Positions 1 through 64,000 of a DNA stretch of 64,000 bases are shown one piece after another. The DNA is from Citreicoccus inhibens (GTDB taxonomy: Bacteria; Myxococcota; Myxococcia; Myxococcales; Myxococcaceae): positions 1-64,000 of the forward strand of contig NZ_JAHNZT010000029.1 of the NCBI RefSeq assembly GCF_019039035.1, in the 5' to 3' direction. The notes under the pieces were generated by a model. It did not search any database and had not been told where the DNA came from. It saw only the letters and a list, made by a program, of their open reading frames with translations. Numbering within the stretch: the stretch's first letter is position 1; each line of letters begins with the position of its first letter. The position numbers and the translations under genes were made by a program.

Positions 1-102
1 ATGACCGTCGCTACCTCGACATGGCCTTGCTGACTTCAAACCCAGGCACCGCTGAATGATGCCGCCAAGGAGCTTTCCTCCCCCGTACCCCCTCCGAACC
101 GA

Positions 103-392
103 CTACACACGATTCGGGACTTGACCCTCGGCAAGCCCCGCGAGGCGCATGAAGGCATACGACGCCATCAGCGCAGCATCGGAGGCTTGCGCCACGCTCA
201 GCGAGCGCTCGAAGAAGGTCCTCGCACCGGCCGCGTCTCCAAGTCATACGCCTGCATCACGGCGACGACCACCGCGGTGAAGCGACGACCTTCGCCGTCC
301 TCTCCTCCGCGGCCACTGCCTTGCCCCACAGCTCCGATCGCGCAAGCGGTGACGAGCGCGGTCAGGCACATGGCCCCTGCGAACTGCCTCAT
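103..392 (-). pseudogene. small lipoprotein gene with an apparent single-base frameshift
   Basis: Reading leftward from ATG at 392, preceded by a good ribosome binding site (GGGGAGG, 395-404), the protein begins with a hydrophobic segment and lipobox (LVTAC), so it would be an exported lipoprotein. The uninterrupted frame stops at 198 after 64 residues. Near position 240 the coding character moves to another frame, which carries AGARTFFERSLSVAQ and then LMASYAFMRLAGLAEG before a stop at 103-105. Joining the frames gives about 96 residues. Either the gene is decaying or there is a sequence error. The function is unknown. The 153 bases between this gene and the next one upstream hold nothing recognisable. 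Confidence 0.45.
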
Positions 393-545
393 GACATCCT
401 CCCCACGAAGTGCCCGGGAACTCCCGGCGAGAGGACCGCGAGAGAGGGACTCGAACGAACAGGCGAGGAGGGGATGAGTCGCCGAGGTCTGGGATGGGCC
501 GTGACCCTCCAGGGACGAGCCGCGTGCGGCATGGCGGCGAGCCCC

Positions 546-775
546 TCACAACGCGTGGCCGCGCAGTTGCTCCAGTCGCGCTCGGTCCATGCGGCTCAGC
601 GTCAGCGCCTGGCCATCGCGCAACACCACACGGAGAGCTGCACGCCATCGATGAAGGCGAGGAGCACATACGCGCCCACCACCTGCACGGAGCCACGCCA
701 GCGCGAAGGCGACACGCGTGCCTCATTCGAACGGAACGAGGGGCCGCTCCCTGCGCTGTCGTCGAGTCCCTTCAC
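546..775 (-). pseudogene. frameshifted small gene remnant, function unknown
   Basis: On the minus strand one frame reads VKGLDDSAG, then WRGSVQVVGAYVLLAFIDGV, but runs into a stop at 602. Around 630 the sensible frame changes to one reading LRDGQALTLSRMDRARLEQL and stopping at 546-548. Removing one T in the run between the two parts would join them into one protein of roughly 75 residues. The start is uncertain; GTG at 775 is the leftmost plausible one, and the gene may once have begun further upstream. It lies directly upstream of the other frameshifted gene on the same strand. Confidence 0.35.
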
Positions 776-1010
776 GGGATTCCACTCCAGCCAGAGGGCG
801 CCCTCGCGGCGCGAAACCCGAGCGCCTCGGCCTCATTTCCATCCCGGCCAAACGCAGGACCGCTTCGGATCCGCGCAAGCAGGAGTGAATGAGTCGCGGC
901 GCCCTGTCCCGCTTTGAAGTAGACGCCAGCGCACGCGCTCGAACATCCCAGGCACTTCGCGCTCCCGTCACCTGGAACGCGACTTCGCCCGTCACCGAGA
1001 GGCATCTCCC

Positions 1011-1340
1011 ATGAAGATCTCGAACCTCCCCTTCACCACCACGGACTGGGGGAAGATCCAACCCACCGAGCACCCGGGCACTTCGGGCAAGGCGTTCTGG
1101 AGAACGCTCCAGGCCGGAGACATCCGGATCCGCATGGTGGAATACACCCCCGGCTACGTGGCGGACCACTGGTGCCGCCGGGGACACATCTTGCTCGTGC
1201 TCGAAGGGACGCTGCTCACCGAGTTGCAGGATGGCCGGAGCTTCGAGCTCGGGCCCATGATGAGCTACGAGGTCGCCGATGACGACGGCGCCCATCGCTC
1301 GTCGACCACGACGGGCGCTCGGCTCTTCATCGTGGACTGA
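1011..1340 (+). CDS. DHCW motif cupin fold protein
   Basis: A single small cupin barrel of 109 residues, the full length expected for this family. It carries the ADHWC motif (around residues 50-54) followed by GHILLVLEG, the usual first cupin motif region, and ends on the strand ARLFIVD. Proteins of this family are cytoplasmic and their substrate is not established. The start is ATG at 1011 (MKISNLPF). It stands alone; the 235 bases upstream (776-1010) contain no recognised gene or promoter. Confidence 0.8.
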   Translation: MKISNLPFTTTDWGKIQPTEHPGTSGKAFWRTLQAGDIRIRMVEYTPGYVADHWCRRGHILLVLEGTLLTELQDGRSFELGPMMSYEVADDDGAHRSSTTTGARLFIVD

Positions 1341-1408
1341 GCCGGTCGACTCCGCGCCCGGTGACGGGTTCGTCACCGGGGCGGCCCGCCGCGCTCACGA
1401 CCAGCCGC

Positions 1409-2836
1409 TCACAGGCGGAAGACGAGGACGTCCTTGTCTCCAGGGCTCATCCACACGATGGCGTCGAGGCTGGGGAAGTAGATGGCTCGACGCCGAGCGA
1501 TTCCGCTCTGCAAGACGGGCGCGGCGTTGGCGAACGTCTTCGGCCGCAGCGTCGCGGGCGTCGTCTTGAGGTCCAGCTCCAGCCACGCCATGCCGCTGTT
1601 GAGCTTCGTGTAGACCCAATAGACACCTTCGGTTGGCACGTAGACCATGCCGTGCCCATCGGTGGCGTGGCCGGTGTCCGGGAACGACGCGAGCGACAGC
1701 CCGCCCTCGTAGTTCCACGTCGAGCCCGACGCGAGCACGGCGTGCGTGGCCACGCTGTACTGCTGCCACCGGCCCGGCGAGGCATAGTTACCTGAGCTGT
1801 TGGGCGGCACGAAAATGGTCACGACATCGCCTTCCTGCGTATAGGCGCCACCGCTCCAGTCCCAGCTCCCCCACGTGGCGCGCGGCGCGAGCCAGGTGTT
1901 CGTGCGCAGGTCATAGTCCGCGGCGAAGGGGCCGCTGGAACCACAGGACCCAATGATCAGCTTCGACTCGTGGTCGAGGACCGCGATCATCTCCTCCGTG
2001 AGCGCGGTGTCGTCACCGTTGGCGCGCGGGTGCGTCTTGAGCGTCCACTTGTGGTCCCCCAGCGAGTACCGCCACAGCCGGCGACACGCGACGATGAGCT
2101 CCTGGGTCTCGGGCACGTAGACGAAGCCGTCATAGACGTGCCGGGCCGTGGGGCTGCCGATGGGGTCGCTCGCGGTGCGGTCCCAGTAGATCTCGTCGTA
2201 GTACCAGTGGTCGCGCTGTGCCCAGGTCCCCGCATCGGCCTCCGCGTTGTAGGCCGCGCGCGACTCGGGGCAGCCCGCGAAGGTGCCGGACGTGCGGTAG
2301 GCCTGACTCCAGAGCCGCGAGTCGCTGGGCATGTGCTCAATCGACCACTGCATCGAGTCGAGGTCGAAGCGGTAGATGCCGTTGTTGCTCGAGTCACTAT
2401 GGCCCCCGCCATGACGCCACAGTCGGCGGCCAGCCAGGTCGAAGGCCGGCGCATTCCACGCCTCAGTGACGCCTCCCCAGCTGCTGCTGCCGTAATCCTT
2501 CCACCCGGGCATGGCGGCCTGCACCTGTGCGCCCAATGACTCCAGCTTCGTGCCCGAGACACTCACCCACCGACCATGCGGCACGAGCGCCCAACTCGAC
2601 TCATTCACGCGACCATCGTTGTCGCGCCCAGGCGTCCACACATCATTGGAATAGGTGCCGGGATTGCTGCCATGACCCCAGCCAGGCGAAGTGCCGGCGT
2701 CGCGAACCCCTGCGTCATAGGGTGTCCCCGCGTCTCCACCCGCATCTCGCGTTTCAGTCGATGTCCCAGCATCCGACGGCGAGGGGGAGTCCGCACATCC
2801 CGAGAGAAACAGCAGCGCGATCAACCATCGTGACAT
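1409..2836 (-). CDS. secreted lipoprotein with kelch-like beta-propeller repeats
   Basis: 475 residues. The N-terminus MSRWLIALLFLSGC is a lipoprotein signal with the lipidated Cys at about residue 14, followed by a disordered Asp-Ala-Gly-Ser linker typical of myxobacterial surface lipoproteins (to about residue 50). The rest contains repeated units with aromatic and Gly-rich strands, such as RRLWRHGGGHSDS, IYRFDLDSMQWS, LWRYSLGDHKWT and HGMVYVPTEGVYW, the pattern of kelch or galactose-oxidase-like propellers. No catalytic motif was recognised. It is probably cell-surface exposed. A weak promoter-like TACACT lies at 2844-2849 just upstream of the start. Confidence 0.75.
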   Translation of the reverse strand: MSRWLIALLFLSGCADSPSPSDAGTSTETRDAGGDAGTPYDAGVRDAGTSPGWGHGSNPGTYSNDVWTPGRDNDGRVNESSWALVPHGRWVSVSGTKLESLGAQVQAAMPGWKDYGSSSWGGVTEAWNAPAFDLAGRRLWRHGGGHSDSSNNGIYRFDLDSMQWSIEHMPSDSRLWSQAYRTSGTFAGCPESRAAYNAEADAGTWAQRDHWYYDEIYWDRTASDPIGSPTARHVYDGFVYVPETQELIVACRRLWRYSLGDHKWTLKTHPRANGDDTALTEEMIAVLDHESKLIIGSCGSSGPFAADYDLRTNTWLAPRATWGSWDWSGGAYTQEGDVVTIFVPPNSSGNYASPGRWQQYSVATHAVLASGSTWNYEGGLSLASFPDTGHATDGHGMVYVPTEGVYWVYTKLNSGMAWLELDLKTTPATLRPKTFANAAPVLQSGIARRRAIYFPSLDAIVWMSPGDKDVLVFRL

Positions 2837-3006
2837 GGTCGATAGTGTAGAGGCTTCACCCTGCGTCTCAGCAACTTTCGATGCGTCTGACTGGGTTTCC
2901 GCGCTGAAGCGAAACGCGAAGTCCGCGCGGACTCAACCCTCCGGGAATGTCTCTCATCGGGTCACGGCGACGCAACAGGATGCATGGCCGGGAAAGACTC
3001 TCACGG

Positions 3007-3132
3007 TCAGAGCCGGGCCAGCATCTCCTCGCGCTTGCGAGCGAACTCCTCAGGCGTGATGAGTCCGGCGTTGGCCATGCGCTGGAGCACCGTGGCCGCA
3101 ACAATCAGCACTCTGACCGCAATCACATCCAC
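3007..3132 (-). CDS. SHOCT-domain microprotein
   Basis: A 41-residue gene starting at GTG 3132, with a purine-rich ribosome binding site (GAGGTGAG) just upstream. The first half is hydrophobic (VLIVAATVLQ). The second half, LQRMANAGLITPEEFARKR, matches the short C-terminal SHOCT helix pair, in which the conserved pattern is aG-IT-eEFe-kK--LL. SHOCT domains usually end larger membrane or oligomerising proteins; here almost nothing else is left. It lies between the SMI1-like gene and the propeller lipoprotein gene on the same strand. It could be a genuine membrane microprotein or the remnant of a longer gene. Confidence 0.5.
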   Translation of the reverse strand: MDVIAVRVLIVAATVLQRMANAGLITPEEFARKREEMLARL

Positions 3133-3202
3133 GCCTCACCTCGCCATTGAACCTGCCCCCCCCGCGCCGGGCAGGACCTCGCGCCGCTTCCGCAGCGACC
3201 TC

Positions 3203-4627
3203 TCAGCGAGGCACGCTCCCCAGCCACGCCCCCAAGCGCTGGTCGAGCACGGGCGCCGCTTTGTCGACCGCATCCCACGTGTCGTCATCCAGCACGGGCT
3301 CGTCGTGCCCGAAGGCGCCTCGACGACTGCCAAAGACCGCCTTGAGGTCCTCCGTCAGCCACAGCCCCTTCATGTTGTGGAACCAGCGGTAGGCCAGACT
3401 GCGAAGGCCCGGCGCATCCCGCAGGTGGTCGTCCCACAGTCCTCGCGGGAGTGCCTGTTTGACGAAGCGCGAGCCCTGGACTTCGCGCCGCGCCACGGCG
3501 GAGAGCAGCTCTTGATGCGCCGGGAAGCGCTCGGGGACCAGCAAGCCTCGCGTGGCGGCATAGCCCACGAAGAGTCCCGTCGTGATGTCCGGGTATCGCT
3601 CCAGCGCTCGCGCGCTCCTCACGGAGAGAGTGACGGTGATGCCGTCATCGAACTCGAGTTCGAGCTCCAGGTGCCCAGCGGTGTCCAGCGCCCAGGTCCA
3701 GAACGCGACGGTCAGCGCATCTTCGGTCGCGAAGGCGGCGCGTCGGCCCGTGGGCGGTCCGAGCACTCGCGCGACCTCCTCCTCCGAAGTTGCCTTCCAG
3801 GGCACTCCGAGCAGGGGCTCGCCCACCGCGGCGCGCACCCAGGCGGTGGAGACATAGGGAATGAACGTCTTGGCCGTCTTCGGCTGCGGAGGAAAGGCGT
3901 CGTTGAGGACGTCGTGTGAGAAGACCAGCTCCACGCCCTGCTTGGGGGCCGAGACGTTCACGGAGTCCGTGTTCTCCGAGGTGGACCGAGGCACCTTCTT
4001 CCCCAGCACCTCCGTCACGTAGGCGACGACCTCGGGAGCATCGGCGCGCCGGCCCAGCACCGCGGCCAGTCGCTGCGTCTTCGGCCCCAGCCTGGCCAGC
4101 ACCTCTGTCGGAGTGAAGCGCGGGGCCGCCTCCGCGCCCGTGGCCAGCGGCGCATCCCCCTCCAGCCAGGTCGCGAAGTCGAAGTCCTCCCCTTTCGGCA
4201 CCTTGAGCTTGTGCTGCTTCAGCCACGCGACCAGCGCTTTGCGACCCGACGTGTCCGCGGCATCGAGTTCGTCGAGCCCGGTCTCGCCCTGCGCCCACAG
4301 CGACAGGAACTCCTCGAGGCTGTTCGCGACCGTCCTCGCCTCGCCCTCCGAGCCGAGCAAGGCCACCGCCGATCGCGTCATGGCGCCCGGGCGGATGAGC
4401 GCGACCAACGAACCATCCGGCAACCCCAGGAACGTGAAGCCCTCCCGCCGGAGCCGTTCCGCCTTCGTCGGGCTCCACTCGGTGGGGATGGGCTCGGCCA
4501 CCAGCCCATCGAATGCGCCCAGCGTTCCGTGGTCCTGCTCGGCCACCCAGGCGCCGAACTTCGCGAGCAACGCTGGAACTTCATGCCCCAAGGGCGCCGC
4601 GGAGAGATTCACGAGGTACTTCGTCAT
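3203..4627 (-). CDS. SMI1/KNR4-like (SUKH) protein of unknown function
   Basis: 474 residues from ATG 4627, which has GGAG upstream; an in-frame ATG 33 bases further upstream is less likely. Residues 75-125 (FLGLPDGSLVALI, then GSEGEARTVANSLEEFL) fit the SMI1/KNR4 or SUKH fold, a family that includes many immunity proteins of polymorphic toxins. The C-terminal 250 residues are not recognised; they hold a central beta-rich stretch (LELELEFDDGITVTL) and an acidic tail. No signal peptide or membrane segment is seen. No toxin gene is adjacent, so an immunity role is only a possibility. Confidence 0.6.
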   Translation of the reverse strand: MTKYLVNLSAAPLGHEVPALLAKFGAWVAEQDHGTLGAFDGLVAEPIPTEWSPTKAERLRREGFTFLGLPDGSLVALIRPGAMTRSAVALLGSEGEARTVANSLEEFLSLWAQGETGLDELDAADTSGRKALVAWLKQHKLKVPKGEDFDFATWLEGDAPLATGAEAAPRFTPTEVLARLGPKTQRLAAVLGRRADAPEVVAYVTEVLGKKVPRSTSENTDSVNVSAPKQGVELVFSHDVLNDAFPPQPKTAKTFIPYVSTAWVRAAVGEPLLGVPWKATSEEEVARVLGPPTGRRAAFATEDALTVAFWTWALDTAGHLELELEFDDGITVTLSVRSARALERYPDITTGLFVGYAATRGLLVPERFPAHQELLSAVARREVQGSRFVKQALPRGLWDDHLRDAPGLRSLAYRWFHNMKGLWLTEDLKAVFGSRRGAFGHDEPVLDDDTWDAVDKAAPVLDQRLGAWLGSVPR

Positions 4628-4704
4628 GGGGGTGCGCTCCAGCCTCCTGCGGCGCACCATAGCGCAGGAGCACGCCCTCCCCCTCGCGCGAGCATGGGTA
4701 CAGG

Positions 4705-5670
4705 TCAGGAGACCGCGGCGCTCAGGCTCGACACGATGCTCAGCTGGGCAGGACCTCCGAAGACCGAGGCAGGCACTCCGAGGACACCGTGCTCGAGGAG
4801 CTCATCGAAGGAGCACTGCGACGTGGCGAAGTACCCGACACAGCGCGAGGTACGAAGCCCGGGCCGGCGGGCCGTGTAGGCATCGAGGATGCGAGCCCGC
4901 TCCGCGAGCAGCGCGCCCACCTCACTCGGACGCGACGCGTGCTCCGTGAGCGCCGCGTAACCCATGCGGAGCTTCTGCTCGTCCTTTGGCAGGGGCGCGA
5001 AGACGGCACGCACCTCCTCTCGCCATCGCTCGGGAGTGACGCAAAGCCCCACATGGTCCGGGATGAGCCACCCCTTCGAGAGCGAGGCGAGGACGAAGGC
5101 CAGGTCCTCCTCCAGCAAGCGGCGCACCCACGGCGTGGGCGGTGTCGCGTACGCCGAATCAATCAGCAGCACCCGCTGGCGCGGCGCGGCGCGGACCCAG
5201 GCCTCCACCGTCTCGGCATCGTCGCGGCGCAACGTGAGGCCCCACGGTTTGAGCGGCTCGCAGAGGAGGAGGGCCTCGCATTGTTCGAGCGGGGGCAGCC
5301 CCTCTCTCGCGGAGAATCGCAGGACCTCCACGCCCGCTTCCTCCGCGAGCCGGAGGTACACCGGATACACGTCGTCGGGGACTCCCACCCGAGCGTTGCG
5401 CGACGCGAGCCACCCGAACAGCGCTCGCAAGGAGCGCCGCACGCCGTGACTGACCTGCGTCCGAGACTTGAGTTGGCCATCCAGCCCGAGGTGGGCGAGG
5501 AATCGCTCCGCGACGTGACAGCGATACGGCGCTTCGGAATGCAGCGACGGCGCGATGACGGAGAACGATGGCCCCAGGCTCCGGTAGACGTTGAGTTCCG
5601 CGAGGTCCACCAACTCGGGGCGGCCGGCGCGCAACGAGGCCCGCAGCGCGAGGAAGGCTTCGTGGTTCAT
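4705..5670 (-). CDS. PLP-dependent aminotransferase-like protein (fold type I), partner of the radical SAM protein
   Basis: 321 residues starting at ATG 5670, which overlaps the stop codon of the radical SAM gene (ATGA), so the two are translationally coupled. The fold type I aminotransferase signature is visible: an Asp-x-Ala-Tyr motif at residues 171-174 (pyridine nitrogen and O3' contacts) and a SLSKG motif at 197-200 with the probable Schiff-base lysine at 199. The Gly-rich phosphate loop appears as SHGVRRSL (74-81). At 321 residues it is shorter than typical class I enzymes (near 390), and the substrate is unknown. A histidinol-phosphate-aminotransferase-like enzyme is the nearest general relative. 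Confidence 0.65.
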   Translation of the reverse strand: MNHEAFLALRASLRAGRPELVDLAELNVYRSLGPSFSVIAPSLHSEAPYRCHVAERFLAHLGLDGQLKSRTQVSHGVRRSLRALFGWLASRNARVGVPDDVYPVYLRLAEEAGVEVLRFSAREGLPPLEQCEALLLCEPLKPWGLTLRRDDAETVEAWVRAAPRQRVLLIDSAYATPPTPWVRRLLEEDLAFVLASLSKGWLIPDHVGLCVTPERWREEVRAVFAPLPKDEQKLRMGYAALTEHASRPSEVGALLAERARILDAYTARRPGLRTSRCVGYFATSQCSFDELLEHGVLGVPASVFGGPAQLSIVSSLSAAVS

Positions 5671-6950
5671 CGATGCAGCTCCGAGGCAGGGTCTTCCAGC
5701 GACGCCAGACAGGTCCCATCCGTCATGAGATTCCACGAGCGCACCCGGCCGTTCGTTCGCTCCCACCCCACGGATGGCTCGGTATAGGCAGCCACGCGCA
5801 GCGCTCGGCCCGCGACCTCGCCCTCGAACACCGGGCTCCCCCAAGGCAACTCCGCCACCTTTCGGAAGCCCGCTGCATCCAGCGCACGGAGCACGACTTC
5901 GAGGGGCACCTGGTTCGCGGCGCAGAACTGATTCACCGCGCTCGGGGCCCAGGCACTCTCGGAGAGGCTGGAGACGTAGAGTTCCTTGAAGCAGACCTCG
6001 TGAAACCCTTCGCGCGCGCTGCGGTCGAGATACGCGTGGACCTTGGACACATCCTCCACGCCACCGCGCTGCAGCACGCAGATGGCTCGGGTGCGCAGCC
6101 CGGGAGTGCTCGCGAGCGGCCCCGAGTCAATCGACAGTCCCATGATGCGCGCGTCGTCCTCGCGGGTGACGCCGTGACGGCTGAGAGCCAGCGTGGTGAG
6201 CCCCTCGTCACGCAAGGCACGCACCTGCTCCGCATCCAGTCGCGCCCCATTCGTGATGAGGAGCGTCTTGGGGTATCGCTCGGCGAGGCCCCTGACCAGG
6301 GCGCGCAATTGGCTCGGGGCCAGCAAGGTCGGCTCGCCGCCTCCGGTGATGACGGCGCGCTCCGCCCCACGCGTTCGAGCGAGGTCCGCCCAGGCCAGTT
6401 GGACTTCGAGCGAGGCACTGCGCTGCCGCGCGAGGTCCGAGACGCTGGCCTTCGAGAAACAGAACGCGCATCGCGCCTGACACGCCCGCGCCACCGGCAA
6501 CACCGAGAAGCTGCGAGGCCGACAGCGTGCCCAGGGCGTCAGCCCCGCGTCGTCGAGCAAGAAGGCCTGCGCGGTCACCTCCTCGTGAATCGTGGGGCGC
6601 AGCGTGCCGTCGTCCGAGACCCAAGCCACGCCGCTCAGTGGCACCTCTGGAGCGGGCCAATGCCACCCGATGCCCGTGCCCGTGACATCGTTGCGGCGCA
6701 TGGCCTGGGCACCCGAGGTCGGCAGGCGGGCGCGCAGCGCGACCACGCGGTCCTTCGCGCGGCCGAGCTTCGCCACCAACCGCCGAGCCTTGTCGAGCCC
6801 CGGCGCCCAGGGCTCGTCCTCCTTCAACATGTAGAACGCGCCGGGGAAGGTCGACTCCGAGATGAGCGCCTTCGAGTACCGCATGCGGTAGCGGTCAAAT
6901 CCGCGCAGCCAGTTCGAGAGCGGGACGAAGGCGACGAAGGCGGTGTCCAT
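5667..6950 (-). CDS. radical SAM protein of unknown pathway
   Basis: 427 residues. The iron-sulfur motif CxxxCxxC is present as Cys157, Cys161 and Cys164 (ACQARCAFC), followed by the SAM-binding ITGGGEP near residue 198 and LLITNG. The N-terminal 140 residues are not a known domain, and the C-terminal part could hold a substrate-binding region. It is followed with a 4-base overlap by the aminotransferase-like gene, implying a two-step modification of one substrate, probably an amino acid or peptide. A perfect TTGACA lies at 6983-6988 upstream, though no good -10 follows. No precursor peptide gene was found nearby. Confidence 0.7.
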   Translation of the reverse strand: MDTAFVAFVPLSNWLRGFDRYRMRYSKALISESTFPGAFYMLKEDEPWAPGLDKARRLVAKLGRAKDRVVALRARLPTSGAQAMRRNDVTGTGIGWHWPAPEVPLSGVAWVSDDGTLRPTIHEEVTAQAFLLDDAGLTPWARCRPRSFSVLPVARACQARCAFCFSKASVSDLARQRSASLEVQLAWADLARTRGAERAVITGGGEPTLLAPSQLRALVRGLAERYPKTLLITNGARLDAEQVRALRDEGLTTLALSRHGVTREDDARIMGLSIDSGPLASTPGLRTRAICVLQRGGVEDVSKVHAYLDRSAREGFHEVCFKELYVSSLSESAWAPSAVNQFCAANQVPLEVVLRALDAAGFRKVAELPWGSPVFEGEVAGRALRVAAYTEPSVGWERTNGRVRSWNLMTDGTCLASLEDPASELHR

Positions 6951-7037
6951 GACGCCGCCACTCTCGCAGCATCCCCGCTTAGTGTCAAACGAACACCAAC
7001 CATCGACCCAGGCGCGAAGGGAACCACCTGCGCGGGG

Positions 7038-8105
7038 CTACTCGAAGACGGAGAGCTGCCCGAGCGAGCGGAGTCCCGCCGTCGCATCCTTCGTCGCCGC
7101 GCGCAGCCGGACCTGCGACACCGCCGTCGTGCCCGAGAGGTCCACTTCCATGAAGCGCTGAACGCCCGCGCCGGCCAGGAGGTTCACCAACGGCACCCAC
7201 TGCGTGCCATCCGCGCTCCCCTCCAACACCACCTCGGTCAGGGTGCCCGAGATCTCGAAGCTGCGCAGCACGGCCTTTCGCAGCACCGCGGGCCGAGCCA
7301 GCTGCAATGAGACATCGCGAACCCCCGGAGCGAAGAGCACGAGCCCACCGAGGCCGCCGTCCGTGATGGCACAGGGCGCCTTCGCGTCCTGGTACGCGCA
7401 CGTCGCGCCACGACTGACGGGCACGCGGGCGCGGCGCGGCAGGGCCAGCAAATCGGAGGAATAGGTGTAGTCGACGGTCTCGCTCCCCACCTTCGCCGTG
7501 CGCGTGACGTGGATGGAGGCCTTGAGTCCGTCCATGTCCTCGAGGACATAGTCGCTCAGATGCACCGGCGAGGCGGCCTTGGCCACCTGCCAGACGGGCT
7601 CGACCAGCGAGGGCCCGATCGTCAGCGAGTGCTCATCCGTGCCGGCCCCGTGGGTCGCGGACAAGGGACGGAAGCCCACGCTCACGCCCTGCGCCTCCAC
7701 GGTGGAGGTCAACGTGCCCGTCCACTCCTGGAGCGCGGGCAGCGCAGAGTCCGGCTGCTGGATGAGGAAGTAGGCCGCGACACTTCGCCCCTCCTTCTGC
7801 GTGGGCGAGCGCGCCACGAAGCACCGCGCGATGCTCCCGTTGCGCGTATCCGCGCCCAGCAGGTCCATCCTGAACGTGCCATCGGCGCCAGTCTTCACCG
7901 TCCTCCAACTCGACGAGAAGATCGTGAATCCACAGGACGAGTTGTCACTGCGGTAGACATTCAGCAACGTACCCGAAAGGGGGGTGCCCGACTCATCCAG
8001 GAGCCGCCCACTCAGGACGACGTCTTGGTCCTGCGACACCTTGCTCTCGGTACAGCCGCCCAGCATCGCCAGCACACCGACCGTCCACGTACGCATTCGT
8101 CGCAT
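7038..8105 (-). CDS. secreted lipoprotein with discoidin-like C-terminal region
   Basis: 355 residues from ATG 8105, chosen because GGAGAA stands eight bases upstream. The signal (MRRMRTWTVGVLAMLGGC) ends in a lipobox. Residues 25-100 look like a carboxypeptidase-regulatory-like beta sandwich (LSGRLLDESGTPLSGTLLNV, then GADGTFRMDL). The C-terminus (VVLEGSADGTQWVPLVNL, ending VRLRAATKD) resembles the F5/8 type C or discoidin fold used for carbohydrate or surface binding. It lies 87 bases upstream of the radical SAM gene on the same strand, but the gap suggests a separate transcript. Confidence 0.65.
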   Translation of the reverse strand: MRRMRTWTVGVLAMLGGCTESKVSQDQDVVLSGRLLDESGTPLSGTLLNVYRSDNSSCGFTIFSSSWRTVKTGADGTFRMDLLGADTRNGSIARCFVARSPTQKEGRSVAAYFLIQQPDSALPALQEWTGTLTSTVEAQGVSVGFRPLSATHGAGTDEHSLTIGPSLVEPVWQVAKAASPVHLSDYVLEDMDGLKASIHVTRTAKVGSETVDYTYSSDLLALPRRARVPVSRGATCAYQDAKAPCAITDGGLGGLVLFAPGVRDVSLQLARPAVLRKAVLRSFEISGTLTEVVLEGSADGTQWVPLVNLLAGAGVQRFMEVDLSGTTAVSQVRLRAATKDATAGLRSLGQLSVFE

Positions 8106-8454
8106 GCGGTTCTCCTTCTCGAGTGAGGCTCGGGGTCTGTGCAAAACCGGTGCAGAGCCCTCTTCGCTCTGGAGCCGCGTGCATGGGCCCGTCCACTCGT
8201 GACAGGTCCGTCATGGAGAGTTCGCTACGCGGGGTGCCACCCATTCTTCGCGGCGTGACCGCATCGAACGGACATGGGTCCGCGCTCGAATCGCGTCCCA
8301 ACTTCGCGGCCCGGGTGTCCACGGAGCCCCAGGCTCCACGCAATCCCCGGGTGGCTCGCGAGTAGTGATGGAACCTATGTCCCCATCCTTGCTCACGGCT
8401 CCACGGTCTCCCTCCACGTTGCGGGCATGTAGGGTGTTGCCCATACTCCCAGCC
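8106..8454. other. intergenic region between divergent genes
   Basis: About 350 bases separate the minus-strand lipoprotein gene and the plus-strand serine hydrolase gene. No convincing coding sequence was found. A promoter-like pair, TTGCGG at 8419-8424 and CATACT at 8442-8447 with 17-base spacing, sits just before the hydrolase start and would give an almost leaderless mRNA; this is weak evidence. Confidence 0.4.
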
Positions 8455-9639
8455 ATGGCCTCACTGCACCGCGGCACGCTCGCATCGATGCTCTGCGCGT
8501 TCCTCTCCACGGCTTGCGCCACCCAGACCGCGACCTCCGCGAAGCCCCCCACCGCCGAGGTGCGGGCGACCGCGGGCACGGACGTCGATGACACCGTTCA
8601 TCGACTCATGACGAAGGCCCAACTCCCGGGCCTCGCCGTCGCCATCATCGAGGATGGGCAGGTCGCGTCCCTGAAAGCCTATGGCGTCCGGGACGTGAGC
8701 CAATCCGCCCCGTTGCGAACCGACACGGTCATGTACGGCGCGTCGCTGACCAAGGTCGTGTTCACGTATCTGGTCCTGCAGCTCGTTGACGAAGGCGTGC
8801 TCACGTTGGACACGCCCATCGAGCGGTATTTGAAGAAGCCGCTGCCCTCGTATCCGAAGTACGCGGACCTCGCGGCGGATCCGCGCTGGAAGCAGCTCAC
8901 TGCGCGCATGCTGCTGAGCCACACGGCCGGCTTCCCCAACTTCCGCTTCCTCAATCCCAATGGGAAGCTCGACTTCAAGTTCGATCCGGGCACGCGCTAC
9001 GCCTACTCAGGCGAAGGCATCAACCTGTTGCAGTTCGTCCTGGAGGACGCGGGCCTGGGACTCGACGTGGAGCAGGAGATGAAGCGCCGCATCTTCGAGC
9101 GCTTCGGCATGCGGCGCACCAGCATGGTCTGGCGGGACGACTTCGAATCCAACGTCGTCACGGGCTACGACGAGCACGGCACCGCGCAAGTCCACAAGCG
9201 GCGTGAGAGTGTCCGCGCCGCGGGCTCCATGGACACGACCGTGGAGGACTACGCGAAGTTCCTCTCAGCGCTTGTCCGAGGCGAGGGCCTCTCCGCCAGG
9301 GCTCGCGCGGAGATGCTCACTTCGCAGATCGCCATTTCGACGGCGCACCAGTTCCCTACGCTGCTGACCGAAACCGACGCGCGCAATCAGGACCTCGCCT
9401 TGTCGGCCGGGTTGGGCGTGGTGTTGTTCCGTGGGCGTGCGGGCCCGGCGTACTTCAAGGGCGGGCATGACGATTGGACAGACAACTTCTTCCTCTGCCT
9501 GGAGCAGGGGCGGCGTTGTGTCTTGCTGCTCTCGAACAGCGTGAAGGGCCCGCAGGTGTTTCCCGCGCTCGCGGAGGCCATCCTGGGCCCCACGGACATG
9601 CCCTGGCGGTGGGAGTACAACCCGCCCCCCGCGGAGTGA
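8455..9639 (+). CDS. serine hydrolase, beta-lactamase/class C (PBP4*-like) family, lipoprotein
   Basis: 394 residues from ATG 8455; the open frame extends further upstream, but this start gives a proper lipoprotein signal (MASLHRGTLASMLCAFLSTAC). The class C beta-lactamase/DD-peptidase motifs are present: SLTK (nucleophile Ser, about residue 98-101), YSG in RYAYSGEG as the YxN-like motif, and KGGHDD near the C-terminus in place of KTG. The domain is complete. Members include esterases, D-aminopeptidases and beta-lactamases; the actual substrate cannot be told. It would act in the periplasm or at the outer membrane. Confidence 0.8.
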   Translation: MASLHRGTLASMLCAFLSTACATQTATSAKPPTAEVRATAGTDVDDTVHRLMTKAQLPGLAVAIIEDGQVASLKAYGVRDVSQSAPLRTDTVMYGASLTKVVFTYLVLQLVDEGVLTLDTPIERYLKKPLPSYPKYADLAADPRWKQLTARMLLSHTAGFPNFRFLNPNGKLDFKFDPGTRYAYSGEGINLLQFVLEDAGLGLDVEQEMKRRIFERFGMRRTSMVWRDDFESNVVTGYDEHGTAQVHKRRESVRAAGSMDTTVEDYAKFLSALVRGEGLSARARAEMLTSQIAISTAHQFPTLLTETDARNQDLALSAGLGVVLFRGRAGPAYFKGGHDDWTDNFFLCLEQGRRCVLLLSNSVKGPQVFPALAEAILGPTDMPWRWEYNPPPAE

Positions 9640-9804
9640 ACCGTGCGGTGTCTCGCGCCGCCGGAGCACCTCGCTCGCGGGCTGGCGCCCCCCGGAGTTG
9701 GTGAGGCACGGTCGCGAGAAACGTCAGCGCCCGTGTCGATCTCTCGAAGGGCCATTCGACGTGATTTTGAAACGGCGAATCCAACCCACCCGAGGCCCCA
9801 CCCC

Positions 9805-10302
9805 ATGGCTCCCGTGAAGAAGTCCGCTCCCGCCAAGACCGCGAAGGCGAAGAAGGCCCCCGCCGCCAAGAAGAGCCCCGCTGCGGCCAGGCCCGCGCCC
9901 AAGGCCGCCCGAGGCTCGACCTCCGAGGCCGCCCCGTCCCAGGACGCGGCGGTGGACGCGTTCATCGCCAAGATGGAGTCGTGGCAGCAGGACCTGGTGC
10001 ACGCGCTCTCAGCGCTCGTGGCCGCGGCGGCGCCGAAGGCCTCGGTCTACGTGAAGTGGGGCCACCCCATCTGGGACCAGGCGGGCCCGTTCGTGCTCGC
10101 GAAGCCCGCCAAGGCCCACCTGACCATCGGACTGTGGCGCGGTGGCCGGCTCCGCGACCCGGACCACATCCTGGAGGGCGACGGAGAGGGGATGCGGTAC
10201 GTGCGGCTTCGCGCCGGCCAGCAGCTCCCGGCCTCCCTCGCGACGCTGCTGCGCGAGGCCGTGGCGCTCAACAACAAGCTCGGCAACCCGATGAAGCGCT
10301 GA
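9805..10302 (+). CDS. DUF1801 domain-containing protein with Lys/Ala-rich N-terminus
   Basis: 165 residues. Residues 1-40 are a Lys-Ala-Pro-rich tail like that of histone H1-type proteins, which may bind nucleic acid. Residues 50-160 form a DUF1801 domain, seen from KMESWQQDLVHAL, VYVKWGHPIWD and HLTIGLWRGGRL. These small alpha/beta proteins have no established function. ATG 9805 (MAPVKKSAP) is the start; upstream in-frame sequence has no such composition. It converges on ddl with a 39-base gap. Confidence 0.7.
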   Translation: MAPVKKSAPAKTAKAKKAPAAKKSPAAARPAPKAARGSTSEAAPSQDAAVDAFIAKMESWQQDLVHALSALVAAAAPKASVYVKWGHPIWDQAGPFVLAKPAKAHLTIGLWRGGRLRDPDHILEGDGEGMRYVRLRAGQQLPASLATLLREAVALNNKLGNPMKR

Positions 10303-10341
10303 GCGCGCCTCATCGTCGGGACGGGGCGCTGGGGACGCCGC

Positions 10342-11298
10342 TCAGGCCTTCAGGGACGCGCCCAGCAGGAGCCGCTCGCAGAGGGCCGGGAAGTCGATGC
10401 CCCGCCCCGCGGCAATCTTCGGCAACAGGCTGCTGGCCGTCATTCCAGGCAGCGTGTTGATCTCCAGCAGGAACACGTCACCGCTCTCCGTCACGATGAC
10501 GTCCGAGCGCGACGCGCCCGCGCAGCCCAGCGACTGGTGCGCCGCGAGGCAGACCGCGTTCACCCGCTCGTACTGCGCGGGCTCCAGCGGGGCCGGGAAG
10601 AGATACTGCGTGCCGCTGCCGGCCTTGTACTTGGCCTCGTAGTCGTAGAACTCGCGCGCGGCGCGCACCTCGATGACGCCCAGGGCCTCGTTGTCCAGCA
10701 CGGCGCCCTGCACCTCGCGGCCCTTGATGAACTGCTCCACCAGCAGGGTGCCCGCGTACTTCGCGGCGTCCTCCACCGCGGCCACGTACGCCTCGCGCGT
10801 CTTGCAGATGTGCACGCCCACGCTGCTGCCTTCACGGCTGGGCTTCACCACCACCGGGAAGCCGAAGGGCAGTGCATCCACCGCCGCCAGCGCCGCCTCC
10901 GCCGTCTGGAAGGCGCGATACGGCGGCGTGGGGATGCCGCGCGCGACGAAGATCTCCTTCGCGTAGACCTTGTCCATGCCCACCGCGGACGCCATCACGC
11001 CGCTGCCCGTGTACGGGATGAACATGGACTCCAAGAGGCCCTGCAGACAGCCGTCCTCTCCGTAGCGGCCGTGCACCGCGAGCCACGCCACGTCCACCTT
11101 CTCCGCGAGGAGGCGCGCGGGCAGGTCCTTGCCCACGTCGAGGTCCACCACGTCGTATCCCAGCCCCTTGAGCGCTCCGGAGACGGCCGCGCCCGTGCGC
11201 AGACTCACCTCGCGCTCCGCGGACAGGCCGCCCTGAAGGACGGCCACGCGCTTCGTCTTGAGTTCGGCCTGGGTGAAGCCTCGGGTGCCTCGGGTCAT
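10342..11298 (-). CDS. ddl: D-alanine--D-alanine ligase
   Basis: 318 residues, the usual length. It makes D-Ala-D-Ala for the peptidoglycan stem in the cytoplasm. Visible signatures are the N-terminal VLQGGLSAEREVSLRTG, the ATP-grasp region KPSREGSSVGV, and LLEINTLPGMT with the magnesium ligands. The start codon overlaps the murB stop by four bases. It is the last gene of the dcw cluster here; no ftsQ follows, since the next gene is convergent. Confidence 0.95.
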   Translation of the reverse strand: MTRGTRGFTQAELKTKRVAVLQGGLSAEREVSLRTGAAVSGALKGLGYDVVDLDVGKDLPARLLAEKVDVAWLAVHGRYGEDGCLQGLLESMFIPYTGSGVMASAVGMDKVYAKEIFVARGIPTPPYRAFQTAEAALAAVDALPFGFPVVVKPSREGSSVGVHICKTREAYVAAVEDAAKYAGTLLVEQFIKGREVQGAVLDNEALGVIEVRAAREFYDYEAKYKAGSGTQYLFPAPLEPAQYERVNAVCLAAHQSLGCAGASRSDVIVTESGDVFLLEINTLPGMTASSLLPKIAAGRGIDFPALCERLLLGASLKA

Positions 11299-12230
11299 GG
11301 CAGGAACACTCCCACGCGCTTGACTTCGGGTTTCATGTCGACGCCCGTCGCCTCGCGCACCCGCTGCTGCATGAGGGTGATGAGGCCCAGCACGTCGCGG
11401 GCAGCGGCGCCGCCCAGGTTGACGATCCAGTTCGCATGCAGGGTGGAGACCTGCGCGCGTCCCAGGGTGTGCCCCTTCAGGGACACGAGTTCAATCAATC
11501 GGCCCGCGAAGTCGCCCGGCGGGTTGGTGAACACGCTGCCGAAGTTGGGCTGGCTGAGCGGCTGCGTCCGCTTGCGGTAGCCCAGGTCCGCGTCCATGGC
11601 CGCCTTGCTCGCGACCACGTCGCCCTTGCGCAACGCGAAGCGCACCCGCGTCACCACGCCGCCTTCCGGCAGCGAGGCGTGCCGGTACTCGTGCGGCACC
11701 TGCGCCTTGGACAACCACCCCACCCCATCCGCCGTGGCCACCTCGATGGCCTCCACCACGCGGAAGCACTCGCCGTTCTTCGTGCCCGCGTTCATCGCCA
11801 CCGCGCCGCCCAATGTCCCCGGGATGCCCGCGAGGAACTCCGCGCCCACCAGGCCATTGGCGCGCATCAGGTTGACCAACCGGACGATGGCCGAGCCCGT
11901 GCCGAGCGTCAGCCGCCCCTCCTCGGGCCCCACGTCCACCTGCTCGGGGAACAGGTCTCCCGGCACGCGCACCGTGACACCTGGGACGCCGCCGTCGCCC
12001 ACCAGCGTGTTGGCCCCGCCGCCCAGCACGGTGAAGGGCACGCCCTCCTCACGCACGAGCCGCAGCAGCGCCACCAGCGCATCGGGGGAACGGGGCCGCA
12101 CCAGGGCCTCGGCCGCCCCGCCCGCGCGCACGCTCGTGTGCGGCGCCAGGGGCTCGCCCGCCTTCACCTCGCAGCCCTCCAGCCGCGCCACGCGCGCGGC
12201 CAGAGCGGTGCTCACGCCCGGCTCGACCAT
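11295..12230 (-). CDS. murB: UDP-N-acetylenolpyruvoylglucosamine reductase
   Basis: 311 residues. It reduces the enolpyruvyl group of UDP-GlcNAc-enolpyruvate with NADPH through a bound FAD. FAD-binding (VLGGGANTLVGDGGV) and the GIPGTLGGAVAMNAG motif are clear, and QPNFGSVFTNPPG carries the catalytic Ser of a type II enzyme. A three-base gap separates it from murC. Downstream ddl overlaps by four bases. Confidence 0.95.
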   Translation of the reverse strand: MVEPGVSTALAARVARLEGCEVKAGEPLAPHTSVRAGGAAEALVRPRSPDALVALLRLVREEGVPFTVLGGGANTLVGDGGVPGVTVRVPGDLFPEQVDVGPEEGRLTLGTGSAIVRLVNLMRANGLVGAEFLAGIPGTLGGAVAMNAGTKNGECFRVVEAIEVATADGVGWLSKAQVPHEYRHASLPEGGVVTRVRFALRKGDVVASKAAMDADLGYRKRTQPLSQPNFGSVFTNPPGDFAGRLIELVSLKGHTLGRAQVSTLHANWIVNLGGAAARDVLGLITLMQQRVREATGVDMKPEVKRVGVFLP

Positions 12231-12233
12231 GGT

Positions 12234-13657
<1,424 letters not shown>

Positions 13658-13661
<4 letters not shown>

Positions 13662-14803
13662 GACTCGCTCCTGGGGGCCTTCTTTTCTTCTCGCGCGCCG
13701 CGATCCCGGCCCGAAGGGCCGTAGGCCTGCACCATCAGGTCCACGCACACGTCCGCCAGCTCCTTGGCGGCCTCGGGACGACCCAGGAGGGCCGCCCGCT
13801 TCTCCATCTGCTTCAACTTCGCCGGCTCCGACATCAGCGCGCGGAGCGTCTCCGCCAGCTTCTGCCCCGTCAGCTCCGACTCTCGGAACATCATCGCCGC
13901 GCCCGCGTCCACCAGGGCCTTGGCGTTGACCTCCTGGTGGTTGTCCGTGGCGTGCGGGAAGGGAATCAGGATGCTGGCCTTCTTGCACACCGTCAGCTCG
14001 GCCAGCGTGGTGGCTCCGGCGCGACAGACCACCAGGTCCGCCCGCGCGTACGCGGAGGACATGTCATCGATGAAGTCCACCACCGTCGCGTGGAAGCCCT
14101 TGTCCGCGTAGCCCTGGCGCACGCTCTCCACGTCGTTCTTCCCCGTCTGGTGGAAGAACGAGAGCTGCTCCTTCAGGTCGCCCAAGTGCTCCAGCGCCTC
14201 CAACATGCGCGCGTTGACGCCGCGGGCGCCCAGGCTGCCGCCGAAGATGAGCAGCGAGAAGTGCTCGTGCGCGGCGCTGCTGCGCAGGTAGTTGTCCATC
14301 AGCTTGCGGCGGATGGGATTGCCGATGAGCTGGACCTTCTTCTCGGGGAAGAAGCGGCGCGCCTCGTCGAAGGCGGTGAACACCACGCGCACCACGCGCC
14401 CCAACAGCTTGTTGGTGAGGCCGGGCAGCGCGTTCTGCTCCTGGATGGCCGTGGGGATGCCCATCAGCCACGCGGCCAGCACCACCGGCCCGCTCGCGTA
14501 GCCCCCCACGCCCACCACCACGTCGGGCTTCTGGCGCGCGAGGATGCGGAAGGACTCGATGAACGCCAGCGGCAGCGCGAGCAGTCCCTTCAAGAGGCCC
14601 AGGAAGCCCTTGCCCTTGAGCCCCTGCACCTTCACCAACTCCAGCGGATAGCCCTCGCGCGGCACCACGCGGGACTCCAGCCCGCGGTCCGTCCCCACGA
14701 AGACGACCTCGTTCGCGTGGTGGCGCGTCACCACCTCTTCCGCGAGCGCGATGCCCGGGAACAGATGGCCGCCCGTCCCACCGCCGGCGATGAGTACCTT
14801 CAC
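13658..14803 (-). CDS. murG: UDP-GlcNAc:lipid I N-acetylglucosaminyltransferase
   Basis: 381 residues from GTG 14803, overlapping the ftsW stop (GTGA). The N-terminal glycine loop [12 protein letters not shown] and the second site [11 protein letters not shown] identify MurG, with [11 protein letters not shown] and [11 protein letters not shown] in the C-terminal donor domain. It converts lipid I to lipid II on the inner face of the membrane. The tail is charged ([10 protein letters not shown]-like) and unlikely to be structured. Confidence 0.95.
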
Positions 14804-15981
14804 GCGGTTACCCCCCGAACATCCGAACCCGTCCGCACGGGGCGATTGACGGCCCCCTGCGCGCTCGCGCTCAACGACAACAGCACACCGGCCGCGCCCA
14901 TCAGCACCACCAGGGATGTTCCTCCGTAGGACACGAAGGGCAGCGTCAGTCCCTTCGTCGGCAACAGGCCCATGGCCACGGACATGTTCACGGTGGCCTG
15001 GAACGCGATGATGGACGTGATGCCCAGCCCCAGGTACGTCCCGAAGGTCTCGCCCGCCGCGAGGCTCGCGCGAACCCCTCGCCACAGCACCACGCCGTAC
15101 AGCAGGACCAGCAGCCCCACGCCAATGAGCCCTGTCTCTTCTCCGAGGATGGAGAAGATGAAGTCCGTGTGCGCCTCCGGGAGGAAGAACAGCTTCTGCC
15201 GCCCGTCCCCCAGGCCCAGCCCCGTCACACCGCCCGAGCCAATGGACATGAGCGACTCGGCCACCTGATAGCCCACGTCATGCCGGTGCGCCCACGGGTC
15301 CAGGAAGGCCAGGATGCGCTTCATGCGATACGGGCTGGTCGCGATGGCGATGTACGCCATGGGCAAGGCCAGCAGCACCGAGCCCACCAGATAGCTGAGC
15401 TTCGTGCCCGCCGCGAACAGCAGCACGAACAGCATGAAGACGAGCAGCACGCTGCTGCCGAAGTCCGGCTGGAGCATGCACAAGAGCACCAGGATGCCGC
15501 ACAGCGCCAGGTGCGGCAGGAAGCCGATGGAGAACGTGGCCACCTTCTCGCGCTTCTTCGCCAGCGAATACGAGAGGTAGACGACCCACGCGAACTTGGC
15601 GATCTCCGCGGGCTGGAGGCTGAAGCCCGGCAGGCGGATCCACCGGCGCGCGCCGCCCGCTGTCGTCCCGATGCCCGGAATCGCCACGGCGATGAGCAAC
15701 ACGATGGCCAGGAGCAGCAGCGGATAGGCGAGCCGCGCCAGCCGGCGCCAGCCCAGCTTCATCATCACCGCCATCCCCACCAGCCCCATCCCAGCCGCGC
15801 TCAGCTGCCGCTTGAGGAAGTAGAGGCTGTCGCCGAGCTTGTCCTGCGCCAGCACCGCGCTCGCCGAGTACACCATCACCAAACCCAGCGACACGAGCCC
15901 CAGCACCGCGCACAACAGCAGCGGGTCGAACCGCACGGGAGGCGGCGCGGGGGCGGCGGCGGTGGGAGGAGCGGTCTTCAT
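14800..15981 (-). CDS. ftsW: cell division SEDS glycosyltransferase
   Basis: 393 residues from ATG 15981, four bases after murD. About ten membrane segments; the family motif GDGRQKLFFLPEAHTDFIF is intact, including the Asp-containing loop, and the C-terminus has FVSYGGTSLV. SEDS proteins polymerise lipid II, with FtsI crosslinking the product at the septum. RodA would be the alternative name, but the dcw position favours FtsW. Confidence 0.93.
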   Translation of the reverse strand: MKTAPPTAAAPAPPPVRFDPLLLCAVLGLVSLGLVMVYSASAVLAQDKLGDSLYFLKRQLSAAGMGLVGMAVMMKLGWRRLARLAYPLLLLAIVLLIAVAIPGIGTTAGGARRWIRLPGFSLQPAEIAKFAWVVYLSYSLAKKREKVATFSIGFLPHLALCGILVLLCMLQPDFGSSVLLVFMLFVLLFAAGTKLSYLVGSVLLALPMAYIAIATSPYRMKRILAFLDPWAHRHDVGYQVAESLMSIGSGGVTGLGLGDGRQKLFFLPEAHTDFIFSILGEETGLIGVGLLVLLYGVVLWRGVRASLAAGETFGTYLGLGITSIIAFQATVNMSVAMGLLPTKGLTLPFVSYGGTSLVVLMGAAGVLLSLSASAQGAVNRPVRTGSDVRGVTA

Positions 15982-15985
15982 CGCG

Positions 15986-17353
15986 TCACAGCGCCTTGAC
16001 CAGGCGCTTGAACACGTCGCCTCGGTCCTCGAAGTTCTTGAACTGATCGTACGACGCGCACGCCGGCGACAGGAGCACCGTGTCGCCCGGCCGAGACAGC
16101 TCGCGAGCCCGCGCCACCGCCGCGTCCAGCGTGCCGCACGCGTGCACCGGCGCCGCGCCCGCGTAGGCCCGCGCAATCACGTCCGCGTCCTGTCCGATGG
16201 TCAAGACGCCCTTCACCTTGCCCAACCCCGCGTCCACCATGGGCTGGTACGGCGCGCCCTTGCCCTTGCCGCCCGCCACCAGCCACAGGTCGCCCGCGAA
16301 GGCCCGCAGCGCCACCAGCACCGAGTCCACGTTGGTGGCCTTGGAGTCGTTCACCCACTCCACGCCCTCCAGCACGCGCACGCTCTCCAGCCGGTGCGGC
16401 AGCCCCGGGTAGCTGTCCAGGCCCGCCTGCGCCGCGGCCGAGGGCACTCCCCCCAGGCGGGCCAGCAGCGTGGCCGCCATGGCGTTCTGCGCGTTGTGCG
16501 CCCCGCGCAGCGCGCGGTTCGTCAGCGTGTAGCGCTCACCGAGCGCATCCAGACGGAAGCCCCCGGGCTCCGCCACCGCCAGCCCCGCGAGCTTCGGGGC
16601 GGGCACCACCGGCGTGCCCGTCAGGCTGAAGCCATACACCGGCACGCGCGCCGCCTGGGCCAGGCGCATCACGTCCGCGTCGTCCGCGTTCACCACCGCG
16701 AAGTCGGTGCCGTGCTGGTTGCGGAAGATGCGCGCCTTCGCCTCGCCGTACTCCTGGTGGTTCGCGTAGCGGTCCAAGTGGTCCGGCGTGAGGTTGAGCA
16801 ACGCCGCGCCGTGGGGCCGCAGCGCGTGGATGCCCTCGAGTTGGAAGCTGGACAGCTCCACCACGAGCGCGTCCCAGTCACCGGGGGACAGCGCGGCCTC
16901 GGCCAGCGGCCGGCCCAGGTTGCCGCCCACGAACGTGCGCAGCCCCGCGCGCGCGTACAGCTCACCGGTCAGCGCCGTGGTGGTGCTCTTCCCGTTGGTG
17001 CCCGTGATGCCCAAGAGCGGCGTCACCGTGAGGAAGCACGCGGCCAGCTCCACCTCGCCCCAGACGGGCACGCCCGCCGCGCGCGCGGCCTGCAACTCCG
17101 GCAGCGCCAGCGGTACGCCCGGGCTCACCACCACCAGGTCCTGGCGCTCGAGCAAGCCTGGGGGCGTCGCCCCCGACACGAGCGTCACGCCCCGCGACTC
17201 CAGCTCCGTCGCCACGTCGCCCAGCGCCTCGCGCGAGCGCGCGTCCAGCGCCGTCACCTGGGCGCCCTTCGCGAGCAGCAGGCGGAGGGCCGCCACGCCG
17301 CTCTTGGCCAGCCCGAACACCAACACCTTCCGACCGGACAGCGACGTCGTCAT
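15986..17353 (-). CDS. murD: UDP-N-acetylmuramoyl-L-alanine--D-glutamate ligase
   Basis: 455 residues from ATG 17353; the open frame extends further upstream but only as a shadow of mraY. The N-terminal KVLVFGLAKSGVAALRLL loop, P-loop GITGTNGKSTTTAL and NLTPDHLDRY motif identify MurD. It adds D-Glu to UDP-MurNAc-Ala. It lies 23 bases downstream of mraY. Confidence 0.95.
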   Translation of the reverse strand: MTTSLSGRKVLVFGLAKSGVAALRLLLAKGAQVTALDARSREALGDVATELESRGVTLVSGATPPGLLERQDLVVVSPGVPLALPELQAARAAGVPVWGEVELAACFLTVTPLLGITGTNGKSTTTALTGELYARAGLRTFVGGNLGRPLAEAALSPGDWDALVVELSSFQLEGIHALRPHGAALLNLTPDHLDRYANHQEYGEAKARIFRNQHGTDFAVVNADDADVMRLAQAARVPVYGFSLTGTPVVPAPKLAGLAVAEPGGFRLDALGERYTLTNRALRGAHNAQNAMAATLLARLGGVPSAAAQAGLDSYPGLPHRLESVRVLEGVEWVNDSKATNVDSVLVALRAFAGDLWLVAGGKGKGAPYQPMVDAGLGKVKGVLTIGQDADVIARAYAGAAPVHACGTLDAAVARARELSRPGDTVLLSPACASYDQFKNFEDRGDVFKRLVKAL

Positions 17354-17376
17354 GGCCTGCGAAACCTCGCTCGCGC

Positions 17377-18555
17377 TCAGCGCAGCTTGAGGGACAGGAG
17401 CGCCACGCCGCCACAGAGGATGGCGACGATCCAGAAGCGGACGATGATCTTCGGCTCCGCCAGCCCCTTCAACTCGAAGTGGTGATGGACGGGCGCCATC
17501 TTGAAGACGCGCTTGCCCGTCATCTTGTACGAGGCCACCTGGATCATCACGCTCAGGGCCTCGGCGAAGAAGATGCCGTGGATGATGGCGGACACCACCT
17601 CGTTCTTCGACAGCACGGCCAGCCCGCCCAGCGCGCCACCCAGCGCGAGCGAGCCGATGTCGCCCATGAAGACCGAGGCCGGATACGTGTTGAACCACAG
17701 GAACGAGATGCCCGCGCCCACGATGCTCGCGCAGAACACGGCCAACTCCGCGCCGCCCGGCACCTGGAGGATGCCCAGGTACTTGTAGAGCGGCGTGGCG
17801 GTGAGTCGCGCCACCCCGTTCACCGTCTCGGTGTCCGCGATGTGCAGCGTGGTGCCCGCCACGTAGCAGAGCACGCAGAACGTCACGGCCGACACGATGG
17901 TGGGCACGATGGCCAGGCCGTCCAGGCCGTCCGTGAGGTTCACCGCGTTGGAGGTCCCCACCACCACCAGCCAGCCGAACAGGACGTAGAACCAGCCCAG
18001 GTCCGGGTTGAACCAGTGCGACGGGATGAACGGCAGCGTCAGCCGCGTGTCGATGAGCAGCGTGGGCCCGAACGAGCCATCCGCCTTCGTCCACGTGCAC
18101 AAGAGCCCGAAGACGGCCACCAGGTAGAAGAACGTCTGGAGGACCATCTTCTTGCGGCCCGCCAGGCCCTTCGAGTTGCGTTTGGACAGCTTGAGCCAGT
18201 CATCCAGGAAGCCGATGAAGCCGTAGCCAAACGTCAAGAGCAGCATCACCCAGACGGCGCGGCTCTTGAGGTCCGCGAACAGCAGCATCCCGGCCGCGAT
18301 GCACACCAGGATGAGCGCGCCGCCCATGGTGGGCGTGCCCTTCTTCTTCTGGTGCGAGTCCGGCGTGTCCTCGCGCACGTTGCTCTGCCCGTGCTGCGTC
18401 AGCCGCAACCGCGCGATGACCCGAGGCCCGATGAGCATGCCGAGCAGGAGCGCGAACACCCCCGCAGCGATGATGCGGAACGTCGGATAGCGCAGGAAGT
18501 TGAGGATGCGCCCCGCTTCCGTGTTCTGGATGGCCTCGTACAGGAAATACAGCAC
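17377..18555 (-). CDS. mraY: phospho-N-acetylmuramoyl-pentapeptide transferase
   Basis: 392 residues, slightly longer than the usual 360, with about ten membrane helices. Conserved elements: NLTDGLDGLA, MGDIGSLALG and the cytoplasmic APVHHHFELKG histidine motif. It forms lipid I from UDP-MurNAc-pentapeptide and undecaprenyl phosphate. Its start directly abuts the murF stop with no intervening base. Confidence 0.96.
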   Translation of the reverse strand: MLYFLYEAIQNTEAGRILNFLRYPTFRIIAAGVFALLLGMLIGPRVIARLRLTQHGQSNVREDTPDSHQKKKGTPTMGGALILVCIAAGMLLFADLKSRAVWVMLLLTFGYGFIGFLDDWLKLSKRNSKGLAGRKKMVLQTFFYLVAVFGLLCTWTKADGSFGPTLLIDTRLTLPFIPSHWFNPDLGWFYVLFGWLVVVGTSNAVNLTDGLDGLAIVPTIVSAVTFCVLCYVAGTTLHIADTETVNGVARLTATPLYKYLGILQVPGGAELAVFCASIVGAGISFLWFNTYPASVFMGDIGSLALGGALGGLAVLSKNEVVSAIIHGIFFAEALSVMIQVASYKMTGKRVFKMAPVHHHFELKGLAEPKIIVRFWIVAILCGGVALLSLKLR

Positions 18556-19956
18556 TTAGTGGCTCCCTCCAGGAGCGGCCGTGCCCGTCAGGGCGGCCAC
18601 CACCCGCTCCAGCCGCATGCCGCGGCTGGCCTTCACCAGCACCACGTCGCCCGAGCGCAGCCGGGGCTTCAACCACGCCACCAGCGGCTCGACCTCCGTG
18701 AAGTGCGCCGCGGCCTCACCCAGGCCCGCGGACTCGAACCCTCGCGAGGAGCGCGGCCCGAAGAACGCGGCGAGCGACACCTGCCGCCCCGCCTGCGCGC
18801 CCAGCTTCGCGTGCTCCTCCAACTCCCCGGGGCCCAGCTCCAGCATGTCCCCGAGCACCACCACCTGCCGGCCACCCGCGGGCACCAGCGTGGCCAGCGT
18901 CGCCAGCGCGGCCTCCATGGATGCGGGGTTGGCGTTGTAGCAATCATCCACCACCACCACGCCGCCCTGCCCGTCCAACACATTCAAGCGCCGCGAGTAG
19001 GGCCGCGCCTGCTCCAGGCCGCGCGCGCACTCCTCCGGCGTGTACCCCAGGGCCAGCGCCACCGCGAAGGCCGCCGTGGCGTTCTGCGCGTTGTGCGGAC
19101 CCACGAAGTGCAGCCGCACCCGCCAGTCCACGCCCGCGTGCCGCACCGTGGCCACCATGCCGTCGCGCCCGAGCGTCTCCACGGCCACGAGCCGCACGTC
19201 CGCGCCCTCGGCCCGCCCGAACGTCAGCCGCTTCGCCGGTGAGCCCGCGGCCTGCGCGGCCACCAGCGCGTCATCCAGGTTCACCACCGCCGTCGCGCGC
19301 GACGACAGCTCGCGGAACAGCTCGCCCTCGGCCTCCGCCACGCCCTGGAGGCTGCCCAGCCCCTCGAGGTGCTCGGGCTGCACCACGGTGATGGCGCCCG
19401 CGTCCGGCCGCACCACGCGGGTGAGCCGCTCAATCTCACCGGGCCGGTTCATCCCGACCTCGATGACGGCCGCCACGTGCCGAGGCTCGAGGCGGAAGAG
19501 CGTCAGCGGGACGCCCACCTCGTTGTTGAAGTTGCCCTCGGTCTTCAGCGCGGGGCCGCGCACGGCGAGGATGGCGCCCACCATCTCCTTGGTGGTCGTC
19601 TTGCCGTTGCTGCCCCCCACCGCCGCCACCGGGATGCCAAAGCGCATCCGGTGGTGGCGCCCCAGGCCGCCGAGCGCGGCCAGGGTGTCCTCGACTTCAA
19701 ACAGCGCGAAGCCCTCGGGCAGGACTGGAAGCCGCTGCCCGCGCTTCACCACCGCGCCCGCCGCGCCGCCGCGCGCCGCTGCGTCCACGAAGTCATGGGC
19801 GTCGAACCGCTCGCCCTGGAGCGCCACGAAGAGGCACCCCGGGGTGAGCGTCCGCGTATCCGTGGAGACCGCGGAGAAGCCGGTGGGGACCGGCTCGCCG
19901 CGCCGGGTGGCCCCGGTCGCCTGAACCACCTCGTCGTCGGAGAATCGAGCGGCCAT
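18556..19956 (-). CDS. murF: UDP-MurNAc-tripeptide--D-Ala-D-Ala ligase
   Basis: 466 residues. It adds the D-Ala-D-Ala made by Ddl. Visible are the N-terminal STDTRTLTPGCLFVAL region, the P-loop GSNGKTTTKEM, NFNNEVGVPLTL and DDCYNANPASMEAAL near the C-terminus. It follows murE with a 36-base gap and abuts mraY. Confidence 0.95.
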   Translation of the reverse strand: MAARFSDDEVVQATGATRRGEPVPTGFSAVSTDTRTLTPGCLFVALQGERFDAHDFVDAAARGGAAGAVVKRGQRLPVLPEGFALFEVEDTLAALGGLGRHHRMRFGIPVAAVGGSNGKTTTKEMVGAILAVRGPALKTEGNFNNEVGVPLTLFRLEPRHVAAVIEVGMNRPGEIERLTRVVRPDAGAITVVQPEHLEGLGSLQGVAEAEGELFRELSSRATAVVNLDDALVAAQAAGSPAKRLTFGRAEGADVRLVAVETLGRDGMVATVRHAGVDWRVRLHFVGPHNAQNATAAFAVALALGYTPEECARGLEQARPYSRRLNVLDGQGGVVVVDDCYNANPASMEAALATLATLVPAGGRQVVVLGDMLELGPGELEEHAKLGAQAGRQVSLAAFFGPRSSRGFESAGLGEAAAHFTEVEPLVAWLKPRLRSGDVVLVKASRGMRLERVVAALTGTAAPGGSH

Positions 19957-19992
19957 AACGGTGTGCGAGCGCGGCGACGGGTGGGCTTGGGC

Positions 19993-21516
19993 TCAGCCTG
20001 GCGTGCGGCTCGCCAGCGCCTTGGCCGCCACTTCGCGGTCATCGAAGGTGTGCTTCTGGGCGCCGATGACCTGGTGCACCTCGTGGCCCTTGCCCGCGAT
20101 GAGGACCACGTCGTCCTCCTTCGCCAGGTTGACGGCCTGCTCGATGGCCGCGCGCCGGTCCGCGTCCACCAGGTAGCCCTTCTCGCCGCTCTTCGCCTTG
20201 CCCACGGAGATGCGGCGCAGGCCGCCCTTCTCCAGGCCCGGCGTCACCTGCGCGATGATCTCCTCGGGCTCCTCGGTGCGCGGGTTGTCGCTGGTCACCA
20301 CGGCCAGGTCCGCGCCCTCGGCGGCCACCGCGCCCATCAGCGGACGCTTGCCCTTGTCGCGGTCTCCGCCGCAGCCGAACACCACGATGACGCGGCCCTT
20401 GGCCAGCGCGCGCGACGCCTCGATGGAGCGCTTGAGCGCGTCATCCGTGTGGGCGTAGTCCACCAGGACCGCGGGCCCCGGCCCGGGGCCGTAGTTTTCC
20501 ACGCGCTCCATGCGGCCATCCACGCGCGACATGCGCTCGATGCCGTCCTGCACGTCGCGGCGCGAGAAGCCCGCGCCCAGGCCGATGCCCGCCGCCAGGA
20601 GGATGTTCTCCAGGTTGTGGGGCCCGAGCAGCTTGCTCTTCACGGGGATGTCACCCGCGGGCGTCTTGAGCGTGGCCTTGATGCCCTGGAGCGTGAACGT
20701 CGCGTCCGTGGCGGAGACCTCGCCAGCGCCCAGGCGGCTGAACTTCCACGCCATGCGCTTCTGGCCGCGCAGCTCGTTGTAGACGCGGCTGGCGTAGGTG
20801 TCGTCGCCGTTCACCACGGCCACGCCGGTGGCGGACAGGTTCTCGGCGAACAGCTTCCGCTTCGCCTGGAAGTAGTCCTCCATGTCCTTGTGGTAGTCGA
20901 GGTGGTCGCGGCTCAGGTTGCTGAAGCCGGCGGCCTTGAACGTGAGGCCGTGCACCCGCTCCTGCGCGAGCGCGTGGCTGGAGACCTCCATCACCACCGT
21001 CTCCACGCCCGCGTCCACCATCTCCCGGAAGATCCGGTGCAGCTCAAGCGGATCCGGCGTGGTGTTCGGGCTCTCCACCGTCTTGCCGCCGAACTTGTAC
21101 CCCAGCGTGCCAATCACGCCCGTGGACGCGTAGGCCGCCGTGCTCATGGCCTCGAGCAGGTACGTGGTCGTCGTCTTTCCGTTCGTTCCCGTCACCGCGA
21201 GCAGCGTGAGCTTGTCCGCGGGGCGTCCGTAGAAATTGGCGGCGATGAGCGCCAGCGCCTTGCGCGCGCTGCCAACCTTGAAGAAAGGCACCTGGGACGC
21301 GGGCACTGGCTTCTCGGAGACCACGGCCACGGCGCCGCGCGACACGGCCTCCCCAATGAACTGGGCACCGTCTTCCCTGGTCCCCGGCACGGCGACGAAG
21401 AGGTCCCCCGGCTTCACGCGCCGCGAGTCCTGCGTCACACCGGTGACGTCAACCGCGGAACGGCCGCCCGAGGTCTGCTCGGCTCCACACCCTGCGAGGA
21501 CATCCGTCAGCTTCAT
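19993..21516 (-). CDS. murE: UDP-MurNAc-L-Ala-D-Glu--meso-diaminopimelate ligase
   Basis: 507 residues. The N-terminal TQDSRRVKPGDLFVAV, P-loop VTGTNGKTTTTYL and the substrate-selecting SDNPRTEEP motif near the C-terminus are present; the DNPR form indicates meso-diaminopimelate rather than lysine, consistent with Gram-negative peptidoglycan. It lies 51 bases downstream of ftsI. Confidence 0.95.
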   Translation of the reverse strand: MKLTDVLAGCGAEQTSGGRSAVDVTGVTQDSRRVKPGDLFVAVPGTREDGAQFIGEAVSRGAVAVVSEKPVPASQVPFFKVGSARKALALIAANFYGRPADKLTLLAVTGTNGKTTTTYLLEAMSTAAYASTGVIGTLGYKFGGKTVESPNTTPDPLELHRIFREMVDAGVETVVMEVSSHALAQERVHGLTFKAAGFSNLSRDHLDYHKDMEDYFQAKRKLFAENLSATGVAVVNGDDTYASRVYNELRGQKRMAWKFSRLGAGEVSATDATFTLQGIKATLKTPAGDIPVKSKLLGPHNLENILLAAGIGLGAGFSRRDVQDGIERMSRVDGRMERVENYGPGPGPAVLVDYAHTDDALKRSIEASRALAKGRVIVVFGCGGDRDKGKRPLMGAVAAEGADLAVVTSDNPRTEEPEEIIAQVTPGLEKGGLRRISVGKAKSGEKGYLVDADRRAAIEQAVNLAKEDDVVLIAGKGHEVHQVIGAQKHTFDDREVAAKALASRTPG

Positions 21517-21567
21517 CTCTTCCCCTTCACACGTATTGCAAGCGCGGGGCCTGGAGCGGGCGCGGCC

Positions 21568-23589
21568 TTATTGCCGCGTGGCGAGCTCCAGCGTCACCCG
21601 GGCCCCCTTCTCCACCATTGAGCCGGCGGCGGGGGTTTGAGACACCACACGTCCACTGCCCAGTACCTGTGGCTCCAGAGCCGCGGCCAACAACTGCACC
21701 ACCGCGTCACGGCCCGCCTGTCCCTGGACGTCTGGCACACGCACCGTGCCAGGCTCCGGGGTCTCGGTCACCGCTTCCGCCAGGGCCGCCTTGATGGGGG
21801 CTGCCTTGGCCGATGCCTTGGACGCCGGGGGGGGCGCCAGGGGAACGGCCGCCGCGACTCCCTCTGGTGGTGCCACCGTGCGAGACGGGGGCACGGCCAG
21901 GTGGGCCATGGCGGCGGTTGCGATTTCCTTGAAGGCGGGGGCAGCCACGAGCCCCCCGTATACGTCCGTCTTCGGTTCGTCCACTACGACGAGAATCACG
22001 GCACGCGGTGCCTCGGCCGGCACCACGCCGACAAAGGAGGCGATCCGCTTGTCCGAGTACCCCCGCGCCACCGGGTCCGCCTTCTGGGCGGTGCCCGTCT
22101 TGCCCGCCACGCGGTACTCCGCCATGGCGGCCCGAGGCGCGGTTCCTCCCTTGGTCACGACGCTCTCGAGCATGCCCACCACCTGCCGGGCCGTCTTCGC
22201 GGAGACCACCCGCCGCAGCTCCGTGGGCTGGTTCTCCAGCAAGACTACCCCGTCCGGGTCCACCACTTTGGAGACGAGATAGGGACGCATGAGCACGCCA
22301 TCGTTGGCCAGTGCACCATAGCCGGCCGCCACCTGGACTGCGGTGGCCGTCATGCCCTGCCCGAAAGATTGGGTGGCCAGGGCCACGTCCGCCTTGGGGA
22401 AGGGAATCACGCCCCGGCCCTCACCCGGCAGCGCCAGGCCGGTGCGCTCGGCGAAGCCAAACGCGTGGTAGGCCGCCACCAGCCGCTCGCGGCCCAGCAC
22501 GTTGGCCACCTTCGCGGTGCCGATGTTCGAGGACACCTGGAGGATGCCCTCGATGTTCATGTTCCCGTGGGGGTGCGTATCGTTGATGGTGTGCCGGCCC
22601 ACCGGCCACGCGCCGTTCTCGCAGAAGAACGTCGAGTCGGCGGTGATGAGCTTCTGGTCCAGCGCCGCCGCCATGACGAACGACTTCATGGTGGAGCCGG
22701 GCTCGAAGGTGTCCAGCGCGGCGCGGTTGCGGATGGCGCCGCGGTCGCCCCCCTCGGGGGCGTTGGGGTTGAAGCGGGGGTTGTTGGCCAGGGCCAAGAG
22801 CTCGCCGGTGCGCGGGTCCAACACCACCGCCGTCCCGGCCACCGCGCGCGACTCCTCCACCGCCTTGGCCAGCGCCTTCTCGGCCACGTACTGAAGGTGC
22901 CGGTCGAGCGTGAGCGTCACCGAGGCGCCCTGCCGCTCGAGCGGATCCAACGCGCCCTGCACCAACAGCTTGCGCCCCTTGGCGTCACGGAAGCCGGACA
23001 GGCGCGAGTTCTGTCCCGACAGCTCGTCCTCGAAGGCCAGCTCCAGGCCCTCCAGGCCGTGGCCGTCGGTGCCCACCAGCCCCACCACATGCGCGGCCAG
23101 CTCTCGCTGGGGATAGAAGCGCTTGGGCTCCTTGGTGAAGCCCAGGCCCGGAAGCCCCAGCTCCTTGATGGCGTCCACGTCCTGGGGCTTGGCCTGCCGC
23201 TTCACCCACGCGAAGCGCTTGGCCCGCGTCAGCCGGCCGAACAGCTCGTCCGCGTCCACCTTCAGCACGCGGGCCATGGCGCGCGAGGCGGCGCGCACGT
23301 CCGGCAGGAGCGAGGGGTCCACCCAGATGGAGTCCACCTCCACGCTCTGGGCCAGGGGCGTGCCGCGCCGGTCGAAGATGTCACCTCGGCGGGCGGGAAT
23401 CTCAATCTGACGGACGTACTGGTCCTGCGCGAGTCCGCGCAGCTTCTCCTGCTCGAAGACCTGGAGGAAGACCGCGCGCGCGAAGGCCGTTCCCAAGAGC
23501 GTCAGGAACAGCCCGAACAGCAGCTGGACCCGCAGCTTGAGCCATTTCGCGTTGGGCTCGGGAGCCCTGGCGGCCTTGAAATCCCTCAC
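21568..23589 (-). CDS. ftsI: septal peptidoglycan transpeptidase (PBP3) with a C-terminal PASTA domain
   Basis: 673 residues. One N-terminal membrane helix (about residues 22-44), the dimerisation domain beginning EIPARRGDIFDR, and the transpeptidase with all three motifs: STMK at 299-302, SSN at 353-355 and KTG at 497-499. After an Ala-Pro-rich linker comes one PASTA domain (about 615-673, VRVPDVQGQAGRDAV). PASTA is uncommon in proteobacterial FtsI but occurs in myxobacteria and Gram-positives. Its start overlaps the ftsL stop (ATGA). Confidence 0.95.
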   Translation of the reverse strand: MRDFKAARAPEPNAKWLKLRVQLLFGLFLTLLGTAFARAVFLQVFEQEKLRGLAQDQYVRQIEIPARRGDIFDRRGTPLAQSVEVDSIWVDPSLLPDVRAASRAMARVLKVDADELFGRLTRAKRFAWVKRQAKPQDVDAIKELGLPGLGFTKEPKRFYPQRELAAHVVGLVGTDGHGLEGLELAFEDELSGQNSRLSGFRDAKGRKLLVQGALDPLERQGASVTLTLDRHLQYVAEKALAKAVEESRAVAGTAVVLDPRTGELLALANNPRFNPNAPEGGDRGAIRNRAALDTFEPGSTMKSFVMAAALDQKLITADSTFFCENGAWPVGRHTINDTHPHGNMNIEGILQVSSNIGTAKVANVLGRERLVAAYHAFGFAERTGLALPGEGRGVIPFPKADVALATQSFGQGMTATAVQVAAGYGALANDGVLMRPYLVSKVVDPDGVVLLENQPTELRRVVSAKTARQVVGMLESVVTKGGTAPRAAMAEYRVAGKTGTAQKADPVARGYSDKRIASFVGVVPAEAPRAVILVVVDEPKTDVYGGLVAAPAFKEIATAAMAHLAVPPSRTVAPPEGVAAAVPLAPPPASKASAKAAPIKAALAEAVTETPEPGTVRVPDVQGQAGRDAVVQLLAAALEPQVLGSGRVVSQTPAAGSMVEKGARVTLELATRQ

Positions 23590-23987
23590 CGCGCCGTCCC
23601 CCGCTCCGCCACCCGAGTCGAGGGCGCGGCGGTGCGCGCCTCCACCCGAGTCGCCGACGCCGGGGCCCGGCGCGAGTCCGCGCCCAGAGACACCACCGCG
23701 CCGCCCGCGGGCATGGCCATGCCCAGCTGCTCACGCGCCACGCGCTCCAGCCGCACCGGCCCCTTGAGGGTGGCCAGCTCCAGCTTCAGGCGGTCGTTCT
23801 CCCGCGCGAGGGCACGGCTCTCGCCCTCCTCCTGGGACAGCCGGTAACCCATGTCCACCACCAGCACGCGGCTGGTGACGTGGAGGATGCCCACCGCGGC
23901 GAACAGCGCGAAGAGGAACACGGCGGGCAACAGGTGCAGCAGCACGCCCGTCAGGGACACGGAGCCACGCGGGGACGTCTTGCTCAT
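23586..23987 (-). CDS. ftsL: cell division protein FtsL
   Basis: 133 residues from ATG 23987, overlapping the rsmH stop. A single membrane helix (about 13-40) is followed by a periplasmic coiled coil ([20 protein letters not shown]) and the conserved [13 protein letters not shown] segment. The last 40 residues are Ala-Arg-rich and probably unstructured. It is identified by its position between rsmH and ftsI and by this layout; sequence conservation in FtsL is always low. Confidence 0.88.
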
Positions 23988-24901
23988 CGAATCTTCTCCA
24001 CGCCGCGAAGGTGCGCGCTGCGAGACCGGGGGTTGGCCTCGATTTCCTGCTCGGACGCCGCCACGGCCTTCTTCGTGAGCAGCGCGAAGTCTCCCACGCC
24101 CCCGCAGGCGCACACCGGCAGCCCCGGGGGACAGGTGCACTGGCCCGCCAGCGACCGGAAGGCTTCCTTCACCTTGCGGTCCTCCAGCGAGTGGAACGAG
24201 ATGACGGCGGCGCGCCCACCCACCTTCAGCAACTTGGGCAGCGCGGCGAGCAGCGCGTCCAGCGCCTCCAGCTCACCGTTGACGGCCATGCGCAGCGCCT
24301 GGAACGTCCGGGTGGCCACGTGGATGCGGGTGGGCCACGCCTTGCGCGGCACCGCGCGCTTGACGACCTCGGCGGCCTCCAGCGTGCGCGTGGGCAGCGC
24401 GCGCTTGAGCTCCCGCGCGATGGGCCGGGCAAAGGGCTCCTCGCCCAGGTCCTTGAGGAGGAAGGCCAGGTCGCGCTCGTCCGTGCTCGCGATGAGCTCC
24501 GCCGCGGTGGGACCGTCCGGCCCCATGCGCATGTCCAGCGGGCCGTCCTTGGAGAACGAGAAGCCGCGCTCGGCCACGTCGAGCTGCGGTGAGGACACGC
24601 CCAGGTCCACCAGCACGCCATCCACCGGCAGCAGGTCCGCCGCCACGCGCAGCAGATCCCCGAAGTTCCCCTGGCGCGCCTGGAAGCGGGTGCTCGCGCC
24701 CACGCGCTGGGTGGCCGCGGCCAGGGCGACCGGGTCCCGGTCGACGCCCACCACGGTCGCACCCGCGGCGAGGAGCGCCTCCGAGTGGCCTCCGCCCCCC
24801 AGGGTGCCGTCGAGGATCACCTTCCCCGCTCCCGGCTGCAGCAGCGACACCGTCTCCTGGAGGAGCACGGTCTGATGCTGGAAGTCCAAAGGCTCGCGCA
24901 A
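23984..24901 (-). CDS. rsmH: 16S rRNA (cytosine1402-N4)-methyltransferase
   Basis: 305 residues. It methylates C1402 of 16S rRNA with SAM. Motifs: [11 protein letters not shown] at the N-terminus, SAM-binding [26 protein letters not shown] and [10 protein letters not shown] near the C-terminus. It lies one base after the STAS gene. Confidence 0.95.
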
Positions 24902-24902
24902 G

Positions 24903-25286
24903 TCAGACGAAGGGGGCGCGCGACAGCGTGAAGGCCGCCCGAGCGTCGTTCATGTGCGGATACATCTCGAAGGAGTCGTGCGCGCCGGCCGCGCGGAAGA
25001 TGGCGGCCAGGTACGGCGACAGCGCGGACAGCTTGAGGTCCCCTCCGGAGCGGCGGAACGCCTCGGCGCGCGCCATCAGCGGCTTCACGCCGCGGTAGTT
25101 CAGGTGCGACACCTCATGGAAGTCCAGGACGATCTGCCGCGTGCCGCGGTTCAGCTTGCGGCCCAGGTCCTCGCACAGCTCGGTCAGCTCCTGCTCGCCC
25201 AGCTCGCCCTCCAGCATCAGCGTCTCCACCCGCTCGGTTCCCAACGCCGCCACCGCGCCTCGCCGCACCTCCAGAACCTGGTTCAT
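24903..25286 (-). CDS. STAS-domain protein inserted in the dcw cluster
   Basis: 127 residues from ATG 25286, which has GGGAGGGTGG upstream. The fold is that of a STAS/anti-sigma-factor antagonist: [12 protein letters not shown], then [20 protein letters not shown] and a final helix. The serine phosphorylated in SpoIIAA-type antagonists lies in a DSSG-like motif; here that position reads NYRG, so phosphorylation control by an anti-sigma kinase is unlikely. It sits 47 bases after mraZ and 1 base before rsmH, so it is cotranscribed with division genes. Confidence 0.75.
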
Positions 25287-25333
25287 ACGCGTGCCACCCT
25301 CCCGGGACTTCCGGCTCCTGTCGACTTTCCGAC

Positions 25334-25786
25334 CTACTGCTGGCGCAGCTCGGCGAGCACGCGCATCACGTCCGCGGAGGTGGCTTCCTGGCGCGCCGCT
25401 TCCTGCGCCTTCGCCCAGCCCTCGCGGCTCCACAGCTCAATCACCTTCACCATCCCCGCCCACACCACGTCCTTCTCCAGCCCCGCGTAGGTGCGCAGCG
25501 ACGGCGGGATGAGCAGCCGCCCCAACCGATCCAGGGGGCACTCCTGCGCGCTGGCCACGTACAGGCGCATCAGCGTTTTGACCCCAGGTTCCATGGGGTT
25601 GCGCTTCGCCAGGGACGCCTCGAGGGCCTCCCACTCCCGCACCGGGTAGGCATGAAGGCAGGGGTCCAGCGCGGTCGTGAGGATGAGCCGCTCGTCGTAG
25701 GCGCCGACCAGCGTCTCCCGGAGCTTCGCCGGGAGGCTCGTCCGCCCCTTCGCGTCGACCTGATGCTCATAGACGCCTCGGAACAC
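25334..25786 (-). CDS. mraZ: transcriptional regulator MraZ
   Basis: 150 residues with two SpoVT-AbrB-like halves: [23 protein letters not shown] and [17 protein letters not shown]. MraZ is a ring-shaped DNA-binding repressor of its own dcw operon. A typical operator lies just upstream (25826-25850). It is the first gene of the cluster. Confidence 0.95.
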
Positions 25787-25825
25787 GCGGGACGATCCAC
25801 CTTTTCAACCCGCCACGGGAAACTG

Positions 25826-25850
25826 CGCCACTCCTTCCCACCCCTTACCA
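25826..25850 (-). promoter_or_regulatory. MraZ box (operator of the dcw operon)
   Basis: On the minus strand three direct repeats, TGGTA, TGGGA and TGGCG, each separated by five bases, giving an exact 10-base period. This is the layout of known MraZ operators (TGGGN-N5 repeats). It lies 40-64 bases before the mraZ start, just downstream of the predicted transcription start, so bound MraZ should block initiation. Confidence 0.75.
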
Positions 25851-25863
25851 CCCAACGCCGGCA

Positions 25864-25892
25864 TTCATACGCGGCCCCTCCAGGGGGGTCAA
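25864..25892 (-). promoter_or_regulatory. sigma70-type promoter of the dcw operon
   Basis: Reading leftward, TTGACC (25887-25892), a 17-base spacer and TATGAA (25864-25869). Transcription would begin near 25857, leaving a leader of about 70 bases that contains the MraZ box. No second equally good promoter was seen before mraZ. Confidence 0.6.
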
Positions 25893-26048
25893 GAAACCGC
25901 AACAGGTTGAAACAGCGGGGGGCCGGCAAAGGGCCGTGCTCCGGGGCACCTCACCTGGCGCGTCACCCGGCTGGCGCGGTGCGGTGGCCTACCCTTGAAG
26001 CTGGGGTGAACTTGATTCTTTCCACGCCCCGCCCGAGAGTCGGACAGC

Positions 26049-26756
26049 GTGACGACGAACGTTCGACTGAAGGTGGCCTACAAGACGCCGCAGTCACTGG
26101 TGGGCGAATACACCCGGAGCATGAGCCGGGGGGGCGTCACGCTGGAGACGCGCCGCGGGCTGCCCCTGGGCACCCTCTTCACCTTCGAGATGCACGTGGG
26201 AGGCGTCCCCCGCCCCGTGGAGGTGTTGGGCGAGGTGGTCCAGGTGGAGCGGATGGGAGACAGCCGCTTCCGCCTCACCGTGCGCTACGACGCGGGCCAT
26301 GAGCGAGGCGGCCTGGACGCGGTGCTCCAGCACATCTTCGCCCAGGAGGACGCCACGGGATTGCGGCGCTTCCCGCGCCTGCCCCTCCACGTGCGCGCCC
26401 TGGATGATCGGCCCCAGTCCCCCGGCTTCGTCGTGCGGGACATCTCGCGCGGCGGCGTGGGCCTGGAGGTGGAGGCCCCGGCACTGCCGCGCATGGTGCA
26501 GATTGGCGCGCCCTTCCTCCTGGAGCTGGAGATGCGCGAGGGACCGCTGATGCTGCACGGTGAGGTCGTCTGGACCTCCACCGTGCCTCGGCAGGGCTCG
26601 GACGCGGTGACGCCCGGCTTCGGCGCCACGTTCGGCCGGCTGCGCCCGGAGATGCTCGCGCGCCTGGAGGCGCTGATGGCGCTGGAGGCCCTGCCACCCG
26701 CGCCCTGGCAGGCGCGGGTCAGCTTTGGCCTGGACGCCGTGTCGCGGATGCCCTGA
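26049..26756 (+). CDS. tandem PilZ-like domain protein
   Basis: 235 residues from GTG 26049. Two related halves: residues 1-90 (SMSRGGVTLETRRGLPLGT) and 110-220 (RRFPRLPLHVRAL, DISRGGVGLEVEAP). Each carries the D/S-x-SxGG core of PilZ; the second has an Arg-rich start (LRRFPR) as in c-di-GMP-binding RxxxR motifs, while the first lacks it. This domain type is expanded in Myxococcus. It is probably a cytoplasmic c-di-GMP effector. The gene diverges from mraZ. Confidence 0.75.
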   Translation: MTTNVRLKVAYKTPQSLVGEYTRSMSRGGVTLETRRGLPLGTLFTFEMHVGGVPRPVEVLGEVVQVERMGDSRFRLTVRYDAGHERGGLDAVLQHIFAQEDATGLRRFPRLPLHVRALDDRPQSPGFVVRDISRGGVGLEVEAPALPRMVQIGAPFLLELEMREGPLMLHGEVVWTSTVPRQGSDAVTPGFGATFGRLRPEMLARLEALMALEALPPAPWQARVSFGLDAVSRMP

Positions 26757-26765
26757 GCGGGCCCG

Positions 26766-28574
26766 TCACGCGGCGCTGTATGGATAGCCGCCCGCGACCT
26801 CCAGGGCCGCGACGACCGTCTCGCGCAGCTCGGCGGGGTCATACGGGCTGAAGGCGTCCAGCGTGGCCAACCGCTTCAGCTCCGCCTGGAGCGCCTCTCC
26901 CTTCAAGATGGAGCACAGCGCGCGGCGGGTGCGCTCGAAGGCGCGCGTCGTGGACTCCTGCGCGTACAGCCGCACCAGCGCCACCCGCGTGGGGTCCAGC
27001 GCGCCGTCACCGGCGACCTGCCGCGTGCGCGTCACCATCGAGTCCAGCGCGAAGGCATCCATCACCACGTCCGCCAGGAGCGCCATGACCTCCTGGTGGC
27101 GATCCAACTCGGTGCCGAACGCCTCTGTCGCCAGGCGCATGCCGTGGAGCGCGAGCTGCTTGGCGCACTCGGCGGCCACCTCCTCGGCGGCGAGCGCATC
27201 CTGCTTGCGCGCCCGAGGTCGCTCTGCGCGAGACAAGGCATCCGCCACGGACCGCGCCAGCGCGAACAGCGGCAGGTCTCCCTTCACCGCGCGCTTGAGG
27301 AGCATGCCGGTGATGAGCATGCGGTTGATCTCATTGGTGCCCTCGAAGATGCGGTTGATGCGCGCGTCGCGATAGGCCCGCTCGACAGGGTACTCCTCGA
27401 TGTAGCCGGCACCGCCGTGAATCTGCACCGCGTCGTCCACCAGCACGCCGAGCGCCTCCGAGCCGAACACCTTCATGATGGAGGCCTCGGTGACGTACTC
27501 CTCGATGGCCGCGATGAGGTGCGCGTCGTAGTCCGGCGCCGAGCGTTCCTTCGAGGCGAGCCGGCCATCCACCAGGCCCGCCGTGCGGTACGTCATCGTC
27601 TCCAGCGCGTAGACGAGCGAGGCCATGCGCGCGAGCTTCTCGCGGATGAGCGGGAAGCGAACGATGGGCGTCTTGAACTGCTGGCGCTCCTGCGCGAACT
27701 TGAGCGCGTTCTCCAGTTGCAGCTTCATGCCGCCGATGACGCCCGCGCCCAGCTTGAGCCGGCCGTAGTTGAGGATGTTGAAGGCGATCTTGTGGCCCTT
27801 GCCCAGCTCGCCCAGGAGGTTCTCGGCGGGCACGCGCGCGTCCTCGAAGTACAGCGGGCACGTGGAGGAGCCACGGATGCCCATCTTGTGCTCCTCGGGG
27901 CCCACGCTGAAGCCCGGGGTGCCGCGCTCCACGATGAACCCGGTGAACTTGTCGCCGTCCACCTGCGCGAAGACGACGAACACGTCCGCGAAGGCCGCGT
28001 TGGTGATGTAGAGCTTGGAGCCGTTGAGCACGTAGTGCTGTCCGTCCGCGGAGCGCACCGCCTTCGTCTTCGCCGCGCGCGCGTCGCTGCCACTGCCCTG
28101 CTCCGTCAGCGCGTACGCCGCCACCCACTCGCCCGAGGCCAGCTTGGGCAGGTACTTCGCCTTCTGCGCCGCGTTGCCGAACCAGACGATGGGCAGCGTG
28201 CCGATGCCCGTGTGCGCGCCGAACGTCACCGACCACGAGCCCAGGAGCGCCATGGCCTCGGCCAGGAGCAGCGACGTCGTCTTGTCGAGGCCCGTGCCGC
28301 CATGGGCCTCCGAGATGTCCACGCTCAGGAGTCCCAATTCGCCCGCGCGGCGCAGCAAGTCTCGCAGGAGCGCGTTGTCCTTCGCCTCGATGCGCTCCGC
28401 CTGCGTCAGCACTTGCTCGCGGCAGAACTGCAGGGCCGTCTTGAAGAACAGGCGCTGCTCGTCGGTGAAGGACTCGGGCGTGACGAAGGGCGTGGCCCCC
28501 ACCTCCTGAGCGAGGAACATTCCCCCGGCCAGAGCTGCCTGGGAACGGTCAGCGGACTCGACGACAGCAACCAT
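26766..28574 (-). CDS. acyl-CoA dehydrogenase, very-long-chain type
   Basis: 602 residues from ATG 28574, preceded by an ideal ribosome binding site (CGGAGGAG). FAD enzyme for the first step of fatty acid beta-oxidation. Motifs: ALTEQGSGSDARAAKT, KMGIRGSSTC, the QIHGGAGYIEEYPVERAYRD segment and EGTNEINRML. The extra C-terminal helical domain (about residues 420-602) matches VLCAD/ACAD9-type enzymes rather than the 380-residue short forms. It is monocistronic and convergent with the PilZ gene (9-base gap). The 150 bases upstream presumably hold its promoter. Confidence 0.88.
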   Translation of the reverse strand: MVAVVESADRSQAALAGGMFLAQEVGATPFVTPESFTDEQRLFFKTALQFCREQVLTQAERIEAKDNALLRDLLRRAGELGLLSVDISEAHGGTGLDKTTSLLLAEAMALLGSWSVTFGAHTGIGTLPIVWFGNAAQKAKYLPKLASGEWVAAYALTEQGSGSDARAAKTKAVRSADGQHYVLNGSKLYITNAAFADVFVVFAQVDGDKFTGFIVERGTPGFSVGPEEHKMGIRGSSTCPLYFEDARVPAENLLGELGKGHKIAFNILNYGRLKLGAGVIGGMKLQLENALKFAQERQQFKTPIVRFPLIREKLARMASLVYALETMTYRTAGLVDGRLASKERSAPDYDAHLIAAIEEYVTEASIMKVFGSEALGVLVDDAVQIHGGAGYIEEYPVERAYRDARINRIFEGTNEINRMLITGMLLKRAVKGDLPLFALARSVADALSRAERPRARKQDALAAEEVAAECAKQLALHGMRLATEAFGTELDRHQEVMALLADVVMDAFALDSMVTRTRQVAGDGALDPTRVALVRLYAQESTTRAFERTRRALCSILKGEALQAELKRLATLDAFSPYDPAELRETVVAALEVAGGYPYSAA

Positions 28575-28724
28575 GGATGACTCCTCCGAGCGAGGCATCG
28601 CGCGCAACGCCCCGGGAGGCAATGTACGGCGGGGCACGTTCGTGGGGTAGTCAGCACGGACGCCCAACCCGGCAACCCGCTGCGAGCAGGCGAGGGAGAC
28701 CCCGCTGCACGCGAGCGCTCGGGA

Positions 28725-29561
28725 CTAACCTCCGTCCGCGCGCCGGGGCGGCGTGGGGTAGACGAGGCAGAGCGACTCGAAGGTGGGCTCGCCTCGCGCG
28801 ACATAGTCCGCGCTGAGGGCCCTCGCGGCCTGCGCCACTTCGGTGCCGAAGGAGGGCACCAGGCACAGCTCCTCCGTGGTCGTGAACCGCCCCTTCAACA
28901 GGCGCAGCCCGCGGCGCAGCGTGGCGAGGTCCTGACGCCCGCCGCGCACCGGCACCGAAGGTCCATTGGCGTCCGGCCCCGGGAGCTTGCCCACGCTCGT
29001 GGCGAGTTCGAAGCCGTCCGCGCGCTGGATGATGCGCGGCCTTCCGGGCGCGACATCATCCAACCAGGCCCGGAAGCCCTCCTCATCGCGCAGCGTGAGG
29101 GGGTATGCCGCCGGCGCATCCGGGTGTTGCAGCCACACCTCGGCCGCGTGCGTCCTCAGCACCGCGAACAGCTCGGAGACCTGCGCCAGGAACGTGTCCG
29201 CGTCCGGAACGATGAGCACCTCGCGCCCGTCGATCCGCGCGCCGAGTCGCGCGGCGTCCTGGGGGCGAGCTGGCACGAAGTCCTCTCCCGCCACGCGCGC
29301 ACCATCGCCGTGGAGCACCACCGTCACGGCGTCCTGGGGCAGCGGCTCACCGAACACGGGCGCGGGCGCGAGTTCGAGCAGGGCATCCTCCGCGCGCCCC
29401 GCGTCCGAGCCATGCGCGGAGCCACTCGCCAGCGATGGCAGCGGGGCCGGAGCCAACGAGCGCAGCGGCTCCACGGGCGTGTCCTCACGACAGCCCGCGC
29501 CCAGGAGGAGAACCAGCCCCATGGCGGCCACCGCGCCTGGGAGCCCGCTCGCGGCGGTCAT
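28725..29561 (-). CDS. lipoprotein with ExbD-like periplasmic regions
   Basis: 278 residues from ATG 29561. The signal ends in a lipobox (LVLLLGAGC). Residues 90-140 (GREVLIVPDADTFLAQVSEL, then VLRTHAAEVWL) resemble the periplasmic domain of ExbD/TolR, and a second similar but weaker half follows. Without the N-terminal ExbD membrane anchor it would be a periplasmic, lipid-anchored relative. No ExbB or TonB gene is near. The function is not known. Confidence 0.55.
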   Translation of the reverse strand: MTAASGLPGAVAAMGLVLLLGAGCREDTPVEPLRSLAPAPLPSLASGSAHGSDAGRAEDALLELAPAPVFGEPLPQDAVTVVLHGDGARVAGEDFVPARPQDAARLGARIDGREVLIVPDADTFLAQVSELFAVLRTHAAEVWLQHPDAPAAYPLTLRDEEGFRAWLDDVAPGRPRIIQRADGFELATSVGKLPGPDANGPSVPVRGGRQDLATLRRGLRLLKGRFTTTEELCLVPSFGTEVAQAARALSADYVARGEPTFESLCLVYPTPPRRADGG

Positions 29562-29638
29562 GGTGCGGTGTCCATCACCTGGGCCAAGCCCCGGACGGCT
29601 CGCGCCTCGGCGCCACGGAGCACGCCCACGAAGGACCG

Positions 29639-30649
29639 TCACGGCGCCTCCTTCGCAACGGGCAGCGAGGCCGCGACACATCCAGGGCTCGCGAGTCCGG
29701 CCTTCGCCGCGTGCTCGGCCGCGGTGCGCGGCGCCTGGAACAGCACCATGTCCGCGAAGCGCTTCGGGTCCTCGGAGTGGCCGGCGTCGCGGATGTAGAT
29801 GGCCTTCACGCGCCCCGGGAACTCGTCGCGGATCTCCCGGTACACCTCCGGATCCTTCTCACCCGAGTCCCCCACCAGCACCACGGGCTGCGGGAACTGG
29901 CGCAGCAGCCGCCGGATGATGGGCTGCTTGTAGCCCGACCACGTCCCCGGCCCCAGGTCGCGCAGGTACACCCCGAACCCCGACGGGAAGCCGTTGCGCG
30001 CCAGGAACATTCGCACCCGCGACAGGTACTGAATGGGCGAGCCGCTCACGAGCGCGAACGCCGGCGCGGCGCCCGCTCGCAGACAGCCATAGAAGGCCGC
30101 CATCCCAGGCACCGCCTCCTGCGTGTGGCCGTCCCGCAGCAGCGCGGAGGTCAACAGGCTCCGTGCACTCGTCACGCCCGTCACCGCCACCGTGTCGTCG
30201 AAGTCCGAGACCACCAGGAAGGGCACGTCGTCCGCGACCACCTCCACCCGCGCGCGCGCCCGAGCTCCCGCCACGCGCACCTCCGCCACGGATGGGCCGG
30301 ACTCGAAGCGATGCCCCTCCCCAGGCCGGAGGTCCACCGAGAACGCGCCGTCGTCGCCGCTCGTCACGGAGGCCTTCACGCCCTGGAACTCCACCTCCAC
30401 CGACGCGCCCTCCCAGTTCGGAGCCAGCAGACGCCGCAGGTTTCGCGACAGCGGCGAGCTGCCCGGACGTGGGGCGTCCTGCAGGACCCGGCCCGCCAGG
30501 GTGAGCCCCTCGGGACTCGCCAGGGCGGGCGCCACCCAGATGGCAGGACCCGCCAGGGCGGCCGGGGACGCCAACAACAACGCAACAGTCAAGTGTCGAA
30601 TGGGTGTGCTCAGCGGAATTTTCCAACCATGGCGTCTAATAGGGTCCAT
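29639..30649 (-). CDS. App1-family phosphatidate phosphatase-like protein, exported
   Basis: 336 residues. Residues 15-45 form a signal peptide (LTVALLLASPAALAG). Residues 55-150 look like a beta sandwich and residues 155-320 are the App1/DUF2183 catalytic domain with the HAD-type nucleophile motif DFDDTV, then SGSPIQYLSRV and VLVGDSGEKDPEVY. Yeast App1 dephosphorylates phosphatidic acid. The start at ATG 30649 lacks a clear ribosome binding site. It diverges from the kinase gene with only about 54 bases between them. Confidence 0.75.
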   Translation of the reverse strand: MDPIRRHGWKIPLSTPIRHLTVALLLASPAALAGPAIWVAPALASPEGLTLAGRVLQDAPRPGSSPLSRNLRRLLAPNWEGASVEVEFQGVKASVTSGDDGAFSVDLRPGEGHRFESGPSVAEVRVAGARARARVEVVADDVPFLVVSDFDDTVAVTGVTSARSLLTSALLRDGHTQEAVPGMAAFYGCLRAGAAPAFALVSGSPIQYLSRVRMFLARNGFPSGFGVYLRDLGPGTWSGYKQPIIRRLLRQFPQPVVLVGDSGEKDPEVYREIRDEFPGRVKAIYIRDAGHSEDPKRFADMVLFQAPRTAAEHAAKAGLASPGCVAASLPVAKEAP

Positions 30650-30703
30650 GATAGCGTTCCTCGGTCTTCGTGCGGGCTGCCCAACGAAGGAGCCGAATCG
30701 AAC

Positions 30704-32905
30704 GTGCCGCCGCCTCCCGCGGGCCAGCCATTCGGGAAGTACACGCTGCTCGATCGCATCGCGACGGGCGGCATGGCGGAGATCTTCCGCGCTCGGATGA
30801 CCGCTGCCGCGGGCGTCACCAAGCCTGTCGTCATCAAGAAGATTCTCCCGGACTACGCGGGAAACACCGCTTTCGTCTCGATGTTCATCAACGAGGCGCA
30901 CATCGCGGTGGGGCTGAGTCACGGCAACATCGCGCAAGTGTTCGACTTCGGCGAGGTGGGAGGGGAGTACTTCCTCGCCATGGAATGGGTGGATGGCCAC
31001 CCCTTGTCGCGGGTCCTCCGCCGCGCGCGTGACAAGGGCCTGCGCGCCCTGCCCCAGCCGCTCGCGGTGCTGGTGGGCATCGAGATGCTGCGCGGTCTGT
31101 CCTACGCCCACACGCGCCTCGACGAAGGGGGCCGCCCGCTGCACATCATCCACCGCGACGTGAGCCCCCAGAACGTCCTGCTCAGCTACGAGGGGCAGGT
31201 GAAGCTGGTGGACTTCGGCATCGCCCGCGCGCGGCTGGCCGGGCACCACGAGGCCGAGGCCCGCGCCGCGCAGGGCAAGTACTTCTACTTCTCGCCCGAG
31301 CAGGCCCGCGGCGAGGCGCTGGATGCCCGCTCGGACGTGTTCGCCGCGGGCACCGTCCTGTACGAGCTGCTCTGCGGACGCCTTCCCTTCGAGGGGCCAC
31401 GGGACCGGGTGCTCCAGCGCATCATCGACGGAGACTTCGCCCCACCCCGCGCGTTGGACCCCACCATCCCCGCCGCGCTGGAGCGCATCCTGCTGACGGC
31501 GATGGCCACCGAGCGCTCGCGCCGCTTCCCCACCGCGCAGGCGTTCGCCGAGTCCCTGGCGCGCTTCCTCCACCTCGCCGCGCCGGACGTGTCCTCCAGC
31601 GCGCTGGCGCATCTCATGGGCTACCTGTTCGAGCCCGACCTCGTCACCGAGGGGCGCCCGGTGCAGTTGCCGCGCGAGTTCCTCGCCGAGGTCTCTCGCT
31701 GGTCACGCCCCTCGGACAGCACGCCCGAGCCCGCGAGGCCAGTCCCCGCCGAACCGCTCCCCCCCGAGCCCCGAGGCGAACGCACCACCCAACCCATCCC
31801 CGAGCCCCCCGCCCCCGCGCCCCAACGGTTCCGCCTGCGCCGGAGCGCCGTGTGGCTCGCGCCCGTGGGCGTGGCGCTGATGGCCACCAGCCTGGGGCTG
31901 TTCCTGGGAGGCACGAACTCCTTCTCCGTGGAGCTGAGCTCCTCGCCGCCGGGGGCCATGCTGCGCGTCGATGGCCGGCCCATCTCGGACACCACGCCCG
32001 CGCTCGTCACCCACCTGGACTCGGACACGGAGCACCTGGTGGAGGTGACGCTGCCGGGCATGGTGCCATGGAGCCAGCGGCTGCACGCCGAGCGAGGCAC
32101 GACCCTCGCCGTCCATGCCCGACTGCGGCGACGCACTCCGCCCGCGGCCTTGCCCGCTGCTTCTCGCGCGCAGGCACTGGAGGCCGCGTCCCACGAGGCG
32201 ACCTTCACACCCTCGGCGTCGCCGTCGCTGTCCGCCGCGGCGCAGGTCCTGCTCATTCCGCCCTCGGCCGCCGCTCGCGTGCGGCTGGATCCATCGCGGA
32301 CCTATGGCCTGCGCACCGAGGGCCGTGTGTCGCTGGGCGGCCCGGTCCCCACCGCGCAGGCCGCGTGGTTCGTCGAGGGCAGCACCGCCCTGCCCGCGCG
32401 GCGCACCTTTGGCGTGGTGGGCCCCGACGAAGAGGTCGAGGTCAGCCAGGCCGCCGTGCTCTACGTGTTCCTCCTGGACGGGCGCGTGGACGACAACCGC
32501 GGCGCCCTCCAGGTCCACGTGCGCGAGCAGGCCACCGGCGCCCTCACCACCCTCTTGCTGGACTCGCGTCGCAACACGGTGACGCCCCTGCCCTCCGAGC
32601 GCTTCACCCTGCGGGCGTTGGATCCGAACACCACCTACGAGGTCTTCGTGCGCCAGGGCGCCGAGCCCGCACGCACGCGCGGCCCCGGCAGCGAGCCAGT
32701 GAGCCAGGTGCTCGCGCTGCATGGCAACGGCGAGGATCCAGACTCGCTGGAGGTGCTGGAGGTCAACCACCCCACGCTGGTGCACGGCGCGCGGTGGCTG
32801 GAGCTCCTGTACCCAGACGACGCGGCGGACGACAACTCAGGCAGTCTCACGCTGCACGTGTCCGTACTGATGCCGCTCGCGGGGAAGCCGCCCGCGTCGC
32901 CATGA
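30704..32905 (+). CDS. membrane-anchored Ser/Thr protein kinase with PEGA domain
   Basis: 733 residues. GTG 30704 is preferred because AAGGAG lies upstream; an ATG at 30629 would overlap the divergent gene and has no ribosome binding site. Kinase domain from about residue 10 to 290: GKYTLLDRIATGGMAEIF, VVIKKI, IIHRDVSPQNVLL and DFGIAR. In the catalytic loop the usual Lys after HRD is replaced by Ser, as is common in myxobacterial kinases. A Pro-rich linker leads to one membrane helix (about 385-405), then a PEGA domain (LSSSPPGAMLRVDG) and a C-terminal periplasmic part of unknown fold. It probably senses an envelope signal. Confidence 0.85.
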   Translation: MPPPPAGQPFGKYTLLDRIATGGMAEIFRARMTAAAGVTKPVVIKKILPDYAGNTAFVSMFINEAHIAVGLSHGNIAQVFDFGEVGGEYFLAMEWVDGHPLSRVLRRARDKGLRALPQPLAVLVGIEMLRGLSYAHTRLDEGGRPLHIIHRDVSPQNVLLSYEGQVKLVDFGIARARLAGHHEAEARAAQGKYFYFSPEQARGEALDARSDVFAAGTVLYELLCGRLPFEGPRDRVLQRIIDGDFAPPRALDPTIPAALERILLTAMATERSRRFPTAQAFAESLARFLHLAAPDVSSSALAHLMGYLFEPDLVTEGRPVQLPREFLAEVSRWSRPSDSTPEPARPVPAEPLPPEPRGERTTQPIPEPPAPAPQRFRLRRSAVWLAPVGVALMATSLGLFLGGTNSFSVELSSSPPGAMLRVDGRPISDTTPALVTHLDSDTEHLVEVTLPGMVPWSQRLHAERGTTLAVHARLRRRTPPAALPAASRAQALEAASHEATFTPSASPSLSAAAQVLLIPPSAAARVRLDPSRTYGLRTEGRVSLGGPVPTAQAAWFVEGSTALPARRTFGVVGPDEEVEVSQAAVLYVFLLDGRVDDNRGALQVHVREQATGALTTLLLDSRRNTVTPLPSERFTLRALDPNTTYEVFVRQGAEPARTRGPGSEPVSQVLALHGNGEDPDSLEVLEVNHPTLVHGARWLELLYPDDAADDNSGSLTLHVSVLMPLAGKPPASP

Positions 32906-32948
32906 GCCACCGGGCGCTACAGCGGTGCAGCGACCTGTTGCCGAAAAG

Positions 32949-32976
32949 TTGATCCACCGAGCGCTCCCCCTACCCT
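32949..32976 (+). promoter_or_regulatory. possible promoter of the small secreted protein gene
   Basis: TTGATC (32949-32954), a 16-base spacer and TACCCT (32971-32976). Transcription would begin near 32983, leaving a short leader that includes the GGAGG ribosome binding site. Two -10 bases differ from consensus, so this is tentative. Confidence 0.35.
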
Positions 32977-32998
32977 GGGTCGCCACGGAGGACTCAAC

Positions 32999-33211
32999 AT
33001 GAAGAAGCTGATGGTGGTCGTCGTGTTCGCGGTGGTGGCGACGGCGGGGCTCTCGTCCCGCGTGGATGCGCGCCCCGAGCTGTCCGCGGCGAGCGAGGGT
33101 CCGACCGATGCCCAGGTCGAGGCGGCCTTGGACGCGCGGACGCACGAGGTGCTGGGCCGGCTGCTGGAGTCCCAGCGCGCCGGAGAACGGATGGCCACCC
33201 TCCCCCGGTAA
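32999..33211 (+). CDS. small secreted protein of unknown function
   Basis: 70 residues with an excellent ribosome binding site (CGGAGG) before ATG 32999. The first 25 residues are a signal peptide (MKKLMVVVVFAVVATAGL), with cleavage likely after VDA. The mature part is about 45 residues and mostly helical (AQVEAALDARTHEVLGRLLE). No Cys or known motif. It lies 78 bases before carD and may share its transcript. Confidence 0.6.
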   Translation: MKKLMVVVVFAVVATAGLSSRVDARPELSAASEGPTDAQVEAALDARTHEVLGRLLESQRAGERMATLPR

Positions 33212-33289
33212 ACTCGTGGCGTCCGGCGTGGCTCAATGCTACGACCGGCGTCCGCGTCGGTTCTTCTCTCACTCGCCCTCGAGGGGGAC

Positions 33290-34246
33290 ATGCCTGAAGG
33301 GTCCGCTGCACTCCAGCTCGCGGTCGGCGACCGGGTCGTCTACCCGAACCAAGGGGTCTGTCGCGTCACCGCGATTGACGTCAAGGAAGTCGCTGGCCAG
33401 AAGCTCACGTTCGTCACCATGCGCCGCGAGGAGGACGGTGCGGTCGTCATGGTGCCCGAGGCCAAGGTCGTGGCCATCGGGGTCCGCAAGGTCGCGACCG
33501 CCGAGGACGTCGAGCGCATCTATGCGTTCCTGCGCTCCGACAGCGACAAGGCGGACCTGGACTGGAAGCAGCGCGCGCGCACCAACCTGGACCGGATGAC
33601 CCAGGGCGGAATCCTCGGCCTGGCCGAGGTCGTCAAGGCGCTGCAGGTCCTGAGCGAGCTGCGCCCGCTGCCCACCAAGGAGCGTGAGCTGTACGACTCC
33701 GCCCGGCACCTGCTGGTCTCGGAGGTGGCCGCCGCGCTGGGCACCGCCGAGGTCAACGCCGAGGACTCCATCGACATCGTCCTGTTCCCGCCCGGCCGCG
33801 AGCGCCCCAAGCGCACCGCCGCCGAGTTCGCTCGCCCCGATGGCGAGGACGGCGACATGGACCTCGACGGCGACCTCATGGGCCTGGATGGCGGCGAGTT
33901 GGATCTGCCCTCCGAGGAGGAGGCCCCCGCCGAGCCCGAGGAGAACGCCGAGGGCGAAGGTGAAGGCGAGGAGTCCGAAGAGTCCGCCTCCGACGAGTCC
34001 GCTCCGAAGAAGCGCGGCCGTCCGCCCAAGGCCAAGCCCGCCGAGGGCGAGGCCCCGGCCGCTCCCAAGAAGCGCGGCCGTCCGCCCAAGCCCAAGCCCG
34101 AGGTCGTGTCCACCGAGCCGCCTCCGCCGCCGAAGAAGCGCGGCCGCCCGCCCAAGCCCAAGCCGCCAGAGAGCGAGACCGCCGCGCCCGCCGCTCCCAA
34201 GAAGCGCGGTCGCCCGCCCAAGGTGAAACCACCGGAGGGCGAGTGA
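33290..34246 (+). CDS. carD: transcriptional regulator CarD (RNAP-binding domain plus HMGA-like AT-hook domain)
   Basis: 318 residues. Residues 1-180 are the CarD/CdnL domain that contacts the RNA polymerase beta subunit, including VGDRVVYPNQGVCRV. A disordered acidic stretch (about 180-238) follows, then four AT-hooks of the form KKRGRPPK at residues 240, 260, 282 and 304, giving the HMGA-like DNA-binding tail. This is the layout of Myxococcus xanthus CarD (316 residues), a global regulator of carotenogenesis and fruiting body formation. carG follows. An in-frame start 54 bases upstream is possible but less likely. Confidence 0.95.
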   Translation: MPEGSAALQLAVGDRVVYPNQGVCRVTAIDVKEVAGQKLTFVTMRREEDGAVVMVPEAKVVAIGVRKVATAEDVERIYAFLRSDSDKADLDWKQRARTNLDRMTQGGILGLAEVVKALQVLSELRPLPTKERELYDSARHLLVSEVAAALGTAEVNAEDSIDIVLFPPGRERPKRTAAEFARPDGEDGDMDLDGDLMGLDGGELDLPSEEEAPAEPEENAEGEGEGEESEESASDESAPKKRGRPPKAKPAEGEAPAAPKKRGRPPKPKPEVVSTEPPPPPKKRGRPPKPKPPESETAAPAAPKKRGRPPKVKPPEGE

Positions 34247-34288
34247 CGTGATGGCCTCCCCGCCCCTCCTCCGCCGAGGTGACGCCCC

Positions 34289-34801
34289 GTGATTCGCGTC
34301 GTGACGTTGGACCCCATCGACGACAAGCAGCTCGCCAAGTTCAACCGGACGCTCTACACGGCGTTCGGCGTGGGCAGCGAGCACAGCGGCAGCGCGGAGA
34401 TTCCCGCGGGCATGTCCGAGCCGTTGGACGCGGAGAAGCTCGTGGACGCGGTGAAGGGCATCCGCGCCTACACGGACGACAAGGTCCTGCTGCTCACCAC
34501 GCGCAAGCTCAAGGACCGCGAGCTGCCGAGCGGCACCGCGCCCACCGTGGGCTTCGCGCGCCAGGGCAAGGACCGCGCGGTGCTCAGCATCCACCCGCAC
34601 AAGGACCTGGAGAGCGCTTACAAGGGCCTGGCCCGGCATGCGCTGCACCAGCTCGGCCACCTCTGGGAGCTGCACCACTGCCTGGACCCGCGGTGCTCGA
34701 TGTACCCGCCCTGGACGCCGTCGTTCAGCCAGGGCGAGCCCATCTTCTGCACCTTCTGCCGGGAAAAGAGCGAGCAGAAGATTCGCCTTGCGAAGTCCTA
34801 G
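34289..34801 (+). CDS. carG: CarG, zinc-binding CarD partner (catalytically inactive archaemetzincin relative)
   Basis: 170 residues from GTG 34289. It resembles archaemetzincins but has HQLGH (residues 120-124) in place of HExxH, so the catalytic Glu is Gln and protease activity is not expected. Zinc ligands are visible: the two His of that motif, a further His at 129/130, Cys131 and Cys136, and a final pair at Cys154 and Cys157 (CTFC). In M. xanthus CarG binds CarD and is needed for its regulatory role without binding DNA itself. It lies 42 bases downstream of carD. Confidence 0.93.
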   Translation: MIRVVTLDPIDDKQLAKFNRTLYTAFGVGSEHSGSAEIPAGMSEPLDAEKLVDAVKGIRAYTDDKVLLLTTRKLKDRELPSGTAPTVGFARQGKDRAVLSIHPHKDLESAYKGLARHALHQLGHLWELHHCLDPRCSMYPPWTPSFSQGEPIFCTFCREKSEQKIRLAKS

Positions 34802-35738
34802 GCTGACGCGCGCGCTGCCCCTCGTGGAGCTGGGGGGCCTGCTTCTCGTCGCGCTCCTGTGCCTGCTCTTCCACCTCCGGCTGCCGGGCCGCCTTCCCTC
34901 GGAGGCGGACTACCGCGCGGTGGCGGAGCGACTGCGGGCCGAGGCCCGTCCCGGGGACGCCGTGCTGCTCTTCCCCTGGTGGGCCGAGCGCGCGCGCCTC
35001 TACCTCCCCCCCGAGATTCCCATCTACGGCTGGCTCGCCTCGGACAAGGCGGACCTCTCCGCGCACCCGCGCATCTGGGTGCTGGGCCAGCCGGAGCTTC
35101 CGCGCTCGGATGTCTCCGCGTTCGACGCCGCGTTCCTCCCGGGGCGCAAGGCGGCGGGCCCCGCCACGCACGCGGGCACGCTGACACTGGGGCTCTATGA
35201 GAACGGGCGGTATCGACCGCGCCGCTGGGTGGCCTCGGAGTCCTTCGCTCGGGCGCGCGTGTACCTGGAGCAGCAGGATGGCTCGCGCCGCGAGTGCCCG
35301 TTCGACGGCCGCGCGCACCGGTGTCCCGGCCCGCCGTATCTCTACGTCGCGCCGGAGTGGCACGAGATTCTCTACGAGCCGCGCCACTGCTTGTGGATGC
35401 ACGCACCGGGCGGCCCCCAGCGGCTGGTGGCCGAGTTCGACGACGTGCCGGGCGGGCTCGGGCTGCGGCTCGAGGGGGGCATCATCTTCGAGTTCGCGCA
35501 CTCGAAGGACCCTCGGCTGAGCACCGCGCACCTGGGCGTGGACGACGCCGCGAGCAACGCGCGCTTGCTGGAGGTCCCGGTTCCTCCCGGGCGTGAAGGC
35601 GTGCAGACCTCGGAGGTCATCCTCCCGCCCGGCCCGCCGCGCACGGTGAAGGTCTGGGTGCAGGCGGACAACGCGGACTCGCGGCAGGTGTGCCTGGACG
35701 TGATGGCGCTGGAGCCAACGGTGGGAGGCCGGGGATGA
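34788..35738 (+). CDS. single-pass membrane protein of unknown function
   Basis: About 316 residues if it starts at TTG 34788, inside the end of carG; a GTG at 34824 is the alternative. A basic N-terminus is followed by one helix (LVELGGLLLVALLCLLFHL) and a periplasmic domain with beta-rich C-terminal half (GGLGLRLEGGIIFEF, then EVILPPGPPRTVKVWVQADN). No family is recognised. It is translationally coupled (ATGA) to the glycosyltransferase gene downstream, so the two probably work together on a glycan or lipid-linked sugar. Confidence 0.6.
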   Translation: MRSPRLTRALPLVELGGLLLVALLCLLFHLRLPGRLPSEADYRAVAERLRAEARPGDAVLLFPWWAERARLYLPPEIPIYGWLASDKADLSAHPRIWVLGQPELPRSDVSAFDAAFLPGRKAAGPATHAGTLTLGLYENGRYRPRRWVASESFARARVYLEQQDGSRRECPFDGRAHRCPGPPYLYVAPEWHEILYEPRHCLWMHAPGGPQRLVAEFDDVPGGLGLRLEGGIIFEFAHSKDPRLSTAHLGVDDAASNARLLEVPVPPGREGVQTSEVILPPGPPRTVKVWVQADNADSRQVCLDVMALEPTVGGRG

Positions 35739-37582
35739 CGGGCCGAGCGGCCACACGCGACGAGAAGCGCCTGGCGTGGGCCCTGTGGGCGCTGGCCTTC
35801 GTGGCGCTGTGCCTCACCGAGTCCGCGGTGGGCTTCACGCGCGACGAGAGCGTCTACTTCGCGGCGGCGGAGGGCTACGCGGGCTGGTTCCGGCTGCTCT
35901 TCCACGCGCCGACGCAGGCCCTCTCAGACGCGGCCATCGTGCGCGCGTGGGACTACAACCACGAGCACCCCGCGCTGATGAAGACGCTGTTCGGGCTGAG
36001 CCACCTGCTCTTCCACGACACGTTGGGCCTCGTGCGCGACGCGACCGCGTTCCGCCTCCCGGCCTTCGCGCTGGCGGCGATGATTCCCGCGCTGAGCTTC
36101 CTCTTGGGCAGCGCGCTGTATGGCCGCGCGGCGGGCCTGTTCGCGGCCCTCTCGTTCCTCCTGGTGCCGCGGCAGTACTTCAACGCCGAGCTGGCGTGCT
36201 TCGACATGCCGGTGGCCGCGATGTGGCTGCTCGTCGTGTACTGCTTCTGGCGCGCGATGGAGGACTCGCGCTGGGGCGTGGGCTGCGGCGTGGCCTTCGG
36301 GCTCGCGCTGGCCACCAAGCACAACGCGCTCTTCCTGCCCTTCGCGCTGGCGCCCTTCGCGCTGTGGCGCGCCTGGACGGAGAGCGCGTCCCAGCCCGAG
36401 GCCCGCGCGCGACTCTTCCGCTTCGTGGGCCTGTTCGCCGCGGTGGCCGGACTCTACGGCCTGCTCGTGGTGAGCCTGGGCGGGCTCGATGGCTTCCAGC
36501 GCAAGTTCTTCCTGCTCAGCCCCCACACGCTGCTGTTCGCCGGGATGGCGTCGGGCGGCGCGTGGCTCTTGAAGGACCTGGAGCCGGTGAGCCCTCGCGT
36601 GACGCGCGCGCTGGTGCCGCTCGCGGCGATGGCGGTGTTCGGGCCCGTCATCTTCTACCTGCACTGGCCCTATCTCTGGCACCAGCCGGTGGAGCGCACC
36701 GCGTGGTACCTGGCCTTCCACGCCACGCACAATCACTACGCCTGGTTCTATCTGGGCACGCTCATGCGCGCGCCGCCCTTCCCGCTCACCTATGTCGTGG
36801 TGAAGACGGCGCTGACGGTGCCCACCAGCCTCTTCGCGCCCATGGTGACGGGGCTCGCCGCGCTCGCCGGCCGGAGCGTGCTGGCCCTGTCGCCGCGCGC
36901 ACGGGAATGGGTTCGCATCCCGACTCCCGCCGAGGGACTCGTGGGCGTCAACGCGGTGCTGTCCATCCTCGTCATCAGCCACCCCGAGGTGCCGCACTTC
37001 GGTGGCGTGAAGCACTGGCTCCCCTCGATGCCCTTCCTGGGCATCCTCGCGGGCGCGGCCGTGGTGCGCGGCTGCGATGCGCTGTGGGAACACGTGAAGG
37101 AGCGCCGCCCCACCGTGCCTCGCGTGGCGGTGCTGGTGCCCGTGTTCGCGCTCCTGCTCGCGCCCGCGCTGTGGGCGCTGACGCGCGTGTTCCCCTATGG
37201 GACGGCGTACTACTCGGAGCTGGCGGGAGGGCTGCCCGGCGCGGCCACCCTGGGCATGCAGCGCCAGTTCTGGTCCAGCCACGTGACGGGCGTGCTGCCG
37301 TGGATCAACGCCCACGCGAAGCCCGGTGCGCGCATCTTCCTGCACGAGGTGAATGGCTTCTCGTTCCGCGACTATCAGCGCAACGGGATGCTGCGCGAGG
37401 ACCTGCGCGCGGTGGGCGCCCCCTCCGAGGCGGACATCGTCGCGTATCAGTACCATCAGGAGTTTCGCGAGCACGAGTTCCTCACGTGGGAGGCCTTCGG
37501 CACGCGCACGCCCGTGACGGGGCTGTACGTGGACGAGACGCCGCAGGTCGTCGTCTACCAGCGACCCGAGGAGCGCGAGTAG
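35735..37582 (+). CDS. membrane glycosyltransferase, family 39 / ArnT-like
   Basis: 615 residues from ATG 35735, overlapping the previous stop. It has about eleven membrane helices. The first periplasmic loop carries FTRDESVYFAAAEGY, whose Asp-Glu matches the catalytic acidic pair of GT39/ArnT enzymes, followed by YNHEHPALMK and later LATKHNALFLP. Such enzymes move a sugar from polyprenyl phosphate to protein or lipid in the periplasm. Donor and acceptor are unknown. Confidence 0.82.
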   Translation: MTGRAATRDEKRLAWALWALAFVALCLTESAVGFTRDESVYFAAAEGYAGWFRLLFHAPTQALSDAAIVRAWDYNHEHPALMKTLFGLSHLLFHDTLGLVRDATAFRLPAFALAAMIPALSFLLGSALYGRAAGLFAALSFLLVPRQYFNAELACFDMPVAAMWLLVVYCFWRAMEDSRWGVGCGVAFGLALATKHNALFLPFALAPFALWRAWTESASQPEARARLFRFVGLFAAVAGLYGLLVVSLGGLDGFQRKFFLLSPHTLLFAGMASGGAWLLKDLEPVSPRVTRALVPLAAMAVFGPVIFYLHWPYLWHQPVERTAWYLAFHATHNHYAWFYLGTLMRAPPFPLTYVVVKTALTVPTSLFAPMVTGLAALAGRSVLALSPRAREWVRIPTPAEGLVGVNAVLSILVISHPEVPHFGGVKHWLPSMPFLGILAGAAVVRGCDALWEHVKERRPTVPRVAVLVPVFALLLAPALWALTRVFPYGTAYYSELAGGLPGAATLGMQRQFWSSHVTGVLPWINAHAKPGARIFLHEVNGFSFRDYQRNGMLREDLRAVGAPSEADIVAYQYHQEFREHEFLTWEAFGTRTPVTGLYVDETPQVVVYQRPEERE

Positions 37583-37625
37583 GCTCGCGACCAGCGCCCG
37601 CGACCACTCGGGCCAGGAGGAACAC

Positions 37626-38186
37626 ATGATGCGCTGGACGTGCGCGCTGGCGCTGGCCGCGCTGGCCACGGGCTGCAACAACAACAAGCCACCGGAGCGC
37701 TCGGCGCGAGCCCAGGTCCGCGCCGTCCAGGGCGCGCAGGTGGAGGTGCTCCCCGCGGAGGGACAGCTTCCCTACTGCCTGCTGTACTCCATGTCCGAGA
37801 AGGGCGTCATCCGCCAGCTCACCATGACGCGCGAGAATCAGTCCGTGCGCTGCGAGGCGAACAAGCCCATCGGGCACACACGCTTCCGCATCCCGGTGCA
37901 GGAGGGGAAGGTCCGCCTCTTCGTCTTCTTCACGGATGACCGCATCCCCGCCGGCCCGGTGGCGCAGCAGCTCTTCGACCTGCGCAACCAGGACCGCATC
38001 AGCGCCATGGACCTGCGGCTGCCGGGCAAGGTCTTCGTGGAGACGCTGGAGTTCACGCCGCACGACGGCGGCGAAGCGGGCCCGTCTCCCGGCTCGGGCA
38101 GCGTGGTGCTGTCCGACGGCGGCACCTCGTTCAACGCCGACGCGGGCGCGGACTCCGTCCTCCCCGTCGAGCCCGAGGAGGACTGA
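37626..38186 (+). CDS. lipoprotein of unknown function
   Basis: 186 residues with a strong ribosome binding site (CCAGGAGG). Lipobox LATGC, then a Pro-Arg linker, a roughly 110-residue domain (LPYCLLYSMSEKGVIRQLTM, RFRIPVQEGKVRLFVFF) and an Asp-Gly-Ser-rich tail. No family recognised. It is the last gene of the carD-side plus-strand run and converges on the alcohol dehydrogenase gene. Confidence 0.7.
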   Translation: MMRWTCALALAALATGCNNNKPPERSARAQVRAVQGAQVEVLPAEGQLPYCLLYSMSEKGVIRQLTMTRENQSVRCEANKPIGHTRFRIPVQEGKVRLFVFFTDDRIPAGPVAQQLFDLRNQDRISAMDLRLPGKVFVETLEFTPHDGGEAGPSPGSGSVVLSDGGTSFNADAGADSVLPVEPEED

Positions 38187-38207
38187 GCCACTGGAGCGCG
38201 CGAGGGC

Positions 38208-39392
38208 TCAGTACGCCTCGCGCGCCAGGGCGAGCAGGTCCGCCTCGGTGACCTTGCGCGGGTTGCCCTGGTGCGAGGCGTCCTGGAACGCCTTCGTCGC
38301 GATGAGCGGCAGGTCCGCCTCGCGCACGCCCGCGTCGCGCAGGCGCGAGGGCAACCCCACCGCGGCGTTGAGCTGCCGCACGCGCTCGACGGCGTTGCCC
38401 GCGAGCACCTCCTCGCGGGCCTGGGTGGTGTCCCCCAACGCCACCGCCACGCGCGCCAGCCGCGCCGTGCACACCGCGCGGTTGAACTCCATCACCACCG
38501 GCAGACAGATGGCGTTCGCCAGCCCGTGCGGCACGCCGGAGATGGGCGTGAGCGCGTGGGCCAGCGCGTGACAAGCCCCCAAGCCCTTCTGGAAGGCCAT
38601 GGCGCCCTCCATCGCCGCCACCATCATGTCCGTGCGCGCGGCGAGGTCCTCGCCCTCGCGCACCGCGGTGACGAGCGAGCGCCCCACGCGGGTCATCCCG
38701 TCCACGGCCACCGCGTCCGCCAAGGGATGGAAGCCCTGCGCCACGTAGGCCTCCACGCAGTGCGTGAGCGCGTCCATGCCCGTGGCGGCGGTGATGGCGG
38801 GAGGCAGCCCCAGCGTCAGCTCAGGGTCCACCACGGCCGCTCGCGGCAACAGGTGCGGACTGAAGATGACCGTCTTTCGGCCGGTGTCCTTCAGCGTCAC
38901 CACGCCCGAGCGCCCCACCTCCGAGCCCGTCCCCGCCGTGGTGGGGATGGCGATGAGCGGGGGCACGTCCTCGCGGATGAACTGGTCGCCGCCCGTCGCG
39001 TCGTCATAGCGGCTGAGCGGAGGCTCATGCGTGGTGAGCAACTGCACCAGCTTGCCCGCATCCAGCGCGCTGCCGCCCCCAAGCGCGATGATTCCATCGC
39101 AGCCCTGCTGGCGATACGCCTCCAGCCCCGCGAAGACATCGGCCTCGGTGGGGTTGGGCTCCACACGGTCGAAGACCGCGCACGTCACGCCCGCGGTCTT
39201 CATCGTCTCCAGCACACGCGAGACGAGCCCCGCCTTCACCACGCCCGCGTCCGTCACCACCAACGGACGCTTCATCCTCAGCCGAGCCACCTGCGCGGGC
39301 AGGCGCTGGAGGGCACCGGCACCGAAGACGATGCGCGTGGGCCACGCCATCTCCGTCACGCGAGGCTCGGGGGGAATGTCGAACGGCTTCAT
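38208..39392 (-). CDS. iron-containing alcohol dehydrogenase
   Basis: 394 residues from ATG 39392 with CAGGAG upstream. NAD-binding IIALGGGSALDAGK and the metal site region (GMDALTHCVEAYV, GACHALAHAL, SGVPHG) identify the group III (Fe) alcohol dehydrogenases. The substrate is unknown. It is the third gene of an operon with the glutamine-synthetase-like and aldehyde dehydrogenase genes; here it may oxidise an amino alcohol or reduce an aldehyde intermediate. Confidence 0.88.
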   Translation of the reverse strand: MKPFDIPPEPRVTEMAWPTRIVFGAGALQRLPAQVARLRMKRPLVVTDAGVVKAGLVSRVLETMKTAGVTCAVFDRVEPNPTEADVFAGLEAYRQQGCDGIIALGGGSALDAGKLVQLLTTHEPPLSRYDDATGGDQFIREDVPPLIAIPTTAGTGSEVGRSGVVTLKDTGRKTVIFSPHLLPRAAVVDPELTLGLPPAITAATGMDALTHCVEAYVAQGFHPLADAVAVDGMTRVGRSLVTAVREGEDLAARTDMMVAAMEGAMAFQKGLGACHALAHALTPISGVPHGLANAICLPVVMEFNRAVCTARLARVAVALGDTTQAREEVLAGNAVERVRQLNAAVGLPSRLRDAGVREADLPLIATKAFQDASHQGNPRKVTEADLLALAREAY

Positions 39393-39403
39393 GGCATCTC
39401 CTG

Positions 39404-40864
39404 TCAGATGAGTTCCAGGTAGCGCTCCAGCTCCCACGTGGTGACGGCGCGCTCGTACTGGCGCACCTCCCAGTCGCGGGTGCGGACGAAGTGGTCCACG
39501 AAGGCATCGCCCAACAGCTCGCGCGCGTGCTCGCTCTCCTTGAGCAGCGTGACGGCGTCCTTCAGCGTGCGCGGCAACGGCCTGGCGTGCCGAGCGGAGT
39601 ACGCATTGGCCAGCACGGGCGCGGGCGGCTCCACCTCGTTCTCGATGCCCCACAAGCCCGCGGCCAGGCTCACCGCCATGCCGACGTAGGCGTTCATGTC
39701 CGCGCCGAGCTGGCGGTACTCCAGGCGCATGGACTTCGGGCTGTCACCGATGACGCGGATGGCGCAGGTGCGGTTCTCCACGCCCCAGGTGGCTGTGGTG
39801 GGCGCCCACGTGTTCTCCACGCTGCGCTTGTAGCTGTTGATGGTGGGCCAGTAGAGCGCGGTCAGCTCCGGCATCAGGGCGATCTGCCCACCGATGTAGT
39901 GCCGCATCCGCGCGCTCATCCCCTGCGGCGCATCGGGGTCATGGAAGAGGTTCTCATCTCCCTTGAGGTTCCACAGGGACTGGTGCACGTGCCCTGAGCA
40001 GCCCGGCAGCTTGGGGTTCACCTTGGCCATGAAGCACGCGGTGAGCCCGTGGCGCGCGCAGATCTCCTTCACCACCGTCTTGAACAGCGCCGCCTTGTCC
40101 GCCGCCTTCTCCAGGTCGTCGTAGCGGATGGCCGCCTCGAAGACGCCGGGGCCCGTCTCGGTGTGGAAGCCCTCGATGTCCAGGCCGAACGCGTTGCACC
40201 CATCGATGAGCGCGTGCACCAGCGGCGCGTTGAGCGACGTGCGCAGCCACGAGTAGCCGAACATCCCCGGCGTGAGCGGAGACAGGGATTGAAAGCCCTT
40301 CTCACGCAGGCTGTGAGGCTGCTCCTTGAAGATGAAGAACTCGTACTCGGCGCCGAACCTCGGCAGGAAGCCCTGCTGTCGCGCGCGCGCGGCCACCTTC
40401 TGCAAGAGCTGACGCGGACTGGCCTCGAAGGGCGAGCCATCCGGGTTCACGAAGTCGAGCAGGAAGGCCGCGGTGTCCGGCTCCCACGGGATGATGCGCG
40501 CGGTGGACACGTCCACCCGAGCCTTCGCATCCGGGTAGCCCGTGTGCCAGCCCGTCACCTCGGTGTTGTCCAGCAACTCGTCTCCCAGGTCCCAGCCGAA
40601 GACGACGTCACAGAAGCCCAGGCCGCCCTTGGCCGCGCTGAAGAACTTGTCGAGCGAGACGTACTTGCCGCGCCAGACACCATCCAGGTCGATGGCGCCC
40701 AGCTTCACCTTGCGCACGCCCTTCGCGTCCATCCAGCGATGCAGGGTGTCCGAGCCACCCTCGCGCGTGGGGGCACCGCGAGCAGCGTCGCCCCGCTCCT
40801 TCGTCCGCGCGCGCCGGGCCAGCGTCGGATGCGTGAGGAGCTTCGCCTTGGGTCGCGTCGACAT
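39404..40864 (-). CDS. glutamine-synthetase-family ligase, possibly gamma-glutamylpolyamine synthetase
   Basis: 486 residues from ATG 40864. Residues 1-40 are a basic extension. The beta-grasp and catalytic domains follow: FGAEYEFFIF (metal ligand Glu), CSGHVHQSLW, TINSYKR and WGVENRTCAIRV. True GS residues for ammonia are not clearly conserved, and the neighbouring aldehyde dehydrogenase fits the Puu-type route, in which gamma-glutamylation of putrescine or another amine precedes oxidation. It could equally act on ethanolamine or another amine. It is 11 bases before the alcohol dehydrogenase gene. Confidence 0.8.
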   Translation of the reverse strand: MSTRPKAKLLTHPTLARRARTKERGDAARGAPTREGGSDTLHRWMDAKGVRKVKLGAIDLDGVWRGKYVSLDKFFSAAKGGLGFCDVVFGWDLGDELLDNTEVTGWHTGYPDAKARVDVSTARIIPWEPDTAAFLLDFVNPDGSPFEASPRQLLQKVAARARQQGFLPRFGAEYEFFIFKEQPHSLREKGFQSLSPLTPGMFGYSWLRTSLNAPLVHALIDGCNAFGLDIEGFHTETGPGVFEAAIRYDDLEKAADKAALFKTVVKEICARHGLTACFMAKVNPKLPGCSGHVHQSLWNLKGDENLFHDPDAPQGMSARMRHYIGGQIALMPELTALYWPTINSYKRSVENTWAPTTATWGVENRTCAIRVIGDSPKSMRLEYRQLGADMNAYVGMAVSLAAGLWGIENEVEPPAPVLANAYSARHARPLPRTLKDAVTLLKESEHARELLGDAFVDHFVRTRDWEVRQYERAVTTWELERYLELI

Positions 40865-40905
40865 GGGGCCATCCCTTTCGCAATCGGTGCTACCGCACGG
40901 AAACC

Positions 40906-42396
40906 TCAGGGGAGCGAGGGCAGCTGGGTCCACACCGCCTTCGTCTGCAGGTAGCCCTCCAGCGCGTGGTGCGACAGGTCCCGGCCCCAGCCGGATTCCT
41001 TGTAGCCACCGAAGGGCGCCGCATCGTCGAACTCGTTGAAGCAGTTGATCCACACCACGCCGCTCTTCACCTGTCGCGCGAGCGCATGCGCCCGCGCCAC
41101 GTCGCGCGTCCACAAGCTCGCGGCCAGTCCATAGGGCGTGCCATTGGCGATGCTCAGCGCCTCGGCGTCGTCGCGGAAGCGCAGGCAGCTGAGCACCGGG
41201 CCGAAAATCTCCTCCTGCGCGATGCGCATCTCCGGCTTCACGTCGCCGAAGATGGTGGGCTTCACGAAGTAGCCCCGAGACTTCTCGCCCTCGAGGTCGC
41301 GCTCACCGCCCGCGAGCACGCGCGCGCCCTGCTTCATGCCCGTCTCGATGTACCCGAGGATGATGTCCAGCTGCCGCTGGCTCACCTGCGCGCCCATCTC
41401 CGTGGATGGGTCCAACGGATCGCCCACGCGCAGCGCCTTGGCGCGCTCGGCGAGGCGCGGAACGAACGCGTCATACGCACGCTCATGCACGAGCACGCGG
41501 CTGCCCGCGTTGCACGTCTCCCCCTTGTTGCCAAAGATGCCCCAGAAGCACGCCTCCACCGCGCGGTCGAAGTCCGCGTCGGGGAAGATGACCTGAGGGC
41601 TCTTGCCGCCCAGCTCCAAGGTCAGCTTCTTGAGGTTGCTGCCCGCCGAGGCCTGCATCAGCCGACGAGCCGTGCGCGCCGACCCCGTGAACGAAATCTT
41701 GTCCACGTCGGGGTGACGCGCGAGGGCCTCGCCCGCGGGGTCACCGTAGCCCGTCACCACGTTGAGCACACCCGGCGGGAAGCCCGCCTCCAGCGCGAGC
41801 GCGCCCAGCTTCAGCGCGGTGAGCGGCGTGTACTCGGAGGGCTTCACCACCACCGTGCACCCGGACGCCAGCGCGGGGCCGAGTTTCCAGCACAGGAGGC
41901 ACGTGGGGTAGTTCCACGGGACGATGGCGCCCACCACGCCGACGGGCTCCTTCAGGCAGTAGGTGTGGAAGGGCCCCGCCACCGGGAGCACCTCGCCGAG
42001 GACGCCGCCCGCCAGGTCCGCGAAGTACGCGAGCGTGCCCGCGCCCGGCGCCACGTCTCCGCGCACCGCGTCTCGGAACGTCTTGCCGTTGTTGAGCGAC
42101 TCGATGAGCGCGAACTCCTCGCGCCGCTCCCACAGCAGGTCCGCCAGCTTGCGCACGAGCCGCCCTCGCTCGCGGCCCGTCATGCGACTCCACGGCCCGG
42201 ACTCGAAGGCGCGGCGCGCGGCCTTCACGGCGCGGTCCACGTCCGCGGCGGTGCCGGATGGCGCATCACAGAGCCGCTGGCCCGTGGCGGGATTCGTCAC
42301 CGGAAAGGTGCCGCCCTCCACCGGGTCTGTCCACTGACCCTCGATGAGCAGTTGGAGCACGGGGAGCTGCGGCGTGAGCGAGCGCGCGTCGGACAT
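40906..42396 (-). CDS. NAD(P)-dependent aldehyde dehydrogenase
   Basis: 496 residues. Complete ALDH with VPWNYPTCLLCWKLGPAL, KPSEYTPL, SFTGSARTAR, LELGGKSPQVIF (catalytic Glu) and NKGETCNAGSRV (nucleophile Cys). It is most like gamma-glutamylaminobutyraldehyde or betaine aldehyde dehydrogenases. It is the first gene of the three-gene operon, with a 41-base gap to the ligase gene. Confidence 0.9.
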   Translation of the reverse strand: MSDARSLTPQLPVLQLLIEGQWTDPVEGGTFPVTNPATGQRLCDAPSGTAADVDRAVKAARRAFESGPWSRMTGRERGRLVRKLADLLWERREEFALIESLNNGKTFRDAVRGDVAPGAGTLAYFADLAGGVLGEVLPVAGPFHTYCLKEPVGVVGAIVPWNYPTCLLCWKLGPALASGCTVVVKPSEYTPLTALKLGALALEAGFPPGVLNVVTGYGDPAGEALARHPDVDKISFTGSARTARRLMQASAGSNLKKLTLELGGKSPQVIFPDADFDRAVEACFWGIFGNKGETCNAGSRVLVHERAYDAFVPRLAERAKALRVGDPLDPSTEMGAQVSQRQLDIILGYIETGMKQGARVLAGGERDLEGEKSRGYFVKPTIFGDVKPEMRIAQEEIFGPVLSCLRFRDDAEALSIANGTPYGLAASLWTRDVARAHALARQVKSGVVWINCFNEFDDAAPFGGYKESGWGRDLSHHALEGYLQTKAVWTQLPSLP

Positions 42397-42682
42397 GCGA
42401 GGCCTCGGGGTGCGCGGGGGCGCACGAGACAAAGAGCGGCCGGTGTGGGGCACCGGGCGCCGGACACGGTAGGAACCGCCTCCTGGCTCGGCAACCGCGC
42501 GCGTCGGCGAACGTCATGCGGTGGAAAGCAGCCGGGGTCCGCGCGCGCATCAGCGTCCCGCACGCGCAACGAGGGGCTCGCATCTGCCCACCACTGGACG
42601 ATTGAGAGACACTCCCGCCGCGCGCCGAATCCTGCTCAACTTCACCGCGCTCCCATTCTTCGCCGTTCTCCCGAGGCCCCGC

Positions 42683-43168
42683 GTGCCGCGCCACCTGTTC
42701 GTCCTCCTCCTCGCCAGCGCCCTGGGCGCCTGCTCCAACGGAAACCTCTGCTCGCTGGCGCCTCGCTGCGACGATGGCATCGCGCTCAACTGCGATACCG
42801 CGTGCGTGGTGGGCCCCTGCTCCACCGGCCCCACCGAGTTGGAGTGCGCCGAGGGCACCACCTGCACCGTCGTCCCGGGCGACTCGAACGACGCGCGATT
42901 CTTCCGCTCGCGCGCGGTCTGCGCGCAGGAGTTGTCGGCGTGCGACCCGGCGACCGCCGCGCCTCCTGTTTGTGATGGACGCGGCTTCGTGTCGGGGTGC
43001 AGCGCGTACCGCCGGAACATCCACGTCACGTGCGCGCAGGCCGGGGTCTACTTCCGCGACGCGGCCTGCTGCCGAGGAAGCATCCCGGACGCCGGAGCCC
43101 CCGACGCGGGCGCGGACGATGGTGGGATTCCCGACGCGGGCGGCCTCGACGAGGACGGAGGAAGCTGA
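42683..43168 (+). CDS. cysteine-rich lipoprotein
   Basis: 161 residues from GTG 42683, preceded by GAGG; the signal VPRHLFVLLLASALGAC ends in a lipobox. The mature domain has about a dozen Cys, suggesting several disulfides, and the tail is Pro-Asp-Ala-Gly repeats typical of myxobacterial lipoproteins. No function recognised. The 286 bases between it and the divergent aldehyde dehydrogenase gene hold no other gene. Confidence 0.6.
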   Translation: MPRHLFVLLLASALGACSNGNLCSLAPRCDDGIALNCDTACVVGPCSTGPTELECAEGTTCTVVPGDSNDARFFRSRAVCAQELSACDPATAAPPVCDGRGFVSGCSAYRRNIHVTCAQAGVYFRDAACCRGSIPDAGAPDAGADDGGIPDAGGLDEDGGS

Positions 43169-43285
43169 GCCTCGCGCGAATGTGGACGGTTGCGCCCCGC
43201 TGGCTCCGGCGTGTGCCGGACTCGCACCTTATCGTGAACCCAGTCGGCGAAATGGGTTTCGGGTCACTGAGTGCGGGGGGGCGCC

Positions 43286-44089
43286 ATGAATCTCTTCGTG
43301 TTGCAGTACCGCAAGCTGATGCGCCGGTGGAGGCACCTCACCGGCTATCTCCACCTGACGCCTCGAGCGAGGCCCGTGCCTCGGCGCACGGACTTCCAGG
43401 ACTGCGCCAGGCCCGTGCTGCTCCTGCATGGCTTCCTCAGCACGCACCGCGTCCTCGAGGTCCTGGAGCACCGCCTGCGTCGGGACGGCTATTGCGTCTG
43501 GACCCTCCACCTGGGCGGCATGCTGGATCGCCTCAACATCCAGGGTGTGGACGAGCTGGCCCACCGCGTCCGCGGCAAGGTGGAGCGCCTCTACACGCGC
43601 CACCCGGACATGGGGCCGCTCACCATCATCGGCCACTCGAAGGGCGGGCTCATCGGCCACTACTACGTGAAGCGGCTGGGCGGTGACACCCGCGTGCGGA
43701 GCCTGGTGACGCTGGGCACGCCGCACCGAGGCTCGAAGCTCGCGTACCTGGGCTGCATGACGCTCGGCTGGGCCAGTCGCGCCATGTGGCAGCTGACGCC
43801 CGTGTCCCCCTTCATCAAGCACCTGAGCGTGGGGGCCTTTCCCCGCGACGTGCGGCTCGTCTCCATCTACTCGCGCGCGGACGCCGTGGCGCCGTGGCCC
43901 TCGGCGGTGCTCCACGTGGACGGTCAGCCCAACGTCTTCAACCTGGAGGTCCCTGGCGTGTCCCACGGCGAGCTGCTCACCAAGCGCTCCGTCTACGAGG
44001 TCATCCGCCGTGAGCTGGCGCTGGGGTATGGTGTCTCGGAGCCCGCCGTGGAGCCGACCCTCGTGTCGCTCCCGTCCGCGGGCTCCTGA
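43286..44089 (+). CDS. alpha/beta hydrolase, lipase-like
   Basis: 267 residues from ATG 43286 with a G-rich ribosome binding site. HGFLS (oxyanion region), the nucleophile elbow GHSKGG (Ser at about residue 118), and late Asp and His candidates (YSRADAVAPW; VSHGEL). It resembles PGAP1-like and triacylglycerol lipase-type proteins. No export signal is seen, though the N-terminus is basic. It is followed after 6 bases by an unknown gene, probably cotranscribed. Confidence 0.8.
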   Translation: MNLFVLQYRKLMRRWRHLTGYLHLTPRARPVPRRTDFQDCARPVLLLHGFLSTHRVLEVLEHRLRRDGYCVWTLHLGGMLDRLNIQGVDELAHRVRGKVERLYTRHPDMGPLTIIGHSKGGLIGHYYVKRLGGDTRVRSLVTLGTPHRGSKLAYLGCMTLGWASRAMWQLTPVSPFIKHLSVGAFPRDVRLVSIYSRADAVAPWPSAVLHVDGQPNVFNLEVPGVSHGELLTKRSVYEVIRRELALGYGVSEPAVEPTLVSLPSAGS

Positions 44090-44095
44090 GCCGCC

Positions 44096-44551
44096 ATGCC
44101 CTCGCGCTGGGACCACCTCTTCGACCTCAAGCCCGTCGCGCTCATCGACCACCTCCTCGACGAGGTGGCGAAGCTGCTCGCCAAGGACCTCCAGACCTGG
44201 CCTCCGCCCGTGCAGGAGCTGGACCTGGACACGGGAGGGGCCTTCGCGTCCCTCTTCACCGAGCCCCGGCCCCGGCCCGCCGCCGCCGTCTACACGGAGG
44301 CGCTGCGGCTGACGCGCTGGGAGCTCACCCGCGAGTTCGACGCCTTGGACGAGTACGTGCGCAACAAGCGCTACCTGGAGCGGGGGTTGGTCTCCGAGGA
44401 CCGCCTGCCGCTGCTCTTCCTCAGCCGCTGGCTGACCGAGCAGATGCTGGGCCTGGGCGAGGCCACCGAGGGCCGAGTCAAGCGCGCCCACATGCAGAAC
44501 TGCTTGGAGCGCCTGGAAGCACGGCTGCGGCAGGCGACCATCCAGGCCTGA
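44096..44551 (+). CDS. conserved-looking protein of unknown function
   Basis: 151 residues, mainly helical, acidic to neutral, with no signal, membrane segment or known motif. It contains FDALDEYVRNKRYLERGLV and a final helix LERLEARLRQ. Its tight spacing behind the lipase-like gene (6 bases) suggests a related role or a structural partner. Confidence 0.55.
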   Translation: MPSRWDHLFDLKPVALIDHLLDEVAKLLAKDLQTWPPPVQELDLDTGGAFASLFTEPRPRPAAAVYTEALRLTRWELTREFDALDEYVRNKRYLERGLVSEDRLPLLFLSRWLTEQMLGLGEATEGRVKRAHMQNCLERLEARLRQATIQA

Positions 44552-44615
44552 AGGCCCGTTGTCGCACGCGCGCCCCTTGTCAGCGGGCCGTGGGGTGCCC
44601 TAAGCCGGGCTCGCC

Positions 44616-45839
44616 ATGTCGCCGCCCGTTGACGCCTCGATCGCCGCCACCGCCGACCGCCGCAAGCGCTTCCTCCTCCTCGCGGGGCTCTGGGTGGCCA
44701 TCGCGGGGGTGCTCATCGCCCTGCGCTCCGTGGTGATGCCCTTCGCGGGCGCGGCGCTCATCGCGTACCTGGTGCAGCCCTTGGTCGCGCGGCTCACCCA
44801 GCGCAAGGTGGCCGGGCGGGCGCTCCCCCGCTGGACGGCCCTGCTGCTCATCTACGCGGGGTTCTTCCTCGGCGTGTATCTCTTCTTCGTCGCGCTGGTG
44901 CCCCAGCTCTACCGCGAGCTGGCCCGCGTCAGTCGCGAGGCCGCGGCCTTCGCCAACACGCTCACGCCCGAGCACGTGCAGGAGCTGGCCCAGCACGGCG
45001 AGACGTGGCTGGCGGACCATGGCATCCCCGTGGCCCTCTCCAACCGCGCGCTGGAGGGCGAGGACGGCCCGGGCGGCGCGGGGCACTTCAGCCTGGCATT
45101 GGACCTGGAGAAGCTGCTCGGGGACACGGTGGCGCGAGGCTCCTCGCTGGTGAAGGAGAACCTGGGTGACATCGTCAACGTGTCGCGGCGCATCGTCACG
45201 TCGGTGCTGGCCAGCGTCTTCATGCTGTTCTTCATCTTGATGGTGGCCGCGTTCTTCTCCATCGACGCCCAGGCCATCCGCCGCTACTTCGGCACGCTCG
45301 TCCCTCCGGAGCTGCTCCCGGACGCGAGGCTGCTGGTGGACCGCATTGACCGCTCGCTGTCGGGCGTGGTGCGCGGCCAGCTCACCATCTGCATGGTCAA
45401 CGGCGGGCTCACCTTCGTGGGCCTGCTGTTGTTCGGGGTGAAGTTCGCCTTCCTGCTCGCGACGGTGGCGACGTTCCTCAGCCTCATCCCCATCTTCGGC
45501 ACCATCCTGAGCTCGGTGCCCATCGTGCTCATCGCGCTGGCGGACGGCTTCCAGAAGGGCGTGGCCATCCTGCTGTGGATTGTCGGCATCCACGCGCTCG
45601 AGGCGTACTTCCTCAACCCCAAAATCATGGGCGAGGCCGCGCGCATCCACCCCGTCATCGTCGCCTTCTCCCTCATCGCGGGAGAGCAGCTCTACGGGCT
45701 GATGGGCGCCCTCTTCGCCGTGCCGAGCGCCGCCATCCTCGTGGCCTGCTTCGACTACGCGCGCATCAAGGCGCAGCCCCCGGTGGTGGAGTCCCTGCCG
45801 CCGTCGCCCGTCGTGGAGAAGTCCTCGACCGCGGCGTGA
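44616..45839 (+). CDS. AI-2E/PerM family membrane transporter
   Basis: 407 residues. Two N-terminal helices (VAIAGVLIALRSVV; LIYAGFFLGVYLFF), a large cytoplasmic helical domain (about 100-190), then several helices including VGLLLFGVKFAFLLATVATFL and the family motif region FLSLIPIFGTILSSVPI. The C-terminus has YFLNPKIMGEA, also typical. Members export small molecules or ions (AI-2, Na+/H+); the substrate here is unknown. Confidence 0.82.
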   Translation: MSPPVDASIAATADRRKRFLLLAGLWVAIAGVLIALRSVVMPFAGAALIAYLVQPLVARLTQRKVAGRALPRWTALLLIYAGFFLGVYLFFVALVPQLYRELARVSREAAAFANTLTPEHVQELAQHGETWLADHGIPVALSNRALEGEDGPGGAGHFSLALDLEKLLGDTVARGSSLVKENLGDIVNVSRRIVTSVLASVFMLFFILMVAAFFSIDAQAIRRYFGTLVPPELLPDARLLVDRIDRSLSGVVRGQLTICMVNGGLTFVGLLLFGVKFAFLLATVATFLSLIPIFGTILSSVPIVLIALADGFQKGVAILLWIVGIHALEAYFLNPKIMGEAARIHPVIVAFSLIAGEQLYGLMGALFAVPSAAILVACFDYARIKAQPPVVESLPPSPVVEKSSTAA

Positions 45840-45846
45840 GCCCGCG

Positions 45847-46155
45847 TCACTGGCACGCGGCGGCGCAGCGGGCGTTGCGACAGGTGGGGATGCAGCGGCC
45901 GCAGTCGATGCTGTTGGCCGGACAGCGCCCCGTGCAAGAGGCCCCGCCGCAGCTGGGCCCGTCCACGCGGTGCGTGACGGCCGTGCCCTCGCCGCAGCAA
46001 GCATTCGCCACGCAGTCCGAGTCCGCGTAGCAAGCGCGCTGCGAGAGCACCGGGGGCGAGTCACCCCCGGGCAGGTCCTCGGCGCCCACGTCACAGCCGG
46101 AGAGCGCCACCCCGAACACCAGGGTGGCGAGACGCACGACTGCGGAACGGCGCAT
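45847..46155 (-). CDS. small cysteine-rich lipoprotein
   Basis: 102 residues; lipobox VALSGC. The mature part has about 14 Cys in 80 residues with CYADSDC-, CCGEG- and CIPTCRNARC-like clusters, a disulfide-rich knot. It is 17 bases downstream of rho on the same strand, so it may be carried on the rho transcript. No family recognised. Confidence 0.55.
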   Translation of the reverse strand: MRRSAVVRLATLVFGVALSGCDVGAEDLPGGDSPPVLSQRACYADSDCVANACCGEGTAVTHRVDGPSCGGASCTGRCPANSIDCGRCIPTCRNARCAAACQ

Positions 46156-46172
46156 GCGGCCCCCTGTCGTCG

Positions 46173-47798
46173 CTAGCGGTTCATCGAGCCGAGGAACTCC
46201 GCGTTCGCGGCCGTGGGACGCATGTGCTTGAGCACGAACTCCATGGCGTCGATGGGCGTGAACGGGTGGAGCACCTGCCGAAGCGCAGTGATGCGCACGA
46301 GGTCTCCCGGCGACAAGAGCAGCTCCTCCTTGCGCGTACCCGACTTGTTGATGTCGAGCGTGGGGAAGATGCGCTTCTCCATCAGCTTCCGGTCCAGGAC
46401 GATTTCGGAGTTACCCGTGCCCTTGAACTCCTCGAAGATGACCTCGTCCATGCGGCTGCCGGTGTCGATGAGCGCCGTGCCGATGATGGTGAGGCTGCCG
46501 CCCTCCTCGATGTTGCGCGCGGCGCCGAAGAAGCGCTTCGGCTTGTGGAGCGCGTTGGCGTCCACGCCGCCGGAGAGAATCTTTCCGGACGCCGGCACCA
46601 CCGTGTTGTAAGCGCGCGCCAGACGGGTGATGGAGTCCAGCAGGATGCACACGTCGTACTTCTGCTCGACCAGGCGCTTGGCCTTGTCGATGACCATCTC
46701 CGCGACCTGGACGTGGCGGGTGGCGGGCTCATCGAAGGTGGAGGAGACCACCTCGCCGCGCACGCTGCGCTCCATGTCCGTCACTTCCTCCGGGCGCTCG
46801 TCCACGAGCAGCACGATGAGGTAGACGTCCGGGTGGTTGCGGCTGATGGCGTGCGCGATGTTCTGCAGCAGCACCGTCTTGCCCGCCTTCGGCGGCGCCA
46901 CGATGAGGCAGCGCTGGCCCAGGCCGATGGGGCAGAACATGTCGATGATGCGCGTGGTCATCTCCCCCGCCTCATGCTCCAGCTTGAGCTTGCGCGTGGG
47001 GTAGAGCGGCGTGAGGTTGTCGAACAGGATGCGCTCGCGCGCCGCGTCCGACATGGGGTCCGCGAAGTTGACCTTGTCCACCTTCTGCAGCGCGAAGAAC
47101 CGCTCACCCTCGCGCGGCTGACGGATGGGGCCCGTCACGGTGTCGCCCGGCCGCAGGTTGAAGCGGCGCACCTGCGAGGGGGACACGTAGATGTCGTCCG
47201 GGCTCGGCTGGTAGTCGCTGTCCGAGCTGCGCAGGAAGCCGAAGCCGTCGCTCAACAGCTCCAGCACGCCCTCGGCATGGACCTCGTAGCGCTTGTCCGC
47301 GATGCCACCGAGCAGCGCGAAGATGAGGTCCTGCTTCTTCAGGCCCTGGTACCCCTCGATGCCCACGTCGTGGGCCATCTTGGCCAGGTCCGTGATCTTC
47401 ATCCGCTTCAGGTCATTGAGCTTGATGACCTGCATGGGCGCGCCGTCGCGGGTGACCTCCGTGATGGCGGGCGCCTCGGGGGACTCCGGCGCGGGCGGCA
47501 GGGTGGCGGCGAGCTCCTCACCGTCCTCCGTGGAACGAACCTCCTGGAGGTCGTCGTCGCGCACCGGCCGGGAGACGGGCGTCATGGGCGTCAGCACGGG
47601 ACGGGGCGGCTCAGCGCTCGCCTCCTCGCCGGCCTCATCGCGCCGGGACGGGGTGCGACGGGTGCGAGAGGGCTTCTCAGGCGCCTCGTAGCGCTCGGCC
47701 GACTTCGCCGCGCGCTTGCGACGGGGCTTCTCGTCCGCCTCCACGGAGACGAGCTCGGGGCCGGTGACTTTCTCTCTGGGGGAACGTGCTTTGGGCAT
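46173..47798 (-). CDS. rho: transcription termination factor Rho, with N-terminal extension
   Basis: 541 residues against about 420 in E. coli. The extra 125 residues at the N-terminus are basic then acidic ([21 protein letters not shown]) and probably disordered. Then come the Rho N-terminal helices ([19 protein letters not shown], about 130-165), the RNA-binding cold-shock domain (about 175-245, DGFGFLRS) and the ATPase domain with Walker A PPKAGKT at about 302-308. It is a hexameric helicase that ends transcription. Long basic N-terminal insertions are known in high-GC bacteria and may strengthen RNA binding. Confidence 0.95.
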
Positions 47799-47995
47799 GA
47801 CAGGGCAGCAACGGAAGGGGGGAACGCCCGAGGGCTCGGGCAGGTTGGAGACGCGGAAAAGTGCCGCGCGGCGCTCGGAAGCACCTTCCAGGAGGGCAGC
47901 CCTACCCGGGTCCGAGAACGGGACGGAGGTGGGCGGAAGCCTGTGGTTGGGAAGAGACGGGCGAGAGGGAACCCCTGCGCCATGAATCGCGCCGG

Positions 47996-48024
47996 AAACT
48001 ATTGACCCCCTCTGGGCCTGTCAA
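47996..48024 (-). promoter_or_regulatory. putative rho promoter
   Basis: Reading leftward: a perfect TTGACA (48019-48024), 17 bases, then TAGTTT (47996-48001), a weak -10. Initiation near 47989 would leave a leader of about 190 bases before rho, long enough for the known autoregulation of rho mRNA by premature termination. Confidence 0.4.
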
Positions 48025-48226
48025 GGCATCCGTGCCCCGTATCGACCCATTTTTCAGGAGGTTGCATCCGGAGGGAGGCCTCCTCCTGAACCTGGAAAAC
48101 GCTATGTCATTGAAATTCGGGCCCACGAGCGACCGAGGTGGGCTCCTGGTGGGGACAACACCTCATTCCCCCACCCTCTTCCCATCGCGTGATTGTCGAT
48201 GGCCTCCCGCTCCCGCCCGGACCTGC

Positions 48227-48268
48227 GCCCCGGAGATGTGGCCCCGGAGATGTGGCCCCGGAGATGTG
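48227..48268 (+). repeat. three exact tandem copies of a 14-base unit
   Basis: The unit GCCCCGGAGATGTG occurs three times without a mismatch at 48227-48240, 48241-48254 and 48255-48268. It lies between rho and ligA outside any gene. Confidence 0.9.
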
Positions 48269-48740
48269 ACACAGCCGTCACGCCTCAACGCCCCAGCCGC
48301 CGACCCCATGGACTGTCCGGGCAAGGCACACCCGCGGGGACGCGCGCCTCATCCGCGGTCATCAGGGAGGCATCCCTGGCCTATCGGACTCGGAGAGCAC
48401 ACGGCGCCACGTTCGAGGACTCCCTTTCCAGGAGGACACGTACGCGACGGCTCAATCCGAGCACATCCTCTTCCGTGCCCGCGCCGCGCGCCCCACCCGA
48501 GGAGTCTCCACGCTGGCCACGACCCGGCACGGAGGAGCGTCGGGCGCTGCGTCCTCGCGCGGCGTCCTCGCACGATTCAGGCGCGCTCGGGCTCACGGCC
48601 TCACTCCCTCCGGAGGCCCCGACGACGGCGCGCGCACGCCGTGTCAGGTCACGGCCGTAGAGTGTGGGGCTCCGCCAGCCACTGACGGCGCGAGTCCTCC
48701 ATACCGGGGGCACGCGCCATGACGCCGTGAATTGGAGTAA

Positions 48741-50780
<2,040 letters not shown>

Positions 50781-50793
50781 TGAGGACCGAGGC

Positions 50794-51081
50794 ATGAGCA
50801 CGCGGCGGCGCGCGACCCTGCGAATCCGGGGCAAGGTGCAGGGTGTCTCTTTTCGGGAGAGCGCCCGCGCCGAGGCCCAGCGTTTGGGCCTCACCGGCTG
50901 GGTGCGCAACCTGAGCGATGGCAGCGTGGAAGCCGTCGCCGAGGGTGAGCCCGCCGCCCTCGACCTCTTCATTCAGTGGAGCCATCGTGGCCCCCGCTCC
51001 GCGCACGTCACCGAGGTGGTGCGCACGGACGGCGAGGCCACCGGCGAGTACAGCCTCTTCTCCGTGGAGCGCACCTCATGA
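50794..51081 (+). CDS. acyP: acylphosphatase
   Basis: 95 residues, standard length. The catalytic Arg in [12 protein letters not shown] and Asn in [11 protein letters not shown] are present. It hydrolyses acyl phosphates such as acetyl phosphate. Its stop overlaps the next start (ATGA). Confidence 0.92.
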
Positions 51082-51521
51082 CGCCGTACGCGCTGGCGTC
51101 CCTGCCGACCATGCTGGGCATCCGGGCAGGGTCCAAGGTCTCCGTCATCAACCCGCCTCGCGGCTTCGTCCAGCGGCTCAATCCGCTGCCGGACGGAGTG
51201 GAGTTCCTCATCACCGCGCAGACGGGCCTGGACGTCATCCTCTTCTTCACCCCGGACGCCCAGGAGCTCGTCCAACGCCTGCCCGCACTCGCGCGCGCCA
51301 TGGCCCTCACAGGGGGCATCTGGGTCTGCTGGCCCGGCGGCGAGGGCGTGAAGTCGACGCTGTCCGAGGACTTCGTGCGCCACGCCGCGCTCGATATCGG
51401 GCTCGTGGACAACAAAATCTGCCTCATCGACTCGACCTGGACCGGCCTGCGCCTCGTGCGCCGCCCACGCGGCCGCCTGGACAAGCCCGAGGGCCGCAAG
51501 CAGGCCCCCGCGCAGGCCTGA
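51078..51521 (+). CDS. DUF3052 domain-containing protein
   Basis: 147 residues from ATG 51078, translationally coupled to acyP. It has the family pattern [15 protein letters not shown] near the start, a central [16 protein letters not shown] and GIWVCWPGG, then [18 protein letters not shown]. The tail is basic. The family is widespread and of unknown function. Confidence 0.75.
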
Positions 51522-52071
51522 CCGGGCGGGCGGACAGACGCAGGGCATCTGCATCCCAGTGGATGAACGACGCTTCTTGCCTTTACACACCTGGTGGGGC
51601 GTGGAAAACTCGTCGTGTTTCTGGACGGTTGTGTGACGCTCCGCGTTGTCGGACGTCATGTCCAGGCAGGAATTTCGACGGGTTGCGTTCCAGACCCCTC
51701 CGAACGCGTCAGCCGCACCGGGGCTCCCAAACACCCCCCCAAGATGCCCACGGATGGGCACCGACCGGGTGAGGAAGAGGGGGCGGGCGGCCCACGCGCG
51801 TGGTGGAGGGCCTCGAACGCTTGAAGAGAAGCAGGCCCCCCCGGCACGGTGCCGGTTGCAATGCGGGGCGACATGAACTCGGAGGAGCAGGCGGTGGTCC
51901 CCTTGGCCCTCACCCCAGCGATGCAGGTCCCCCCCGGAGACTCCGGGGTGTACGGCTTCACTGGAGGGCCTGGAACCGCCTCTCCCCTCGCAGCGTGCTC
52001 GGAGGTGTGGCCCCCCGCCGCCCCCCGTCCGGTGTGGTCCGCCCTACCGCGCGCGCGTCCAGGATTCATCC
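51522..52071 (+). other. intergenic region and probable leader of the RNase E gene
   Basis: About 550 bases without a gene. Two near-perfect palindromes lie in it: CCGGCAC/GTGCCGG near 51850 and CCCCGGAG/CTCCGGGG near 51940. No promoter was identified. RNase E genes in other bacteria have long leaders used for autoregulation, so the hairpins could serve that purpose, but this is a guess. Confidence 0.4.
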
Positions 52072-54672
52072 ATGAGCAGTGTCCTCGTCATCAACGCCGC
52101 GGGTCGCGAGACCCGGGTGGCGCTCGTCGAGAACGGACACATCGCGGAGTTCTATCTCGAGCGTAAGAAGGACAAGGGAGTCGTCGGGAACATCTACAAG
52201 GGTCGCGTCGTCCGGGTGCTCCCCGGCATGCAGGCGGCCTTCGTGGACATCGGTCTGGAGAAGGCCGCGTTCCTGTATGTCAGCGACGTCGTCTATGACC
52301 CTGACTTCGCCCGCGCTCAGTTCGAACTGACCGAGGGCGAGCACGAAGACGCGCCCGAGGTCCCCACCGAGATGGAAGCGGATGCCGCCGAGGCAGCCGC
52401 CGAAGCCGCCGTCCACGAGCCCGGACCGCACGCCGCCGAGGTCGAAGCCGAGGCCCAGGCGCTGGCCGCGGGCCCCGAGGTGAACGCCCCGCTGACCGAG
52501 GCGCTGCCTCGCGACACCGTGGTGGAGCTGGCGGCCACGTCGCCCGCGATCATCCCCACGGAGGATGCGGCCGTCGTGGTCGTTCCCGCCGAGGGAGCGG
52601 TCGTCGCGGCCGAGGCGAGCCCCGAGGCCCCCGCCGCCACCGAGTCCGTCGCGGTCGCGGTGCTGGAGGCGGTCTCCACCGACGCGGCCGTCCTCCCGCC
52701 GGCCGAAGCCGCGCCGATGGCGACGGGCACGGATGACAGCGCCGTGGTGGCGCTGGCCTCCCCTGAGGCCCCACCTCCCTCCGCCGCCGCGCTGGGCGAC
52801 ATCATCCCCGCGCCCGAGGGCGAGGCCGTCGTGGCCCGTCCGGCGGACGTGTCCGGAGAGCGCCGCGCCCCCCGCGAGGCCCGCGAGCCCCGCGCCCGCG
52901 AGGCCCGTGAGAAGGACAAGGGTCGCCGCCCGGCCGAGGGCCAGCGCCGCGACAAGCGCGAGGACGAGAAGGAGAAGCCCAAGCAGCGCCGGACGGACAA
53001 GATCGAGGACCTGCTGAAGGTCGGGCAGGAGGTCGTGGTTCAGATCTCCAAGGACCCCATCGGCACGAAGGGCGCGCGCCTCACCTCGCACATCTCCATC
53101 CCGGGCCGCCATCTGGTGTTCATGCCCACGGTGGACCATGTGGGCATCAGCCGCCGCATCTCCAATGAGAAGGAGCGCCGGCGCCTGCGGGAGATTGTGG
53201 ATCGGCTGCGCCCACCCGGGACGGGCTTCATCGTCCGCACCGTGGCGGAGAACGTTCCCCAGGAGAAGCTGGAGAGCGACATCCGGTTCCTCATCGAGGT
53301 GTGGAACCAGGTCGTGCGCCGCAACGAGAAGCGCGGTGGCCCGGGCCTGCTGCACCCGGACCTGGACCTCATCCTGCGCGCCACGCGCGACCTGTTCGCC
53401 CACGACGTGGAGAAGCTCGTCGTCGACGACCCGGAGGAGTACGAGCGCATCCAGGGCTTCGTCACCGCACAGGACCCTGCCCTGAGGGACCGCGTCGTCC
53501 TGCACGACGGGGATGAGCCCGTCTTCGACGCGTACGGCATCGAGCAGGAGCTGCAGCGCGCCACCCAGCGCAAGGTGTGGCTGAAGAGCGGCGGCTACCT
53601 CATCATCGACCAGGCCGAGGCGCTCACCGCCATCGACGTCAACTCGGGCCGCTACGTCGGCAAGAAGAGCCTCGAGGAGACCATCACCAAGATCAACGTC
53701 GAGGCGGCCAAGGAGATCGTCTACCAGCTCCGGCTGCGCAACATCGGCGGCATCATCATCTGCGACTTCATCGACATGGAGAAGGCGCAGAACCGCGACA
53801 AGGTCTTCAAGTCGTTGCAGGAAGCGCTGGGACGCGACAAGGCGAAGACGAACGTCCTGCGCATCTCCGAGCTGGGCCTCGTGGAGATGACGCGCAAGCG
53901 CGTGCGCGAGTCCATCGGCCGCGTGCTGCACGAGGACTGTCCGTACTGCGACGGCAAGGGCTTCGTGAAGACGGCCACCACGGTGGCGTACGAAATCTTC
54001 CGCGAGATTCGCCGCGAGGCGCCGGGCTACAAGGACTCGACGCTCGTCATCAACTGCAATGCCGAGGTGGCTCGGCTGCTCCAGGGTGAGGAGCGCAACG
54101 AGCTGCGCCACCTGATGGACCGCTACAACAAGTCCATCCAGGTCAAGGCGCAGCAGAACTACCACCGCGAGCAGTACGACATCTACGGCCGCTCAGCGAC
54201 GGGCCCCGAGCACAAGGTGGCCTCGTCTCCCGGCTCGGGAGATGGCGAGCTGGCCATGCAGCAGCGCCGGCCTGACAGCAACTACGGCCGCCAGGACCAG
54301 AACCGCCGCGGCGGCCGTGACCGTGACCGTGAGCGCTCCGGGGGCGGGGGTGGCGGAGGCGGCGGTGGGGACCGGCGCGAGGGGCGGCGTCCTGAGCGCG
54401 GTGGAGGCTCGGGCGGCGGTGAGCGGAACCGCGGCGGCGACCGCGAGCGCAGCGGCGGCGACCGCGAGCGCGGCGGTGACCGCGAGCGGCGCGGCGGCGG
54501 CGAACACCGAGGTGAGCGCGGCGAGCGAGGTGACCGCGGCGAGCGGGGCGGTGAGCACGCCGCGCGGCAGACGCCCCCGAACAGCGGGAGCGGCGGAGAC
54601 AACTCCGGCGGGACTCCGCCGTCCTCGACTGGGGGAGGCAGCTCGGAGCCCTCGGGCGGCGGCGCGGCCTGA
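52072..54672 (+). CDS. ribonuclease E/G with large insertion in the S1 domain and RGG-rich tail
   Basis: 866 residues. The N-terminal part (residues 1-80, IYKGRVVRVLPGMQAAFVDIG) and the resumed S1/5'-sensor part from about 313 (KVGQEVVVQISKDP) show that an Ala-Glu-Pro-rich stretch of roughly 220 residues interrupts the S1 domain. The DNase-I-like catalytic domain has both magnesium Asp motifs (AIDVNSGR and DFIDMEK), and CPYCDGKG forms the zinc link. The last 150 residues are Arg-Gly-Asp-rich repeats, likely an RNA or degradosome-binding tail. It is probably the main endonuclease of mRNA decay. Rne and Rng cannot be told apart by name here. Confidence 0.92.
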   Translation: MSSVLVINAAGRETRVALVENGHIAEFYLERKKDKGVVGNIYKGRVVRVLPGMQAAFVDIGLEKAAFLYVSDVVYDPDFARAQFELTEGEHEDAPEVPTEMEADAAEAAAEAAVHEPGPHAAEVEAEAQALAAGPEVNAPLTEALPRDTVVELAATSPAIIPTEDAAVVVVPAEGAVVAAEASPEAPAATESVAVAVLEAVSTDAAVLPPAEAAPMATGTDDSAVVALASPEAPPPSAAALGDIIPAPEGEAVVARPADVSGERRAPREAREPRAREAREKDKGRRPAEGQRRDKREDEKEKPKQRRTDKIEDLLKVGQEVVVQISKDPIGTKGARLTSHISIPGRHLVFMPTVDHVGISRRISNEKERRRLREIVDRLRPPGTGFIVRTVAENVPQEKLESDIRFLIEVWNQVVRRNEKRGGPGLLHPDLDLILRATRDLFAHDVEKLVVDDPEEYERIQGFVTAQDPALRDRVVLHDGDEPVFDAYGIEQELQRATQRKVWLKSGGYLIIDQAEALTAIDVNSGRYVGKKSLEETITKINVEAAKEIVYQLRLRNIGGIIICDFIDMEKAQNRDKVFKSLQEALGRDKAKTNVLRISELGLVEMTRKRVRESIGRVLHEDCPYCDGKGFVKTATTVAYEIFREIRREAPGYKDSTLVINCNAEVARLLQGEERNELRHLMDRYNKSIQVKAQQNYHREQYDIYGRSATGPEHKVASSPGSGDGELAMQQRRPDSNYGRQDQNRRGGRDRDRERSGGGGGGGGGGDRREGRRPERGGGSGGGERNRGGDRERSGGDRERGGDRERRGGGEHRGERGERGDRGERGGEHAARQTPPNSGSGGDNSGGTPPSSTGGGSSEPSGGGAA

Positions 54673-54680
54673 CGCGCACC

Positions 54681-54714
54681 GTGAGGCCATGGGACGGAGG
54701 TCCCATGGCTTCAC
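54681..54714 (+). terminator. strong hairpin after the RNase E gene
   Basis: A 15-base stem with one G-U pair (GTGAGGCCATGGGAC with GTCCCATGGCTTCAC) around a GGAG loop, beginning eight bases after the stop codon. No U-run follows, so it may protect the 3' end or act with Rho rather than as a classical intrinsic terminator. Confidence 0.6.
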
Positions 54715-54732
54715 GCAGTGACGCAGCACCGC

Positions 54733-54755
54733 CTTGGGACCTCCATCGTCCCAAG
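54733..54755 (+). repeat. second hairpin, inverted relative of the first
   Basis: CTTGGGAC and GTCCCAAG around CTCCATC. Its reverse complement (CTTGGGACGATGGAGGTCCCA) closely resembles the first hairpin, so the two look like diverged copies in opposite orientation. Confidence 0.55.
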
Positions 54756-54786
54756 TGCCTCGCCTTAGCGCACGAAGCAGTCATGG

Positions 54787-54826
54787 GGCGCCGGTCGACG
54801 TTGGCCATGAGCCACCGACCGGCGCC
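54787..54826 (+). repeat. third hairpin
   Basis: An 11-base perfect inverted repeat, GGCGCCGGTCG and CGACCGGCGCC, separated by 18 bases. It has a different sequence from the other two. Confidence 0.6.
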
Positions 54827-55144
54827 GTGCCCAAGGGCCACCAGCCCACCGCTGAGCCTCAGTGGAACCCCTGGCGGGTGAGAGACTTCGCGTCTGGCCT
54901 CGCGGAGAACAGCCTCGGCGTTGCCCTCCAGCGCGGACACGCGGCGCCGTTGGGTCCGTGCGATGCGTGACCCTGTGGCAGAACAGCGCACGGAGTGGGC
55001 TGGCCCGGGCGCCCCAGGTTTGGCTAGCCTGGACCGCCCGACTCGCATGGCCCGGCCCTCTCCATCCCCCTCGCGGCGCCCCCCCGTCCCTGCGGGCCGC
55101 TTTTCCGCCCGGGCATCTGCCCGTGCGGGCTGGTGCGAGTGAGG

Positions 55145-56539
55145 ATGACCGTGGCCTCGGGTTCCCCCTCTCATGCGAAGGCGGTACGGGATTGGCTGCT
55201 CGCGCGGGCGGCTCGCCTGTGGGCACCTGTAGGCGCGACGACGCTGGGCCAGTTCGCGGCGGACACCTTCTTCGCGGCGCGCACGGTGGCCCGGGGGTTC
55301 ATGGGAGAGAACCTCCGCCTCCGAGCCGCGGCGCTCACCTACGTCAGCATGTTCTCGCTGGTGCCGCTGCTGACGGTGGGACTGGTGCTTCTCCGGGCCT
55401 TCCACCAGGAGAACTTCCAGAAGCGCTTGCGCTTCGTCATCTTCGAGCTGCTCGCGCCGGGTGTGCGCGAGGAGTCCGCGGCGTTCCTCGACCGGTTCTT
55501 GCACCCGAGCAGCACCATCGCGGTCGGCAGCATGGGCTTCCTCGCCGTGTTGCTCTCTGCGGGTTCGCTGCTGCGCCAACTCGATGGCGCCGTGAACGAG
55601 CTGTGGGGCATCCGCCGTCAGCGGCCACTGATGGCGCGGCTGCTCATCTACGCGGGGCTGCTGCTGCTGGGCCCATTCTTCCTCGCGGTGTCGATCTCCG
55701 GGACGGGCGCGGTGCGCTCCTTCCTGCAGACCAACATGCCGTATGCCTTTGTCTTCATTGGCATCGGCACCACGCTGACGGCCATCGTCAGCCTCACCTT
55801 GCTCTACTACTGGACGCCGTACGCGCATGTCCGTGTGCGCTCGGCGCTTTCGGGGGGACTGGTCGCGGGCCTGGGGTGGATGTTGGCCAAGCAGGTCTAC
55901 GCCGAGTTTGCCGTGCGCAGCTTCCACTACAACCCCCTCTACGGCTCGCTGGGCGCCCTGCCCCTGTTCCTCGCGTGGGTCCATGTGAGCTGGCTGCTGC
56001 TGCTGTTCGGCGCGCGGCTGGCCTATGCCGTGGAGCACACGTCCTTTCGCGATTCCTTGTTCGCGTTCGGGAGCCACCCTCGCGCCAACGAGTTGGTCGC
56101 CGCCCGAGTCGCCCAGGAAGCCACGCTCTGCTGGGTGGAAGGACGGACCCCACCATCACCCCGCGAACTCGCGACCCGCATTCGCGTCCCCGAATCCCTC
56201 GTCCACGAGGTCGTCGACCGGATGGTCGAAGGCGGACTGCTGGAGCACGCGCGCCGAGGGGGCCTGCTCCCCGCCAAGGACCCCGCCGAGCTGACCCTGG
56301 CGGACACGACCCTGGCGGTCCATGGCGTGATGATCACCGGTGGGCCGGATACCTGGACAGGACCGAAGGCCCCGGGCTTCGAGCAGCTCGAACCGCTCTT
56401 TCAGTCAGCTGACTGCGCGGGCATCGACTTGTTGCGGCGCACCCGCTGGGTCGATCTGCTCGCAGGACCCGGACCCGACACGAGGGAGGAGCCCCCGGCA
56501 TCCACTCCTCGAGTCGCGGCCGGTGGTCGAAATCCGTAA
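55145..56539 (+). CDS. YihY/virulence factor BrkB family membrane protein
   Basis: About 464 residues; ATG 55145 is preceded closely by GAGG, and GTG 55133 is an alternative start. Six membrane helices with the family motifs LRAAALTYVSMFSLVPLL and AVNELWGI; SGGLVAGLGWMLAKQVYAEF follows. The C-terminal 120 residues form a winged-helix-like extension (SPRELATRIRVPESLVHEVV) seen in many bacterial members. The family was once misnamed RNase BN; its function is unknown. Confidence 0.82.
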   Translation: MTVASGSPSHAKAVRDWLLARAARLWAPVGATTLGQFAADTFFAARTVARGFMGENLRLRAAALTYVSMFSLVPLLTVGLVLLRAFHQENFQKRLRFVIFELLAPGVREESAAFLDRFLHPSSTIAVGSMGFLAVLLSAGSLLRQLDGAVNELWGIRRQRPLMARLLIYAGLLLLGPFFLAVSISGTGAVRSFLQTNMPYAFVFIGIGTTLTAIVSLTLLYYWTPYAHVRVRSALSGGLVAGLGWMLAKQVYAEFAVRSFHYNPLYGSLGALPLFLAWVHVSWLLLLFGARLAYAVEHTSFRDSLFAFGSHPRANELVAARVAQEATLCWVEGRTPPSPRELATRIRVPESLVHEVVDRMVEGGLLEHARRGGLLPAKDPAELTLADTTLAVHGVMITGGPDTWTGPKAPGFEQLEPLFQSADCAGIDLLRRTRWVDLLAGPGPDTREEPPASTPRVAAGGRNP

Positions 56540-56569
56540 CGTTTCTGAGTGGTTGGAAGCCTCGTCGGC

Positions 56570-56597
56570 TTGCATGACGGAGGGGTTCTGTTATGTT
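56570..56597 (+). promoter_or_regulatory. probable promoter of the HU gene
   Basis: TTGCAT (56570-56575), a 16-base spacer and TATGTT (56592-56597). Initiation near 56604 leaves a leader of about 60 bases before the HU start at 56665. The AT-rich -10 stands out from the GC-rich surroundings. Confidence 0.5.
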
Positions 56598-56664
56598 TTC
56601 TGGATTCGACCACGGGCCAGAGCGCCCTGTTGCGAAGGGGTCACCGGGTTTGCGGGAGCGTCCG

Positions 56665-57012
56665 ATGCTCAAGTCCGATCTGATCAACATCCTCGTTGGC
56701 AAGCGAGGCGTGACCCAGAAGCAGGCTGAGGCCACCATCGAGACGATCTTCGAGTCCATGAAGGACGCCCTCTGCCGTGGTGAGAACATTGAAATTCGCG
56801 GTCTCGGCGCCTTCCATGTGAAGAACTACCAGGGATACCAGGGCCGCAACCCGAAGACGGGTGTGGTCATCCCGGTGAAGCCCAAGCGGGGCCTGCTCTT
56901 CCGCACCGGCAAGGAGCTCCGAGACCGGGTCAACCGCCCCGCCCCCCAGCAGGCCCAGACGGACCTGCCGTCCCCGTCCGAGAGCAAGGGCAGCGGAACC
57001 GGCACCCTCTGA
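56665..57012 (+). CDS. HU/IHF family DNA-binding protein
   Basis: 115 residues from ATG 56665, which has GGGAG upstream. It has the HU fold with IEIRGLGAF, the arm motif GRNPKTG and basic KPKRGLLFRTGKELRDRV. The last 20 residues are a Pro-Ser-Gly tail not found in HU. It bends DNA as a dimer; IHF-beta-like is possible. Confidence 0.92.
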   Translation: MLKSDLINILVGKRGVTQKQAEATIETIFESMKDALCRGENIEIRGLGAFHVKNYQGYQGRNPKTGVVIPVKPKRGLLFRTGKELRDRVNRPAPQQAQTDLPSPSESKGSGTGTL

Positions 57013-57034
57013 CCGAAGGGCTTTGCCGTCGGTC
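57011..57034. terminator. bidirectional hairpin between HU and sctV
   Basis: GACCGA and TCGGTC enclose a smaller GGC/GCC hairpin, filling the 23 bases between two convergent genes. It could end transcription from both sides. Confidence 0.45.
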
Positions 57035-57035
57035 T

Positions 57036-59114
57036 TCAGGCTCCCGCGGACACCGCGGTGAGTCGGCCAACCGGGCGGATTTGCAGACTCCCCTCCAGTT
57101 CGCCGTAGGTCAACACCGCCACCTCGGGGAAGGCGCCCTCGCACAGCTTGCGCAGGGAGCGTCGGACATCGGGCGCGGTCAGCAACACGGCGCGGCCTCC
57201 GGTGGAGATTCGGCGCACCCCTTCCAGGATTTCCGCCGCACGCTCCGGCGCGAGCGCGGGACCGCGAGGCCCCCCGTTCCGGAGTGACTCCTCGACCTCG
57301 GGGTCCACAAGGTAGGCATACAGGGGGCCGGAAGGCGCGAACTTGTGGCTCAGGTAGCGGTGCAGCGCCTGCCGGCACCGCTCCGCGAGCGCGGCGGCAT
57401 CACCTTCCGTCGTTGGAGAGACGAGCGCTTCGAGGATGGTCCGCAGGTCCCGAATGCTCACCTGCTCCTGAACGAGTCGCCGCAGCACGTCCACCAGCAG
57501 CGGCAGCGGCACCTTCTGCATGGCCTCCTTCACCAGGACCGGAGCCTGAGCCTCCAGCCCCTCCAGCAAGTGCTGCACTTCCTGGAGGCCGAGCAACGCG
57601 GAGGCCCGCGCGCTCAGTACCCCACGCAGATGGTCTGAGATGAGCTCATCGGCGCGTCGCACGGGAACCTGCGCCATCTCCAGCCGAGCGCGCGCCGCCT
57701 CCGACACCCTGCAAATGGTTCGCCCGGTGGCGGGCTCCTGAGCAGGCTCCGCCTTCACCTCGAGGAAGGCCACCTCGCCGGGTTGAGCCAGGGCATACAG
57801 CGCCCCCACCGCGACCTGGCCCGCGCCCGCGGGAACTTCGTCCAGCAACACGCGGTACTCCCCAGGCCCCAGATAGGACGCCTGGGTCCTCACCCGAATG
57901 CCGGGGACACGAACCCCCAGTTCGAAGAACAGTGCATCGCGCACGGCATTGAGCGTCCGGTGCACGAAGGCCCCCCCATCCGCCTCGGCCAAGGGTGTCA
58001 GGTCTGGAGCGAGGTCCAACGTGAGCGGCGCGACTCCCACGGGCGCACCACCGCGCTCGGTCGTCGGTGTCTCTGCCCCCGTCGGAGCTGTCACACCCGG
58101 GGCCTTGCCCGCGGAGGACCGTTCGACCTCGCTCGACTTCGAGCCCTGGCGCTTCCGCAACACATGGCCCAGCGCGCCCAGCGCGCCACCGAGGAACAGG
58201 AACGTCCCATGGGGCATGCCAGGAATGCAGGCCAGCGCACCGCACAGCCCCGCTACGACCCAGAGCGTCTTCGCCTGTCCGAAGAACTGCGAGCCAATCT
58301 CCGCTCCGAGCGAGTCCGATTCATTCTCCGAAGCCACACGCGTGACGACGAGGCCTGCCGCCACCGCGATGCACAACGAGGGAATCTGGGACACAAGCCC
58401 GTCGCCCATCGCGATGAGCGCGAACGTGGAGGCTGCGTCCGCCAAGGACAGTCCTCCCTGGAACATGCCGATGAGCGTGCCCCCCAGGAGATTCACTGCG
58501 ACGATGACCAACCCCGCGATGACGTCGCCCTTCACGAACTTCATGGCGCCATCCATGGCCCCGAACATCTGCGACTCGCGCTCCAGGTCGCGTCGCCTCC
58601 GTCGCGCCGCGGCCTGGTCGATGGCCCCTGCTCGCAGGTCCGCATCGATGGACATCTGCTTTCCTGGCATCGCGTCCAGCGTGAATCGAGCCGAGACCTC
58701 CGCCACACGCTCCGCGCCCTTGGTCACCACCAGCAACTGCACCAGCGTCAAGATGGCGAACACCACCGCGCCCACGACGTAGTCGCCGCGCACCACGAAC
58801 TCACCAAAGGCCTGGATGACGGCCCCCGCATGTCCCTCCGCGAGCGCCAATCGCGTGGACGACACGTTCAAGGACAAGCGGAACAATGTGGTGAAGAGCA
58901 GCAGCGTGGGGAAGGCAGTCACCTTCAAGGCATCGCGCGCGTACAGTGATGCAACGAGCAGCGCCACCGACACCGCGAGGTTGAGCGCGAGCCCCACATC
59001 CAAGAGCCACGCCGGCAATGGAATGATGAGTGCGCCCAAGACCGCGGCCATGGCCAGCGCCAGCAGCGCGTCCGGCGATGTTCTCGCCCACACTCTCTCG
59101 AGGCGATGAATCAT
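57036..59114 (-). CDS. sctV: type III secretion export gate protein SctV (FlhA family)
   Basis: 692 residues from ATG 59114, overlapping the sctU stop; GTG 59123 is an alternative. The N-terminal half has about eight membrane helices with the FHIPEP-type signature (LFRLSLNVSSTRL) and VVTKGAERVAEVSARF. After a Pro/Ser linker the cytoplasmic half forms the nonameric ring domain (about 380-690). It is the substrate-docking gate of the export apparatus. It is the last gene of the operon. Confidence 0.92.
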   Translation of the reverse strand: MIHRLERVWARTSPDALLALAMAAVLGALIIPLPAWLLDVGLALNLAVSVALLVASLYARDALKVTAFPTLLLFTTLFRLSLNVSSTRLALAEGHAGAVIQAFGEFVVRGDYVVGAVVFAILTLVQLLVVTKGAERVAEVSARFTLDAMPGKQMSIDADLRAGAIDQAAARRRRRDLERESQMFGAMDGAMKFVKGDVIAGLVIVAVNLLGGTLIGMFQGGLSLADAASTFALIAMGDGLVSQIPSLCIAVAAGLVVTRVASENESDSLGAEIGSQFFGQAKTLWVVAGLCGALACIPGMPHGTFLFLGGALGALGHVLRKRQGSKSSEVERSSAGKAPGVTAPTGAETPTTERGGAPVGVAPLTLDLAPDLTPLAEADGGAFVHRTLNAVRDALFFELGVRVPGIRVRTQASYLGPGEYRVLLDEVPAGAGQVAVGALYALAQPGEVAFLEVKAEPAQEPATGRTICRVSEAARARLEMAQVPVRRADELISDHLRGVLSARASALLGLQEVQHLLEGLEAQAPVLVKEAMQKVPLPLLVDVLRRLVQEQVSIRDLRTILEALVSPTTEGDAAALAERCRQALHRYLSHKFAPSGPLYAYLVDPEVEESLRNGGPRGPALAPERAAEILEGVRRISTGGRAVLLTAPDVRRSLRKLCEGAFPEVAVLTYGELEGSLQIRPVGRLTAVSAGA

Positions 59115-60160
59115 GGCGTCCACCTCGCCGGATGCGTGTCCGAGTCCTTCACCTCCAGCGCAGTCCGAAGCACCACGGCGGCGGCCTGATACAGCTCCTC
59201 GGGAATGGGTTCCCCCACGTCGAAATGAACCAGGCTCCGGGCCAGCGGAACGTCTCGGATGATGGGGATGCCCAACTCAAGCGCTTCCGCGCGCAAGGCC
59301 AGGGCTTCGGATTCACGGCCCTTCGCGACGAGATATGGGGCGTCACACTCCGCGGCGTCGTAGCGCAATGCGACCGCGATATGCGTGGGATTGATAACCA
59401 TGGCAGTGGCCTTCTGCACTCCACGTGCCGCGCCGCCCTGCGCAAGCTGACGGTGGAGGGCTCTGCGCTGCCCTTTGTTGCGAGGATCTCCCTCACTCTC
59501 CTTGTGCTCCCGGCGCACTTCCTCTCGCGACATCATCAACTCCCGACGATGCCGCCATCGCGCCAGGAAGTAGTCGAGTAAGCCCAATCCCAACAGCATC
59601 CATGCCAGGCGGAGACACAGCCTCGACAGACACTCTCCCAAGAACCTCGCGCTCCCCAATCCGTCACTCCAGATGGTCCGCAGCGCATCGGCCCCGCTCG
59701 AGGCGACTTCACGCCAGACCACGAAGGCGACCAGGGCCGCTGCGCCCAATGCCTTGCCCACTTCCAACACCGTGCGCCCGCTGAACAGCCGCTTGAATCC
59801 CGCGATGGGATGGACTCGCTCCAGCGTGGGGAGCACATGCGCCGGATTCACCTCGAACCCCACCGTCGCCACGGAGACCCCGAGAGCGGCCAGCAGCGCG
59901 CCCCCTAGCGCGGGGCCGCTCAGGCTCACGACGAGCCTCACGGCTTCCATCCCGACATCCGTTGCCCGCTGCTCCAACAGGAGCCGAGCGGTCCAAGACA
60001 TCAACTCCGCGCCCCCATCGCGAGCCTGAGACAGAAAACCCAGGAGCCCACCCAGTGTCACCGCAGTGGCGGACAACATCCGACTGCGGGGGACCTGCCC
60101 CTTGCGGCGTGCTTCTCGCAGTCGTCGGGGTGTCGGCTGCTCCGTCTTCTCCCCGCTCAC
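59111..60160 (-). CDS. sctU: type III secretion export switch protein SctU (FlhB family)
   Basis: 349 residues from GTG 60160, overlapping the sctT stop. N-terminal EKTEQPTPRRLREARRKGQV, four membrane helices, then the cytoplasmic domain with the self-cleaving NPTH motif at about residues 257-260 (MVINPTHIAVALRY). Cleavage before Pro switches substrate class in known systems. The cytoplasmic domain ends soon after DVPLARSL. Confidence 0.93.
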   Translation of the reverse strand: MSGEKTEQPTPRRLREARRKGQVPRSRMLSATAVTLGGLLGFLSQARDGGAELMSWTARLLLEQRATDVGMEAVRLVVSLSGPALGGALLAALGVSVATVGFEVNPAHVLPTLERVHPIAGFKRLFSGRTVLEVGKALGAAALVAFVVWREVASSGADALRTIWSDGLGSARFLGECLSRLCLRLAWMLLGLGLLDYFLARWRHRRELMMSREEVRREHKESEGDPRNKGQRRALHRQLAQGGAARGVQKATAMVINPTHIAVALRYDAAECDAPYLVAKGRESEALALRAEALELGIPIIRDVPLARSLVHFDVGEPIPEELYQAAAVVLRTALEVKDSDTHPARWTP

Positions 60161-60951
60161 TGAGCCTTCTCCCCTAGCCAGGCCAGTGCCGCTCCACTCG
60201 CCATGACGCCCGAAAGCAACCGCTCGCACATGACGCCCACACCAAGCCAGAGAACCGCTCCCCCGCCCAGGATTCGAAGCGGAGCCCCCAGCTCCTTCAA
60301 GTCCACCTGAGCCGCGACGCGCGAGGCCATCCCGAGAAAACAGTCCACCGCCAACACCGCAGCGGCAACCGGTGCACCTACCGCCAGCCCCGTCGTCATG
60401 GCCGCCCCGACCCAGGTCGCAACCCGCACGGCGACCACCTCCGTCGGCACGAAGGCGCCCAACCGCACGACGCCAAAGCCTCGGATCAATCCGGAGAGCA
60501 CGAGCGGGAAGGCACTCCCAGACACCACGAGCGCAAGCAGCAGGTTGTAGAGCCCCTCTCCCGAGGCTGCCTCGCGACTTCCCGCCACAGGCAGGCTCGC
60601 TTCCGCGGATGTTCCCCGGACGAGATCGACCATGCGCCCCGCCATCCGAGCAGAGTCGAACGGCAATGCGGCCACCAACCCCATCACCGAGCCCATGACG
60701 AACTCCCGCACCACGAGCGCGCCCAACTCGAAGGGTGTCTCAACGACCTGCGGCAAGCGCACCCCTGCTTCGACATGCAGGAACAACGAGAGCGCCAGCA
60801 CCAGGGCCAGCTTCACGGACGTGGGGGCGGCCTGACCTCCGAGCAGTGGACATAGAAAGGAGATGGGAATGAGCCGTGACGCACACAGCGCCACCGCGAC
60901 GAGGTGTGGCGCCAGCTCCGTCAGAGATTCGTCCCACATCGAGGGGCTCAC
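60157..60951 (-). CDS. sctT: type III secretion export protein SctT (FliR family)
   Basis: 264 residues from GTG 60951, overlapping the sctS stop. Six or so membrane helices; SRLIPISFLCPLLGG and LVVREFVMGSVMGLV fit FliR/SctT. It forms the export gate with SctR and SctS. Confidence 0.88.
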   Translation of the reverse strand: MSPSMWDESLTELAPHLVAVALCASRLIPISFLCPLLGGQAAPTSVKLALVLALSLFLHVEAGVRLPQVVETPFELGALVVREFVMGSVMGLVAALPFDSARMAGRMVDLVRGTSAEASLPVAGSREAASGEGLYNLLLALVVSGSAFPLVLSGLIRGFGVVRLGAFVPTEVVAVRVATWVGAAMTTGLAVGAPVAAAVLAVDCFLGMASRVAAQVDLKELGAPLRILGGGAVLWLGVGVMCERLLSGVMASGAALAWLGEKAQ

Positions 60952-61217
60952 AGCGACACCTCCGCGATGAGCATCAGGAGCTGCTGGGTGAAGCGAACGA
61001 GCTGCGCCGCGATCCACGGACCCGCGAGGACCAGCGCCACCACGGCCGCGCCCAGTTTGGGAACCACCGAGAGCGTGCTCTCCTGGATCTGCGTCGTGGC
61101 CTGAAAAAGGCTCGCCGCGAATCCCACCACCAAGCTCGCGCCAATCGGAGGCAACGAGGCCAGCACCATCAACAGCAATGCCTCGCGTCCCAGGGTGAGG
61201 AGCATGTCTTGGGTCAT
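60948..61217 (-). CDS. sctS: type III secretion export protein SctS (FliQ family)
   Basis: 89 residues from ATG 61217, one base after sctR; an in-frame ATG 27 bases upstream would overlap sctR. Two membrane helices with the typical ASLPPIGASLVVGF and FQATTQIQE. Length matches FliQ (about 89). Confidence 0.92.
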   Translation of the reverse strand: MTQDMLLTLGREALLLMVLASLPPIGASLVVGFAASLFQATTQIQESTLSVVPKLGAAVVALVLAGPWIAAQLVRFTQQLLMLIAEVSL

Positions 61218-61218
61218 G

Positions 61219-61944
61219 TCACCGATACCCCAAGATGAGTCCACGCGAGAGCAACGCCCAGCCGTCCACCGCGACGAAAAGCAGAATCTTGAAGGGCAGA
61301 CTCACCTGACTGGGGGACAGGGTCTGCATCCCCAAGGCGAGGAGCACATTGGCAATGACCATGTCCAAGACAAGGAAGGGGAGGAAGACAATGAAGCCAA
61401 TCTCAAAGGCTTCCTTCAGCTCCGTGATGACGAAGGCTGGAATGATGACGAACGCGTCTTCTTCCTTCACGTGAGAGGCCTCCTCGGGAGGCCGCAGCTC
61501 GCGCGCGAGGTCCGCGAAGCGGGCACGCTCCTCCGCGCTGCCATGCTTCAGCAGAAAGGCCCTCAGGGGCTCGGTGACCCGAGCCGCCGTGTCCAAGACC
61601 TCAGTGCCAGAGTCCACGTCGCGATAAGCGGCCCGCCCCACGTCGTACATGCGCTCCGCAACGGGCGCCATGATGTGCCCTGTCAGGACCGCGGCCAGCC
61701 CTGTCAGGACCAAGGTAGGCGGTGCCTGCTGCGTTCCCATCGCCGAGCGCGCCAGGGACAACACCACCGCGATCTTCGAGAAGCTCGTCAGCATCAAGAC
61801 CGCGAAGGGCAGCAACGACATGAGCGCGAGCAACCCCATCATCGCCACGGGGTTTCCCGCGTAGGACATCTGCGACAGTGACGCGCCTGCCCCGAATGAG
61901 GCCGTGGGCAACAGCAGCGCCAGTCCGGTCAGCAACCGCCCCAT
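61219..61944 (-). CDS. sctR: type III secretion export protein SctR (FliP family)
   Basis: 241 residues from ATG 61944, overlapping the FliO-like stop by one base. An N-terminal signal-like helix (LTGLALLLPTASFGAG), then FAVLMLTSFSKIAVVLSLARSAMGTQQAPP and, near the C-terminus, LKEAFEIGFIVFLPFLVLDMV, both hallmarks of FliP/SctR. It forms the pentameric core of the export gate. Confidence 0.95.
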   Translation of the reverse strand: MGRLLTGLALLLPTASFGAGASLSQMSYAGNPVAMMGLLALMSLLPFAVLMLTSFSKIAVVLSLARSAMGTQQAPPTLVLTGLAAVLTGHIMAPVAERMYDVGRAAYRDVDSGTEVLDTAARVTEPLRAFLLKHGSAEERARFADLARELRPPEEASHVKEEDAFVIIPAFVITELKEAFEIGFIVFLPFLVLDMVIANVLLALGMQTLSPSQVSLPFKILLFVAVDGWALLSRGLILGYR

Positions 61945-62372
61945 CACGCCACCACCTTGGGGAAACCACGGCGGTATCGCGAGCGCCACAGGAGGGGCAG
62001 CGACCGCGTGAAGGGGCGCGGCTTCTTCGTCTCGCGAATCTCCGCGAAGGACTCCCCGTGCACCACCAGATAGCCACGCCCATCCACCTCCACCAAGGCC
62101 AGACCACAGCGCTGAGACAACCCTGCCCTCGACACCACCGTCATGCGTGATGGGGGCACCACGCCAGGCCCCACCATCGCGCGCCGCCGCCACCACCACC
62201 AACCCAGCGCCCCCACCAGCGAGCCCCCCAGAAGCCCTCGCGCCAGCGTCACCGCTGACACGCCTCCACCCAAGGGTGCGGCAGCCAGCAGACCCAGCAT
62301 GAGCGCGACCGCCCACATCATCCGCGTCCGAATTGGAAGCGATGCCATCCATTCACGCACGTCCCACCTCAT
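61944..62372 (-). CDS. FliO-like protein in a type III secretion operon
   Basis: 142 residues. Its start overlaps the sctQ stop (ATGA) and its stop overlaps the sctR start. Two hydrophobic segments (about 18-36 and 45-62), then a cytoplasmic domain RMTVVSRAGLSQRCGLALVE followed by GYLVVHGESFAEI, which matches the pattern of FliO (a strand, an L-x-x-r stretch, VEVdGr-yLLvG). FliO assists FliP assembly in flagella. Injectisomes usually lack it. The basic C-terminus is unusual. Confidence 0.7.
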   Translation of the reverse strand: MRWDVREWMASLPIRTRMMWAVALMLGLLAAAPLGGGVSAVTLARGLLGGSLVGALGWWWWRRRAMVGPGVVPPSRMTVVSRAGLSQRCGLALVEVDGRGYLVVHGESFAEIRETKKPRPFTRSLPLLWRSRYRRGFPKVVA

Positions 62373-62614
62373 GGCAGCAGCGCGAGGATGCGGGCACCGA
62401 CCTCGCCCTCGATATCAACCAACTCCGCTCGCGCCACCGCGCGCTCCCCCACGCGCAGCAACACCGGGTCACTCGCGTTGATGTGCAGCGGAACCAGGAC
62501 CCCCGGCCGCATCCCCATCAACTCCGTCAGCGGCAACATCACGCGGGCCAGCTCAATCTCCACATCCACGGGGAGCGGGGGCATTCCCTCGCTCGACTCA
62601 CTGACTGCGGCCAT
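62369..62614 (-). CDS. probable internal-start product SctQ-C (free SpoA domain)
   Basis: An in-frame ATG at 62614 within sctQ has an ideal Shine-Dalgarno (AGGAG, 62621-62625) six bases upstream. The product would be 81 residues beginning MAAVSESSEGM and containing the whole SpoA domain. In Yersinia, Salmonella and Shigella such internal SctQ-C products are made and are needed for the C-ring. Confidence 0.6.
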   Translation of the reverse strand: MAAVSESSEGMPPLPVDVEIELARVMLPLTELMGMRPGVLVPLHINASDPVLLRVGERAVARAELVDIEGEVGARILALLP

Positions 62615-63517
62615 GTCCAACTCCTGGGGTGACGCGCCCGAATGAGCGCGGTTCAACGAGAAACCATCCGACTGGAACGAACCGCTCAGGAAGAACCCCG
62701 ACGTGAGGAGGCGTCCGGGACCTCGGAGGTGGCCCGCCTCGCGGTGCACACCTTCGAAGACGATGACGTCACCACTTCGCAGGGTCTCCAGTGCGCCCGG
62801 GGAGAGCCGGCTCCGACCCGCGCGGCATCGCGCGGGCACCGCCAACGACAGCCACTGCGGCAGAGGCTCCCGCCCAGGCCCCTGTGGCAGGGTTTGAAGC
62901 GCGACCTGAAGCGAGTGCGCCGGCAACACGAAGCGCGCACCGCCCACGACGTCTCCCAGCCGGACACGCAGCGCGATGCCTACGTGACGCCGACGCGATT
63001 CCATCCGCGCCACCACGGCCTCTCCGCGCGTCGACACCGCCAGCAGCCGAGGCCCCAGCAAGTCATGGAGCGAGCCCTGCGCTCGCGTCGCCGAAAGAAC
63101 CGCGAGCAAGAGGAACACCAGCGTGGACTCCTCCAGGCGGGTGAGGGAGTCCAACGGCACAGCTCGACGACCCGCTCCCGCCAACCTCCCCAGCGCGGAG
63201 AACACCAGCGCGGGCTCCAGCTCCAACACCGCCACTCCGCCCACCGCGGACAGCTCCAGCACCGCGAAGACATTCCCGGTCCCAAGCCCCGTGGCTGGGA
63301 CGAGCGCCGATTCCAACACCCGTGCCTCCGCGGTGACCTCGACGTCCAGCTCTCGCGTCAGCGCCTCACACGCGACACGCAATGCGGCATCCCCGAATGC
63401 AGCCACATCGGGGCGCTGAGACAGGATTTGATGCGCGCGGGTGAGCTTGCGCATGGCCAGCCAACTCGGACGCGCGTTGCGCTGGGATGCAGAGGAGGCA
63501 CGAAGCGGATTCGTCAT
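62369..63517 (-). CDS. sctQ: type III secretion C-ring protein SctQ (FliM/FliN-like) with SpoA domain
   Basis: 382 residues from ATG 63517; a GTG 15 bases upstream is an alternative. The first 290 residues are FliM-like (LVFLLLAVLSATRAQGSLHD) and the last 80 hold the SpoA domain (LPVDVEIELARVMLPLTELM, GVLVPLHINASDPVLLRVGE). It forms the cytoplasmic sorting platform. An internal start at 62614 probably yields a separate SpoA fragment. Confidence 0.82.
   Translation of the reverse strand: MTNPLRASSASQRNARPSWLAMRKLTRAHQILSQRPDVAAFGDAALRVACEALTRELDVEVTAEARVLESALVPATGLGTGNVFAVLELSAVGGVAVLELEPALVFSALGRLAGAGRRAVPLDSLTRLEESTLVFLLLAVLSATRAQGSLHDLLGPRLLAVSTRGEAVVARMESRRRHVGIALRVRLGDVVGGARFVLPAHSLQVALQTLPQGPGREPLPQWLSLAVPARCRAGRSRLSPGALETLRSGDVIVFEGVHREAGHLRGPGRLLTSGFFLSGSFQSDGFSLNRAHSGASPQELDMAAVSESSEGMPPLPVDVEIELARVMLPLTELMGMRPGVLVPLHINASDPVLLRVGERAVARAELVDIEGEVGARILALLP
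62615..62625 (-). promoter_or_regulatory. internal ribosome binding site within sctQ
   Basis: AGGAG at 62621-62625, six bases before ATG 62614, in the linker between the FliM-like and SpoA parts. Confidence 0.6.
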
Positions 63518-63640
63518 GGACTTGGGCGCCACGGCAATGCACGGGCACGGCCAACACGGTCGCGAGTGGAATCAGGCGGTTTCGAGAGAGAGGCATCCGC
63601 GAGACGGATGCCGAGTACGCGGAGTCGGACGCTCCGCGGG

Positions 63641-64000
63641 TCAGCGCGTCGCCTCGCGAATGAGTCGCGCCGCGAGCGCCTCCATTCCCGGTGCGTCGCC
63701 CGGGGATGACGCCTCGAGCGCCTGACCTGGAAAGAGGCTGCGGTGATACGGCGGCAGGGCCCGGTAGAGCGCCTTCCGTAGACAGCCGCTGGCGGAGGCC
63801 ATCACCGCGCGCAGGCGGTCCGCCGCGTCTTCTCGCTCACCGAACGCCAGGGAGAGCCTCGCTTGACGGCGCGCCGAAGGCAGTTGGGCGACCTCCGTCA
63901 ACAAGCCCCTGGCCCGCTCGGCCTCCGCCGCGACCAATCCGTCCAGTAACTCCCAGGCGCGTTCCCGCCCCAGCACGTGAATCACCAGGACGCAACGCTC
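63641..64000 (-). CDS. unknown gene upstream of sctQ, cut by the window edge
   Basis: The open frame continues to the end of the window, so the start is missing. The visible 119 residues are helical with ERAWELLDGLVAAEAERA, RQARLSLAFGEREDAADRL and CLRKALYRALPPYHRSLF. It has no recognised motif. It is on the same strand as the export operon, 123 bases upstream of sctQ, and may belong to it. Confidence 0.55.
   Translation of the reverse strand, partial: ERCVLVIHVLGRERAWELLDGLVAAEAERARGLLTEVAQLPSARRQARLSLAFGEREDAADRLRAVMASASGCLRKALYRALPPYHRSLFPGQALEASSPGDAPGMEALAARLIREATR

Follow-up and report, generated by a model that had tools for sequence, protein, structure and literature searches.

FliO has long been called a flagellum-specific protein. 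In Salmonella it shields FliP from proteolysis and promotes a stable FliP-FliR complex, and the completed basal body does not contain it (Fabiani et al. 2017, PMC5542435). A recent account (Andrianova et al. 2025, PMC12403147) describes the FliO core as one transmembrane helix and, after it, a small antiparallel beta-sheet in the cytoplasm, reports that FliO is frequently encoded in the non-flagellar type III secretion systems (T3SSs) of Myxococcota, including both of those of Myxococcus xanthus (WP_020477618.1 and WP_216608840.1), and adds that some Pseudomonadota systems encode it too. The myxobacterial systems have been described as needleless by Abby and Rocha 2012 (PMC3459982) and by Herrou et al. 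2025 (PMC12075869); in the main text of the former, where the 'Myxo' NF-T3SS loci are presented, FliO has 0 occurrences.

The window analysed here, a stretch of 64,000 nucleotides from Citreicoccus inhibens, holds a locus that resembles these systems in several respects. Like the 'Myxo' NF-T3SS short and long loci (PMC3459982), it combines SctQRSTUV with SctJ and an SctI-like protein, without flagellar rod genes, and, like the M. xanthus homologues described in PMC12403147, its fliO-like gene represents FliO in a myxobacterial non-flagellar operon, being most likely the orthologue of one of the two. The product also resembles flagellar FliO (Salmonella, E. coli; PF04347) in having a short cytoplasmic beta-domain after a hydrophobic helix, and the gene adjoins a FliP homologue in the same order as flagellar fliO; unlike flagellar FliO, however, it falls under the Pfam cut-off as a lone sequence, carries an extra N-terminal hydrophobic helix and lies in a non-flagellar operon. 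In view of the account of Andrianova et al. 2025 (PMC12403147), FliO in a myxobacterial secretion operon is thus real but already known, and the present analysis makes modest additions to the published parts, namely the way FliO is spread over the export-gate tree and the form with two helices.

The features of the locus are collected in Table 1. The fliO-like ORF lies between sctQ and sctR, opening with an ATG at 62372 that overlaps the sctQ stop (ATGA) and closing with a TGA at 61946-61944 that overlaps an ATG at 61944 (TGATG); because of this second overlap, sctR is best read from that ATG and not from in-frame starts upstream. Its GC content at third codon positions (0.80) is inside the range of the neighbours (0.75-0.84), and that at second positions (0.58) is slightly above theirs (0.43-0.52). 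Judged by eye, the SctR N-terminus is signal-peptide-like, such a start being a trait of flagellar FliP and not typical of SctR.

Table 1. Coordinates of the type III genes of the window, of adjoining genes and of a related gene of the second system. Positions with the prefix L003 or L195 refer to extracted loci.
Feature	Coordinates	Strand	Remarks
sctV (FlhA homologue), last gene of the operon	57036..59123	-	FHIPEP 8e-209; TIGR01399 678.8 vs FlhA 597.4 bits, both under cut-offs
sctU (FlhB homologue)	59111..60229	-	Bac_export_2 1.4e-90; TIGR01404 284.7 vs flhB 242.9 bits, both under cut-offs
sctT (FliR homologue)	60157..61017	-	Bac_export_1 7.3e-32
sctS (FliQ homologue)	60948..61244	-	Bac_export_3 2.7e-25
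sctR (FliP homologue)	61219..61944	-	Pfam FliP 7.9e-65
fliO-like gene	61944..62372	-	142 aa; two hydrophobic helices and four-stranded C-terminal domain
sctQ (C-ring protein, FliM/FliN homologue)	62369..63532	-	FliMN_C 1.8e-17; TIGR02551 SctQ 93.3 bits, just under 100.8 cut-off
114-aa protein between sctJ and sctQ	63641..63985	-	Kept with the operon; tblastn matches in 28/34 related loci, some cut
SctJ, YscJ-type, just past the window	L003:122-913		Pfam YscJ_FliF 1.2e-18
SctI-like inner-rod protein, just past the window	L003:926-1402		PF17001 E 2.8e-4, 21.7 bits, cut-off 32.4
Gly/Ala/Ser-rich protein near the sctI-like gene	L003:1410-2120 (contig C45 about 65.4-66.1 kb)	-	Conserved
Gly/Ala/Ser-rich protein of the second system	L195:2324-2899 (contig C57)	-	Conserved

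Concerning the nature of the operon, its export gate is mostly of the non-flagellar kind. SctR scores 221.3 bits with TIGR01102 yscR, over the cut-off, against 194.8 with TIGR01103 fliP, under the cut-off of that model, and SctU and SctV also favour the Sct models, whereas SctS and SctT lean slightly toward the flagellar ones (83.1 vs 70.2 and 96 vs 84.7 bits, respectively). SctJ prefers the YscJ model (132.6 bits, under the 161.95 cut-off) to FliF (47.1). Among the operon genes scanned no flagellar rod, hook or motor gene was seen, and no secretin gene either, the latter being a possible further likeness to the 'Myxo' NF-T3SS (PMC3459982). The 114-aa protein finds no family in Pfam and NCBIfam scans, and could, as a guess, be of the SctK/SctL type.

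The genome, rated 100% complete, harbors two genes of the FliP/SctR family, and in the whole of it Flg_bb_rod (PF00460) has 0 matches, while 4 of 14 control genomes are positive; by this test the genome is that of a non-flagellated organism. Contig C57 holds the second FliP, whose operon also contains a clear FliO of its own (35.1 bits), FliM-like, FliH-like, FliK-like and YscO-like proteins, a SctQ that passes its cut-off and the single PF18269 match, i.e. the sole T3SS-type ATPase, of the genome. No gene for such an ATPase was seen in the window operon (contig C45), a difference from the 'Myxo' NF-T3SS loci; the window system may borrow the one of contig C57 or run without. The ATPase of M. 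xanthus T3SS* (cluster mxan_2434-2464) is SctN (Herrou et al. 2025, PMC12075869); judging from gene content, the C57 operon would correspond to T3SS*, which would leave the other, less studied system as the counterpart of the window operon.

Individual scores of the window protein are low. FliO is the sole family matched in the Pfam scan (E 0.0038; at 17.7 bits the match misses the cut-off of 22), and the best NCBIfam model is again FliO (TIGR03500, E 0.013, 15.6 bits) against a cut-off of 55.25 that is also missed by the second operon's clear FliO (36.2 bits). At E <= 0.001, PF04347 picks up only the latter in this genome and misses the window gene. The family as a whole behaves more clearly: all 34 members, window included, match PF04347 at E<=0.1 (best 2.6e-7), and no other family is matched by more than three of them. 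An independent FliO model was built from 30 Pfam-positive Myxococcota FliO proteins, taken from non-flagellar and flagellar-clan loci and including zero window-type sequences. Scanned over 14,009 ORFs, it scores the window protein at 21.7 bits (E 6.7e-5), while the top ORF away from any FliO position, in a list judged by eye, reaches 7.5 bits; 33 of the 34 window-type proteins score at least 13 bits and the remaining one 10.1, and on 25 non-flagellar ('nf') loci the top ORF has 7.3 bits.

Profile-profile comparison points the same way. The window-type family matches the other myxobacterial FliO class (33 proteins) with 97.0% probability, the proteins of flagellar-clan Myxococcota loci (10) with 94.8%, and FliO-place proteins of flagellar-labelled loci outside Myxococcota (17, chosen with our own FliO model and not with Pfam) with 96.7%, whereas controls yield 0.03-0.32% (five column-shuffled profiles), 2.4% (SctS) and 0.1% (the needle-like family described below). 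The match spans family columns 41-125 on FliO 30-115, i.e. the second helix and the strands. In the reverse search, the window-type profile has matches in 124 of 195 Myxococcota genomes, and in 90 of the 96 belonging to the organism's own taxonomic family; the window gene is its sole match in this genome, and elsewhere the matches coincide with PF04347 places in several genomes (e.g. G171:C31, G183:C8 and G170:C68).

Regarding the predicted shape, the hydropathy peaks of the protein fall in two overlapping 19-residue stretches, 22-40 and 37-55, and two hydrophobic segments are present in all 34 family members. The AlphaFold2 model, built with the 34-row family alignment (mean pLDDT 78.8, pTM only 0.38), has helices at 14-34 and 40-66 and strands at 78-84, 90-96, 99-105 and 110-114, with block pLDDT of 91-95 for residues 81-110 and 72-88 around the helix. 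It hence contains the arrangement that characterizes the FliO core, a helix (40-66) and then a small, four-stranded beta-sheet. Because it is the second helix and the strands that match the FliO profile, the first helix comes on top of the one-helix core; the core of Andrianova et al. 2025 has one transmembrane helix and the window-type family two hydrophobic helices, so that this conserved N-terminal segment adds modestly to the published FliO picture. The membrane topology would be an N-in, C-in hairpin. Among solved structures no match was obtained, either by Foldseek of the model against the PDB (best E 0.6) or by a PDB profile search with the family (best E 0.25).

The same position was surveyed in related operons. 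A genome-collection scan for close SctR kin gave 78 loci, from which 34 were taken (L006-L039; titles from Myxococcaceae, Archangium and other Myxococcales, SctR identity 64-85%); one of these, L011, is cut ahead of the relevant position, leaving 33 uncut loci. The order sctQ-ORF-sctR is found in all 33, the intervening ORF having 103-165 codons. With the start taken by script as the one nearest the sctQ stop, 23 of the 33 ORFs overlap that stop by 4 bases and nine begin 7-12 bases past it; in L026 no sctQ end was assigned. In tblastn with the window protein, 31 of the 33 loci match at E <= 1.7e-7; L038 (E 5.5) and L039 (no hit), the most distant pair, are recognised by position. This conservation, together with the score in the 14,009-ORF scan, speaks against a chance reading frame.

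The sequence-only reading had placed a FliO-like protein with two hydrophobic segments at the fliO position of a non-flagellar-looking operon and had pointed to FliO profiles and to the equivalent place in other myxobacteria as the means of deciding. On all these counts it holds: the 142-residue ORF at 61944-62372 is a divergent FliO, at the coordinates claimed, whose identity is backed by the Pfam match, the family-wide PF04347 result, the independent model and the profile-profile comparisons. With high confidence, then, we read the gene as the fliO of a non-flagellar, myxobacterial-type type III export system; its product most likely works as Salmonella FliO does.

Two other readings of the gene were weighed and dropped. 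An unrelated small membrane protein at the fliO place, sharing with FliO only hydrophobicity and a short beta-stretch, would agree with the lone-sequence scores under the curated cut-offs and with the lack of a match among solved structures, but the alignment takes in the cytoplasmic beta part besides the helix, the independent FliO model and the reverse search concur, and the column-shuffled controls are negative; after the 14,009-ORF scan, the profile-profile comparison and the reverse search, this explanation is close to refuted and we give it very little credence. Alternatively, the operon could be the remnant of a true flagellar gene set, in which case its FliO would be unremarkable, and the second FliO-bearing operon, with its FliM-like, FliH-like and FliK-like genes, could be seen in that light. 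That operon, however, also has a YscO-like protein and a SctQ above cut-off, the genome-wide Flg_bb_rod search is empty, SctR, SctU and SctV favour non-flagellar models, and beside the window operon lie an SctI-like inner rod gene and a SctJ that prefers the YscJ model. The presence of only two FliP-family genes, the empty rod search and the YscJ-type SctJ led us to set this option aside as most improbable; together with the export-gate scores, they substantiate the non-flagellar appearance noted from the letters.

To place the FliO-bearing operon among its relatives, trees were computed from SctR alone and from SctR, SctS, SctT and SctU concatenated. The 'win' and 'myx' rows were chosen by SctR and not by FliO, and the labels 'fl' (flagellar) and 'nf' reflect score and tree place and not a full gene inventory. 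Sampling of 369 and 385 genomes of Alpha- and Gammaproteobacteria gave the 24 'nf' loci, all of them matches that exceed the yscR cut-off; given this choice by cut-off, the Pseudomonadota systems with FliO that Andrianova et al. report may be unsampled or lie under it. From an initial 105 rows, fl_L077, fl_L193, fl_L180, fl_L176, nf_L168 and fl_L175 were dropped for long branches or excessive length, leaving 99. For the concatenation, nf_L163, nf_L166, nf_L170, fl_L056, fl_L171 and fl_L172, where SctT was not found, fl_L069, fl_L073 and fl_L078, with odd composition and a very long stem, and seven near-duplicates were removed as well, leaving 83. Among the dropped rows, FliO was not detected in nf_L163, nf_L166, nf_L168, nf_L170, fl_L056, fl_L171 and fl_L077.

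After trimming, the SctR tree (99 rows, 216 columns) separates 73 non-flagellar from 26 flagellar rows (support 97/87) and groups 50 myxobacterial-type rows (100/97), while without trimming the myxobacterial, injectisome and flagellar groups meet in an open fork. An exception as regards FliO is a Sandaracinaceae SctR (L170), which stands beside the window type in the SctR tree and in whose locus FliO was not detected and SctS, SctT and SctU were not found alongside. In the concatenated, unrooted tree (83 rows, 896 columns), the injectisomes (21 rows) and the flagella (19) are each set apart by one branch (100/99), and the myxobacterial systems, window type included, form one group of 43 rows (100/99.8). 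FliO is detected, counting any same-strand ORF of a locus, in 43/43 myxobacterial, 0/21 injectisome and 18/19 flagellar rows, a pattern that takes two changes on this tree. It should be noted that 8 of the 19 flagellar rows (L174, L177, L178, L179, L181, L182, L184 and L186) had been fetched for their FliO hits; among the 11 that had not, ten have FliO. Two FliP loci on very long branches, L180 and L193, are not clearly flagellar or injectisome; their FliO-place proteins score well with both FliO models, at 34.4/37.4 and 35.5/31.8 bits, respectively.

As two changes suffice, a separate gain of FliO in myxobacteria is unneeded, and under the root of Abby and Rocha 2012 (PMC3459982), where the myxobacterial systems come first, at the base of the non-flagellar T3SSs, the remaining pattern follows from a single loss on the stem of the injectisomes. 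The FliO pattern on the unrooted concatenated tree thus favours retention over later gain, and FliO was probably inherited from a common ancestor with flagella and not acquired afterwards. The main competing history is that, after a loss in the non-flagellar lineage, the myxobacterial ancestor took up fliO again, or a whole fliO-fliP-fliQ-fliR block, from a flagellar operon. Flagellar-clan FliP/FliO loci are present in other Myxococcota (e.g. L177, L178, L181 and L183), SctS and SctT lean slightly to the flagellar models, and AU tests leave a grouping of the window type with flagella standing for SctR alone (p 0.241, not rejected) and, at the borderline, for the four proteins (p 0.061, not firmly rejected). 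On the other hand, the 43 myxobacterial rows stand well apart from both the flagellar and the injectisome rows, and in the FliO tree (76 rows, 84 columns), itself unresolved, joining the window type with the Myxococcota flagellar-clan FliO is not favoured, lowering the log-likelihood by 10.2 (p 0.231, not rejected). We hold re-acquisition to be unlikely, at a level well above the two readings already dropped. The proposal of the sequence-only reading that FliO is a retained trace of the flagellar ancestor, with the SctR phylogeny as its touchstone, stands in part: the two changes and the published root are consistent with it, but the concatenated tree is unrooted, a position of the window type with flagella is still allowed and the FliO tree does not decide.

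The product of the fliO-like gene most likely plays a role like that of FliO in Salmonella. It would be a small assembly factor of the inner membrane, using its membrane helix and its short beta-domain in the cytoplasm to bind newly made SctR and guard it against proteolysis. In this manner it could aid formation of the SctR-SctT core, upon which SctS, SctU and SctV would then assemble, and it need not remain in the completed machine. The chaperone role toward SctR is drawn by analogy with the flagellar protein, whose deletion in Salmonella is bypassed by excess FliP. The overlapping start and stop signals suggest coupled translation of SctQ, FliO and SctR, which would suit a chaperone produced together with its client.

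A FliO conserved in place can serve, like few other gene-content traces, to test whether non-flagellar T3SSs descend from flagella, and its conservation suggests that the myxobacterial systems assemble the export pore in the flagellar manner. More speculatively, and in our opinion possible yet on balance doubtful, these systems may be a third T3SS clan that keeps the ancestral FliO, lost once on the stem of the injectisomes, and that, in view of the needle-like protein end described next, is perhaps not truly needleless.

A final point concerns the two Gly/Ala/Ser-rich proteins encoded beside the window system and the second system, which find each other by BLASTP at E 4e-13. PDB profile searches with this needle-like family return no needle among the sequence matches. 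Longer stretches of the family resemble HrpF in 8/24 and T3SS_needle_F in 9/24 cases. The last 42 residues are strongly conserved, with 12 of the 42 columns invariant in 12 members, and are like the C-terminus of needle subunits: at E<=1, 10/12 match HrpF (best E 0.0031) and 5/12 T3SS_needle_F (best E 0.0025), values that are not shown to pass the Pfam cut-offs. With such a needle-like end, and in systems described as needleless, the Gly/Ala/Ser-rich protein may be a filament subunit.
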